Assembly (NCBI GenBank): GCA_905235565.1
Contig: CAJOLR010000011.1
Location: forward strand, 1 to 42,920
DNA length: 42,920 nt
Direction: 5' to 3'
Origin: an uncultured Bacteroidaceae bacterium
Lineage (GTDB): Bacteria; Bacteroidota; Bacteroidia; Bacteroidales; Bacteroidaceae
Positions 1 through 42,920 of the stretch are shown piece after piece (positions within the stretch are counted from its first letter, which is position 1; the number at the start of each line of letters is the position of its first letter). Under the pieces are notes generated by a model, which made no database searches, had not been told where the DNA came from, and saw only the letters and a list, made by a program, of their open reading frames with translations. The translations under genes were made by a program, and so were the position numbers.

Positions 1-55
1 TAAAGCTTGCATCATATTTTCTTCTAGCCTTCTTCATGTCTGCTAAGTTATTCAT
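1..55 (-). CDS. Partial transposase-like (IS3 OrfA-type HTH) N-terminus, runs off left edge
   Basis: An ORF starts at the ATG at 55-53 on the minus strand and is open at the window edge, with only 18 codons visible. After MNNLAD the peptide reads MKKARRKYDASF, which resembles the basic start of IS3/IS911-type OrfA helix-turn-helix proteins (K-x-R-R-x-Y-x-x-x-F). An inner ATG at 37-35 could be the real start. Too little is visible to assign a family, and no terminal inverted repeat or target duplication could be recognised in the next 100 bases. The assignment is by resemblance only. Confidence 0.35.
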   Translation of the reverse strand, partial: MNNLADMKKARRKYDASF

Positions 56-154
56 TTTTTAACTTAGGCGACTGTATTAAAAAGCGAAACTATTATACTC
101 TCATGAGATAACACTAATCTTGCGCTGAGGCAATAGATGACAGTAATATGCCTA

Positions 155-2521
155 TTATTTCAGGAACCGGATATCAAAGATCCGTGGAGCCTGCTTGCCC
201 TCAACCGAGCGGAAAGTGACGCGTATCTTCTCCTTGCCTAAGTAGAATCCTACCGGTACATCATACTCCTTGCGTACAATCCCGGCCTCACCGTTGGTGG
301 GGAACTCAGTCTCGGTAATGAACGGCATGTCCTCAATCAGTATCTCGATGGCACGGTTCTGGTTGTTCTCGGCACCCCAGTAGCCTATGCACAGGCTCAG
401 GTTGGTGTTGCCTTCAGTATAAAGGTCATAGCTGAACGAACCGCTGCGGCGGATTGAGCGGTAGGGTTTGTTGTCCTGATTGCCGGTCATTGAGTTCTGG
501 CTCTGTATCTTGTGGTCAGCCTCGGGCTGCTGCTCGCCGGGTACGATGGCATCCACAGTGCGGCGGTCCAGCTCCAGCATTGCGGCCTCATCGGCCTTGA
601 TCTTATCGAGCATCTGCTTGTAATCACTCTGGCTGAGTGACAGGAAATATATTGCGTAACGGCTGTCATGCAGGCTGTAGAACGGCTCCAGCTCAACATT
701 GGGGAACCGGCTGCTGTCAAACAGGCCGCTTGCAGTAAAGTGCAGAGGCTTGCCGGGTACGGGCTTGAGTGCAGCCACCTTCTGGTCCAGTTGCGCGCGT
801 GTACCTATCATAATAGGAGTCTCGGTAACGGGAACTAAAGGTCCGTGTGCTATGTGGCTCCAGCGACCGTCATCGGCCACCAGACCGCTCATACCCTCTG
901 TGCCTGTGCGGGCTGCCAGTACGATTGGTCCATGCTTTACAGCCAGATACTCGGGCTCATTGTCCAGAGCCTCGATGGTGGTATTCATGGGCAGGCTTAT
1001 CTCAACAACATCGCCGTTCTTCCACTTGCGCTCTATGGCCACGTATGATGAAGGCTGTGCGCCGGCGGCATACTCCTGACCGTTCACCTTTACGCTGTAG
1101 CCGCTGGCCACCCACTCCGGGCAGCGTACCATAAGGCGGAACTTGCGGGCTTTCTTGAGGTTGACGGTCAGCTTGGATGACTCGGAGTAGGGGAACTGTG
1201 TCTCCTGCGTGATGGTGGCCTTGTTCTCAGTCCAGTTCAGCTTTGATGCCACGAACAGGTTAACCCTGAGTTCCTGTGCACCGTCGTGTGTGTAGATAAA
1301 CTCGCCGTACTTGCCGTGGTTCTCCATTCCGGTTCCTACGCAGCACCACATACCCTGGTTTACTGCCGAATAGACGCGGTAGTGAGCGGGGCGCATGGGG
1401 GTGAAATAGACGTAACCTCCGTGCTCGGGGTGCTGTGTTGAAAGGATATGGTTGTACATGGCCTTCTCATAGAAATCGGCATACTCGGCCTTGGGGTCTA
1501 TGGCAAAGAGGAACTCTGTAAGTTTGAGCATGTTGTTGGTGTTGCAGGACTCCGGTCCCTCGCGGTTCTCCACGTAGCTCTTGTAGTCCGTTGCGGCAGG
1601 GAAGTGCTCGCTGCGGCTGTTTCCGCCTATAACCACTGAGCGGTGGTTGGCCACGCGGTCCCAGAAGAACTCGGCAGCCTGGCGGGCGCGTGAATCGTTG
1701 TCCAATGCAGCCACTCGTGCGTAACCTACGGCCTTGGGTACCTGTGTGTTGGCGTGCTTGTTGTCCAGGTTGTCACGGCCGTCGGCCATGTTCTCAAAAA
1801 TGTCCTTGTGGCGGAAACGCTTGGCGGCCTCTATGTACTTACGGTCACCGGTAATCTGGAAAGCGTCGGCAAAAATCTCATTCATGCCGCCAAACTCGGT
1901 GCCGGTCATCTGCTCCATCTGGTTGTCATCCAGATCGGCAAAGATGGTGAGACCCCAGTCGCAGAACCTGATGAACATATCCTTGGCCTTCTCAATGCCG
2001 GCATACTGCCACGCGTCGCGCAGGCCCGCGTACATCTTATGTACATTATACCAGGGCACCCATGCGCCGCGGAACAGCCCGAAGTCTCCCTTCTTGAGGT
2101 TGCCCCAGAGCTGCTTGCTGTTGGGTACACCGCCTATATAGCCGTCACCGTTGGCTGTCTGGCAGCGCTCCAGCTCATCAATCATATAGACCAGACGGTC
2201 GTAGCACTCCTTGTTGCCGGTAGCGGCGTAGTGTATGGCCAGGGCCGATACGTAGTGCCCGCCCACATGTCCGTCCAGGCCGGCCCAGTTGGGGAAATAC
2301 TCCGCCTTCTTGGGCAGTCCGGCCTCCTTAAGGAACGGAGCCAGCAGACGGTCGGTGTCATACTCTAAAAGAACCTTTACGTTAAGGTCCATGGCGTGCT
2401 TGAAGGGGCCTTCAAGCAGCTCTACCTGATTCAGGTTGAATGTGCCCGGATACAGTTTGTCCTGGGCGTTGGCAAAAGACGCTGTCAGTGCCAAGGCAAA
2501 AAATAAGTTTAGTTTTCTCAT
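155..2521 (-). CDS. GH127 beta-L-arabinofuranosidase, exported
   Basis: The 788-residue protein starts with a signal peptide (MRKLNLFFALALTASFANAQ) and should act in the periplasm or at the surface. It matches the GH127/DUF1680 fold: an (alpha/alpha)6 barrel in the first ~430 residues followed by beta-sandwich regions. The family's metal-thiolate site is visible: Glu324 and Cys326 in GPESCNTNN, and the Cys393-Cys394 pair in MWCCVGTG. In characterised GH127 enzymes these residues bind zinc, and one Cys of the pair is the nucleophile. The family releases terminal beta-L-arabinofuranose. The gene lies 24 bp downstream of a lipoprotein esterase on the same strand, so the two probably form an operon. 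The GH127 assignment is firm; the exact substrate is inferred. Confidence 0.9.
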   Translation of the reverse strand: MRKLNLFFALALTASFANAQDKLYPGTFNLNQVELLEGPFKHAMDLNVKVLLEYDTDRLLAPFLKEAGLPKKAEYFPNWAGLDGHVGGHYVSALAIHYAATGNKECYDRLVYMIDELERCQTANGDGYIGGVPNSKQLWGNLKKGDFGLFRGAWVPWYNVHKMYAGLRDAWQYAGIEKAKDMFIRFCDWGLTIFADLDDNQMEQMTGTEFGGMNEIFADAFQITGDRKYIEAAKRFRHKDIFENMADGRDNLDNKHANTQVPKAVGYARVAALDNDSRARQAAEFFWDRVANHRSVVIGGNSRSEHFPAATDYKSYVENREGPESCNTNNMLKLTEFLFAIDPKAEYADFYEKAMYNHILSTQHPEHGGYVYFTPMRPAHYRVYSAVNQGMWCCVGTGMENHGKYGEFIYTHDGAQELRVNLFVASKLNWTENKATITQETQFPYSESSKLTVNLKKARKFRLMVRCPEWVASGYSVKVNGQEYAAGAQPSSYVAIERKWKNGDVVEISLPMNTTIEALDNEPEYLAVKHGPIVLAARTGTEGMSGLVADDGRWSHIAHGPLVPVTETPIMIGTRAQLDQKVAALKPVPGKPLHFTASGLFDSSRFPNVELEPFYSLHDSRYAIYFLSLSQSDYKQMLDKIKADEAAMLELDRRTVDAIVPGEQQPEADHKIQSQNSMTGNQDNKPYRSIRRSGSFSYDLYTEGNTNLSLCIGYWGAENNQNRAIEILIEDMPFITETEFPTNGEAGIVRKEYDVPVGFYLGKEKIRVTFRSVEGKQAPRIFDIRFLK

Positions 2522-2545
2522 ATCTGGTTTATATTTTTAGAATTA

Positions 2546-3346
2546 TCAGTTCTTGTACGGGAAACGGCGCTTGAGCTCTTCGCTGAACCAGTATTTCCAC
2601 CATTCCCGGTCATGACCGCCGTTGAACACCCAAGAGTTGACTTCTCCGCCTCGCTTACGGATATCCTTAATCAGGTTCGGAAAATAGTCTTCGTTTCCTA
2701 CCTCCTCTCTTATTCCCCAGCATATACGGTAAGATGTCGGCTCCGAAATCATACCGTAATCACTTATGTCTGAGCATATCGGCGAATAACACCAGTATTC
2801 CGGTATCAGTCCGGGATCGCGCAGACTCAGTGTTATTCCGAAATCGGCACTGTTGGATGTCCCGAAGTAGATCCTGTCAACGGGGTCTTTTGATACTGGG
2901 GCATTCTTTTGTATATAAGGTATAAACTCATTTACAAAGAATGAGTGATGGCTGTCAAACAGCCCGGCAAGCGTATTGTCATTTTTGGCTATCAGTTCTG
3001 CGTATTCTGCATTGCGGTACGCGATATTATAACCACTTACCTGATTCTTGTTTTCATACGAACATGCTATGATGACGGGGCGTATGTGGCGGTTTTCAAT
3101 CAAGGAATCCATCATGCTCTTGAATCGGCTATCCTTAAAAACCAGACCGTCACCCATATAGATGACCGGAAGCTTGTCATCGGACCTGATTCCCTGTGGT
3201 ATGTAAATGGCTCCTGAACGTACCATTCCGTCCTTGCAATTCATCTGAAATTCCTTGAAAACAGATTGATCTGTGGTCTTTACGCACGAGTTGAAGAGAC
3301 AAAAAGTGCAAATTGACAAAACCAGAAGTCTGAATGCGAATTTCAT
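2546..3346 (-). CDS. Lipoprotein alpha/beta-hydrolase, putative esterase (Esterase D/feruloyl-esterase-like)
   Basis: The 266-residue protein has an N-terminal lipobox-like signal (LFNSC, Cys near residue 21), so it is probably a lipoprotein. The alpha/beta-hydrolase layout is visible: an oxyanion-side strand (KLPVIYMGDG), a nucleophile elbow around Ser164 in YFGTSNSADF, and a C-terminal His245 in FNGGHDREWW. This resembles the PF00756 putative esterases that remove acyl groups (acetyl, feruloyl) or act in siderophore hydrolysis. The elbow reads G-T-S-N-S rather than the usual G-x-S-x-G. It is the first gene of a likely two-gene unit with the GH127 enzyme, which suggests deacylation of an arabinose-bearing glycan. 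Substrate unknown. Confidence 0.7.
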   Translation of the reverse strand: MKFAFRLLVLSICTFCLFNSCVKTTDQSVFKEFQMNCKDGMVRSGAIYIPQGIRSDDKLPVIYMGDGLVFKDSRFKSMMDSLIENRHIRPVIIACSYENKNQVSGYNIAYRNAEYAELIAKNDNTLAGLFDSHHSFFVNEFIPYIQKNAPVSKDPVDRIYFGTSNSADFGITLSLRDPGLIPEYWCYSPICSDISDYGMISEPTSYRICWGIREEVGNEDYFPNLIKDIRKRGGEVNSWVFNGGHDREWWKYWFSEELKRRFPYKN

Positions 3347-3386
3347 AATTAAAAATACTGTTAATGTTATTTATAATTCCAATTTA

Positions 3387-3394
3387 CAAAGATA
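3387..3394 (-). promoter_or_regulatory. Putative Bacteroidetes -7 box for the esterase-GH127 unit
   Basis: Read on the minus strand the bases are TATCTTTG, an exact TAnnTTTG match, 41 bases upstream of the esterase start. A clear TTTG -33 element is not present; the nearest candidate reads TTTA about 17 bases upstream. Confidence 0.45.
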
Positions 3395-3555
3395 GAAAAT
3401 ATTGTTGTGATTAAACCATAGGGCACTTTTTTTATCCAAATTGTGAATTATTTGTTAATTCGTCATTTTGACATTTAACCAAGCGCCTTCTGCTTTATAG
3501 TAAAGGTGTATTTTTTTTAATGCAATCAACAAAAACTAATAATAATTACAATCAA

Positions 3556-6500
3556 ATGAAAAGAATCTTAACTCTGCTCACATTGGTTGCCACATCCGCA
3601 ACGATGTTTGCACAGAATCTTTCAGTCAAGGGTATGGTTTATGATTATGATACAGCCGACCCGATGACTTCGGCCAACGTGTCGATAATCCAGATTGCAG
3701 GAACAGACTCCACTTTCATAAATGGAGCTGCTACCGAGGAGGACGGATCATTCACGATTGGTAACCTGAAGGCTGGCAACTATGTTGCCCGTGTTTCATT
3801 CACAGGTTATGATGATGCCTACAAGAACTTCTCCCTCAGGTCAGGTTCCGGCGTTACAGACCTTGGTAAGATCACTCTGAGAGGTGGCCAGATGCTCGAA
3901 GAGGTTGCAGTATCGGCAGTCGTGGCAAAAGTCCAGATGATCAATGATACCGTAATGTTCAACAGCGCAGCTTTCAAACTGCCTGAGGGTGCATCGGTAG
4001 AGGACCTTATCCGTAAGCTTCCCGGTGTGCAGATAGGCAGTGACGGAAGCATCACCGTAAACGGAAAGAGTGTATCAAGAATTCTCGTCAACGGTAAGGA
4101 GTTCTTCAATGATGACAAGACAATAGCTCTGACTCAGCTTACCGCCGATATGATTGAGAAAGTAAAGGCATATGAAAAGCAGAGTGACCTGGCCCGTCAG
4201 ACCGGTATCGATGACGGTGAGGAAGAGACAGTGCTTGACCTCCAGGTTAAGAAGGGTATGGCCAAGGGTTGGTTCGGTAACCTTTCAGTCGGTGGCGGTG
4301 CTCCTCTTGAGAAGGAAGGATTTGATATAGCAGCTCTCTATCAGGTTAACGCTTCACTTAACCGTTTTGATGAGGACAAGCAGTTTACCATCATGGGTTC
4401 AGCCAGCCAGTCATCAGGCGGCATGGGCGGATTCGGTGGCATGCGTATGGGCGGCGGTGTCGGAATGGGCATGGGCGGCTTTGGCATGGGCGGCGGATTC
4501 GGCGGCATGGGCAGCGGATTCGGCGGCATGGGCGGCAGTGGCGGTGTCAGCAAGAGCTACTCCGGCGGTTTCAACTTTGCCATGAACCTCGGTAAGGAGG
4601 TTTCACAGGACAATTACCAGTATGAGGTTGGCGGCAGTATAAACTGGAGCCACAGCGACAACACTTCAAGCTCAAGATCATCAGGTGAGAACTTCTACGC
4701 TACAAGCGGTATGCCCGGTGTCGTTGACCATACATGGAACAACCGTGCCGGTGAGAACGGTAGCGGCAGCAACAGCTTGAGCGGCAATATGCGTATAGAG
4801 TGGAATAAGGATAACTATACCAGCCTTCTGTTCCAGCCTCAGGTTTCATGGAGCAAGTCAGACAGCTGGAGCGAGAGCAAATCAAGAACATTCAGGGATG
4901 ATCCTTACAAGTATCTCAAGGATCCTCTTGATACTACAAGCTTCTATTCCTCAAAAGCTGAGATTCCGTCAAAGTACGGCGATGCCATTGCGGCCATCAA
5001 CATTGATCCCACTTCACTCGATCCCGAGGGAGACCTGATAGACTCTCTTATCACAATGTATAATGAGTCTATCTGGAATATCCAGGACAGCAAGTCCAAG
5101 AGCGTAAGCACCAGCAAATCAGCCAGCGGTAACGTCCAGTTCGTAAGACGTTTCGGAAACCGTGGACGTAACGTTTCTATCCGTGGTACTTATAATCTGA
5201 GCCATTCAGACAGTGAGCAGTTCTCCAGAAGCGAGCAGATGTCTCATAACTATGTAAGAACTACTCAATCTTACAGCCGTCAGGATACTCTGTTGAACCG
5301 TTATAACAATAACCCGAGCGACAGACAGACATACAGCGTTCAGGCTACATATTCAGAGCCTATCGGTACAGGTACTTATCTGCAGTTCAGCTATCAGTTC
5401 CAGTATAGTGCTCAGAACAGTGACCGTGCTACTTACAATATGTCTGATGCCCTTGCAGCTACTTGGGGTATGCCTGATTGGATCTATGAGGACAACGATC
5501 TTATCCGTGATCCCAAGTTGAGCACCAACTCATTCTATTACAACTATGATCAGACTGCTCAGCTCCAGTTCCGCAAGAACGCAACTGACCAGTCATACAA
5601 CTTCACCGTAGGTCTCTCTGTATTGCCTCAGTATTCTAAGATGAACTACTCAGGTATGGGTGTTACCGATACTCTTCTGGAGCGTACGGTGTTCAACTGG
5701 ACTCCTACCGTTCAGTTCCGTTACAGAGTTACCCGTCAGGAACAGATCAACATCCGATACAACGGCCGTTCGAGCCAGCCTCAGATGTCACAGTTGCTTG
5801 ACATACGTGATGATACAGACCCGTTCCGCGTATCAAGCGGTAACCCCGGTCTGAAACCTACCTTCAACAACCAGTTGAGCTTGGGATATCAGAAGTACAA
5901 TCCTGTTACAATGGGTAGCTTCAATGTCAACACAAGCGTAAGCAATACTCTCCGTCAGATTTCTAACAGAACTGACCTGCTTCCTAACGGTGGTACTGAG
6001 AGCAAGCCTATCAACATGGATGGTTTCTGGTCAAACTGGAATGCCAATGCAAGTGTTATGTACAACTACACATTCCCCGATGACCGTTATTCAATCACGA
6101 CCAACACATCAGGTAACTACAGCCACCAGGAGAGTTGGGCACAGATCATGGGCGGTGATGCACAGCTTCGTAAGAGCAATACCACCGGTGCAAACGAGAA
6201 CCTGAGTGCAGAGTATCGTGATGACTACCTGACTCTATCATTTGACGGAACACTGCGTTACAGCCATTCAACCAATGACTTGCAGCCTGACCGCAACATG
6301 GATACATATGATTTCAGTTATGGTACAAGCTTTATGGCTTTCATTCCTTGGCGTAACATGCGTTTGGGTTCAGACCTTAACATGAACAGCCGTCGTGGTT
6401 ACGATACAGGTATGAATACAGATGAGTTGATATGGAATGCTTCTCTGTCATTCTCATTCCTCAAGGGCAACAAGGCCAGCTTGTCACTCTCTGCATACGA

Positions 6501-6762
6501 TATCCTGCATCAGCGCAGTACAGTTAACCGTTCTATGAGTGCAACATCACGTACTGATACTGAAAACAAGAACATCACAAGTTACTTCATGGCTTCTCTG
6601 ACCTACCGTCTGTCACTTATGGGTGACCGTAACTCACGTCAGCAGTTGCGTGGCCGTGGTGGCATGGGCGGCTTCGGCGGCGGCATGGGCGGCTTCGGTG
6701 GCGGCATGGGCGGCGGCTTCGGCGGCGGCTTTGGCGGCGGCTTCGGTGGCGGTATGTTCTAA
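3556..6762 (+). CDS. TonB-receptor-like outer-membrane beta-barrel protein with Gly/Met-rich segments
   Basis: I chose the ATG at 3556 because it gives a clean signal peptide (MKRILTLLTLVATSATMFAQ); an ATG 12 codons upstream would precede it with a polar N-rich stretch. The 1068-residue product has a carboxypeptidase-regulatory-like domain (~residues 22-110), a plug-like region (LPGVQIGSDGSITVNGKSV, KEFFNDDKT), and then a long barrel rich in alternating aromatic and polar residues. This matches outer-membrane beta-barrel family PF14905. Two low-complexity segments are striking: residues ~288-330 (repeats of GGMGGFGG type with Met) and a C-terminal tail ~1032-1068 (GGGMGGFGGG repeats ending in GGMF). 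No SusD partner is adjacent. Ligand unknown; it may import or export a product for the neighbouring hydrolases, but this is inference. Confidence 0.85.
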   Translation: MKRILTLLTLVATSATMFAQNLSVKGMVYDYDTADPMTSANVSIIQIAGTDSTFINGAATEEDGSFTIGNLKAGNYVARVSFTGYDDAYKNFSLRSGSGVTDLGKITLRGGQMLEEVAVSAVVAKVQMINDTVMFNSAAFKLPEGASVEDLIRKLPGVQIGSDGSITVNGKSVSRILVNGKEFFNDDKTIALTQLTADMIEKVKAYEKQSDLARQTGIDDGEEETVLDLQVKKGMAKGWFGNLSVGGGAPLEKEGFDIAALYQVNASLNRFDEDKQFTIMGSASQSSGGMGGFGGMRMGGGVGMGMGGFGMGGGFGGMGSGFGGMGGSGGVSKSYSGGFNFAMNLGKEVSQDNYQYEVGGSINWSHSDNTSSSRSSGENFYATSGMPGVVDHTWNNRAGENGSGSNSLSGNMRIEWNKDNYTSLLFQPQVSWSKSDSWSESKSRTFRDDPYKYLKDPLDTTSFYSSKAEIPSKYGDAIAAINIDPTSLDPEGDLIDSLITMYNESIWNIQDSKSKSVSTSKSASGNVQFVRRFGNRGRNVSIRGTYNLSHSDSEQFSRSEQMSHNYVRTTQSYSRQDTLLNRYNNNPSDRQTYSVQATYSEPIGTGTYLQFSYQFQYSAQNSDRATYNMSDALAATWGMPDWIYEDNDLIRDPKLSTNSFYYNYDQTAQLQFRKNATDQSYNFTVGLSVLPQYSKMNYSGMGVTDTLLERTVFNWTPTVQFRYRVTRQEQINIRYNGRSSQPQMSQLLDIRDDTDPFRVSSGNPGLKPTFNNQLSLGYQKYNPVTMGSFNVNTSVSNTLRQISNRTDLLPNGGTESKPINMDGFWSNWNANASVMYNYTFPDDRYSITTNTSGNYSHQESWAQIMGGDAQLRKSNTTGANENLSAEYRDDYLTLSFDGTLRYSHSTNDLQPDRNMDTYDFSYGTSFMAFIPWRNMRLGSDLNMNSRRGYDTGMNTDELIWNASLSFSFLKGNKASLSLSAYDILHQRSTVNRSMSATSRTDTENKNITSYFMASLTYRLSLMGDRNSRQQLRGRGGMGGFGGGMGGFGGGMGGGFGGGFGGGFGGGMF

Positions 6763-6781
6763 GCATCTGCACAATAATTAC

Positions 6782-6816
6782 ATCAGGGGGCTCTTACAGG
6801 TCCCCTGATTTTTTTG
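6782..6816 (+). terminator. Rho-independent terminator after the outer-membrane barrel gene
   Basis: ATCAGGGGG pairs with TCCCCTGAT (9 bp, one G-U) around a 10-base loop, followed by a run of T. Confidence 0.85.
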
Positions 6817-6919
6817 CTTTAGTGCATACCCCTCTAGTCACGCGTGGGTGCGAGACTTCCCAGAACCCCATACCCCTTTTTCCTATTGTACAAAACAGGA
6901 ACTTTCCATCCTGATAAAT

Positions 6920-6955
6920 AAAAAACAGCGCTCATTTGATTGAACGCTGTTTTTA
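6920..6955. terminator. Bidirectional-looking terminator, mainly for the SASA-GH51 gene on the minus strand
   Basis: AAAAACAGCG pairs with CGCTGTTTTT around a 14-base loop. U-runs exist in both directions. It sits just past the stop of the minus-strand gene. Confidence 0.75.
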
Positions 6956-6972
6956 TTGTTGGTTGAGCAAAT

Positions 6973-9900
6973 TCACTTGGTGGGAGTGAGCTTGATTATG
7001 CCGATGGAGTTTTCGGGCAGGGTCAGGGTGAACTGCTTCTTGATGGTTCCGTAGTTCTTGGTGTGGGGCACTACGGCTTCATTGTAGCTTACGCGGTTCT
7101 GGTTACCGCCGAATCCGCCGAACCTTCCGGGACGTCCGCCCTGAAGCTGCTGAGCCTGTGGCTGTGCACCGGCATATGTATTCTGGTCACCCTGATTCTT
7201 TATCTTGGTGTCGTGTGATGATATAAAGTCAACAGTAGCGGTGTATTCCTTGCGCTTCTGTCCTTTACCCATGTTGATGGTAAGTTCCTTGTCAACAGCC
7301 TCGGAGTTGACGAACTTGATGTATATCTCACCTGTTTCGGTATCGACAGTGGGTGAAGTGTATACGGTGCCATCGGCCTCGGAGCCGTTCATTACATCGG
7401 TCATCTGGAATGCGCGGTTGCCGGCCTCACTGAACAGAGCCTGGTAGTAGTAGTTGGTGGTGCGCCACATTCCGCGGTTATCGAACCAGATAAGGTTGGA
7501 ATTCCACTTGTTGAATCCCTTCTTGCAGAACAGCGGAGCATAGGCAGCCATCACCACCATATCACTGTTGCGCTCCAGGCTGGTCCAGTATGCGGCCTCG
7601 GCCATGGCCGATGCAAAATCATTGTTGCTGCTGTTATTGGCAAACTCGCCTACGAATACGCGGGTGGGGCGCTTGCGGTCGTATGTAAGACCGTCGGCAC
7701 CGCGAACCTTATCGGCATTGTAGCGGTTACCGTTGGTGTAGAACCACTGGTTGTTGCGGTAGTAGTGCTCATCGACCACGGTGTTCTGGTACTTGGTGTC
7801 AATCTCATGCATGTTCTCGTTGAACTCGCGGCCGTCGGCAGCGGAGCCTGCTGTAGAGACTATGATGATGTCCGGGTACTTGGCCTGCACCTCTTTATAT
7901 ATAATGTCAAAACGCTCCCAGAACTCAGGTCCCTTGTTCTCGTTGCCGATGCCCAGGTACTTGAGGTTGAAAGGCTCCGGGTGTCCCATATCGGCACGCA
8001 TCTTACCCCATTTGGTATCGGTGCCGCCGTTGCAGAACTCTATGAAGTCAAGGGCGTCGTTCACGAATATGTCATGGAAACGCTTGCGGTCGGCCTCGGT
8101 TTCAAGCGGTGCAATGTACTGATGTCCTGCAAACTGGCAGGTTACGCCATTGTTTAGCACGGGCAGCGGAGTTGCGCCCAGAGACTCGGCCATAAGCAGA
8201 TACTCATAGAAGCCTACGTATTGCGAAGTCCAGTATCCCCAGTGGTTGCGGAATCCTATTCTTTCCTCTTCGGGGCCGATGGAGTTCTTCCAGAAAGGCT
8301 GTCCGAAGTAGTTGGTACCCTCGCTGGCGCATCCGCCAGGGAACCTCATGAATGTGGGGTGAAGGTCTGCCAAAGCCTGCATCAGGTCCTTGCGGAAGGG
8401 GCCGGACTTGCCGTCCTGCCAGAGTTGTGAAGACTCAGGAAGCAGGGTTACGTAGTCAAGCCAGAATGTTCCGGGCTTATCGGCTATGATACTCAGGCGG
8501 CTGTCAACGGAGCGCTCGGCCTTGAGCTGTCCGGTGTATTTCTTCCAGTCACTCCCCAGGCGTGATATGGTTATTGCATTTGAGTTGGGCTGACCGTTGG
8601 CATCCTCCAGCTGCACGGTTATGGTGCCTGGATATGACTGTCCTGCCAGATATAGCGTAAGGTCATAGCTTACTCCCTGCTGTGCCGGGATGGATGCTTT
8701 CTGAGTGTTGTTTGAGTAGTAGTTGCCCTGACGCTCGCTGCCGTAGGGGGCGGTTCCGAAACCGTTGGCGGCTATTCCCATTCCCTGACCGGCATCCTCG
8801 ATGTCAAAACGGACGCTGTACTGGGCATAGCGCAGTTCATCATCATACCTGTCGGCCGGATCATAGTCATAGTAACGTTTCAGGTCCTTTACCAGAGGCT
8901 TGTCGGCAACGGCATGAGCCTGGCCCCGGGCACCTTCCTTCTTAATTACTGTCCAGCCGAAGAATACGGTATCAGAGTAAGAGAACTCCTTCTCTTTCAG
9001 GTTGCCTGGTGCATCGGGTACATTGTATGCCTGGAACGAGTGGTTCTGGATAAGCTGTGCGCAGATACCGCCGTCAAGTGACTGGTTGATATCCTCAAAG
9101 AATATACCTGCCAGGGTGGGGCTGATCTCAATGCCTAATCCCTTCTTCTTGAGGTTAAGGGTAACCTCACGCTCCTGGACTGGCTTGAATCCCTGAAGCT
9201 GGAGCATCTTCTCGGCCATGCGGTAGCCCATAAGTCGCATACCCTCGGTGCTGAAGTGGAACTGGTCGCCGGTGCTCTCGCAGCCCAGCGAAGAGATTAC
9301 GTATCCGTTCTTCATAGTCTTGGGCAGATTGGCCAGTACAACCTCATTGAATGCGGCGCAAGCGCCTCCCTGCTCAGCCTGCTTGAGCTCGCCGGCCAGG
9401 ATGGGTATCTCATCTGGGTTGAGGCCCAGGTCGGCGCAGAGGTCATCATGTATCTTCTTTAGTCGGCCGCACCACTGGTCATCATCGGGGTTGGATTCGC
9501 CCTGATGTACCAGCATTCCCTTGATTACACCCGATTTCTGGGCAATGCGGGCCATATCCACTATGCGCTGGTAGGGGCTCATGTCATACTCCTTGGCCAT
9601 GTTGACCAGCCAGCTGCGGCTGGGGTCGGCAGCCTCCATTGCCAGATACTCCTCACAGGCATCCTTATCCCAGAGCTCCAGCTTGGCGCCGGCCACGGAT
9701 ACGTTGATTACGCCAACGCGGTACTGGCTGGGCAGTTCCTCTATCATCTTGCGTCCGAAGAAATCCACCGGGCCCAGGTTGTTGCTCTGGCGGCAGATAG
9801 GTGGGGTGGCGGTGTACCATTCACCCATCTTGCGGTTGAACCGTGGCATATCCACAGCCGATACGAACTGGAAACGCGGGTCGTTCCAGTCCCTGTCCTG

Positions 9901-10038
9901 CTCGGCAGGAGTGGCTCCGGCCTCCATGTTGGACTGGCCGAAGCAGAGATAGATAAAGAAATTGGGGTCAGGCTGCTGAGCCTTGAGCGGCAGACTCATC
10001 AGCACTGCCGCTGCAATAATCATAAATCTGGTTTTCAT
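6973..10038 (-). CDS. SASA-type carbohydrate esterase fused to GH51 alpha-L-arabinofuranosidase
   Basis: The start is placed at 10038, where MKTRFMIIAAAVLMSLPLKAQ gives a signal peptide; the upstream extension overlaps the mgtC-like gene and is rejected. The product is 1021 residues. Residues ~25-290 form an SGNH/SASA esterase: Ser36 in CFGQSNMEAG, VHQGESNPDD, and a downstream D-x-x-H in GDQFHFS. The rest is GH51, with an N-terminal carbohydrate-binding-like segment, then the (beta/alpha)8 barrel (THPTFMRFPGGCASEG). The acid/base is Glu700 in LGIGNENKG and the nucleophile Glu798 in VFVGEFANN, followed by the C-terminal beta domain. One chain could thus deacetylate and remove alpha-L-arabinofuranose. 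A Gly-rich insert (GGRPGRFGGFGGNQN) sits in the C-terminal beta domain. Only 7 bp separate it from the upstream gene. Confidence 0.88.
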   Translation of the reverse strand: MKTRFMIIAAAVLMSLPLKAQQPDPNFFIYLCFGQSNMEAGATPAEQDRDWNDPRFQFVSAVDMPRFNRKMGEWYTATPPICRQSNNLGPVDFFGRKMIEELPSQYRVGVINVSVAGAKLELWDKDACEEYLAMEAADPSRSWLVNMAKEYDMSPYQRIVDMARIAQKSGVIKGMLVHQGESNPDDDQWCGRLKKIHDDLCADLGLNPDEIPILAGELKQAEQGGACAAFNEVVLANLPKTMKNGYVISSLGCESTGDQFHFSTEGMRLMGYRMAEKMLQLQGFKPVQEREVTLNLKKKGLGIEISPTLAGIFFEDINQSLDGGICAQLIQNHSFQAYNVPDAPGNLKEKEFSYSDTVFFGWTVIKKEGARGQAHAVADKPLVKDLKRYYDYDPADRYDDELRYAQYSVRFDIEDAGQGMGIAANGFGTAPYGSERQGNYYSNNTQKASIPAQQGVSYDLTLYLAGQSYPGTITVQLEDANGQPNSNAITISRLGSDWKKYTGQLKAERSVDSRLSIIADKPGTFWLDYVTLLPESSQLWQDGKSGPFRKDLMQALADLHPTFMRFPGGCASEGTNYFGQPFWKNSIGPEEERIGFRNHWGYWTSQYVGFYEYLLMAESLGATPLPVLNNGVTCQFAGHQYIAPLETEADRKRFHDIFVNDALDFIEFCNGGTDTKWGKMRADMGHPEPFNLKYLGIGNENKGPEFWERFDIIYKEVQAKYPDIIIVSTAGSAADGREFNENMHEIDTKYQNTVVDEHYYRNNQWFYTNGNRYNADKVRGADGLTYDRKRPTRVFVGEFANNSSNNDFASAMAEAAYWTSLERNSDMVVMAAYAPLFCKKGFNKWNSNLIWFDNRGMWRTTNYYYQALFSEAGNRAFQMTDVMNGSEADGTVYTSPTVDTETGEIYIKFVNSEAVDKELTINMGKGQKRKEYTATVDFISSHDTKIKNQGDQNTYAGAQPQAQQLQGGRPGRFGGFGGNQNRVSYNEAVVPHTKNYGTIKKQFTLTLPENSIGIIKLTPTK

Positions 10039-10045
10039 TGATTCT

Positions 10046-10540
10046 TTATTGTTTGTTTTCTGAATTATCCTTGCTTTCTCTCTCATCCTTCTCCATCTTT
10101 TCAAGCGCAATCTCACGCGAGTTGCCGTCATGGAAAAGGAATGATGATGCCAGCACCAGAGTAACGATAACCGTTACCAGAACAGACACCCAGATCAGGC
10201 CGACACCTACGGCAATGCCTATGATACTGGTAGCGAATATGCTGGCGGCGGTGGTCAGACCGGACACATCGTACTTGTTCTTGATTATCAGTCCGGCGCC
10301 GATGAAACCTATGCCGGTTATCACCTGGGCGGCAATTCGGCCTGGATCTCCGTTTATCAGGTTAAGGTTGGTCTGGCATATCCAGATCGATGCCAAAGTG
10401 GCAAGTGTCGAGGCCATGCATATGAGCATGAAAGTCCTGACTCCGGCCGGATGTTTATGTATATAACGCTCCAGGCCGATGATACATCCCAGCAACGCGC
10501 TGATAAGGATCCTTGTAACGGCGATACTCTCAGTAAGCAT
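10046..10540 (-). CDS. MgtC/SapB family inner-membrane protein
   Basis: The 164-residue protein carries the MgtC signature regions: ILISALLGCIIGLERY with the acidic residue in the first helix, AGVRTFMLICMASTLATL, the conserved GDPGRIAAQVITGIGFIGAG loop/helix, and three further hydrophobic helices before a charged C-terminal tail (EKMEKDERESKDNSENK). Members of this family modulate magnesium adaptation, ATP synthase or membrane potential; the transport role is disputed. It lacks the long C-terminal domain of Salmonella MgtC, as is usual for short MgtC/SapB proteins. It is first in a probable two-gene transcript with the SASA-GH51 enzyme, a pairing with no obvious functional logic. Confidence 0.85.
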   Translation of the reverse strand: MLTESIAVTRILISALLGCIIGLERYIHKHPAGVRTFMLICMASTLATLASIWICQTNLNLINGDPGRIAAQVITGIGFIGAGLIIKNKYDVSGLTTAASIFATSIIGIAVGVGLIWVSVLVTVIVTLVLASSFLFHDGNSREIALEKMEKDERESKDNSENKQ

Positions 10541-10562
10541 AAAAAAACGGTTAATCTTTCTG

Positions 10563-10596
10563 CAAAAATAATCAATTAATTATCTTTACGAGCAAA
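10563..10596 (-). promoter_or_regulatory. Putative sigma-ABfr promoter for mgtC-like gene and SASA-GH51
   Basis: On the minus strand TTTG (10593-10596) precedes TATTTTTG (10563-10570), an exact TAnnTTTG box, with a 22-base gap. It lies 22 bases ahead of the ATG. Confidence 0.5.
10581..10588 (+). promoter_or_regulatory. Putative -7 box for the histidine phosphatase gene
   Basis: TATCTTTA differs by one base from TAnnTTTG and lies 19 bases before the ATG, back to back with the divergent promoter. No convincing -33 box. Confidence 0.3.
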
Positions 10597-10607
10597 TTAC
10601 TATCCTA

Positions 10608-11999
10608 ATGAAACGGTTAATATTTATTCTTTCGGCATTTACTCTGTTTTTCAGTGCTGATGCCCATGTGATCAAGAAGGACCAGATGAGTGCGGAGAAC
10701 TTAGGCAAGTTTGCCGGTTCGGTGTATGCATATGAGGCTCCAACAGAACCTCTCACTCCGGCTCCTAAAGGCTTTAAACCTGTTTATCTTACACATTTCG
10801 GACGTCACGGTTCCCGTTTTCTGGACAATGCGTCCAATTATGACCGTCCTTATAATATACTAAAGGAGGCCGATGATGCAGGCGCGTTGACGGACTATGG
10901 CAAGGATGTGCTGCGCCGGGTCGGGATAATACGTGCCGAAGCAGACCAGAGGGCCGGCGACCTTACCCCCAAAGGTATGCAGCAGCATCGTGATATTGCC
11001 CGCCGGATGGTGGAGAACTATCCGGAACTGTTCAAGGGAGACAAGACCATCATGGCCCGTTCCACCACATCCCATCGTGTCCTGGTAAGCGAATACTCGG
11101 CCCTGATGCAGATAATCCGGATGCGCCCCAAGATAAGGATTGACTATGACTCCAGTAACCATGATGAGCCCTGGATGTATACCGAGGATAAGGCCGTATC
11201 GGCCCACAAGCGCAAGATAAACTCCGCTGTGCAGGAGTTCAACCAGCGTCATACTCATCCGGAGCGCCTTATGAAGGCCCTGTTCAAGGATCCCGAGTAC
11301 ATAAAGACTGCCGGCGGACGCGACCAGAGCGGCAGCCTTTATTCATCCCTGTATGACCTGGCATCGTATGTGCAGGGATCGGACCCCGGCGTTGACCTGA
11401 ATGACGTGTTTACATATGATGAGTGGTATGACCTGTTCCTTATGAACAACATACGCTGGTACTCACAGGGCGGTTATTCTCCGCTTACCGACAATGTAGT
11501 TCCTTACGGACACTGCGTGACACTGCAGAACTTCATTGATTTTGCCGATGAAGCCCTGGCCGGAAACGGAGTGAGTGTGATGCTCCGTTACGGTCATGAG
11601 GTTACTCTCATGTCATTCTTTTCACTTCTGGACCTGAACGGCTCGGGTTACAGTACCGATGACCTGGAGAGCGTAGCCGACCACTGGGTGGCTTATGAAC
11701 TGGCACATATGGGCGGTAACGTCCAGTGGGTGTTCTTCCGCAACAAGAAGGGCGAGGTGATAGTCAAGTTCCTGCTTAACGAGCAGGAGGCCACTCTGCC
11801 CGATACTGTTCCGTTCTACAAGGATGCCAAGGGCAGGGAGCGGCACCCTTACTACCGCTGGGAGGATGTGCGCAAGTTCTATCAGGACAAGATTGACTAC
11901 TGGGAGGAGTATAAGGCTCATGACGACACCTCTGTTGAGGAGCCCTCATCATCCAGAAGCCGCGGTTTCCGTCAGGAGATAAATACCGCAACTAACTAA
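10608..11999 (+). CDS. Histidine acid phosphatase (MINPP/phytase-like), exported
   Basis: The 463-residue protein has a signal peptide (MKRLIFILSAFTLFFSADA). The branch-2 histidine phosphatase signature is present: THFGRHGSRF with catalytic His67 in the RHGxR motif, a central basic region (ARSTTSHRVLVSEY), and the proton-donor motif as His330-Glu331 in RYGHEVTLMSFF. The HE form (rather than the HD of classical phytases) recalls multiple inositol-polyphosphate phosphatases, which occur in gut Bacteroides. Likely action is periplasmic or surface hydrolysis of phosphomonoesters such as inositol phosphates; the substrate is inferred. The C-terminus ends in a Ser/Arg-rich tail after a coiled, charged helix. 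Confidence 0.85.
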   Translation: MKRLIFILSAFTLFFSADAHVIKKDQMSAENLGKFAGSVYAYEAPTEPLTPAPKGFKPVYLTHFGRHGSRFLDNASNYDRPYNILKEADDAGALTDYGKDVLRRVGIIRAEADQRAGDLTPKGMQQHRDIARRMVENYPELFKGDKTIMARSTTSHRVLVSEYSALMQIIRMRPKIRIDYDSSNHDEPWMYTEDKAVSAHKRKINSAVQEFNQRHTHPERLMKALFKDPEYIKTAGGRDQSGSLYSSLYDLASYVQGSDPGVDLNDVFTYDEWYDLFLMNNIRWYSQGGYSPLTDNVVPYGHCVTLQNFIDFADEALAGNGVSVMLRYGHEVTLMSFFSLLDLNGSGYSTDDLESVADHWVAYELAHMGGNVQWVFFRNKKGEVIVKFLLNEQEATLPDTVPFYKDAKGRERHPYYRWEDVRKFYQDKIDYWEEYKAHDDTSVEEPSSSRSRGFRQEINTATN

Positions 12000-12011
12000 A
12001 AATGATACAAT

Positions 12012-12025
12012 TGGGGACTGTCCCA
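12012..12025. repeat. Short REP-like palindrome GGGACTGTCCC
   Basis: TGGGGACTGTCCCA between the phosphatase and GH3 genes is a near-perfect palindrome without a U-run. It could be a REP-type element or an operator; only one copy was noticed in this window. Confidence 0.25.
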
Positions 12026-12062
12026 TTTTGTAATGTTCTTTAACTAACCAATATAACCTATT

Positions 12063-14708
12063 ATGAGAATCTTTAATGTTTTGGCTGTGGGGGCAGTAGC
12101 GCTGTCGCTTACGGCGTGTGGAGGCGGAAACTCCAAGTATGAGTATCCGTTCCAGAATCCAAATCTCAAAATTGAGAAGAGAGTTGAAAACCTGCTCTCG
12201 CTGTTGAGTCCCGAGGAGAAGGTGGGACTTATGATGAACGGCTCCATTTCCATAGACAGTCTGGGCATTCCTGCCTACAACTGGTGGTCGGAGGCCTGTC
12301 ACGGTATCTGCATGAATGGTGCCACGGTATTCCCGCAGGCAATTGCATTGGCTGCCACTTTCGATGATGCCCAGCAGTATGAGGTCTATACCGTGGTGTC
12401 CGATGAGGCACGTGCGCATTGGAACACATCGGACCACAACCAGTTCGGCAAGACCCGCGCTACAGGCGGTGCATGGCATCAGGGACTATCATTCTGGTGC
12501 CCCAACATCAACATTTTCCGTGATCCGCGCTGGGGACGCGGCCAGGAGACCAGCGGTGAGGATCCGTATCTGACAGGTAAGATGGGTACCGCTCTTGTAA
12601 AAGGTATGCAAGGCGATAACCCCAAGTATTACAAGACCCACGCCTGCGCCAAGCACTATGCCGTTCACAGCGGCCTGGAGGCTAACCGTCACCGCTTTAA
12701 CGTAAGCGTAAGCCAGCGTGACCTGTGGGAGACCTATCTGCCAGCATTCAAGACTCTGGTGACCGAGGCCAATGTTCAGGAGGTGATGTGCGCATACAAT
12801 GCTTACGAGGGCGAGCCCTGCTGCGGCAGCGACCGTCTGCTCACTGACATCCTGCGCAACAAGTGGGGATTCAAGGCTCTGGTGGTATCGGACTGCGGTG
12901 CCATTAGCAACTTCTACAACCGCGGCCAGCACGAGACCCATGCCAATGCCGTTGATGCCAGCGTTGATGCAGTGCTGTCAGGTACTGACATTGAGTGCGG
13001 TACCAGCTACAACGCTCTGGTGCAGGCATTGCAGGAGGGTAAGATAAATGAGGCCGATATAGACGTATCACTGCGCCGTATACTGCGCTCACGCTTTGAG
13101 CTGGGCATGCATGATCCCGCCTGGATGGATCCCTGGAAGGACCTGGGTGCCGATGACATCAGCAGCCCCGCACATGCAGCTCTGGCCCACAAGGCTGCCG
13201 ATGAGGCTATGGTTCTGCTCAAGAATCAGGGTAACATTCTGCCTCTTAAGAAAGAGGGTCTGACAATAGCCGTTGTTGGTCCCAATGCCGATAACGTAAC
13301 CATGCAGTACGGTAACTACAACGGTACTCCCACACGCGAGAATCAGATTTCTATTCTGCAGGCCATCAGGGCCAAGGCTCCTAACGCCAACATCATCTAT
13401 GACCGCGGTTGCGAGCTGGCCGATGAGTATCTGACCGTAAGCCATCTGGCTGACCTGAACGGCGGCAAGGGTATCTATGCAGAGTTCTGGAACAACACCC
13501 GCATGAGCGGCACTCCCGTGGCCAAGGGTTATTACGATGAGATTAACATGCGCACCATGGGTGACTACCGTTTTGCCGAGGGTGTGGAGTTCACTAACTT
13601 CTCAGCCCGCATGACTGGTAAGTATGTGGCTGACTTTACAGGTGACCTTAGCTATAACCTGCGTGGTAATGACACCTGGAAGCTGACCGTGAACGGCAAG
13701 GTGATTGCCGAGCAGAATGAGCCTGCTCAGGGCCGTGGCGGCCGTGGCGGTCAGGGCCAGACTCTTTCATTCAAGGTGGTCAAGGGCCAGACTTACAATA
13801 TCCAGCTTGACTTTACCAAGGGTGAGAGCGGATCGGCCTACCTGACATTCGACCTCAGCCAGCGCAAACTTGCAGAGTTCAGCTCTGTGGCACAGAAGGT
13901 AAAGGATGCCGATGTAATCATCATGGTATCGGGTATTTCGGCCCGTCTTGAGGGTGAGGAGATGCGTGTCAACTACGATGGATTCTCCGGAGGTGACCGC
14001 ACCAAGATTGAGCTGCCCAAGGTTCAGCTGAATCTTCTGGAGGCTATGTACAAGACCGGCAAGCCAGTCATACTGGTCAACTGCTCAGGCTCCGCAATAG
14101 GATTCGGTGCCGTTGAGAACCAGTATCAGGCATTGCTGCAGGCTTGGTACGGCGGTCAGGCAGGTGGTCTGGCTGTGGCCGATGTGCTGTTCGGAGACTA
14201 CAACCCCGCAGGCCGTCTGCCCGTTACTTTCTATAAGAGCACAGACCAGTTACCCGCCAATGTTGAGGACTATAATATGGATGACGGCTTTACATACCGT
14301 TACTTCAAGGGTGAGCCTCTGTACGCTTTCGGTTACGGTTTGAGTTATACTACATTCTCATACGGCGATGCAACCCTGTCCAAGCAGAGCATCAAGGCCG
14401 GCGGTACGGTTGATATCACCGTTCCTGTTACCAATACCGGCAAGCGTGACGGCGATGAGGTTGTTCAGATTTACATCAAGTCACTTGACAACCCGCAGGC
14501 TCCCATCAAGTCACTCAAGGGATTCAAGCGCGTGAACATCGGAGCAGGACAGACTGCCCAGGTCAAGATTACCCTGGAGCCCAAGGCATTCGAGTACTAT
14601 GATGAGAAGATTGATGAGCTGGCAGCAATGCCCGGCCGCTACAAGATCCTGTACGGCCCCTCATCGTTGGATAAGGATCTGAAATCTCTCGATTTTATAG
14701 TTAAGTAA
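12063..14708 (+). CDS. GH3 beta-glycosidase (beta-xylosidase/beta-glucosidase type) with PA14 insert, lipoprotein
   Basis: The 881-residue protein starts with a lipoprotein signal (LSLTACGGGN, Cys at about residue 19). The GH3 N-terminal barrel contains NIFRDPRWGRGQETSGEDPYLTG, KHYAVHSG and the nucleophile Asp277 in VVSDCGAI. The C-terminal alpha/beta domain is interrupted by a PA14 domain (~467-597, starting at GIYAEFWNN), and an Fn3-like domain ends the protein. Length and PA14 position match the Xyl3A-type and related GH3 enzymes of Prevotella/Bacteroides. A short GRGGRGGQGQ insert lies within PA14 (~556-567). It probably removes terminal xylose or glucose from oligosaccharides; the exact specificity cannot be read. 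It is 63 bp downstream of the phosphatase gene, so co-transcription is possible. Confidence 0.9.
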   Translation: MRIFNVLAVGAVALSLTACGGGNSKYEYPFQNPNLKIEKRVENLLSLLSPEEKVGLMMNGSISIDSLGIPAYNWWSEACHGICMNGATVFPQAIALAATFDDAQQYEVYTVVSDEARAHWNTSDHNQFGKTRATGGAWHQGLSFWCPNINIFRDPRWGRGQETSGEDPYLTGKMGTALVKGMQGDNPKYYKTHACAKHYAVHSGLEANRHRFNVSVSQRDLWETYLPAFKTLVTEANVQEVMCAYNAYEGEPCCGSDRLLTDILRNKWGFKALVVSDCGAISNFYNRGQHETHANAVDASVDAVLSGTDIECGTSYNALVQALQEGKINEADIDVSLRRILRSRFELGMHDPAWMDPWKDLGADDISSPAHAALAHKAADEAMVLLKNQGNILPLKKEGLTIAVVGPNADNVTMQYGNYNGTPTRENQISILQAIRAKAPNANIIYDRGCELADEYLTVSHLADLNGGKGIYAEFWNNTRMSGTPVAKGYYDEINMRTMGDYRFAEGVEFTNFSARMTGKYVADFTGDLSYNLRGNDTWKLTVNGKVIAEQNEPAQGRGGRGGQGQTLSFKVVKGQTYNIQLDFTKGESGSAYLTFDLSQRKLAEFSSVAQKVKDADVIIMVSGISARLEGEEMRVNYDGFSGGDRTKIELPKVQLNLLEAMYKTGKPVILVNCSGSAIGFGAVENQYQALLQAWYGGQAGGLAVADVLFGDYNPAGRLPVTFYKSTDQLPANVEDYNMDDGFTYRYFKGEPLYAFGYGLSYTTFSYGDATLSKQSIKAGGTVDITVPVTNTGKRDGDEVVQIYIKSLDNPQAPIKSLKGFKRVNIGAGQTAQVKITLEPKAFEYYDEKIDELAAMPGRYKILYGPSSLDKDLKSLDFIVK

Positions 14709-14726
14709 TCGATTGCAACCAAAAAA

Positions 14727-14760
14727 GAAGAAAGCCGGTTCATTTGAATCGGCCTTCTTC
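14727..14760. terminator. Bidirectional terminator between convergent GH3 and DUF1573 genes
   Basis: A 15-bp stem with one mismatch (GAAGAAAGCCGGTTC against GAATCGGCCTTCTTC) around a 4-base loop; A-run before and T-rich after serve both strands. Confidence 0.75.
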
Positions 14761-15837
14761 TTATTTGGTATCTACCTGTAACCTCAATTCGCGGAAGGGG
14801 CGGGTGGGATCGTTGGTGGTGAGGTTGATTGATCCCATAGTTGTGGTGTGAGGCTGTCTGGAGTTGGTTACGGCAACTGTTACCTTTAGTTTCTTGCCGG
14901 GTTTGATAACCATTCCGGTCCTTATGCTTATTGCAGTACCCTCCATGGGCTCTACATTACGGAAAATCAGATCGGTATTACCTGAATTGCCTATAACAAT
15001 GGTCTTCTTGTATATCTTGCCGGGTGTTTCCTCTCCGAAATCCACATATGACGGTTCTATTCGCATGACAGGTTTCGGGGCTGAGTCGTCAAACTTTTCG
15101 ATGCGAAGAGCGCTGACGACAATCGGCTCCTGGCTCTTCGCGCCGTCAGCCACCACCCAAACGGTATCACGGGCCATTCCGAAGTAATCCTTTCCTACAG
15201 GAATGGTGTATGTGATATGTATGCTGACAGTCTCCTGAGGGCCGATGCTTTCCGGGCATTCCACGCTCATTCCGTTACGGTTACCGGTAGTAATGACCGA
15301 TATCTTTGACGTCTTGTCACCCACATTGGCTATCCTTACCACCCTGCTGACGGTCTCTCCCTGAGTTATATATCCAAAGTTGCATCGTTTAGCGTTGGTC
15401 TTGACGGTGCCGGCCAGAAGGTGGGGGTAAATCTGATCAAGCCCCATGGGGATGGGGTTGACATCGGCAGTAATCATAATGCTGGCATAGTTGTGGCGGT
15501 CTTTGGTGAATACCTCAACCTCGCGCAGGACCTTGCCTTCGGTACGGGCGGGATCAAAAGCAACGGTTATCTCTCCGTATTCTCCACCGGCAACTGGCTG
15601 GGTGGAGTAGAGTACGGTAGTGCAGCCGCAACTGGTGGCTACGTTGTCAATCTGAATAGGGTTGTTGGATATGTTTACAAACCTGAAAGTGTGCTGTACA
15701 GGGCCGTCTGCCTCTTCAATCAGGCCGAAATCCCACTCATAGGTCTCAAAAACCATGGCTGAGTTGAGCTCTTCCTGGGCTTGAGCCAGGTTGAAAGACA
15801 GTGCAAGTATTGTGGTAAGTAAGGTTCTGACTTTCAT
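14761..15837 (-). CDS. DUF1573 domain exported protein
   Basis: The start is placed at the ATG at 15837, two bases after the stop of the upstream MBL gene (TGAATATG). A TTG six bases earlier is less likely. The 358-residue product has a signal peptide (MKVRTLLTTILALSFNLAQA) and repeated Ig-like beta domains. The first carries the DUF1573 hallmark, WDFGLIEE...HTFRFVN...SCGCTT. Later copies (CNFGYITQGE, VDFGEETPGK) repeat the pattern, giving about three ASH-like domains. Function is unknown; such proteins are common in Bacteroidetes and are likely periplasmic or surface-associated. It is last in a four-gene run with SIMPL, rsmG and the MBL hydrolase. Confidence 0.8.
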   Translation of the reverse strand: MKVRTLLTTILALSFNLAQAQEELNSAMVFETYEWDFGLIEEADGPVQHTFRFVNISNNPIQIDNVATSCGCTTVLYSTQPVAGGEYGEITVAFDPARTEGKVLREVEVFTKDRHNYASIMITADVNPIPMGLDQIYPHLLAGTVKTNAKRCNFGYITQGETVSRVVRIANVGDKTSKISVITTGNRNGMSVECPESIGPQETVSIHITYTIPVGKDYFGMARDTVWVVADGAKSQEPIVVSALRIEKFDDSAPKPVMRIEPSYVDFGEETPGKIYKKTIVIGNSGNTDLIFRNVEPMEGTAISIRTGMVIKPGKKLKVTVAVTNSRQPHTTTMGSINLTTNDPTRPFRELRLQVDTK

Positions 15838-15839
15838 AT

Positions 15840-16475
15840 TCAATAATAGTTTCTTTCGTTTTTAATTGTTGTAATGGGGCCGTGGCCGGGATATACGATT
15901 GTCTCATCGGACATTGTGAGCAGTTTGGTGCGTATGCCGGTCATGAGCGCCTGATGGTTGCCGTCGGGGAAATCGGTGCGGCCGTAACTGCCCTGGAAAA
16001 TGACATCGCCGGTAAAGACGCACTGCTGCTCCCTGTTCCAGAATACAATGCTGCCAGGTGAATGGCCGGGGATATGCAGTACATGGAGAACTGTATTACC
16101 AAAAGAGACCGTATCGCCATCATTGAGTACATTTTGAGGCTCTATCGGATTCACGTGCCCCTGGTAATTGATTCCGAATACCGACAGTCTGGCGCTCATG
16201 GTCCTGATCCAGGGCATGTCCAGATCGTTGGCACGTGCCTTTACCCCGTATGTATCCTCAACGAACGTGTTTCCGAATACATGGTCAAAATGCAGATGTG
16301 TATTCAACAGCAACTTTACGTTCAGACCGTTATCCGTGATGAATCCGGCCAATGCATCCGTCTCGCCGGGATAGAAACAGCCGGGGTCGATTATTGCGGC
16401 CTCATTTGTCTCATCCCACACAACATACGTGTTAACCGGCAGGAAATTGAACTCAAAACACTTAACGTTCATCAT
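15840..16475 (-). CDS. MBL-fold metallohydrolase (glyoxalase II-like)
   Basis: The 211-residue cytosolic protein has the metallo-beta-lactamase metal motifs in order: THLHFDH (HxHxDH, ~residue 59), IPGHSPGSIVF, FTGDVIF and YPGHGPITT. This matches the short YcbL/GloB-type hydrolases with a binuclear metal site. The substrate may be an S-acyl thiol such as S-lactoylglutathione analogues, but this cannot be read. Its ATG overlaps the rsmG stop by 4 bases (ATGA), indicating translational coupling. A second ATG follows immediately, and either may be used. Confidence 0.85.
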   Translation of the reverse strand: MMNVKCFEFNFLPVNTYVVWDETNEAAIIDPGCFYPGETDALAGFITDNGLNVKLLLNTHLHFDHVFGNTFVEDTYGVKARANDLDMPWIRTMSARLSVFGINYQGHVNPIEPQNVLNDGDTVSFGNTVLHVLHIPGHSPGSIVFWNREQQCVFTGDVIFQGSYGRTDFPDGNHQALMTGIRTKLLTMSDETIVYPGHGPITTIKNERNYY

Positions 16476-17095
16476 ATCTGGACGTAAACCACTTTCTTGT
16501 CCTTAAAGAATTCCTCCTTGAAGTATCTTGATATATCTGTTATCTCAGTCGCTCTACGGAATTTTGAAGTCTCAGCATTCAAATCTCCGCCCTTGAGGCA
16601 GATAACGCCGTTGGGATAGGCATTGCGCTGTGTCTTGCGGTTAAGCATATGGCCTGCTACTGAGCAGAGGTCGGGCAGGGGCATTACTCCACGAGACAGT
16701 ATGAATTCATACTTGTCATTGTCTTCTTCGGCCCGCTCATGACGGCACTCCACATTCTTAAGACCTATCTGCATGGCCACATCCTGTGCCACACGTACTT
16801 TCTTGCCGATGCTGTCTATCAGCGTAAAACCGCAATCGGGAAAGAGTATGGCCAATGGTATTCCCGGGAACCCGCCTCCTGTACCAACATCGGCAATCAT
16901 CGTGCCGGCCGAAAACCTGATAACCTTGGCAATGGCCATGGAGTGAAGTATATGGTGTTCATACAGATTGTCTATGTCCTTACGTGAAATGACGTTTATC
17001 TTGCTGTTCCAATCTGTATATAACGGGCCGAGAGCCTCCAGTTGTTCATACTGAAGGCTGCTCAGGTCGGGGAAATATTTCCTTATAAGGTCCAT
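16472..17095 (-). CDS. rsmG: 16S rRNA (guanine-527-N7)-methyltransferase RsmG
   Basis: The 207-residue protein matches RsmG/GidB in length and motifs. The N-terminal helical part carries the family phrase NVISRKDIDNLYEHHILHS. The Rossmann SAM site is MIADVGTGGGFPGIPLAILFP, followed by LIDSIGKKVRVAQDVA and the SRGVMPLPDL segment. It methylates G527 of 16S rRNA. The start codon directly abuts the stop of the upstream SIMPL gene, and its stop overlaps the MBL start, so the block is tightly coupled. Confidence 0.93.
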   Translation of the reverse strand: MDLIRKYFPDLSSLQYEQLEALGPLYTDWNSKINVISRKDIDNLYEHHILHSMAIAKVIRFSAGTMIADVGTGGGFPGIPLAILFPDCGFTLIDSIGKKVRVAQDVAMQIGLKNVECRHERAEEDNDKYEFILSRGVMPLPDLCSVAGHMLNRKTQRNAYPNGVICLKGGDLNAETSKFRRATEITDISRYFKEEFFKDKKVVYVQI

Positions 17096-17779
17096 TTACT
17101 TAAGGTAATAGGTTACCGTGGTGACTACTCTTACGTTCTTGATCCACGGGGTGTTGCTGTCGCGGTCATAGATTGAGAACTGACCCTGTGAAGCGGTCTG
17201 GATCTTACCCAGTCTGGAGCCGGAATCATCGGCAAACTTCTGTGCAACCTCGCGTGCGTTGCGGGTGGCAACCTCTACCATCTGGGGCTTAAGCTCGTTC
17301 AGTCCGTTGAAATCATACTGCACCTGATGCTCATAGTCATTGCCGCCTATGGCAATTCCTTTTTTCAGGAGCTCGCCCTGCTTGAGGATGAGCTGACGGA
17401 CCAGATCCACATTATCGGAACTTACGGTAACCACCTGCTGCATCTGGTAGCGGTTGGCTATGTACTCGTTGGAGTAGCGGTTGGCGGTACGGTCATAGAC
17501 GGTGGGGGCGGTGGTGCTTATCTCGCTGTCCTTAATGCCGCCGTCCTTGAGGAACTTTACAATCTCATTGCTCTTCTTCTCCATGGAGGAGTAGAGTTTT
17601 ATAAGGTCGTTGTCAACGTCCTGAATAACCAGTGGCCAGATTACATGGTCGGCCATAACCTCCTGGGTGGCAAGACCTTTTACGTTAACCACACGCTTGG
17701 TGCCGGTAAACTTGCCGACAGAGAGGAAAATGCAAACACCTAGTGCAAGCAGTCCCCAAAAATTGGTCGAGTTCTTCAT
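17096..17779 (-). CDS. SIMPL (DUF541) domain protein, membrane-anchored/exported
   Basis: The start is placed at the ATG at 17779, giving MKNSTNFWGLLALGVCIFLSV, an N-terminal hydrophobic segment; a 13-residue upstream extension has no support. The 227-residue protein matches the SIMPL family: VKGLATQEVMADHVIWPLVI, the middle region with a DGG..DSEISTTAPTVYDR motif, and a C-terminal VRVVTTVTYYLK strand. Family members include BP26 and YggE and form periplasmic or channel-like oligomers; the biochemical role is unclear. It is first in the SIMPL-rsmG-MBL-DUF1573 run. Confidence 0.83.
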   Translation of the reverse strand: MKNSTNFWGLLALGVCIFLSVGKFTGTKRVVNVKGLATQEVMADHVIWPLVIQDVDNDLIKLYSSMEKKSNEIVKFLKDGGIKDSEISTTAPTVYDRTANRYSNEYIANRYQMQQVVTVSSDNVDLVRQLILKQGELLKKGIAIGGNDYEHQVQYDFNGLNELKPQMVEVATRNAREVAQKFADDSGSRLGKIQTASQGQFSIYDRDSNTPWIKNVRVVTTVTYYLK

Positions 17780-17858
17780 ATCGTATGATATCTTTATAAC
17801 AAAGTGTAAAGTTGGCACTTTTTTGCCATAAAAGAAACTTGTTAAACCGAATTTTAAT

Positions 17859-17866
17859 TAAGTTTG
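17859..17866 (+). promoter_or_regulatory. Putative -7 box for GH43-GH27
   Basis: TAAGTTTG is an exact TAnnTTTG match, 33 bases before the GH43 ATG. A CTTG 17 bases upstream is a weak -33 candidate. Confidence 0.5.
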
Positions 17867-17899
17867 CATTATTGCATTGCTAACCTAATTACAACCAAT

Positions 17900-20026
17900 A
17901 TGAAAAAACTTTTTAAATGGACTGTTGCCGGCATGGCTATGATGCTGGCTTTCACTAATGTGCAGGCTCAGACCAGGCACACGTTCTGTAACCCGCTTGA
18001 TGTGGTGGTAGGTAACGAGCCGTCCATACGCGGCGGTGAACCCGTAGTGATTATCTTTGAGGACAATTATTTCCTCTTTGTATCCCACAGACGCGGATAC
18101 TGGTATTCTCCCGATTTCCAGAACTGGACTTATGTTGATGCTCCCGGTTATCCTGCCGGTGTTGTATCGGTGGTTGAGATGGACGGAAAACTGATTGGCT
18201 GTTCCATGAACAACCGCAACGTCTATCGCGCCATTGACCCGTACAAGGGAGAGTGGGAGAAGATAGGTGAACTGTCAAGCGACCGGTATGGTGACGCCAA
18301 TATGTTTGTGGATGATGACGGCCGCCTGTATATGTACTTCGGCTGGTCTCAGATAATGCCGTTCCAGGTGGTTGAACTGGACAAGGAGACGTTCAAGGAG
18401 AAGGGTGAGCCTAAACAGTTGTTCTGGAGCGATATCAAGAACCATGGATTTGAGGTCCGCAAGCCCGAGGATGTCATCTATTCCATTTTCAACGGACGCC
18501 GCGATTACGGTCCCGAGGAACTGCCTTGGATTGAAGGTCCGTACATGATCAAGCATAACGGCAAGTACTATCTGCAGTACGCAGCCATCGGCCTTGAGTT
18601 CATATCGTATTCACACGGTATCTACGTATCTGACAGTCCTATGGGACCGTTCACATACAGTGAGCACAACCCGCTTACGTTCAAGACCAGCGGATTCCAG
18701 GTAGGTGCCGGACACGGCAGCACATTCCATGACAAGAAGGGTAACCTATGGACTATCTGCATGATTCCCGCACAATACGGTGAGGGCGGCCGCGGATCGG
18801 AACTGGCCATCTATCCTTCTGCAGTCGATAAGAAGGGCGTCATGTACTCCAACACCGCTCTTGGCGACTATCCGCAGTATTATCCTGCAGAGCGTAAAGC
18901 GGGTGTAGACAATTATGTCGACTGGAAACTGCTGTCTGTCAATAAGAAAGCTATTGTATCCTCAACATTTGAGAATTATGCTCCGAGTCAGGCATTGGAC
19001 GAGGACTTCAAGACCTGCTGGGCAGCCGAAACAGGTGATCCCGGTGAGTTCTTTACCGTTGATCTGGGTGATAAGGCAACCATCAACGCCATCCAGCTCA
19101 ACTGGGACCATATAGGCGCACAGCGTGCCGGTGGCCGTGGCGGATTCGGTGGCGGTATGATGGGTGGCGGTGCCGCCAGTCCTCAGGCAGAACGTCTCTA
19201 TCAGTGCTATGAGGTGTTTGTTTCGGATGATAACTCCAACTGGACCAAGGTTATAAGCAAGCCCCAGAACAAGATGGAACTCAAGCATGACTATAATGAG
19301 CTGGAAAAGCCTGTACAGGCCCGCTATGTCAAGGTTGTGAATGTTGCTACTTATGACAATGCCAAGTTCTCAATAAAGGACCTGCGCATATTCGGTACAA
19401 CACCGCAGATGAAGATCCAGAAGGTCAAGAAGTTTATGGCAGTACGCAATCCTGATGACCGTCGTGAGGCCAATGTGATATGGGAGCCCGTTCCCGGAGC
19501 CGATGGCTACATCGTACGTTACGGTATTGAAAAGAAGAAACTCTACAACAGTTACATAGTATATGGTCAGAATGACCTTTACATGCACAGTCTGAATACC
19601 GCTCCCAAGAACTATTACTTTGAGGTTGAGGCATTGATAAGCGGTCTGCCCAAGTATCATGAGAACCCGCTTGAGACCATCGGTCTGGGTGCTGAGATTC
19701 AGCTTGCCCAGCGCGGAGGCGGCGGCAATGCCGGATATGCCCAGGGCGCAGGCACAAGGTATATTATGCTTAAGGACGGTGCAACTGAGTATTCCTTCGG
19801 TGAGGTTGATCCAGGTACATGGACTCTGAGCCACTCATACGGTCCCGTTCTTTGGTCAGGCTCTCTCACAGAAAAGGAACTCATCTCAAATGAGGCCAAC
19901 CCAAAACCCACAGTTACAGCAAAGTTGACACTCCTGGGCGAGGGAACCAGAAATACCGGCTATCTTGAGATGCAGGTAATTCCCGGAAAGGAGAAAGGTG
20001 TTATAAAGGTTGTGGTAAAGAAATAA
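17900..20026 (+). CDS. GH43-like glycosidase with discoidin (F5/8) domain
   Basis: The start is placed at the ATG at 17900, giving the signal peptide MKKLFKWTVAGMAMMLAFTNVQA (708 residues); the upstream 12 codons are rejected. Residues ~25-330 are a five-bladed propeller of GH43/GH117 type. They include FLFVSHRRGYWYS, Asp132 in YGDANMFVDDDGRLYMYFG (modulator) and Glu212 in PWIEGPYMIKHNGKYYLQY (general acid). The segment that usually supplies the catalytic Asp reads IRGGEPVVI, with Glu47. A discoidin/CBM32-like domain follows (~residues 350-490) and is interrupted by a Gly/Met insert (~409-426). A fibronectin-like C-terminal part has a second Gly-rich stretch (RGGGGNAG). The enzyme probably acts on arabinose- or xylose-containing glycans, with GH27 encoded 6 bp downstream. 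Confidence 0.82.
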   Translation: MKKLFKWTVAGMAMMLAFTNVQAQTRHTFCNPLDVVVGNEPSIRGGEPVVIIFEDNYFLFVSHRRGYWYSPDFQNWTYVDAPGYPAGVVSVVEMDGKLIGCSMNNRNVYRAIDPYKGEWEKIGELSSDRYGDANMFVDDDGRLYMYFGWSQIMPFQVVELDKETFKEKGEPKQLFWSDIKNHGFEVRKPEDVIYSIFNGRRDYGPEELPWIEGPYMIKHNGKYYLQYAAIGLEFISYSHGIYVSDSPMGPFTYSEHNPLTFKTSGFQVGAGHGSTFHDKKGNLWTICMIPAQYGEGGRGSELAIYPSAVDKKGVMYSNTALGDYPQYYPAERKAGVDNYVDWKLLSVNKKAIVSSTFENYAPSQALDEDFKTCWAAETGDPGEFFTVDLGDKATINAIQLNWDHIGAQRAGGRGGFGGGMMGGGAASPQAERLYQCYEVFVSDDNSNWTKVISKPQNKMELKHDYNELEKPVQARYVKVVNVATYDNAKFSIKDLRIFGTTPQMKIQKVKKFMAVRNPDDRREANVIWEPVPGADGYIVRYGIEKKKLYNSYIVYGQNDLYMHSLNTAPKNYYFEVEALISGLPKYHENPLETIGLGAEIQLAQRGGGGNAGYAQGAGTRYIMLKDGATEYSFGEVDPGTWTLSHSYGPVLWSGSLTEKELISNEANPKPTVTAKLTLLGEGTRNTGYLEMQVIPGKEKGVIKVVVKK

Positions 20027-20032
20027 GAACAT

Positions 20033-21265
20033 ATGAATAAATACCAAAAGATATTGCTCGTAGCAGCAATGATGCTGGTTCCGGGATGGGGCGCAGCACA
20101 GAAATGGGAGGGTCTGGCCGATACACCCCAGATGGGTTGGAACAGCTGGAACAAGTTCGGACAGAACATCAGTGAGAAACTTATACGTGAACAGGCCGAC
20201 GCCATGGTGGCCGAGGGCCTTGTGGAGGCTGGTTACATCTATCTCAATATGGATGACTGCTGGCATGGCGAGCGCGATGCCGACGGATTCGTTCAGCCTG
20301 ATCCCAAGACATTCCCGTCGGGAATAGAGGCTTTGGCCGACTATGTACACTCCAAGGGTATGAAACTGGGTATCTATTCCGATGCCGGCCGCAAGACCTG
20401 CGCCGGACGTACAGGCAGCTTTGGGCATGAGTATCAGGATGCCATCCAGTATGCCCGCTGGGGGATTGACTACCTTAAATATGACTGGTGCTCAAGTGAG
20501 AACATCAACCCACGCGGTGCATACGCCCTGATGCGTGACGCCCTGCGTGCAGCCGGCCGTCCAATATTCTTCAGCATGTGCGAGTGGGGCAGCAACAAGC
20601 CATGGGAGTGGGCCGAGAACATAGGTCACTCATGGCGTACCACCGGCGATATAACCGCCCGTTTTGCAGGCAACCCTCGTCAGCGTGGCTGGGGACAGAC
20701 CGTGCTGAGCATCATTGACCAGAACGCTCCGCTGCGCAAGTATGCAGGCCCGGGCCATTGGAATGACCCTGACATGCTTGAGGTTGGCAACGGCATGAGC
20801 GTGAATGAGGACCGCGCCCACTTCAGCATGTGGTGCATGATGGCAGCCCCGCTTATTCTGGGCAACGACCTGTCCAAGATGACCGATGATACCCGTGCCA
20901 TCATCCTTAACAAAAAGGTGATAGCAGTCGATCAGGACAAGCTTGGCGTTCAGGGACTGCGTTACAAGACCGATGGAGATATAGAGTATTGGTTCAAGCC
21001 TCTGGAAGGCGGCGACTGGGCTGTCTGCCTGCTCAACCGCGGTACGGAGCCTGTGGAGTGCAACATCAACTGGCAGGACTACAACCTGACAGACGATGAG
21101 GTCAGCCATCTCTCCACATCGTTCGATGCCATTACGTATAACATCGAGAACCTGTGGGAGCAGAATGCCAAGAAGGCAAAGGTAGGTACCACCAAGAAGG
21201 CCCTCAAGGTTACTGTGCCAGGTCATGATGTGGCCATGTATCGCCTCATTCCTAATAAGAAGTAG
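20033..21265 (+). CDS. GH27 alpha-galactosidase (or beta-L-arabinopyranosidase)
   Basis: The 410-residue protein has a signal peptide (MNKYQKILLVAAMMLVPGWGAA). GH27 hallmarks are clear: TPQMGWNSWNKF at the N-terminus, YLNMDDCWHGERDADG, LGIYSDAGRKTC, nucleophile Asp151 in YLKYDWC, acid/base Asp206 in WRTTGDI, and PGHWNDPDMLEVGNG. A C-terminal beta domain completes the fold. The family hydrolyses alpha-galactosides; some members prefer beta-L-arabinopyranosides, which would suit the arabinose theme of the neighbourhood. It lies 6 bp after the GH43 gene and is surely co-transcribed with it. Confidence 0.92.
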   Translation: MNKYQKILLVAAMMLVPGWGAAQKWEGLADTPQMGWNSWNKFGQNISEKLIREQADAMVAEGLVEAGYIYLNMDDCWHGERDADGFVQPDPKTFPSGIEALADYVHSKGMKLGIYSDAGRKTCAGRTGSFGHEYQDAIQYARWGIDYLKYDWCSSENINPRGAYALMRDALRAAGRPIFFSMCEWGSNKPWEWAENIGHSWRTTGDITARFAGNPRQRGWGQTVLSIIDQNAPLRKYAGPGHWNDPDMLEVGNGMSVNEDRAHFSMWCMMAAPLILGNDLSKMTDDTRAIILNKKVIAVDQDKLGVQGLRYKTDGDIEYWFKPLEGGDWAVCLLNRGTEPVECNINWQDYNLTDDEVSHLSTSFDAITYNIENLWEQNAKKAKVGTTKKALKVTVPGHDVAMYRLIPNKK

Positions 21266-21288
21266 CAAATTGAAACTTTTTTATTCTA

Positions 21289-21323
21289 TTTGATTGCAAA
21301 TTGAAATATTCTGTTTATTTTTG
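21289..21323 (+). promoter_or_regulatory. Putative promoter upstream of the glmS leader
   Basis: TATTTTTG (21316-21323) matches TAnnTTTG. TTTG at 21289-21292 is 23 bases upstream, and ATTG at 21293-21296 is at the more usual 19. The leader ATG follows about 13-19 bases later. Confidence 0.55.
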
Positions 21324-21341
21324 CGACGATTTGAAATGATA

Positions 21342-21455
21342 ATGAAGGGAAAGGTTACATATAACTGTCTGTCTAACCAGATGAATGACAAGCAGAATCT
21401 GAATAATAATCAGGTTCCTGTTTCCCCGTGTTGTTTCACCAGTCGGATAATATGA
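21342..21455 (+). CDS. Asn/Gln-rich leader peptide of the glmS-purF-pyrG operon (putative attenuator)
   Basis: This is a 37-codon ORF (an in-frame ATG at 21336 would add two). Seven Asn and three Gln fall between residues 8 and 24, ending in NLNNNQ. The next residues are VPVSP...FTSR, and the NNQVP...F..R pattern recurs in the two other leaders at 26552 and 29557. The stop TGA is at 21453-21455. Its last codons (ACCAGTC, 21438-21444) can pair with GGCTGGT (21495-21501), the 5' arm of the downstream hairpin. It lies between a promoter and that hairpin, ahead of three glutamine amidotransferase genes. The N/Q run is less pure than in the other two leaders. The leader role is inferred from architecture. 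Confidence 0.65.
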   Translation: MKGKVTYNCLSNQMNDKQNLNNNQVPVSPCCFTSRII

Positions 21456-21489
21456 CGGAGATTTTGGAAATACTTATTGGATAATTTGA

Positions 21490-21522
21490 GTGAAGGCTGG
21501 TTCAGTTAGAATCAGCCTTCAC
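21490..21522 (+). terminator. Attenuator-type hairpin before glmS
   Basis: A 14-bp stem (GTGAAGGCTGGTTC with GAATCAGCCTTCAC, one G-U) around AGTTA. The following bases are CCCTTTATT, so the U-run is weak; termination may be partial or the stem may act on translation. A second small stem (CCTTT/AAAGG, 21524-21535) precedes the glmS ATG. Confidence 0.6.
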
Positions 21523-21541
21523 CCTTTATTAAAGGTTATTT

Positions 21542-23386
21542 ATGTGCGGAATTGTAGGTTATATCGGTAAACGACAGGCATGCCCGATACTGCTTAAGGG
21601 GCTCTCTCGCCTGGAATATCGCGGTTATGACAGCGCTGGTGTGGCGCTTATCAATGACAACGGCAATCTGGTCATTTACAAGACCAAGGGTAAGGTGGCA
21701 GACCTGGAACATGCCATAGAGGGTAAGGATATCAGCGGCAACGTGGGTATAGCACATACACGCTGGGCCACTCATGGAGAGCCCAACGACATCAACGCGC
21801 ATCCGCATTTCTCGGAATCCGGAAATCTGGCACTAATCCATAACGGTATCATAGAGAACTACCGCTCACTTAAGACCGGGCTCCAGAACCAGGGCTATCA
21901 CTTTAAGAGTGAGACCGATACGGAGGTGATAATCCAGCTTATCCAATACATCATGGACAGCCATTCAATCACTCTTGAGGAGGCTGTACCGCTGGCTCTG
22001 AACAGCGTGATAGGCGCATACGCCATAGTGATTGTGGATAAGACACAGCCAGGCCGTATGATTGCCGCCCGTAAGGGAAGCCCTCTTATAATAGGTGTGG
22101 GCGATGACGAGTTCCTTATAGGGTCCGATGCCACCCCGATCATTGAATACACGGACCGCGTGGTCTATCTGGGTGAGGAGCAGATAGCTTTCATAGAGCG
22201 CGGTAAGGAGCTTAAAATAACCGATTTACGAAGCGTTGAGCAGACAACTGTCATTAAGAAACTGGAACTTAACCTGAGCCAGATAGAGAAGGGCGGTTTT
22301 GCCCACTTCATGCTCAAGGAGATTCATGAGCAGCCAGATACCGCACGTACCGTAATGAACGGCCGCCTGCATCCGGAACTGGGAATAGTAAAACTGTCTG
22401 GTGTGATTGACCATAAGGAGCGCCTGCTCAAGGCCCGGCGTATCATCATTTGCGCCTGCGGAACATCGTGGCACGCAGCACTGATAGGTAAGTATATGAT
22501 TGAGGAACTTACACGCATTCCGGTTGAGGTGGAGTACTCATCGGAGTTCCGTTACCGCAATCCGGTGATCTATCCCGATGATGTGGTGATTGCCATATCA
22601 CAGTCAGGTGAGACGGCCGATACTCTGGCTGCCATGCAGCTGGCCAAGGCATCAGGGGCGTTCCTGTTCGGGATATGCAATGTGGTGGGTTCATCAATTG
22701 CACGTGCAGCCGATACCGGTTGTTACACTCATGCGGGCCCTGAGATAGGTGTGGCATCGACCAAGGCATTTACCGCCCAGGTCGAGACACTGTTGCTGCT
22801 GGCACTCAACATTGCGCAGGAGAAGGGTACCGTATCGGATGATCTACGGAAACGCATCATTGCCGAACTTCCGCGCATTCCCGCCAAGATTGAGAAGATT
22901 CTTAAGCATGACAAGCAGATATCCGAGCTTGCCAAGACATTTACATACGCGCACAACTTTATCTACCTGGGACGCGGTTACAACTATCCCATTGCCCTGG
23001 AGGGTGCCCTGAAACTCAAGGAGATATCGTACATCCATGCCGAGGGTTATCCCGCAGCCGAGATGAAACACGGACCGATTGCCCTGATTGATGAGGAGAT
23101 GCCGGTAGTGGTGATTGCCCCCAAGCGCGGCCATTATGACAAGATACTCAGTAACATACAGGAGGTAAAGGCACGTAAGGGCAGGGTGATAAGCATCGTG
23201 ACCGAGGGCGACAGGGACGTTAAGAGCATATCGGACTATTCGTTTGAGATTCCGGATACCGAGGAGTGCCTGGTCCCGCTGCTCAGTGTCATTCCGCTGC
23301 AGTTGCTGGCATATCACATAGCTATTGCCAAGGGGCGTGACGTGGACCAGCCTCGTAACCTTGCCAAATCAGTTACCGTTGAATAA
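21542..23386 (+). CDS. glmS: Glutamine--fructose-6-phosphate aminotransferase (isomerizing)
   Basis: The 614-residue protein matches GlmS over its full length. The N-terminal Ntn glutaminase domain begins MCGIVGYIGKRQACP with nucleophile Cys2 exposed after Met removal, and has HTRWATHGEPNDINAHPH and HNGIIENYRSL. Two SIS isomerase domains follow (CGTSWHAALIGKY, SQSGETADTLAAM, YNYPIALEGALKLKEISYIHAEGYPAAEMKHGP), ending in LAKSVTVE. It makes glucosamine-6-phosphate from fructose-6-phosphate and glutamine for cell-wall and LPS synthesis. It is the first structural gene of glmS-purF-pyrG and lies 19 bases after the attenuator-like hairpin. Confidence 0.96.
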   Translation: MCGIVGYIGKRQACPILLKGLSRLEYRGYDSAGVALINDNGNLVIYKTKGKVADLEHAIEGKDISGNVGIAHTRWATHGEPNDINAHPHFSESGNLALIHNGIIENYRSLKTGLQNQGYHFKSETDTEVIIQLIQYIMDSHSITLEEAVPLALNSVIGAYAIVIVDKTQPGRMIAARKGSPLIIGVGDDEFLIGSDATPIIEYTDRVVYLGEEQIAFIERGKELKITDLRSVEQTTVIKKLELNLSQIEKGGFAHFMLKEIHEQPDTARTVMNGRLHPELGIVKLSGVIDHKERLLKARRIIICACGTSWHAALIGKYMIEELTRIPVEVEYSSEFRYRNPVIYPDDVVIAISQSGETADTLAAMQLAKASGAFLFGICNVVGSSIARAADTGCYTHAGPEIGVASTKAFTAQVETLLLLALNIAQEKGTVSDDLRKRIIAELPRIPAKIEKILKHDKQISELAKTFTYAHNFIYLGRGYNYPIALEGALKLKEISYIHAEGYPAAEMKHGPIALIDEEMPVVVIAPKRGHYDKILSNIQEVKARKGRVISIVTEGDRDVKSISDYSFEIPDTEECLVPLLSVIPLQLLAYHIAIAKGRDVDQPRNLAKSVTVE

Positions 23387-23396
23387 ATCTGCAGAT

Positions 23397-24779
23397 ATGG
23401 AAGAGTTGCATCACGAATGCGGAGTGTTTGGCATTTACGGATTGGAGAATGCCGCACAGTATGCCTATTATGCGCTTCACAGCCTCCAGCACCGCGGTCA
23501 GCAGGGGTGCGGAATAGTATCGGCCGATGACCAGGGGCAGTTTCATCTGCACAAGGGTGCCGGTCTGGTAATAGAGATTTTCGGCTCCAGACATCTGGAT
23601 GAACTGACCGGCAACATAGCCATAGGCCATGTTCGTTATCCTACCACCAATGTAGGCGGACTGGAGAACATACAGCCGTTTACGTTCCATCATTATACAG
23701 GGAATTTTGCCATCGCGCACAACGGGAACATCATCAACTCCCGTGAACTGCGCATGTATCTGGAGCGTCGCGGCAGTCTGCTGCAGACCACATCGGACAG
23801 TGAGCTGTTTGCGCACCTTATCAAGAAGGATCCCACCGAGGAGGACCGCATAATAAACCTTATCAATGCCCTGAACATGATTGAGGGGGCATTCTCACTG
23901 GTCATAATGACTCCCAACCGTATCTACGCCTGCCGTGACAAATACGGATTCCATCCGCTCTCGATTGCAAAGTTGGGCGAAGGGTATGTGGTGGCCAGCG
24001 AGACCTGCGCATTCGACGCAATAGGAGCCGAATTCATGCGTGACGTCAATCCGGGTGAGATAATAACTATAGACCATCACGGAATACGCTCCAATGATTA
24101 TTCAAAGCTCCGCAGTAACCGTATGTGCGTGATGGAGTATATATACTTTGCGCGTCCGGACAGCGATATAGAGGGCTGTAACGTCCACTCGTTCCGTAAA
24201 TTGTCGGGCCGCCTGCTCTATGAGGAGCATCCTGTTGACGCCGATATTGTGGTGGGTGTGCCGGATTCAAGTCTGAGCGCCGCCATGGGTTATGCCGAGG
24301 CCAGCGGGATTCCATACGAGATGGGCCTGCTCAAGAACAAATATGTGGGGCGCACGTTCATTCAGCCTACGCAGGAGATGCGAGACAAGGGCGTCCGTAT
24401 GAAACTGTCGCCCGTGCGCAGCATAGTGAACGGCAAGCGCGTGATTCTTATTGACGATTCGATTGTGCGCGGCACCACATCGCGCCGCATAGTGGGTTTG
24501 CTGCGTGAGGCCGGGGCTACCGAGGTACATGTGTGCATTGCCAGTCCCAAATATGCTTATCCCTGCTATTATGGTGTGGATACTGGCACATCGGAGGAAC
24601 TTATCGGCTCAAGCCATTCCGTAGAGGAGATTTGTGATTATATCGGAGCTGACTCATTGTACTTTCTCTCATTGGAATCACTTTATAAGGCATCGGGCCG
24701 GGATATGGGCCGATGCGAACTCTGCACCGCCTGCTTTAACGGCGACTATCCCACAAACCTTTACAACCACAAAAGCTGA
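23397..24779 (+). CDS. purF: Amidophosphoribosyltransferase (glutamine PRPP amidotransferase)
   Basis: The start is placed at the ATG at 23397, 10 bases past the glmS stop, giving MEELHHECGVFGIYG; upstream in-frame codons overlap glmS and are rejected. The 460-residue product has a short 7-residue propeptide before catalytic Cys8, as in the Bacillus-type enzyme that is cleaved to expose Cys. The phosphoribosyltransferase domain shows VILIDDSIVRGTTSRR (PRPP loop). The C-terminal cysteines (CELCTACFNGDYPTNL) suggest the 4Fe-4S class. It catalyses the first committed step of purine synthesis using glutamine. Confidence 0.95.
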   Translation: MEELHHECGVFGIYGLENAAQYAYYALHSLQHRGQQGCGIVSADDQGQFHLHKGAGLVIEIFGSRHLDELTGNIAIGHVRYPTTNVGGLENIQPFTFHHYTGNFAIAHNGNIINSRELRMYLERRGSLLQTTSDSELFAHLIKKDPTEEDRIINLINALNMIEGAFSLVIMTPNRIYACRDKYGFHPLSIAKLGEGYVVASETCAFDAIGAEFMRDVNPGEIITIDHHGIRSNDYSKLRSNRMCVMEYIYFARPDSDIEGCNVHSFRKLSGRLLYEEHPVDADIVVGVPDSSLSAAMGYAEASGIPYEMGLLKNKYVGRTFIQPTQEMRDKGVRMKLSPVRSIVNGKRVILIDDSIVRGTTSRRIVGLLREAGATEVHVCIASPKYAYPCYYGVDTGTSEELIGSSHSVEEICDYIGADSLYFLSLESLYKASGRDMGRCELCTACFNGDYPTNLYNHKS

Positions 24780-26393
<1,614 letters not shown>

Positions 26394-26397
26394 TAGT

Positions 26398-26417
26398 TTG
26401 CAGAATGCTGCAATTTT
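26398..26417 (+). terminator. Possible weak terminator after pyrG
   Basis: TTGCAG pairs with CTGCAA around AATG, followed by TTTT. The stem is short, so confidence is limited. Confidence 0.4.
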
Positions 26418-26513
26418 GCAAGTTGTGGTTTCTAAATGTTTTAATTTTTGGAGATTTGATAGAAAAAAGTGAAATTTCTGCGTTATTTGTGAACATGGTA
26501 TTAAAATGATGCT

Positions 26514-26521
26514 TATCTTTG
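26514..26521 (+). promoter_or_regulatory. -7 box of the P-II/amtB leader transcript
   Basis: TATCTTTG is an exact TAnnTTTG match. A TTTG at 26486-26489 is 24 bases upstream, longer than the usual spacing. The 11-base string GAAACAAGATA (26533-26543) in the 5' UTR recurs at 29547-29557 ahead of the asnB leader. Confidence 0.6.
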
Positions 26522-26551
26522 CGGCAGAAATTGAAACAAGATAGCAGTTTT

Positions 26552-26671
26552 ATGTTTATCGGACTTAAGAATATAACCGCTGTGCTGAACAATAATAATC
26601 AGCAGCAGAATAATCAGAACCAGAACAATCAGGTTCCGATGGTTATACCTTTTGACCGGTCAGGTATGTAA
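26552..26671 (+). CDS. Asn/Gln-run leader peptide of the P-II-amtB operon (putative attenuator)
   Basis: This is a 39-codon ORF. Residues 13-27 are fifteen consecutive Asn/Gln (nine Asn, six Gln), followed by VPMVIPFDRSGM and a TAA stop. All Gln codons are CAG; Asn is AAT or AAC. The bases GACCGGTC (26654-26661, codons D-R-S) can form eight pairs, two of them G-U, with GGCTGGTC (26702-26709), the 5' arm of the terminator that follows. A ribosome reaching the stop codon would cover the first segment. One waiting at the Asn/Gln run, more than 20 bases upstream, would leave it free to form the antiterminator. Function as a leader is inferred; the peptide itself probably has no role. Confidence 0.8.
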   Translation: MFIGLKNITAVLNNNNQQQNNQNQNNQVPMVIPFDRSGM

Positions 26672-26699
26672 CTGTCAGTTTAAATAAGTAGAGAATTAT

Positions 26700-26731
26700 A
26701 AGGCTGGTCTATTTGAGACCGGCCTTTTTTT
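26700..26731 (+). terminator. Attenuator terminator before the P-II gene
   Basis: An 11-bp stem (AAGGCTGGTCT with AGACCGGCCTT) around ATTTG, followed by a long T run. It stands between the leader stop and the P-II ATG, so it must be read through for P-II and amtB expression from this promoter. Confidence 0.85.
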
Positions 26732-26780
26732 GTTTTACGATGCATCAAAACACAATAATTAACCTCAAAACAAAACACAA

Positions 26781-27128
26781 ATGAAAAAGATTGAAGCAAT
26801 CATCCGGAAAACCCGGTTTGAAGATGTGAAGGAGGCGCTCTTTGAGGCCGACATCAACTGGTTCTCTTACGCAGAGGTTCATGCCATAGGTCAGGACCGT
26901 CAGGACCGCATATACCGTGGCGTGATGTACAGCACTGATATCATTTCACGTATAGAGATAACCATTATATGCCGTGATCAGTTTGTACAGCCTGCCATCG
27001 ATGCCATAATGGGTGCGGCTCGTACAGGTCAGGTGGGCGACGGACGCATATTTGTGAGTCCTGTTGATGACACATGGTCAATCCGTACCGGTGAACACGG
27101 TGATACGGTTCTGGCCGACAAAAAGTAA
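26781..27128 (+). CDS. P-II family nitrogen regulator (GlnK-like)
   Basis: The 115-residue protein begins MKKIEAIIRKTRFEDVKEAL and ends in the P-II nucleotide loop TGQVGDGRIFVSPVDDTWSIRTGE, so membership of the P-II family is clear. The T-loop (IGQDRQDRIYRGVMY) keeps the tyrosine at the position uridylylated in enteric proteins, but appears one residue shorter than E. coli GlnB and lacks the GRQKG motif. The Lys of TGKIGDGK that contacts 2-oxoglutarate in E. coli aligns with Arg. Such changes are plausible for the Bacteroidetes amtB-linked type. It should trimerise and control AmtB, encoded 28 bp downstream, according to nitrogen and energy status. Confidence 0.9.
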   Translation: MKKIEAIIRKTRFEDVKEALFEADINWFSYAEVHAIGQDRQDRIYRGVMYSTDIISRIEITIICRDQFVQPAIDAIMGAARTGQVGDGRIFVSPVDDTWSIRTGEHGDTVLADKK

Positions 27129-27156
27129 AACTGTTAAATTATTGAATTATTGAATT

Positions 27157-28401
27157 ATGGAAGACATTATTACAACAGTAAGTGAGAGTAGCATAAGCGG
27201 ACTGGATACAGTCTGGGTATTGATAGCAGCTATGCTGGTGTTCTTTATGCAGCCCGGTTTCGCGCTGGTGGAGGCAGGTTTTACCCGTTCCAAGAACACG
27301 GCTAACATACTGATGAAAAACTTTGTGGATTTCATGGTGGGATCCTTCCTTTTCTGGATGATAGGTTTTGGTCTGATGCATGGTGCCAACAACGGATTCA
27401 TAGGTGGTCTGCATCTGTTTGACTGGTCGTTCATAGGCGACTCAAACGTTCCTGCAGAGTGTACGCTGATATTCCAGACAGTATTCTGCGCCACTGCCGC
27501 TACTATAGTATCGGGCGGTATGGCCGAGAGAACCAAGTTCTCTATGTACGTTCTTATTTCAATCATCATTTCCGTGATTATCTATCCCATTGAGGGTCAC
27601 TGGTCCTGGGGAGGCGGATGGCTGAGCGAGCTTGGTTTCCATGATTTTGCAGGTTCCACAGTTGTGCACTCTTGCGGTGGTGTGATTGCACTGGCAGGAG
27701 CAATGGTACTTGGTCCCCGTATCGGTAAGTATTCCAAGACAGGCGAATCACGCGCTATTCCCGGTCACAACCTGACATTCGGCGCCCTGGGCGTGTTCAT
27801 CCTCTGGTTCGGATGGTTTGGTTTCAACCCCGGTTCACAGCTGGCTGCCGAAGGTGCTGAGAACGCAATCGCAATATCTCACGTAATGTGCACAACCAAC
27901 ATGGCAGCCGCCACAGGAGGACTTTCGGTCCTGTTCCTTACTTGGCTGGTATACGGCAAACCTTCACTCTCGCTGTTGTGCAACGGCATCCTGGCAGGTC
28001 TGGTAGGTATCACAGCCGGTTGCGACCTTGTTTCAATTGGTGGTTCGGCCATTATCGGTGTTGTTTGCGGCGTAGCGATGGTGGGATCGGTTGCCTTTAT
28101 TGATAAGGTCTGCAAGATTGATGATCCCGTCGGTGCTGTATCAGTTCACGGAGTGTGCGGTATCCTGGGTACACTGATGACCGGAATGTTTGCCGTGGAC
28201 GGTGGTCTGTTCTATGGTGGCGGCTGGCACTTTCTGGGTGTTGAGGCTCTCGGGTCGCTTGTAACCATTTGCTGGTCATTCGGTCTCGGACTGCTTACAT
28301 TCGTTATCCTCAAGAAGGTTCACGGTATCCGCGTGGAGCCCAGAGTCGAGGAGGAGGGTCTGGATATCTATGAGCACGGCGAAACAGCCTATAATATCTA
28401 A
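27157..28401 (+). CDS. amtB: Ammonium transporter
   Basis: The 414-residue protein has eleven likely membrane helices and the Amt signatures: FFMQPGFALVEAGFTRSKNTANILMKN, DFAGSTVVHSCGGV (first conserved pore His), LWFGWFGFNPGS, and VHGVCGILGTLMTG (second pore His). It conducts ammonium across the inner membrane. There is no N-terminal signal extension. Pairing with P-II immediately upstream is the classic glnK-amtB arrangement. A TorF-like porin gene follows after 200 bases that contain a long hairpin. Confidence 0.95.
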   Translation: MEDIITTVSESSISGLDTVWVLIAAMLVFFMQPGFALVEAGFTRSKNTANILMKNFVDFMVGSFLFWMIGFGLMHGANNGFIGGLHLFDWSFIGDSNVPAECTLIFQTVFCATAATIVSGGMAERTKFSMYVLISIIISVIIYPIEGHWSWGGGWLSELGFHDFAGSTVVHSCGGVIALAGAMVLGPRIGKYSKTGESRAIPGHNLTFGALGVFILWFGWFGFNPGSQLAAEGAENAIAISHVMCTTNMAAATGGLSVLFLTWLVYGKPSLSLLCNGILAGLVGITAGCDLVSIGGSAIIGVVCGVAMVGSVAFIDKVCKIDDPVGAVSVHGVCGILGTLMTGMFAVDGGLFYGGGWHFLGVEALGSLVTICWSFGLGLLTFVILKKVHGIRVEPRVEEEGLDIYEHGETAYNI

Positions 28402-28403
28402 AA

Positions 28404-28417
28404 TGACCCAAAAGGGT
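28404..28417 (+). terminator. Small hairpin just after amtB
   Basis: GACCC-AAAA-GGGTC then TGTTTC; a weak terminator or processing site. Confidence 0.3.
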
Positions 28418-28435
28418 CTGTTTCAAATAGTACTT

Positions 28436-28565
28436 TAATTGAAAGCCGGGACATGAGATACAGGAGTTTGTTTGACCCGAATTTGATTCGTATTTAAAAT
28501 CTTTACTATGTCCATAATGCATGGGGAGAATGAATCCCTGAATCCTGTGGTCCGGCTTTCAATTA
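28436..28565 (+). other. 130-base imperfect palindrome / long RNA hairpin between amtB and the porin gene
   Basis: Bases 28436-28479 pair with 28522-28565 without bulges: 14 uninterrupted pairs at the base (TAATTGAAAGCCGG with CCGGCTTTCAATTA), then about 24 of 30 further positions, eight of them G-U. The loop is 42 bases. A 14-codon ORF (ATG at 28453) and a weak promoter-like TTTG (28482) lie inside. It could be a regulatory RNA structure controlling porin expression, or a MITE-like palindromic element. Confidence 0.6.
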
Positions 28566-28601
28566 TTTATCTAAAACAATAACCATAAACATTTTATAAC
28601 T

Positions 28602-29294
28602 ATGAAAAAGATTATATCAATAGCAATGACATTGATAGCAGCGGTCTGCCCGTTGCACGCAGAGATTGAAACAACAGTAGGTGCCGATATAGTTAGCCGA
28701 TATATCTGGCGCGGATGCGATCTTGGTGGGGCGGCAATACAACCTACACTTGGCGTTGGTGCAGCCGGTTTTGACCTGACACTCTGGGGCAGCACCGGAA
28801 TAGTTGACTGGACCGATACAAAAGAGTTTGACATAACTCTCAGTTATGGTGTAGCCGGATTGAGCGTTGGTGTTACCGATTACTGGTTCAACGCAGGACC
28901 GGAGCCTTACGGACGTTATTTCAAGTATGGAAAAGAGACTACCAACCATTTGTTTGAGGCATTTGTTGGGTATGATTTCAGTTTCGCCTCAATAACCTGG
29001 AATACCAACTTTGCAGGCAATGACTTTAAGGCCGATGGAAGCAGCGCTTTCAGCTCCTATTGTGAACTGGCTGCTCCTTTCAGCCTGGGCGGAGCGGAAT
29101 GGACCGCATCATTGGGCTTTGTCCCGTTTGAAAGCCCGTTGTACGGAACCGATGGCTTTGCTGTAACCAATATCTCTCTGACAGGCTCTAAGGAACTTGG
29201 CATAACCGGGAGTTTCAGTCTGCCGATATCGGCCGGACTGACAATTAATCCCTGCACGGAGATGGCATATCTTGTATTTGGCTTCTCTTTCTGA
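28602..29294 (+). CDS. TorF family putative outer-membrane porin
   Basis: The 230-residue protein has a signal peptide (MKKIISIAMTLIAAVCPLHA) and then alternating hydrophobic/polar beta strands ending in an aromatic C-terminus (VFGFSF), typical of an outer-membrane barrel. The start VGADIVSRYIWRGCDLGG matches the TorF/TIGR02001 signature (D-x-x-SxYxxRG). In other bacteria such genes lie next to ammonium transporters, as here, and are presumed to form small-solute channels. Transport of ammonium or amines is inference from context. Confidence 0.78.
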   Translation: MKKIISIAMTLIAAVCPLHAEIETTVGADIVSRYIWRGCDLGGAAIQPTLGVGAAGFDLTLWGSTGIVDWTDTKEFDITLSYGVAGLSVGVTDYWFNAGPEPYGRYFKYGKETTNHLFEAFVGYDFSFASITWNTNFAGNDFKADGSSAFSSYCELAAPFSLGGAEWTASLGFVPFESPLYGTDGFAVTNISLTGSKELGITGSFSLPISAGLTINPCTEMAYLVFGFSF

Positions 29295-29297
29295 TAG

Positions 29298-29371
29298 GAA
29301 CTGCCGGTCATCGGCAAGAAGGGGAATGAGATTTATGTGGTTGATAACGCCAATGCTCTGGATGTAATTTG
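29298..29371 (+). pseudogene. Possible gene remnant downstream of the porin gene
   Basis: In the same frame as the porin, after the tandem stops TGA TAG, a 24-codon open stretch reads protein-like (ELPVIGKKGNEIYVVDNANA, then LDVI and a stop). No start codon precedes it. It may be the tail of a decayed gene or chance. Apart from this, 29295-29502 holds only AT-rich spacer with nothing recognised. Confidence 0.25.
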
Positions 29372-29502
29372 AGTCAGCATACAGCTCCGTATGAAATACT
29401 AAGAAATACATGACTAATTGATGTATATAATGAACGAATTCTGACTATTTATCGGAATTATTGAATTATTTGCGTTAGAATGATATTTTTATTGAGATTT
29501 TG

Positions 29503-29533
29503 TTTGGCGGATAGAAAATAGTGCTTAAATTTG
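29503..29533 (+). promoter_or_regulatory. Promoter of the asnB leader transcript
   Basis: TTTG (29503-29506) and TAAATTTG (29526-29533) are exact -33/-7 elements with a 19-base gap, the best promoter match in the window. GAAACAAGATA (29547-29557) follows, as in the P-II leader. Confidence 0.75.
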
Positions 29534-29556
29534 CACTCAAATTAGTGAAACAAGAT

Positions 29557-29661
29557 ATGGCTAAAGTTTTGGCATACGCCAATAATAATCAGAATAACCA
29601 GAATCAGAACCAGAATAATCAGGTTCGGATGGTTACTTCTTTTGGCCAGCGGGAAAGCTAA
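29557..29661 (+). CDS. Asn/Gln-run leader peptide of asnB (putative attenuator)
   Basis: This is a 34-codon ORF. Residues 9-22 are fourteen consecutive Asn/Gln (nine Asn, five Gln), then VRMVTSFGQRES and a TAA stop. The tail aligns with the P-II leader tail (VPMVIPFDRSGM). TTGGCCAG (29642-29649), in the codons S-F-G-Q just before the stop, can form eight pairs (one G-U) with CTGGTCAA (29697-29704), the 5' arm and first loop bases of the terminator. Compared with the P-II leader, both partner sequences differ, yet pairing is kept. A leader reading Asn codons before an asparagine synthetase gene is the classic logic of amino-acid attenuation. Confidence 0.82.
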   Translation: MAKVLAYANNNQNNQNQNQNNQVRMVTSFGQRES

Positions 29662-29690
29662 TCATTCAGGGTATATAAATAACAAAACAT

Positions 29691-29724
29691 AAAAGACTGG
29701 TCAATTTGATCAGTCTTTTTTTTG
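29691..29724 (+). terminator. Attenuator terminator before asnB
   Basis: A 12-bp stem (AAAAGACTGGTC with GATCAGTCTTTT, one G-U) around AATTT and a T run of eight. It lies 44 bases before the asnB ATG. Confidence 0.87.
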
Positions 29725-29767
29725 TTCCATACCGCAAGAGGAATTTACAACAAAAACATTAAATATT

Positions 29768-31462
29768 ATGTGTGGAATAGTTTCAATCTTCAGGATTAAG
29801 CAGCAGTCGGAGCAGTTACGTCAGCAGGCTCTTGAGATGAGCCGCAGGATTCGTCACCGCGGTCCCGATTGGAGCGGCATCTGGTGCGGAGGCTCTGCCA
29901 TACTGGCTCATGAGCGCTTGAGTATTGTAGATCCCGAGTCGGGCGGTCAGCCCCTGTTCAGTATGGACCGTCTGCAGGTGCTGGCCGTAAACGGAGAGAT
30001 ATATAACCATCAGGCTATACGCCGGGAGTATGAGGGCCGATACGCGTTCAGTACCGGCAGCGACTGCGAGGTGATACTTGCGCTGTACCGTGATGCAGTG
30101 CGTGCAGGCGGCAGCCAGGAGGACTATATCCGCATGCTGGAGCGCCTGAACGGCATTTTTGCATTTGCCCTGTATGATGCCGAGCGTGACGAGTATCTGA
30201 TTGCCCGTGACCCGATAGGCGTTATACCTTTATATATAGGAAAGGACAAGGAGGGGCATATCTGCGTGGCAAGTGAGCTTAAGGCGCTGGAGGGAATCTG
30301 CACTGAGTACGAGCCTTTCCTGCCGGGACATTTCCTGAGCAGCCGCACGGGATTGGTGGAGCGCTGGTACACCCGCGACTGGTTCAAGTATGATGCCGTC
30401 AAGGACAACAAGGCCGATGTGCAGGAACTTCGAGGCGCCCTTGAGGCAGCCGTTAAGCGTCAGCTGATGTGCGATGTGCCTTACGGAGTGCTGCTCTCCG
30501 GCGGTCTGGACAGTTCGGTCATATCGGCCATAGCAAAGAAAAACGCTGCCCGCCGTGTTGAGACCGACGATAAGCAGGAGGCCTGGTGGCCGCGTCTGCA
30601 CTCGTTTGCAGTCGGCCTTAAAGGTGCGCCTGACCTGGCCAAGGCGCGTGAGGTGGCCGAGCATATAGGTACCGTACACCATGAGATCAACTACACCGTC
30701 CAGGAGGGCCTTGATGCCATCCGCGACGTGATATATTTCATAGAGACTTATGATGTCACTACCGTGCGCGCCAGCACTCCCATGTACCTTCTTGCCCGCG
30801 TTATACGCAGCATGGGTATCAAGATGGTGCTGAGCGGTGAGGGTGCCGATGAGGTGTTTGGTGGCTACCTCTATTTCCACAAGGCTCCCGATGCCCAGGC
30901 GTTCCATGAGGAGACCGTGCGCAAGCTTTCCAAGCTTCACCTCTATGACTGCCTGCGTGCCAACAAGTCACTGGCTGCATGGGGCGTTGAGGGTCGCGTG
31001 CCGTTCCTGGACAAGGAGTTCCTGGATGTGGCAATGCGCATGAACCCTGAGGCCAAGATGTGTCCGGACAGGGAGATTGAGAAGCGTGTTGTACGTGAGG
31101 CTTTTGCCGATATGCTGCCGGAGGGTGTCGCATGGCGTCAGAAAGAGCAGTTCAGCGACGGAGTGGGTTACAGTTGGATAGACTCACTCAAGGAGATAAC
31201 ATCGGCCGCAGTTACTGATGAGCAGATGGCTCATGCGGCAGAGCGTTTCCCCATAAACACACCTATGAACAAGGAGGAGTACTACTACCGCTCAATATTT
31301 GAGGAGCATTTCCCGAGCCAGTCTGCAGCACGTTGCGTACCCAGTGTTCCAAGCGTTGCCTGCTCTACCGCCGAGGCACTCAAATGGGATGCAAGTTTCA
31401 GCAAACTGAACGATCCCAGCGGTCGTGCGGTAAAGGGTGTGCATGAAAATGCCTACAAATAA
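29768..31462 (+). CDS. asnB: Asparagine synthase (glutamine-hydrolysing)
   Basis: The 564-residue protein starts MCGIVSIFR with nucleophile Cys2 of the class II glutaminase domain, and carries RHRGPDWSG and AVNGEIYNHQ. The synthetase domain has the PP-loop YGVLLSGGLDSSVISAI and SGEGADEVFGGYLYF. Length agrees with E. coli AsnB (554). It makes asparagine from aspartate, ATP and glutamine. It appears monocistronic, with its own leader and attenuator-like terminator upstream. The C-terminal ~30 residues (after FPSQSAARCVPS) are a typical AsnB tail. Confidence 0.95.
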   Translation: MCGIVSIFRIKQQSEQLRQQALEMSRRIRHRGPDWSGIWCGGSAILAHERLSIVDPESGGQPLFSMDRLQVLAVNGEIYNHQAIRREYEGRYAFSTGSDCEVILALYRDAVRAGGSQEDYIRMLERLNGIFAFALYDAERDEYLIARDPIGVIPLYIGKDKEGHICVASELKALEGICTEYEPFLPGHFLSSRTGLVERWYTRDWFKYDAVKDNKADVQELRGALEAAVKRQLMCDVPYGVLLSGGLDSSVISAIAKKNAARRVETDDKQEAWWPRLHSFAVGLKGAPDLAKAREVAEHIGTVHHEINYTVQEGLDAIRDVIYFIETYDVTTVRASTPMYLLARVIRSMGIKMVLSGEGADEVFGGYLYFHKAPDAQAFHEETVRKLSKLHLYDCLRANKSLAAWGVEGRVPFLDKEFLDVAMRMNPEAKMCPDREIEKRVVREAFADMLPEGVAWRQKEQFSDGVGYSWIDSLKEITSAAVTDEQMAHAAERFPINTPMNKEEYYYRSIFEEHFPSQSAARCVPSVPSVACSTAEALKWDASFSKLNDPSGRAVKGVHENAYK

Positions 31463-31558
31463 GCCCATAAAGTGACAATAATTTTGAATTAAACATAATT
31501 TAAGTGTCAATTTGAGAATATAATTAATGGTTTGTGTACAAAAAGCTGTAATAATGCG

Positions 31559-31566
31559 TAATTTTG
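31559..31566 (+). promoter_or_regulatory. -7 box of the GSIII gene
   Basis: TAATTTTG matches TAnnTTTG; TTTG at 31531-31534 is 24 bases upstream. No leader peptide or attenuator hairpin lies between it and the ATG at 31613. Confidence 0.5.
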
Positions 31567-31612
31567 CATCGTTTTGTATTCAGACAAATAAAAACACCAA
31601 AAACATAAAGCT

Positions 31613-33799
31613 ATGAGTAAACTTAGATTTGATGTGGTGCAGGATGCTTTCAAGAAGAAGGCAGCTGCTGTGGAGACACCCGGAGGTAAAATTTCCGACT
31701 ATTTCGGAGAGTTGGTTTTCAACCGCGACAAGATGCACAAGTATCTTGATGCAAAGACTTTCAATGCTCTGGTTAACTGCATCGACAACGGTGCTCATCT
31801 GGATCGCGAGACTGCCGACGGAGTTGCTGCCGGTATGAAGATCTGGGCCCTTGAGCACGGTGTAACGCACATTACTCACTGGTTCCAGCCTCTTACCGAC
31901 GGTACTGCTGAAAAGCATGACTCATTCATGGAGTATGACGGCAAGGGCGGAATGATTGAGACTTTTGATGGCAAGGCTCTTGTTCAGCAGGAACCTGACG
32001 CATCATCATTCCCCAGCGGCGGTATCCGCGCCACATTCGAAGCCCGTGGTTATACCGCTTGGGATCCTACATCGCCTGTGTTCATACAGGATGACACGCT
32101 CTGCATACCTACCGTATTCATATCATATACAGGTGAGGCTCTTGACTACAAGACTCCGCTCAAGAAGGCTCTGAAAGCTGTCAATGACGCAGCCCTGCCT
32201 ATCTGCCGTATGTTTGACCCCAAGGTAAACAAGGTTATGTCATACCTGGGATGGGAGCAGGAGTATTTCCTGGTTGATGAGGACCTCTATGCCGCACGTC
32301 CCGACCTGATGCTTACAGGCCGTACGCTTATGGGACACGCATCCAGTAAGAACCAGCAGTTGGATGACCACTACTTCGGTGCCATTCCTTCACGTGTGGC
32401 AGCATTCATGCGCGACATCGAGATAGCCGGTTACAAGCTTGGCATTCCGCTTAAGACACGTCATAACGAGGTGGCTCCCAACCAGTTCGAGCTGGCTCCA
32501 ATATATGGTGAGACCAACCTCTCAAATGATCAGAACCAGCAGATGATGAACGTGATGAACAGCATTGCCCGCAAGCACGGATTCGTGGTGCTGTTCCATG
32601 AGAAGCCGTTTGACGGCATCAACGGATCTGGTAAGCACAACAACTGGTCACTGGGTACCGATACCGGCACACTGCTGCTGGCTCCCGGCAAGGACGCCAT
32701 GGGCAACCTCCAGTTCGTTACATTCTTTGTAAACGTACTGGCTGCCGTTCAGAAACATAACGACCTGCTCAAGGCATCAATCGCCAGCGCAACCAACGCA
32801 CACCGTCTGGGCGCCAACGAGGCACCTCCCGCAATTGTATCGGCATTCCTTGGCAAGACAATGACATCAGTTCTGAGGAAACTGCTTGAGGTTCCGTCTG
32901 ATACTCCCATCGAGATTGCCGGAAAGAAGGGCAAGTCACTGGGTCTGGTAGAGATTCCTGAGATATTCGTGGATAACACCGACCGCAACCGTACATCACC
33001 GTTTGCATTCACAGGTAACCGCTTTGAGTTCCGTGCCGTAGGTTCAAGCGCCAACTGCGCAGGTGCCATGACAACCCTGAACGCAGCCGTTGCCGAGCAG
33101 CTCATTGCATTCAAGAAGGATGTTGATAAGGAGATGAAGGCCGGCAAGCCCATGAACATAGCAATCATGGATACCCTTAAACCAATCATCAAGAGCATAA
33201 TCGATGTTGTCTGCTTTGACGGTAACGGTTATACCGATGAGTGGAAGGCTGAGGCCAAGAAACGTGGTCTGGATGTTGAGACCAACGTTCCCAAGATGTT
33301 CAAGTCATTCACCACTCCCAAGTCTATAGAGCTCTTTACCAAACTAGGAGTTTACAGCGAGAAGGAACTTGACGCACGTAACGAGGTCAAGTGGGAGACA
33401 TATTCCAAGAAGGTTCAGATCGAGGGCCGCGTTATAGGCCGTATGGCAATCAACCATATCATTCCCGCAGCCTTGGCTTATCAGACAAAACTGCTCAAGA
33501 ACATCAGCGCAATGAAGGAGGTGTTTGCCGACAACTACCCGGCTATGGCAGGCGTAAGCATGGGCCTGGTTACCAGCATATCGGAACTTGTTACCGATCT
33601 GCGTCAGCAGGTTGATGCTATGGTAGAGGCCCGCAAGAAGGCTAACCACATTGAGGATGAGTATGAGAAGGCTCTGGCTTACCACGAGATTGCAGAGAGC
33701 CTGTTCCCGCTCCGCAAGACCATTGATAAGCTTGAGGAGATTGTGGACAACGATATGTGGCCGCTGCCGAAGTATCGTGAATTACTGTTCATCAACTGA
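31613..33799 (+). CDS. glnN: Glutamine synthetase type III
   Basis: The 728-residue protein has the long GSIII architecture found in Bacteroides. It has FPSGGIRATFEARGYTAWDP, LGWEQEYFLVDEDLY, KTRHNEVAPNQFELAPIY, HEKPFDGINGSGKHNNWSLGT, the RLGANEAPPAI motif and NRTSPFAFTGNRFEFRAVGSS. The C-terminal helical region (~600-728) is specific to this class, which forms dodecamers. It fixes ammonium into glutamine. It is followed 48 bases later by gltB, giving a GS-GOGAT pair. The stop codon lies inside a 23-bp inverted repeat. No Asn/Gln leader precedes it. Confidence 0.95.
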   Translation: MSKLRFDVVQDAFKKKAAAVETPGGKISDYFGELVFNRDKMHKYLDAKTFNALVNCIDNGAHLDRETADGVAAGMKIWALEHGVTHITHWFQPLTDGTAEKHDSFMEYDGKGGMIETFDGKALVQQEPDASSFPSGGIRATFEARGYTAWDPTSPVFIQDDTLCIPTVFISYTGEALDYKTPLKKALKAVNDAALPICRMFDPKVNKVMSYLGWEQEYFLVDEDLYAARPDLMLTGRTLMGHASSKNQQLDDHYFGAIPSRVAAFMRDIEIAGYKLGIPLKTRHNEVAPNQFELAPIYGETNLSNDQNQQMMNVMNSIARKHGFVVLFHEKPFDGINGSGKHNNWSLGTDTGTLLLAPGKDAMGNLQFVTFFVNVLAAVQKHNDLLKASIASATNAHRLGANEAPPAIVSAFLGKTMTSVLRKLLEVPSDTPIEIAGKKGKSLGLVEIPEIFVDNTDRNRTSPFAFTGNRFEFRAVGSSANCAGAMTTLNAAVAEQLIAFKKDVDKEMKAGKPMNIAIMDTLKPIIKSIIDVVCFDGNGYTDEWKAEAKKRGLDVETNVPKMFKSFTTPKSIELFTKLGVYSEKELDARNEVKWETYSKKVQIEGRVIGRMAINHIIPAALAYQTKLLKNISAMKEVFADNYPAMAGVSMGLVTSISELVTDLRQQVDAMVEARKKANHIEDEYEKALAYHEIAESLFPLRKTIDKLEEIVDNDMWPLPKYRELLFIN

Positions 33800-33819
33800 T
33801 GAACAGTAATTCACGGTAC
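33772..33819 (+). repeat. 23-bp snap-back inverted repeat over the glnN stop
   Basis: Bases 33772-33794 are complementary to 33797-33819, with one G-U, separated by only AC. The left arm codes for the last GSIII residues (YRELLFIN) and the stop begins the right arm. No U-run follows, so it is not a standard terminator. Confidence 0.8.
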
Positions 33820-33845
33820 AATTGACAATTGATAATTGATAGTTC
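33818..33845 (+). repeat. Heptamer tandem array upstream of gltB
   Basis: Four 7-base units: ACAATTG, ACAATTG, ATAATTG, ATAGTTC. It ends two bases before the chosen gltB ATG. Confidence 0.7.
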
Positions 33846-33847
33846 AG

Positions 33848-36800
33848 ATGAAAGACTCAATTACAAGAAGCCAGCAGCCAACTGCCAACAGCCAACGGTT
33901 GATAGCGCAGCAATCATTATATGATCCCCAGAACGAGCATGATGCCTGCGGAATAGGCATGATGGTCAATCTGAAGGGAAACAAGACGCATCAGCTTGTA
34001 GATGAGGCCCTGACGCTGCTTGAGAACATGAAGCACCGCGGCGCCGAGGCAGCTGATAGCAAATCAGGTGACGGAGCCGGAATCACGGTCCAGATACCTC
34101 ATGAGTTCATTCTGCTTCAGGGCATTCCCGTTCCGGAACGTCTTCACTACGGTACGGGACTGGTATTCCTGCCGCAGGATAAGTCCAGACAGGAGCAGTA
34201 CCTTGACATTATCCGTGAGGAGACTTCCAGGATGGGTCTGGAACTCTCTAACGTGCGTCAGGTTCCGGTAAACAGCAACATCCTGGGTGAGGCTGCCAGA
34301 GCAACCGAGCCTTGCACAGTGCAGATATTCGTAACCGGTGCCACCCAGGCCGATGGTCTTGACACGCTTCTGTACAAGATCCGCAAGCACGTAGAGCAGC
34401 GCATAAGTGACCGTGACTTCTACATCGTGTCACTGTCAAGCCGCATAATGGTATATAAAGGTATGCTCACATCAACACAGCTCCGTGAGTACTATCCGGA
34501 CCTGAGCAGTCCCAACTTTACCAGCGGTCTGGCTATGGTGCACTCCAGGTTCAGCACCAACACATTCCCCACATGGTCATTGGCCCAGCCTTTCAGAATG
34601 CTGGCTCATAACGGCGAGATAAACACCATTCGCGGCAACCGCGGCTGGATGGAGGCCCGTGAGAGCGTCCTGTCATCAGAGGCTCTTGGCAGTGTATCGG
34701 ACATTCATCCTATCGTACAGCCAGATATGAGCGACAGTGCATCGTTTGACAATGCGCTGGAGTTCTTTGTGCGTTCAGGTATGTCCCTGCCGCATGCAAT
34801 GGCCATGATGATTCCTGAGTCTTTCAATGAGAAGAACCCCATAAGCGACAAGCTCAAGGCATTTTACGAGTATCATTCCATACTTATGGAGCCGTGGGAC
34901 GGACCCGCCGCCATGCTATTTACTGATGGCCGTTACGCCGGAGGCATGCTGGACCGCAACGGTCTGCGCCCGTCACGCTATCTTATTACAAATGACGGAA
35001 TGCTAATCATGGCATCTGAGGCCGGTTGCATCCATGTGGATGCCGCCAGCATTACGGAGAAAGGCAAGCTCCAGCCCGGTAAGATACTCCTTATAGATAC
35101 TGATAACGGACAGATATTCCGCAACGATGAGGTTAAGGACAAGTTGGCCAGCGAGTTCAACTACGGAGAGTGGCTCAGTGCCGGACGTGTGGAACTTGGC
35201 AGGCTCAAGAGCGGCCGTAAGGCCCCCAATGACGTAAAGGACTACGCACGCCGTCTGCGAGCATTTGACTTTACCCGTGAGGATATTGACCGTGTGATTG
35301 TTCCTATGTGCCAGACGGGGCAGGAGCCTCTGTCGTCAATGGGTAACGATACCCAGCTGGCTGCCCTCTCGGAGCGTCCCCAGTTGCTGTTCAACTATTT
35401 CCGCCAGCAGTTTGCGCAGGTTACCAACCCGCCTATTGACCCAATACGTGAGGAGCTTGTTATGTCATTGACCGAGTATATCGGTGCCGTAGGCATGAAT
35501 ATCCTTACTCCCAGCGAGGGTCACTGCAAGATGGTACGCCTGCCGCAGCCGGTACTTACCAACACTGAACTGGATACCCTGTGCAACATCCGTTACAAGG
35601 GATTCAACACCGAGGTTCTGCCCATACTGTTTGAGAAATCAAAGGGTGCCAAGGGTATGGCCGATGCCATTGAGAACCTCTGTAAGGAGGCTGAGAAATC
35701 GGTCGATGCAGGCATCAACTACATCATCCTGAGTGACCGCGGCATAGATGATACACATGCCGCCATTCCTTCACTGCTGGCCGTAAGCGCCATACACCAC
35801 TATCTGGTATCGATCCAGAAACGTGTCCAGACCGCTCTGATTGTAGAGAGCGGCGAGATACGTGAGGTTATGCATGTAGCTCTGCTCATGGGCTACGGCG
35901 CAAGTGCCGTCAACCCCTACATGGCGTTTGCAGTCATCGATGACCTGGTTAAGAAGGGTGAGATACAGCTTGACTACGAGACCGCACAGCACAACTACAT
36001 CAAGGCTGTTGACAAGGGACTCAAGAAGATACTCAGTAAGATGGGTATCAGCACCATACGTTCTTACCGCGGGGCCAAGATATTCGAGTCTATAGGTATC
36101 AGTCAGGAGGTGCTCTCCAAGTATTTCGGAACATCATCATCTACAATAGGAGGCGTATCGTTCGAAAGGATCTGCAAGGATGCCGTAAGCATGCAGGAGC
36201 AGGGATTCTCCCAGACAGAGCCCGACGGCGTGCTTCCGTTCATCGGACAATATGCATTCCGCAAGGACGGCATACGTCATGCGTGGACACCCGAGGCCAT
36301 TTCAACATTGCAACTTGCTACCCGTCTGGGCAGCTACAGGAAATTCCAGGAGTTCTGCTCCATAGTGGATGACCGTCAGGAGCCGCTGTTCCTGCGCAAC
36401 TTCTTCAAGTTCAAGACCAACCCCATTTCAATTGATGAGGTTGAACCCGCTGAGAACATCGTAAAGCGCTTTATCGGCGCTGCCATGTCATTTGGTGCCA
36501 TCAGCAAGGAGGCTCATGAGGCTATCGCCATTGCCCTGAACACCCTTGATTCACGCAGTAACACCGGTGAGGGCGGCGAGGACAGCGAGCGTTTCCACAC
36601 TGACGTGGACGGTGTATCGCTGAGCAGCCGCATAAAGCAGGTGGCATCGGGCCGGTTCGGTGTCACAGCCGAGTATCTGGTCAACGCACAGGAGATTCAG
36701 ATTAAGGTGGCACAGGGAGCCAAGCCGGGTGAGGGCGGTCAGCTTCCGGGATTCAAGGTGAACGAGATCATTGCCCGTACACGTAACTCAATTCCCGGAA

Positions 36801-38365
36801 TATCTCTTATCTCACCACCGCCTCATCATGACATCTACTCAATTGAGGACCTGGCGCAGCTCATCTATGACCTGCGCAACGTGAACCCCAAGGCCAGGAT
36901 CAGCGTCAAGCTGGTGGCAGAGAGCGGAGTAGGTACCATTGCAGCCGGTGTGGCCAAGGCAAAGGCAGACCTGGTTGTTATTTCAGGCTCCGAGGGCGGT
37001 ACAGGCGCATCACCCGCATCATCAATCCGTTACGCAGGTATATCTCCTGAGATAGGTCTGGCCGAGACTCAGCAGACTCTGGTTCTGAACGGCCTGCGCG
37101 GTGAGATTGAGGTTCAGGTGGACGGTCAGCTCAAGACACCCCGTGACGTCATATCGATGGCTCTTTTAGGTGCCGGTGAGTTCGGTTTCGGAACAGGCCA
37201 GTTGATTGTTCTGGGATGCCTGCTTATGCGTAAGTGTCATACCAATGCCTGCCCGGTGGGTGTTGCCACACAGGATCCGGCTTTGAGGGCCAAGTTCCGC
37301 GGTCACAGCCAGTACCTTATCAACTATTATATGTTCATGGCCCAGGGCGTAAGGGAACTGCTGGCTCAGATGGGATTCCGTAAGTTTGAGGATATCATCG
37401 GCCGTACAGACCTTATTGAGATTGATACCGCAAAGTTCACCGATAAGACCAAGGGCCTTGATTTCAGCCGCCTGCTTACCAGGATAGACGGTGACCTTTA
37501 TAAGGTTAAGGACCAGCAGCATGACCTGAGTCAGGTGCTTGACCAGAAGATTCTGAAGGAATCGGCCAAGGCTATTGAGAGCGGCAGCAAGGTTGAACTC
37601 TCATACGACATAATCAACACAGACCGTGCCGCAGGCGCAATGCTCTCGGGTGAGATAGCAAGCCGTTACGGACATGACGGCCTGGCCGATGATACCATCA
37701 ACGTTCATTTCAAGGGCTCGGCAGGACAGAGTTTCGGCGCATTCCTGATGAAGGGTGTAAGCTTCAAACTGGAAGGTGAGGCCAATGACTATGTAGGCAA
37801 GGGCCTCTCCGGTGGCCGAATAGCTATCTGTCCGCCTGTTGAGTCCAAATTTGACGCATCCGAGAACATCATAGCCGGTAACACCATCCTGTATGGTGCC
37901 ACCAGCGGTGAGATTTTCATCAACGGCCGTGCAGGCGAGCGCTTTGCAGTACGTAACTCAGGCGCCACAGCAGTAGTTGAGGGCGCAGGAGACCACTGCT
38001 GCGAGTATATGACAGGCGGCCGCGTGGTTGTGCTTGGTACAACCGGCAGGAACTTTGCAGCCGGTATGTCGGGCGGTCTTGCCTATGTATGGGACAAGAA
38101 CCACAACTTTGACTACTACTGCAACATGGATATGATTGAGCTGGGCCTGATTGAGGACAAGGCCGGTCGTGACGAGTTGCACAGCCTGATAGAGAAACAC
38201 TACAATTATACCGGTTCTCCGCTGGCTAAGCGCATGCTCGATGACTGGGAACACTATGTGGGTGAATTCATCCAGGTGACACCTATCGAGTACCGCCGCA
38301 TCCTGCAGGAGGAGAGGATGAAGGCGCTGCAGCAGAAGATAGATAGCGTTCAGCGTGATTATTGA
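33848..38365 (+). CDS. gltB: Glutamate synthase large subunit
   Basis: The start is placed at the ATG at 33848; an upstream TTG is less likely, and a TTG at 33899 is a real alternative. The 1505-residue protein has the Ntn glutaminase domain with Cys34 in EHDACGIGMMV, which implies a propeptide of 33 residues (16 if TTG is used). A central FMN/2-oxoglutarate domain has SEGGTGASPASSIRYAG and GEGGQLPGFKV. The 3Fe-4S cysteines are in CLLMRKCHTNACPVG, and a C-terminal beta-helix follows (GGLAYVWD). It transfers the glutamine amide to 2-oxoglutarate. The propeptide is unusual in being built from a heptamer repeat (SQQPTANSQ). It heads gltB-gltD-dapF-dapL. Confidence 0.93.
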   Translation: MKDSITRSQQPTANSQRLIAQQSLYDPQNEHDACGIGMMVNLKGNKTHQLVDEALTLLENMKHRGAEAADSKSGDGAGITVQIPHEFILLQGIPVPERLHYGTGLVFLPQDKSRQEQYLDIIREETSRMGLELSNVRQVPVNSNILGEAARATEPCTVQIFVTGATQADGLDTLLYKIRKHVEQRISDRDFYIVSLSSRIMVYKGMLTSTQLREYYPDLSSPNFTSGLAMVHSRFSTNTFPTWSLAQPFRMLAHNGEINTIRGNRGWMEARESVLSSEALGSVSDIHPIVQPDMSDSASFDNALEFFVRSGMSLPHAMAMMIPESFNEKNPISDKLKAFYEYHSILMEPWDGPAAMLFTDGRYAGGMLDRNGLRPSRYLITNDGMLIMASEAGCIHVDAASITEKGKLQPGKILLIDTDNGQIFRNDEVKDKLASEFNYGEWLSAGRVELGRLKSGRKAPNDVKDYARRLRAFDFTREDIDRVIVPMCQTGQEPLSSMGNDTQLAALSERPQLLFNYFRQQFAQVTNPPIDPIREELVMSLTEYIGAVGMNILTPSEGHCKMVRLPQPVLTNTELDTLCNIRYKGFNTEVLPILFEKSKGAKGMADAIENLCKEAEKSVDAGINYIILSDRGIDDTHAAIPSLLAVSAIHHYLVSIQKRVQTALIVESGEIREVMHVALLMGYGASAVNPYMAFAVIDDLVKKGEIQLDYETAQHNYIKAVDKGLKKILSKMGISTIRSYRGAKIFESIGISQEVLSKYFGTSSSTIGGVSFERICKDAVSMQEQGFSQTEPDGVLPFIGQYAFRKDGIRHAWTPEAISTLQLATRLGSYRKFQEFCSIVDDRQEPLFLRNFFKFKTNPISIDEVEPAENIVKRFIGAAMSFGAISKEAHEAIAIALNTLDSRSNTGEGGEDSERFHTDVDGVSLSSRIKQVASGRFGVTAEYLVNAQEIQIKVAQGAKPGEGGQLPGFKVNEIIARTRNSIPGISLISPPPHHDIYSIEDLAQLIYDLRNVNPKARISVKLVAESGVGTIAAGVAKAKADLVVISGSEGGTGASPASSIRYAGISPEIGLAETQQTLVLNGLRGEIEVQVDGQLKTPRDVISMALLGAGEFGFGTGQLIVLGCLLMRKCHTNACPVGVATQDPALRAKFRGHSQYLINYYMFMAQGVRELLAQMGFRKFEDIIGRTDLIEIDTAKFTDKTKGLDFSRLLTRIDGDLYKVKDQQHDLSQVLDQKILKESAKAIESGSKVELSYDIINTDRAAGAMLSGEIASRYGHDGLADDTINVHFKGSAGQSFGAFLMKGVSFKLEGEANDYVGKGLSGGRIAICPPVESKFDASENIIAGNTILYGATSGEIFINGRAGERFAVRNSGATAVVEGAGDHCCEYMTGGRVVVLGTTGRNFAAGMSGGLAYVWDKNHNFDYYCNMDMIELGLIEDKAGRDELHSLIEKHYNYTGSPLAKRMLDDWEHYVGEFIQVTPIEYRRILQEERMKALQQKIDSVQRDY
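33875..33902 (+). repeat. Heptamer tandem array inside the gltB propeptide codons
   Basis: CAGCCAA, CTGCCAA, CAGCCAA, then diverged CGGTTGA. Because the unit is 7 bases, gain or loss of one unit would shift the frame from the ATG at 33848. Confidence 0.65.
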
Positions 38366-38384
38366 ATCTTAAAGTAAAGACACT

Positions 38385-39731
38385 ATGGGAAATCCAAGAG
38401 CTTTTCTGACCGTTCCCAGACAGGAAGCAGGTCATAGGCCTATACATGAGAGAATAGCCGATTTCAGTGAGGTGGAGCAGACGCTGAACGACAGCAGCCG
38501 CCAGCAGCAGGCATCACGCTGCATGGACTGCGGTGTACCTTTCTGCCACTGGGCATGTCCGTTAGGCAACAAACAGCCTGAATGGCAGGATGCAGTATAT
38601 AAAGGCAAGTGGGAACTTGCATATAAACTGCTCTCGGCCACAAATGACTTCCCCGAGTTTACGGGCCGTATCTGCCCCGCACTCTGCGAGAAGAGTTGCG
38701 CCCTGAACCTGTGCATCGATGCTCCCGTGACCATCCGTGAGAACGAGTGCTCCATCATAGAGCATGCTTTCCGCGAGGGTTACATCCAGCCCAAGACATA
38801 TCAGCGTAACGGTAAGAGTGTGGCTATCATAGGTGCAGGTCCTGCCGGACTTAGTGCCGCGGTGCGTCTTAACGCACTTGGTTATGAGGTGACCCTGTAT
38901 GACAAGATGCCGTCGGCCGGCGGACTGGTACGTTACGGAATACCCAACTTCAAGCTTGACAAGTACGTGATTGACCGCCGTATGGCCATCATGGAGCAGG
39001 AGGGAATCAAGTTCCAGTTCAACACACCGGTTGACCTCAACAAACTGCCCGAGGGCTTTGACGCATACATCATTTCCAACGGTACACCTACTGCACGTGA
39101 CCTGAAGATTCCCGGACGTGAGCTTAAGGGCGTATATTTTGCCCTGCAGATGCTTACACAGCAGAACCTGCGTCTGGCCGGACAGGAGTTCAGTGCCGAT
39201 GAGACCGTATCGGCCCGTGGCAAGAAGGTACTTGTGATAGGCGGCGGTGATACCGGCAGCGACTGCATTGGAACTTGCCATCGTCAGGGTGCAGTAAGCG
39301 TTACCCAGATTGAGATCATGCCCAAGCCTCCGGTTGGTTACAACCCGGCAACTCCCTGGCCGCAGTGGCCTAACATCCTCAAGACCACAACCAGCCATGA
39401 GGAGGGTTGCGAGCGCCGCTGGTGCCTTACATCCAACAAGTTCCTGGATGACGGCAAGGGCAACCTGAAAGGCGTTGAGGTGGAGACTGTAGAGTGGGTA
39501 CCGGATCCTAACGGTGGCCGCCCGCAGATGAAACCTACAGGCAACAAGGAGATTATAGAGTGCGATATGGTGCTTTTGGCTATGGGATTCCTCAAGCCTG
39601 AGCATCCGCAGTATGCTCCTAACGTATTCCTGGCAGGTGACGCCAAGAACGGAGCAAGTCTTGTGGTCCGCGCTCTTGCCAGCGGCCGTGAGGTAGCGGC
39701 ACAGGTTGATAAATATTTAGCTGGCAAATGA
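38385..39731 (+). CDS. gltD: Glutamate synthase small subunit
   Basis: The 448-residue protein has the N-terminal Fe-S cysteines ([33 protein letters not shown]), an FAD site ([17 protein letters not shown]) and an NADPH-binding site ([16 protein letters not shown]). The C-terminus has the second flavin motif ([25 protein letters not shown]). It supplies electrons from NADPH to the large subunit. It lies 19 bases after gltB and overlaps dapF by 4 bases. Confidence 0.95.
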
Positions 39732-40564
39732 GCGTGATTCGTTTCACAAAGATGCAAGGCCTTGGCAATGACTACATCTATGTCAATGTAATGGAGTGCC
39801 CCATAGCCAATCCCGAGCAGTTCTCCATACGTTGGAGTGACCGCCGTAAGGGCATCGGCTCAGACGGACTTATCATGATAGGCAGGTCAAGCCTTGCCGA
39901 TTTCAGCATGCGCATTTTCAATGCCGACGGTTCTGAGGCACGCATGTGCGGCAACGGTGCGCGCTGTGTCGGCAAATACCTTCATGACAAGGGTTTGACC
40001 GATAAGACCGAGATCAGGCTTGAGACCCTTTCAGGTATCAAGATACTCAAACTGCATCTGGCCAAGGACGGAACGGTTGATACTGTTACTGTGAATATGG
40101 GTCAGGGGCTGCCGCTTAAGGTGAATCACGGCTCAGGCACGATGGTGGGTGAGACTCTCAATGTGGGAGAAGGTCCTACCGTATGCTCAGCAATAGATAT
40201 GGGTAACCCGCATCTGGTAATGTTCGTAAAGGATGCTGAGAAAGCGCATGTAAATGAGGTGGGGCCGTTTATGGAGCACCACAGCATGTTCCCGGACCGC
40301 GCCAACATAGAGTTTGCACAGGTGATGGACCGCAAGCATATACGTATGCGTGTATGGGAGCGCGGCAGCGGCATAACCTTTGCCTGCGGTACAGGAGCGT
40401 GTGCAACGGCGGTGGCATCGGCCATGCAGGGATATACGGATGCTGACGGTTGTGATGTGATAATGGACGGTGGTACGCTTACGGTCCAGTGGGATCCCGA
40501 TACCAAGGAGGTCCTGATGACCGGTGCCGCAGAGTTTGTATTTGAAGGTACTGTAACAGAATAA
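39728..40564 (+). CDS. dapF: Diaminopimelate epimerase
   Basis: The 278-residue protein has both catalytic cysteines: the first in [16 protein letters not shown] and the second in [16 protein letters not shown]. The N-terminal [12 protein letters not shown] and the middle GNPHLVMFV are also family features. It interconverts LL- and meso-diaminopimelate for peptidoglycan and lysine. The ATG overlaps the gltD stop (ATGA), indicating translational coupling, and dapL follows after 5 bases. Confidence 0.95.
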
Positions 40565-40569
40565 GATAC

Positions 40570-41769
40570 ATGATAAAAGCTAATCTGAATTTTTCAAAAT
40601 TGCCACGGCGATACCTCTTTCTGGATATTGCCAAGAGGGTAGCGGCATTCAGTGAGAAACACCCCGATGCAGATATCATCCGCATGGGTATTGGTGATGT
40701 AACAAAGCCTCTGGCTCCTGCCGTAATTGAGGCCATGCACAAGGCGGTAGATGATTGCGCCGCATCTGACACTTTCCACGGTTACGGCCCCGAGCGCGGT
40801 TACCTTTGGCTGAGAGAGGCTATCGTAAAGGGTGATTACGCTCCACTTGGAGTTCAAATGAATCCCGATGATATTTTTATAAATGACGGTGCCAAGAGTG
40901 ATACAGGCAATATAGGTGACATACTTGCACCCGGTACAATGGTAGGCATTACAGACCCTGTATATCCAGTATATGTTGACACCAACCTTATGCGTGGCAA
41001 TGTAATCAAGTACATCACCTGCAGTGCAGAGAACGGATTCACAGGCGATATACCAAAGGAGAAACTGGATGTAATCTATCTCTGCTACCCCAATAACCCC
41101 ACAGGTGCCGTAATAACCAGAGCCAAGCTCAAACAGTGGGTTGACTACGCCCTTGAAAGCGGAGCCCTGATAATGTATGACTCAGCCTACGAGTCATTCA
41201 TACGCGACCCTGAGATACCGCATTCCATCTATGAGATAGAGGGAGCCAGGAACTGCGCAATAGAGTTCCGCAGTTTCTCCAAGACTGCAGGATTTACTGG
41301 AGTAAGATGCGGTTACACCGTTATCCCACAGGAACTTATGGTGAAGGATGAAAGCGGACGGAAGGTAAACCTGAACGCCCTATGGGAGCGCCGCCAAAGC
41401 TGCAAGTTCAACGGAGCCTCCTACATCTCCCAGCGAGGAGCCCTGGCCGTCTATTCAGAGCAAGGCAGGGCCCAGACAAGAGCCACCATAGACTACTACT
41501 TAGAGACCGCCCGCATAATCCGCGAGAGCATGCAGCAGGTGGGTCTGAACCCCCAGGGTGGTGAAAACGCCCCCTACATCTGGGCCCAAACCCCGGGTGG
41601 AATGACCTCATGGGATTTCTTTGACCTCCTTCTAAACAAGGCCCAGGTAGTGGTAACCCCAGGCAGCGGATTCGGCCCCGGCGGTGAAGGTTATTTCAGA
41701 ATAACCTCATTCGCCGACCGCCAGCGCACCATTGAGGCAATGGAAAGAATAAAAGAAGTTATCAGATAA
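40570..41769 (+). CDS. dapL: LL-diaminopimelate aminotransferase
   Basis: The 399-residue PLP enzyme of fold type I has IRMGIGDVTKPLAPAVIEAM, the family phrase YGPERGYLWLREAI, INDGAKSDTGNI, DPVYPVYVDTN, CYPNNPTGAV and the lysine motif FRSFSKTAGFTGVRCGY. It transfers the glutamate amino group to tetrahydrodipicolinate in one step, the DapL shortcut. Glutamate is the product of the GltBD enzyme encoded just upstream, and the product is the substrate of DapF, so the operon is a metabolic series. Confidence 0.95.
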   Translation: MIKANLNFSKLPRRYLFLDIAKRVAAFSEKHPDADIIRMGIGDVTKPLAPAVIEAMHKAVDDCAASDTFHGYGPERGYLWLREAIVKGDYAPLGVQMNPDDIFINDGAKSDTGNIGDILAPGTMVGITDPVYPVYVDTNLMRGNVIKYITCSAENGFTGDIPKEKLDVIYLCYPNNPTGAVITRAKLKQWVDYALESGALIMYDSAYESFIRDPEIPHSIYEIEGARNCAIEFRSFSKTAGFTGVRCGYTVIPQELMVKDESGRKVNLNALWERRQSCKFNGASYISQRGALAVYSEQGRAQTRATIDYYLETARIIRESMQQVGLNPQGGENAPYIWAQTPGGMTSWDFFDLLLNKAQVVVTPGSGFGPGGEGYFRITSFADRQRTIEAMERIKEVIR

Positions 41770-41823
41770 TTTTGCTCTGGTGTAGACAACTTGTTAATTT
41801 GTATATTGAAAATATCATAAAGT

Positions 41824-42246
41824 ATGAGATTATTATTCATAAATTTACTATTTCTATTCTCACTTTCAGCAAGTGCTGATCGTATTCTGTACGGCTACGA
41901 CTCTTCGGGTAACCGTACCTCTGCTATAAAGGAGATTGTCTATAGCCGCAGTCAGGATGTTGATTCCGTCCATTCACGTCAGAGTTACCGCGACTCGCTG
42001 TCACTGGCAAGAATCACTATATATCCCAATCCCACCCGGGGTGACCTAAGGATAGAGATTACCGGAGTAAATGATTTTGAACACTCCTCTATCACTATCT
42101 ATGGGTTGAATGGTGCTGTCCTCTATCTTAAGGATCAGGCAGAAGCCTTGAATGAGCTTGATATAACTTCATGGACTGAAGGAATATACCTGATGGTCAT
42201 AAGAATTAACGGTGAATCCACCACCTGGAAGATCATAAAAGAGTAA
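41824..42246 (+). CDS. Small secreted protein with T9SS type A sorting domain
   Basis: The 140-residue protein has a signal peptide (MRLLFINLLFLFSLSASA), a short segment resembling an RHS/YD repeat end (LYGYDSSGNRTSAIKEIVY), and then a complete type A sorting domain (ITIYPNPTRGDLRIEITG, LNGAVLYL, DITSWTEGIYLMVIR, ending WKIIKE). There is no room for a catalytic domain, so it is essentially a sorting domain with a short passenger. It lies 12 bases upstream of an RHS-type gene, which suggests the two are a functional pair. Confidence 0.82.
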   Translation: MRLLFINLLFLFSLSASADRILYGYDSSGNRTSAIKEIVYSRSQDVDSVHSRQSYRDSLSLARITIYPNPTRGDLRIEITGVNDFEHSSITIYGLNGAVLYLKDQAEALNELDITSWTEGIYLMVIRINGESTTWKIIKE

Positions 42247-42258
42247 GTGCATTCAGCT

Positions 42259-42920
42259 ATGGGTTGTAAGCGTCTATTCATATTACTGTTACTGTCAGTC
42301 TGTTCCTTAAGCCTGTTTTCCCAGGATTGGGATTCTTTCAGTGCAGTGAGCCAGAAGGAAAAGGACTGCCGTGAGGATTCACTCCGATGGATTGCATACA
42401 TTGACAGTATCGGCCCCCTGCGCTCTACTCCTACAGGAGACAGCATGCAGGACCCCATAGAGGCCGGTACTTACTCTGACAGTTTCTTCTATACAAACTC
42501 TGCCTACACCGGTAATTATACCAACTGTTACGGACGCTATACGCCGGACATCTGTTACAGGCTTGTGCTGACAGTTCCGATGAACGTCACCATAACACAT
42601 CAAGGTTCAACAGCACTTGACACATACCTGTATCTGCTTGATTCAAACGGCAACCTTATTGTCTCCAATGATGATTACAGCGGTGATGGACACTGTTCAA
42701 ACACCAGGTTATCATTCATCAACCGCCAGTTGGAAGCAGGTGTTTATTATATCTATTCAGAGGGATATTATTTTGTAGCCAATATCACTACCAATATTAC
42801 CGGCTATGCCTCAACAGATTACGGCTATTCCAACATCCCGACGGCATACAGCACAGAGCCGGGTAAAGCTGTAGGCGGCATGGGTGGAGTGTTCAGCGTT
42901 TCACCTATGGGCGGCGCTAC
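42259..42920 (+). CDS. N-terminus of a large RHS/SpvB-like secreted protein, truncated by the window edge
   Basis: An open frame starts at the ATG at 42259 and remains open at the edge, 220 codons visible. A signal peptide (MGCKRLFILLLLSVCSLSLF, then SQ) is followed by a beta domain (~residues 65-175). That domain resembles the bacterial pre-peptidase C-terminal (PPC) fold: ALDTYLYLLDSNGNLIVSNDDY and LEAGVYYIYSEG. The last visible residues (GKAVGGMGGVFSVSPMGGA) match the entry of SpvB/RHS-type proteins in Bacteroidetes. These are usually very long YD-repeat shells that may carry toxic C-termini. The type is inferred from this short motif. Confidence 0.7.
   Translation, partial: MGCKRLFILLLLSVCSLSLFSQDWDSFSAVSQKEKDCREDSLRWIAYIDSIGPLRSTPTGDSMQDPIEAGTYSDSFFYTNSAYTGNYTNCYGRYTPDICYRLVLTVPMNVTITHQGSTALDTYLYLLDSNGNLIVSNDDYSGDGHCSNTRLSFINRQLEAGVYYIYSEGYYFVANITTNITGYASTDYGYSNIPTAYSTEPGKAVGGMGGVFSVSPMGGA

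Follow-up and report, generated by a model that had tools for sequence, protein, structure and literature searches.

How is nitrogen assimilation controlled in Bacteroidetes, the dominant bacteria of the gut and rumen? Elsewhere this role is filled by NtrC-, TnrA- and NtcA-type regulators; in Bacteroidetes it is, to our knowledge, poorly explained. In Prevotella ruminicola, amtB, glnK, asnB, glnN and gltBD change 27- to 69-fold with ammonium, which is given as induction under limitation although later sections state the reverse condition, and the available parts of that paper name no regulator beyond P-II (PMC5552732). The window analyzed here, a 42,920-nucleotide stretch of DNA from an uncultured Bacteroidaceae bacterium, raises the question of what three leaders upstream of nitrogen genes might read. 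We propose, with a probability of roughly 85% and on the strength of sequence comparison, that each leader is a ribosome-mediated attenuator sensing the charging of Asn- and Gln-tRNA, probably by means of an H-type pseudoknot antiterminator.

Three leaders precede nitrogen genes in the window

As proposed in a first-pass annotation of this DNA, an ORF of 34–39 codons with an Asn/Gln (N/Q) run, followed by a hairpin, is present 5′ of glmS, of glnK-amtB and of asnB (Table 1); glnN (31613), gltB (33836) and gltD (38385) follow asnB on the same strand (Pfam). The TAnnTTTG box reported shortly 5′ of each ORF is likewise seen in the sequence, and we take these −7 boxes to represent the Bacteroidetes consensus. 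Each leader also carries, as had been noted, a tail segment (S2) complementary to the 5′ arm of its hairpin, with 40–50 nt between segment and arm. An intrinsic terminator, formed by a covarying hairpin, lies between each ORF and the first gene, that of glmS being followed by a poor U-tract (CACCCTTTATT).

Table 1. Leader elements and downstream genes, with positions in the window
Feature	Position	Strand	Basis or remark
glmS leader −7 promoter box TATTTTTG	21316..21323	+	sequence
glmS leader peptide ORF (MIMKGKVTYNCLSNQMNDKQNLNNNQVPVSPCCFTSRII), 39 codons	21336..21455	+	near-identical peptide in relatives
glmS leader N/Q-rich stretch	21375-21413	+	within leader ORF
glmS leader P1 stem-loop	21427..21454	+	loop 21437-21444 (CACCAGTC) contains putative antiterminator core
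glmS leader putative antiterminator segment S2, ACCAGTC	21438..21444	+	pairs with GGCTGGT 21495-21501
glmS leader terminator hairpin, weak U-tract after	21493..21519	+	sequence
glmS, putative regulated gene	21542..23386	+	Pfam SIS and GATase
glnK leader −7 box TATCTTTG	26514..26521	+	sequence
glnK leader peptide ORF (...NNNNQQQNNQNQNNQVPMVIPFDRSGM), 39 codons	26552..26671	+	sequence; family alignment
glnK leader N/Q run, 15 codons	26588-26632	+	within leader ORF
glnK leader P1 stem-loop (GATGGTTATA / TGTAACTGTC), encloses S2	26638..26676	+	predicted fold
glnK leader putative antiterminator segment GACCGGTC	26654..26661	+	pairs with GGCTGGTC 26702-26709
glnK leader terminator hairpin, then U-tract	26700..26726	+	
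glnK and amtB	26781..28401	+	glnK 26781-27128, amtB 27157-28401; Pfam P-II, Ammonium_transp
asnB leader −7 box TAAATTTG	29526..29533	+	sequence
asnB leader peptide ORF (...NNNQNNQNQNQNNQVRMVTSFGQRES), 34 codons	29557..29661	+	sequence
asnB leader N/Q run, 14 codons	29581-29622	+	within leader ORF
asnB leader P1 stem-loop, encloses S2	29627..29667	+	predicted fold
asnB leader putative antiterminator segment TTGGCCAG	29642..29649	+	pairs with CTGGTCAA 29697-29704
asnB leader terminator hairpin, then U-tract	29691..29719	+	
asnB, putative regulated gene	29768..31462	+	Pfam

The terminator and its alternative partner

In the leader alignment, 98.3% of terminator cells are paired, and the 25 double-change cells exceed the 10.1 found after shuffling (0 of 500 shuffles reached the observed value). 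S2 can pair with the terminator 5′ arm over 5–9 bp in 53 of 53 distinct leaders, of which 52 reach 6 bp or more, counts in which the 4-bp core is imposed by the search and the remaining base pairs are not. Compared with dinucleotide-shuffled tails, 25 of the 34 distinct leaders tested paired better than expected (p<0.05), in keeping with the first-pass reading. The same reading had taken the three segment–arm matches as covariation within a single genome. That claim fell: swapped arms paired equally well (mean −12.4 kcal/mol, own arms −12.7; 4215 of 20000 permutations reached the observed value), all segments having CC(A/G)G and all hairpin arms C(T/C)GG. Nor did S2 as a whole covary above shuffles in an alignment of 29 leaders; only its margins did so (k=−2 and k=6, reached by 4/1000 and 1/1000 shuffles, respectively), and on the swap and shuffle tests we rejected antiterminator covariation inside the window. 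The pairing that would exclude the terminator is conserved without overall covariation.

The position of S2 is compatible with control by a ribosome. In a spacing and frame table of 88 matches (16 dropped, 15 by a too strict stem rule and one without an ORF; the rest collapsed to 69 rows), the last N/Q codon lies 15–30 nt from the segment in 48 of 69 rows, and in 58 of 69 the segment ends 2–14 nt 5′ of the last base of the stop codon. These counts include rows with a wrong core motif, namely four for glmS (the table's phase 0 for the window's family), three for g15 and L143_pyrG; the table is relied on for spacing and frame only. The core occurs in all three codon frames, depending on the leader; in g15 and L007 the segment lies just 3′ of the stop codon. 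With the usual ribosome footprint sizes, this spacing would leave the segment free during a stall and covered when the ribosome is at the stop codon.

A covarying stem-loop displays the pairing core

A stem-loop that overlaps the end of the ORF (P1), absent from the earlier reading, covaries clearly. In most subtypes its loop of about 8 nt displays the core CC(A/G)G on stems that are very different. Among 33 leader windows with the core CC(A/G)G(T/C)C we counted 36 double-change cells against 12.2 after shuffling (0 of 500), and with one leader per subtype (18) there were 23 against 8.2, at a score of 0.61 against 0.29 (0 of 500); the test omits the asnB-type class, 17 of the 53 distinct leaders, which has other bases after the core. 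Within the YC class so defined, P1 has a covarying 6-bp stem and an 8-nt loop, NNCC(A/G)GYC, the bases that pair being displayed in the loop of a conserved stem. Folded alone, P1 is modestly stabler than its shuffles (z<−1 in 17 of 56 leaders; mean z −0.6 in f1 and +0.5 in f19), and a constrained test gave p<0.05 in 5 of a smaller set of 42, the sets of 33 and 18 also being smaller than the 56 folded. It is weak in some subtypes (L148, L144, L246 and the window's asnB). In the predicted fold of the glnK leader its 3′ strand overlies the stop codon.

The 1:2 protector stem that had been assigned to TGGTT was not borne out: it is not conserved, leaders outside the glnK/asnB class lack it, and the predicted partner of TGGTTA in glnK and asnB is the region of the stop codon rather than the antiterminator. 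P1 differs from that stem in being a hairpin whose loop holds the segment. A 1:2 helix is not present in every attenuator. Because most subtypes place the pairing bases in the 3′ part of a roughly 8-nt loop on a conserved stem, an H-type pseudoknot is the likeliest form of the antiterminator.

P1 could instead act as an anti-antiterminator to a classical 2:3 antiterminator, hiding the segment when no ribosome is present and releasing it when a stalled ribosome blocks the P1 5′ strand; the output would be the same and the role of P1 the opposite. The geometry allows this for glnK and asnB in the window, where P1 begins 4–5 nt past the N/Q run, so that a ribosome stalled at the last codons would block it, and the predicted glnK fold places part of the segment in an inner stem. 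In most subtypes, however, exactly the bases that pair are left unpaired in the loop, the wrong design for hiding them, and we consider this arrangement possible but rather unlikely.

For the pseudoknot attenuator that we prefer, we infer translation, stalling, the pseudoknot itself and the direction of control as follows. RNA polymerase would transcribe in turn the Asn/Gln-codon ORF, P1 overlapping the ORF end, the intrinsic terminator and the gene. With Asn- and Gln-tRNA well charged, the ribosome would reach the stop codon and cover or melt P1, leaving the terminator 5′ arm free for its 3′ arm, and transcription would end. At low charging it would stall within the N/Q run; the core CC(A/G)G, 3′ of the run, would then be exposed and pair with the terminator 5′ arm (5–9 bp), the terminator would be blocked and the downstream genes, for ammonium uptake, GS/GOGAT, Asn synthesis and a Gln-using amidotransferase, would be transcribed.

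Asparagine codons as the likely control codons

All three window leaders have N/Q runs in their predicted ORFs. Ranked among the 902 short ORFs of the window (12–90 codons, both strands), they hold the top three N/Q densities (10, 10 and 7 per 10; the next is 5). In one asnB leader (L143) an early stop interrupts the run. Leaders of the window's family contain 23% N and 15% Q, where nine genes of the window have 3.6% and 2.8% (about 6-fold and 5-fold enrichment). In a second family N reaches 31% of leader residues, about 9-fold over the same genes, and Gln is nearly absent; because these leaders are Asn-rich with hardly any Gln, Asn is the common denominator. The Asn codon AAT is used at 375 of 477 positions in leaders versus 43 of 612 in neighboring genes of the window's family, and at 146 of 181 versus 79 of 680 in the second. 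AsnRS and GlnRS are present and GatB was not found, from which we expect charging to track free Asn and Gln. We give even odds to the wider reading of a Bacteroidales regulon in which Asn-(Gln-)tRNA charging is the nitrogen signal, read at each operon by a cis leader with an H-type pseudoknot antiterminator on a covarying hairpin, and with the locally rare AAT as the sensitive control codon.

An arrest peptide, by which the leader would respond not to tRNA charging but to a ligand inside the ribosome tunnel (Gln, Asn or some other), might account for the motif NNQV(P/R/L)M(V/I), which many leaders of glnK and asnB keep within the window's genus. Against this, N/Q order and run length vary, tails are unrelated in sequence between genera, and a peptide sensor has no need of the AAT preference; we think it improbable.

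Direct binding of glutamine is slightly less probable still. Known glutamine riboswitches bind their ligand directly, and P1 with S2 might form such a pseudoknot riboswitch, to which the ORF would be secondary. There is a parallel in the fluoride riboswitch, whose pseudoknot competes with a terminator according to the part of the paper available (PMC12288461). The window, however, has no Rfam match at gathering score (the best, L20_leader, scores 27.8 bits where 58.7 are needed), on which we rejected a known riboswitch or T-box; the three leader loci give only weak, sub-threshold L20 leader matches at E≤1, no conserved pocket-like sequence was seen outside the pairing core, and the N/Q run would be left unexplained.

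Leaders recur at nitrogen genes of related genomes

In the window's own genome the covariance model returned the three leaders (121.6, 116.3 and 87.7 bits) and then a 29.3-bit match in a 691-aa frame read as Rho; no fourth leader was found in the assembly by model R1. Four further places were rejected, three within long frames (582, 691 and 426 aa) and a fourth on the strand opposite one, as was a looser-pattern match on contig C6, His-rich and in a short frame, which is not a leader by R1. Across 301 family genomes there were 59 matches in 29 genomes at E≤1e-6, and all 59 lie 5′ of Gln, Asn or ammonium genes, the association on which the first-pass annotation had staked its reading. In the second Bacteroidales family the same holds for 28 of 28 assessable matches (of 30), Asn-rich leaders standing before glnN-gltB, glnK-amtB and amtB-asnB. 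What the comparison brings out in sequence is the leader, the terminator, the conserved core, the P1 covariation and this gene association. The core of the earlier idea, a Gln/Asn attenuation regulon, thus stands without its antiterminator covariation and 1:2 stem; its dispersal applies to some relatives, where leaders lie on several contigs, and not to this genome, where they form one cluster.

The distribution is patchy. Within the window's genus 7 of 21 genomes, including four with a completeness of 90% or more, had no match at E≤1e-6, and a phylum-wide distribution was rejected, only one of 395 genomes, the window's own, matching at E≤2e-7 with stricter filters. A clear leader turned up at one (L153) of 29 further glnK loci in the order, and three more have only weak 5-of-9 ORFs nearby; among 33 amtB loci of named genomes, a leader at a nitrogen gene was found in seven (L003–L007, L023 and L031), and the Prevotella loci scanned gave no clear leader. 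At E≤0.05 matches appeared in 346 of 393 order genomes, a threshold that we rejected: among the 29 loci inspected (L183–L211), leaders at a nitrogen gene were confined to L183 and L184. Ordinary short genes before ordinary inter-operon terminators, their N/Q runs low-complexity drift, are a very remote prospect: each part is common by itself and 27 of those 29 loose loci lack a leader at a nitrogen gene, but the strict matches fall at nitrogen genes in 59 of 59 cases, with regular spacing and covariation of P1 and terminator.

Discussion

In some bacteria of the gut and rumen, nitrogen-assimilation genes appear to be turned on when a ribosome stalls at Asn/Gln codons a short way 5′ of them. 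Depending on the genome, the leaders stand before genes of ammonium uptake, of GS/GOGAT, of Asn synthesis or of Gln-dependent amidotransfer. If the proposal is right, nitrogen control in several genera is a simple, translation-coupled RNA switch reading Asn/Gln supply where other bacteria have a dedicated nitrogen regulator, and the task of NtrC-, TnrA- or NtcA-type proteins is done without one. Asn and Gln would join the amino acids known to be read by leader attenuators, and an antiterminator in a hairpin loop, as a pseudoknot, would join the known layouts.

Glutamine riboswitches comprise the glnA RNA and the Downstream-peptide motif, the second a pseudoknot. The leaders resemble them as small RNA elements at nitrogen genes and differ in having no Rfam match and, apparently, an N/Q ORF as sensor. 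With the known amino-acid attenuators, the trp, his, leu, ilv, phe and thr leaders, they share a control-codon ORF, a terminator, an alternative pairing and a segment that would be covered by a ribosome at the stop codon. In contrast, the control codons here are Asn (and Gln), the putative target genes serve ammonium uptake and GS/GOGAT or encode AsnB and amidotransferases, and the putative antiterminator lies in a conserved hairpin loop instead of a plain 2:3 helix, with no general 1:2 protector.

The cysS uORF is a further case of ribosome-mediated attenuation in the sections available (PMC8632094). In the same phylum, and by the same general mechanism, leader-peptide attenuators have been reported or suggested for amino-acid operons of Flavobacterium psychrophilum (PMC9723704) and for 5′ UTR sORFs of B. 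thetaiotaomicron (PMC7366714); neither an Asn/Gln leader nor a nitrogen regulon is named in the available text of these papers. In the literature searched, which did not extend to a 2010 survey of classical attenuation (doi 10.1134/S0026893310010164), we recognized no Asn/Gln attenuator or such regulon, nor an Asn/Gln leader in the accessible portions of PMC2965389, PMC4833913, PMC1262725, PMC8632094 and PMC1183508. The LEU element of actinobacterial leuA, as far as the text at hand describes it, likewise combines a leader ORF of regulatory codons with a conserved pseudoknot candidate (PMC1262725). Its base stem, however, joins the leucine run to the leuA Shine-Dalgarno box, where here a loop would pair with a terminator arm, and it reads leucine, where the leaders described here would read Asn and Gln (PMC1262725).

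Leader ORFs of the nitrogen cluster

The nitrogen cluster spans 21542 to ~41.8 kb of the window and holds glmS, purF, pyrG, glnK, amtB, a gene for a 230-aa protein, asnB, the type III glutamine synthetase gene (glnN), gltB, gltD, dapF and the gene for LL-diaminopimelate aminotransferase. Three leader ORFs with N/Q runs and hairpins, which the first-pass annotation had placed in this cluster, are indeed present upstream of glmS, glnK and asnB, and they rank highest in N/Q density among 902 short ORFs on both strands of the window (10, 10 and 7 of 10; the next reaches 5). Each is preceded by a TAnnTTTG box, the Bacteroidetes -7 promoter consensus, and in each the hairpin starts 28-37 nt past the stop codon; the U-tract that follows is good for the glnK and asnB leaders and poor for glmS.

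The 230-aa protein (our working label, tor230) has no Pfam or NCBIfam match in the window. It adjoins glnK-amtB in many relatives and is the first operon gene behind the leader in some. A study of P. ruminicola (PMC5552732) describes a glnK-amtB-asnB locus that includes an unknown membrane-protein gene with a 58-fold change with ammonium. In the interval between amtB and the 230-aa gene a near-perfect inverted repeat is visible by eye (ATTGAAAGCCGGGAC ... GTCCGGCTTTCAAT, 28438-28564), its arms ~100 nt apart and without a clear U-tract; it is perhaps a processing or bidirectional element.

Leader ORFs, the tor230 gene and P1 stem arms (left/right) by leader subtype or relative's locus
Feature	Window position	Stem arms
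glmS leader ORF with N/Q run, 5' of glmS	21336-21455	
glnK leader ORF with N/Q run, 5' of glnK	26552-26671	
asnB leader ORF with N/Q run, 5' of asnB	29557-29661	
230-aa protein gene	28602-29294	
P1 stem, pyrG		TTGTTC/GGACAA
P1 stem, glmS		CGTGTTGTTT/GGATAATATG
P1 stem, L269		CCTGCCT/GGGCAGG
P1 stem, L146		GTTTATCAGTT/GATTGATAGAT
P1 stem, gltB		GTCCAT/ATGGAC
P1 stem, second family		GCCC/GGGC
P1 stem, L006		TGATGCTT/GAGCATTG

Pairing of tail, terminator and P1

In each leader, as the first-pass annotation would have it, an antiterminator segment in the tail base-pairs to the 5' arm of the leader's own hairpin. Of 34 distinct tail/arm pairs, representing 43 leaders from the window and its relatives, 25 form a stronger duplex than their tails do after dinucleotide shuffling (p<0.05). 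Its further claim of compensating changes within one genome did not hold up: arms exchanged among leaders pair equally well (own -12.7, swapped -12.4 kcal/mol; observed mean reached by 4215 of 20000 permutations), since CC(A/G)G is present in every tail and C(T/C)GG in every arm. In an alignment of 29 leaders (A1) the terminator covaries strongly, with 98.3% of cells paired and 25 double-change cells vs 10.1 in shuffles (0/500). The antiterminator is conserved there (84.5% of cells paired, as against 41.2% or less in slid controls), with no covariation above shuffles in these 29 leaders; its central pair is A-U in most leaders and G-C in L133 purF and L023 glnK, two loci of relatives.

Folding from the N/Q run to the terminator predicts, in most subtypes, a hairpin (P1), absent from the first-pass annotation, over the ORF end with the antiterminator core in its loop; the stem sequences differ considerably among subtypes. 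Since the folding scores are modest (z<-1 in 17/56 leaders; p<0.05 in 5/42 with the core held open), the case for P1 rests on covariation. Among 33 distinct core-aligned 24-nt stretches with the core CC(A/G)G(T/C)C, 72.7% of cells in a 6-bp stem are paired (slid, at most 57.6%), double-sided changes occur at all six pairs (reached by 6/500 shuffles) and in 36 cells vs 12.2 shuffled (0/500), and the covariation score is 0.50 vs 0.28 (0/500). With one sequence per subtype (n=18) the values are 75.0% paired, 23 cells vs 8.2 and a score of 0.61 vs 0.29, each shuffle comparison at 0/500. These counts leave aside the asnB-type class (17/53 distinct leaders), which has other bases after the core; a register-free test that includes two asnB-type subtypes gave p<0.05 in 7/20 subtypes (combined p 3e-6).

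In an H-type pseudoknot the 3' part of the loop pairs downstream and a 2-nt part remains on the left. The predicted P1 loop, NNCC(A/G)GYC, whose right-hand six bases pair to the terminator-arm sequence G(G/A)C(T/C)GG, has this layout as judged from sequence, and its Y:R and C:G pairs are kept in 36/36 YC-class leaders. Among different leaders the core occurs in all three codon frames (GAC-CGG, ACC-AGT, CCA-GCC), so selection acts on the RNA and not on the peptide.

Distribution of the leaders

A covariance model built from A1 (R1) finds in the window's own genome (2.2 Mb assembly, 91% complete) exactly the three window leaders, at 121.6, 116.3 and 87.7 bits. The next-best match (29.3 bits) falls where a 691-aa frame (contig C3, ~65.9 kb, locus L087, minus strand) is rich in N/Q; the C-terminal part of this frame we read as Rho. 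At E<=1e-6, R1 matches 29/301 genomes and 4/30 genera of the family. Within the window's genus 14/21 genomes match; no leader was found at this threshold in G050, G070, G088, G119, G189, G255 and G267, four of them at least 90% complete, and loss, replacement by other control or missing contigs are the alternatives. In the second family, f19, which includes a MAG named Salinivirgaceae, two of seven genera match at E<=1e-5: one genus with 2-4 matches in each of 10/11 genomes, the other with a single weak one. Across the phylum only the window's own genome matched among 395 at the sensitivity used, and the Bacteroides and Prevotella loci scanned gave no clear leader.

The model search proposed in the first-pass annotation led to Gln, Asn or ammonium genes at every assessable match. 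All 59 matches in the window's family (E<=1e-6) lie 9-363 nt upstream of nitrogen genes, identified by tblastn with the window's proteins: glnK 21, asnB 14, glmS 7, gltB 5, pyrG 4, tor230-glnK 4, glnN 3 and purF 1. In f19 all 28 assessable matches of 30 precede a glnN-gltB, tor230-glnK-amtB or amtB-asnB operon (of the others, one is at a contig end and one is the single weak match of the other genus). The training leaders of R1, found beside such genes, came from genera g1, g22 and g30, from the second family and from L023, so matches in these groups are not independent; the training set did not include genus g15 or, among the leaders of g22 and f19, those of gltB and of amtB-asnB, respectively.

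Among asnB leaders, that of L143 (minus strand, ~2974-3039) has an early stop that cuts the N/Q run ~30 nt before the antiterminator segment; the others seen differ, and the cause is either decay of this leader or a mistake in the assembly. In L146, L147 and L148 a second GGCTGG-type terminator-like hairpin (GAAAGGCTGGC...GCCAGCCTTTC) between the asnB/glnN leader and its gene suggests tandem attenuators.

Residues and codons of the leaders

N and Q make up 22.7% and 14.7% of leader residues in the window's family (51 leaders, 2099 aa), compared with 3.6% and 2.8% across nine genes of the window. Leaders of the second family (n=16) contain 31% N and Gln at only 9/584, so Asn is the control residue common to both. 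The AAT share of Asn codons is 375/477 in leaders vs 43/612 in neighbouring genes in the first family and 146/181 vs 79/680 in the second (odds ratios against AAC of ~49 and ~32; counts include related leaders). Other NNY leader codons lean towards T in the first family (418:216) and not in the second (54:70), and the AAT bias exceeds theirs in both. As a rare codon read by wobble, AAT would heighten sensitivity; a simpler alternative is that it keeps the run free of structure. Given that AsnRS and GlnRS score above cut-off in the own genome and GatB has no match there, both tRNAs should be charged directly.

Proposed mechanism

In 48/69 leader rows the segment follows the last N/Q codon at a distance of 15-30 nt, and in 58/69 it stops 2-14 nt short of the stop codon's last base (misread rows included in both counts); the g15 and L007 segments are found immediately beyond the stop codon. 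We propose that a ribosome stalled in the run would leave the P1 loop free to capture the terminator arm and that one at the stop codon would cover the loop, so that read-through should rise with Asn (or Gln) shortage. Without translation, read-through is predicted, unlike in trp. Against the pseudoknot version, a stall on the last run codons would block P1 in the glnK and asnB leaders, because P1 starts only 4-5 nt past the run there.

The P. ruminicola study (PMC5552732) gives 27- to 69-fold changes of P. ruminicola amtB, glnK, asnB, glnN and gltBD as induction by limiting ammonium, and words the condition the opposite way in later sections. The predicted direction is consistent with this response, as an analogy only, owing to that inconsistent wording and to the lack of a clear Prevotella leader in our scan.

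Comparison with known systems

No Rfam family matched in the window at gathering score, and by this search the leaders belong to neither the T-boxes nor the known riboswitches. Sub-threshold scores with the Rfam L20 leader model were obtained for a glnK leader (L212 1504-1635; 27.8 bits, E 0.037) and, more weakly, an asnB leader (L182; 22.4 bits), probably a chance resemblance from hairpin and U-tract. Two papers hint at leader peptides in Bacteroidetes (PMC9723704, PMC7366714), and a third describes a leader with a candidate pseudoknot in Actinobacteria (PMC1262725). Our literature search, with one relevant survey outside its reach, recognised no Asn/Gln attenuator and no such nitrogen regulon. 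The leaders would work like the trp, his and leu attenuators, and of the defining features tested they lack only the 1:2 protector; the stem that the first-pass annotation had drawn from TGGTT proved not to be conserved. As the proposed workings are those of known attenuators and no Asn/Gln precedent was recognised, we call the leaders a new variation on a known attenuator type.
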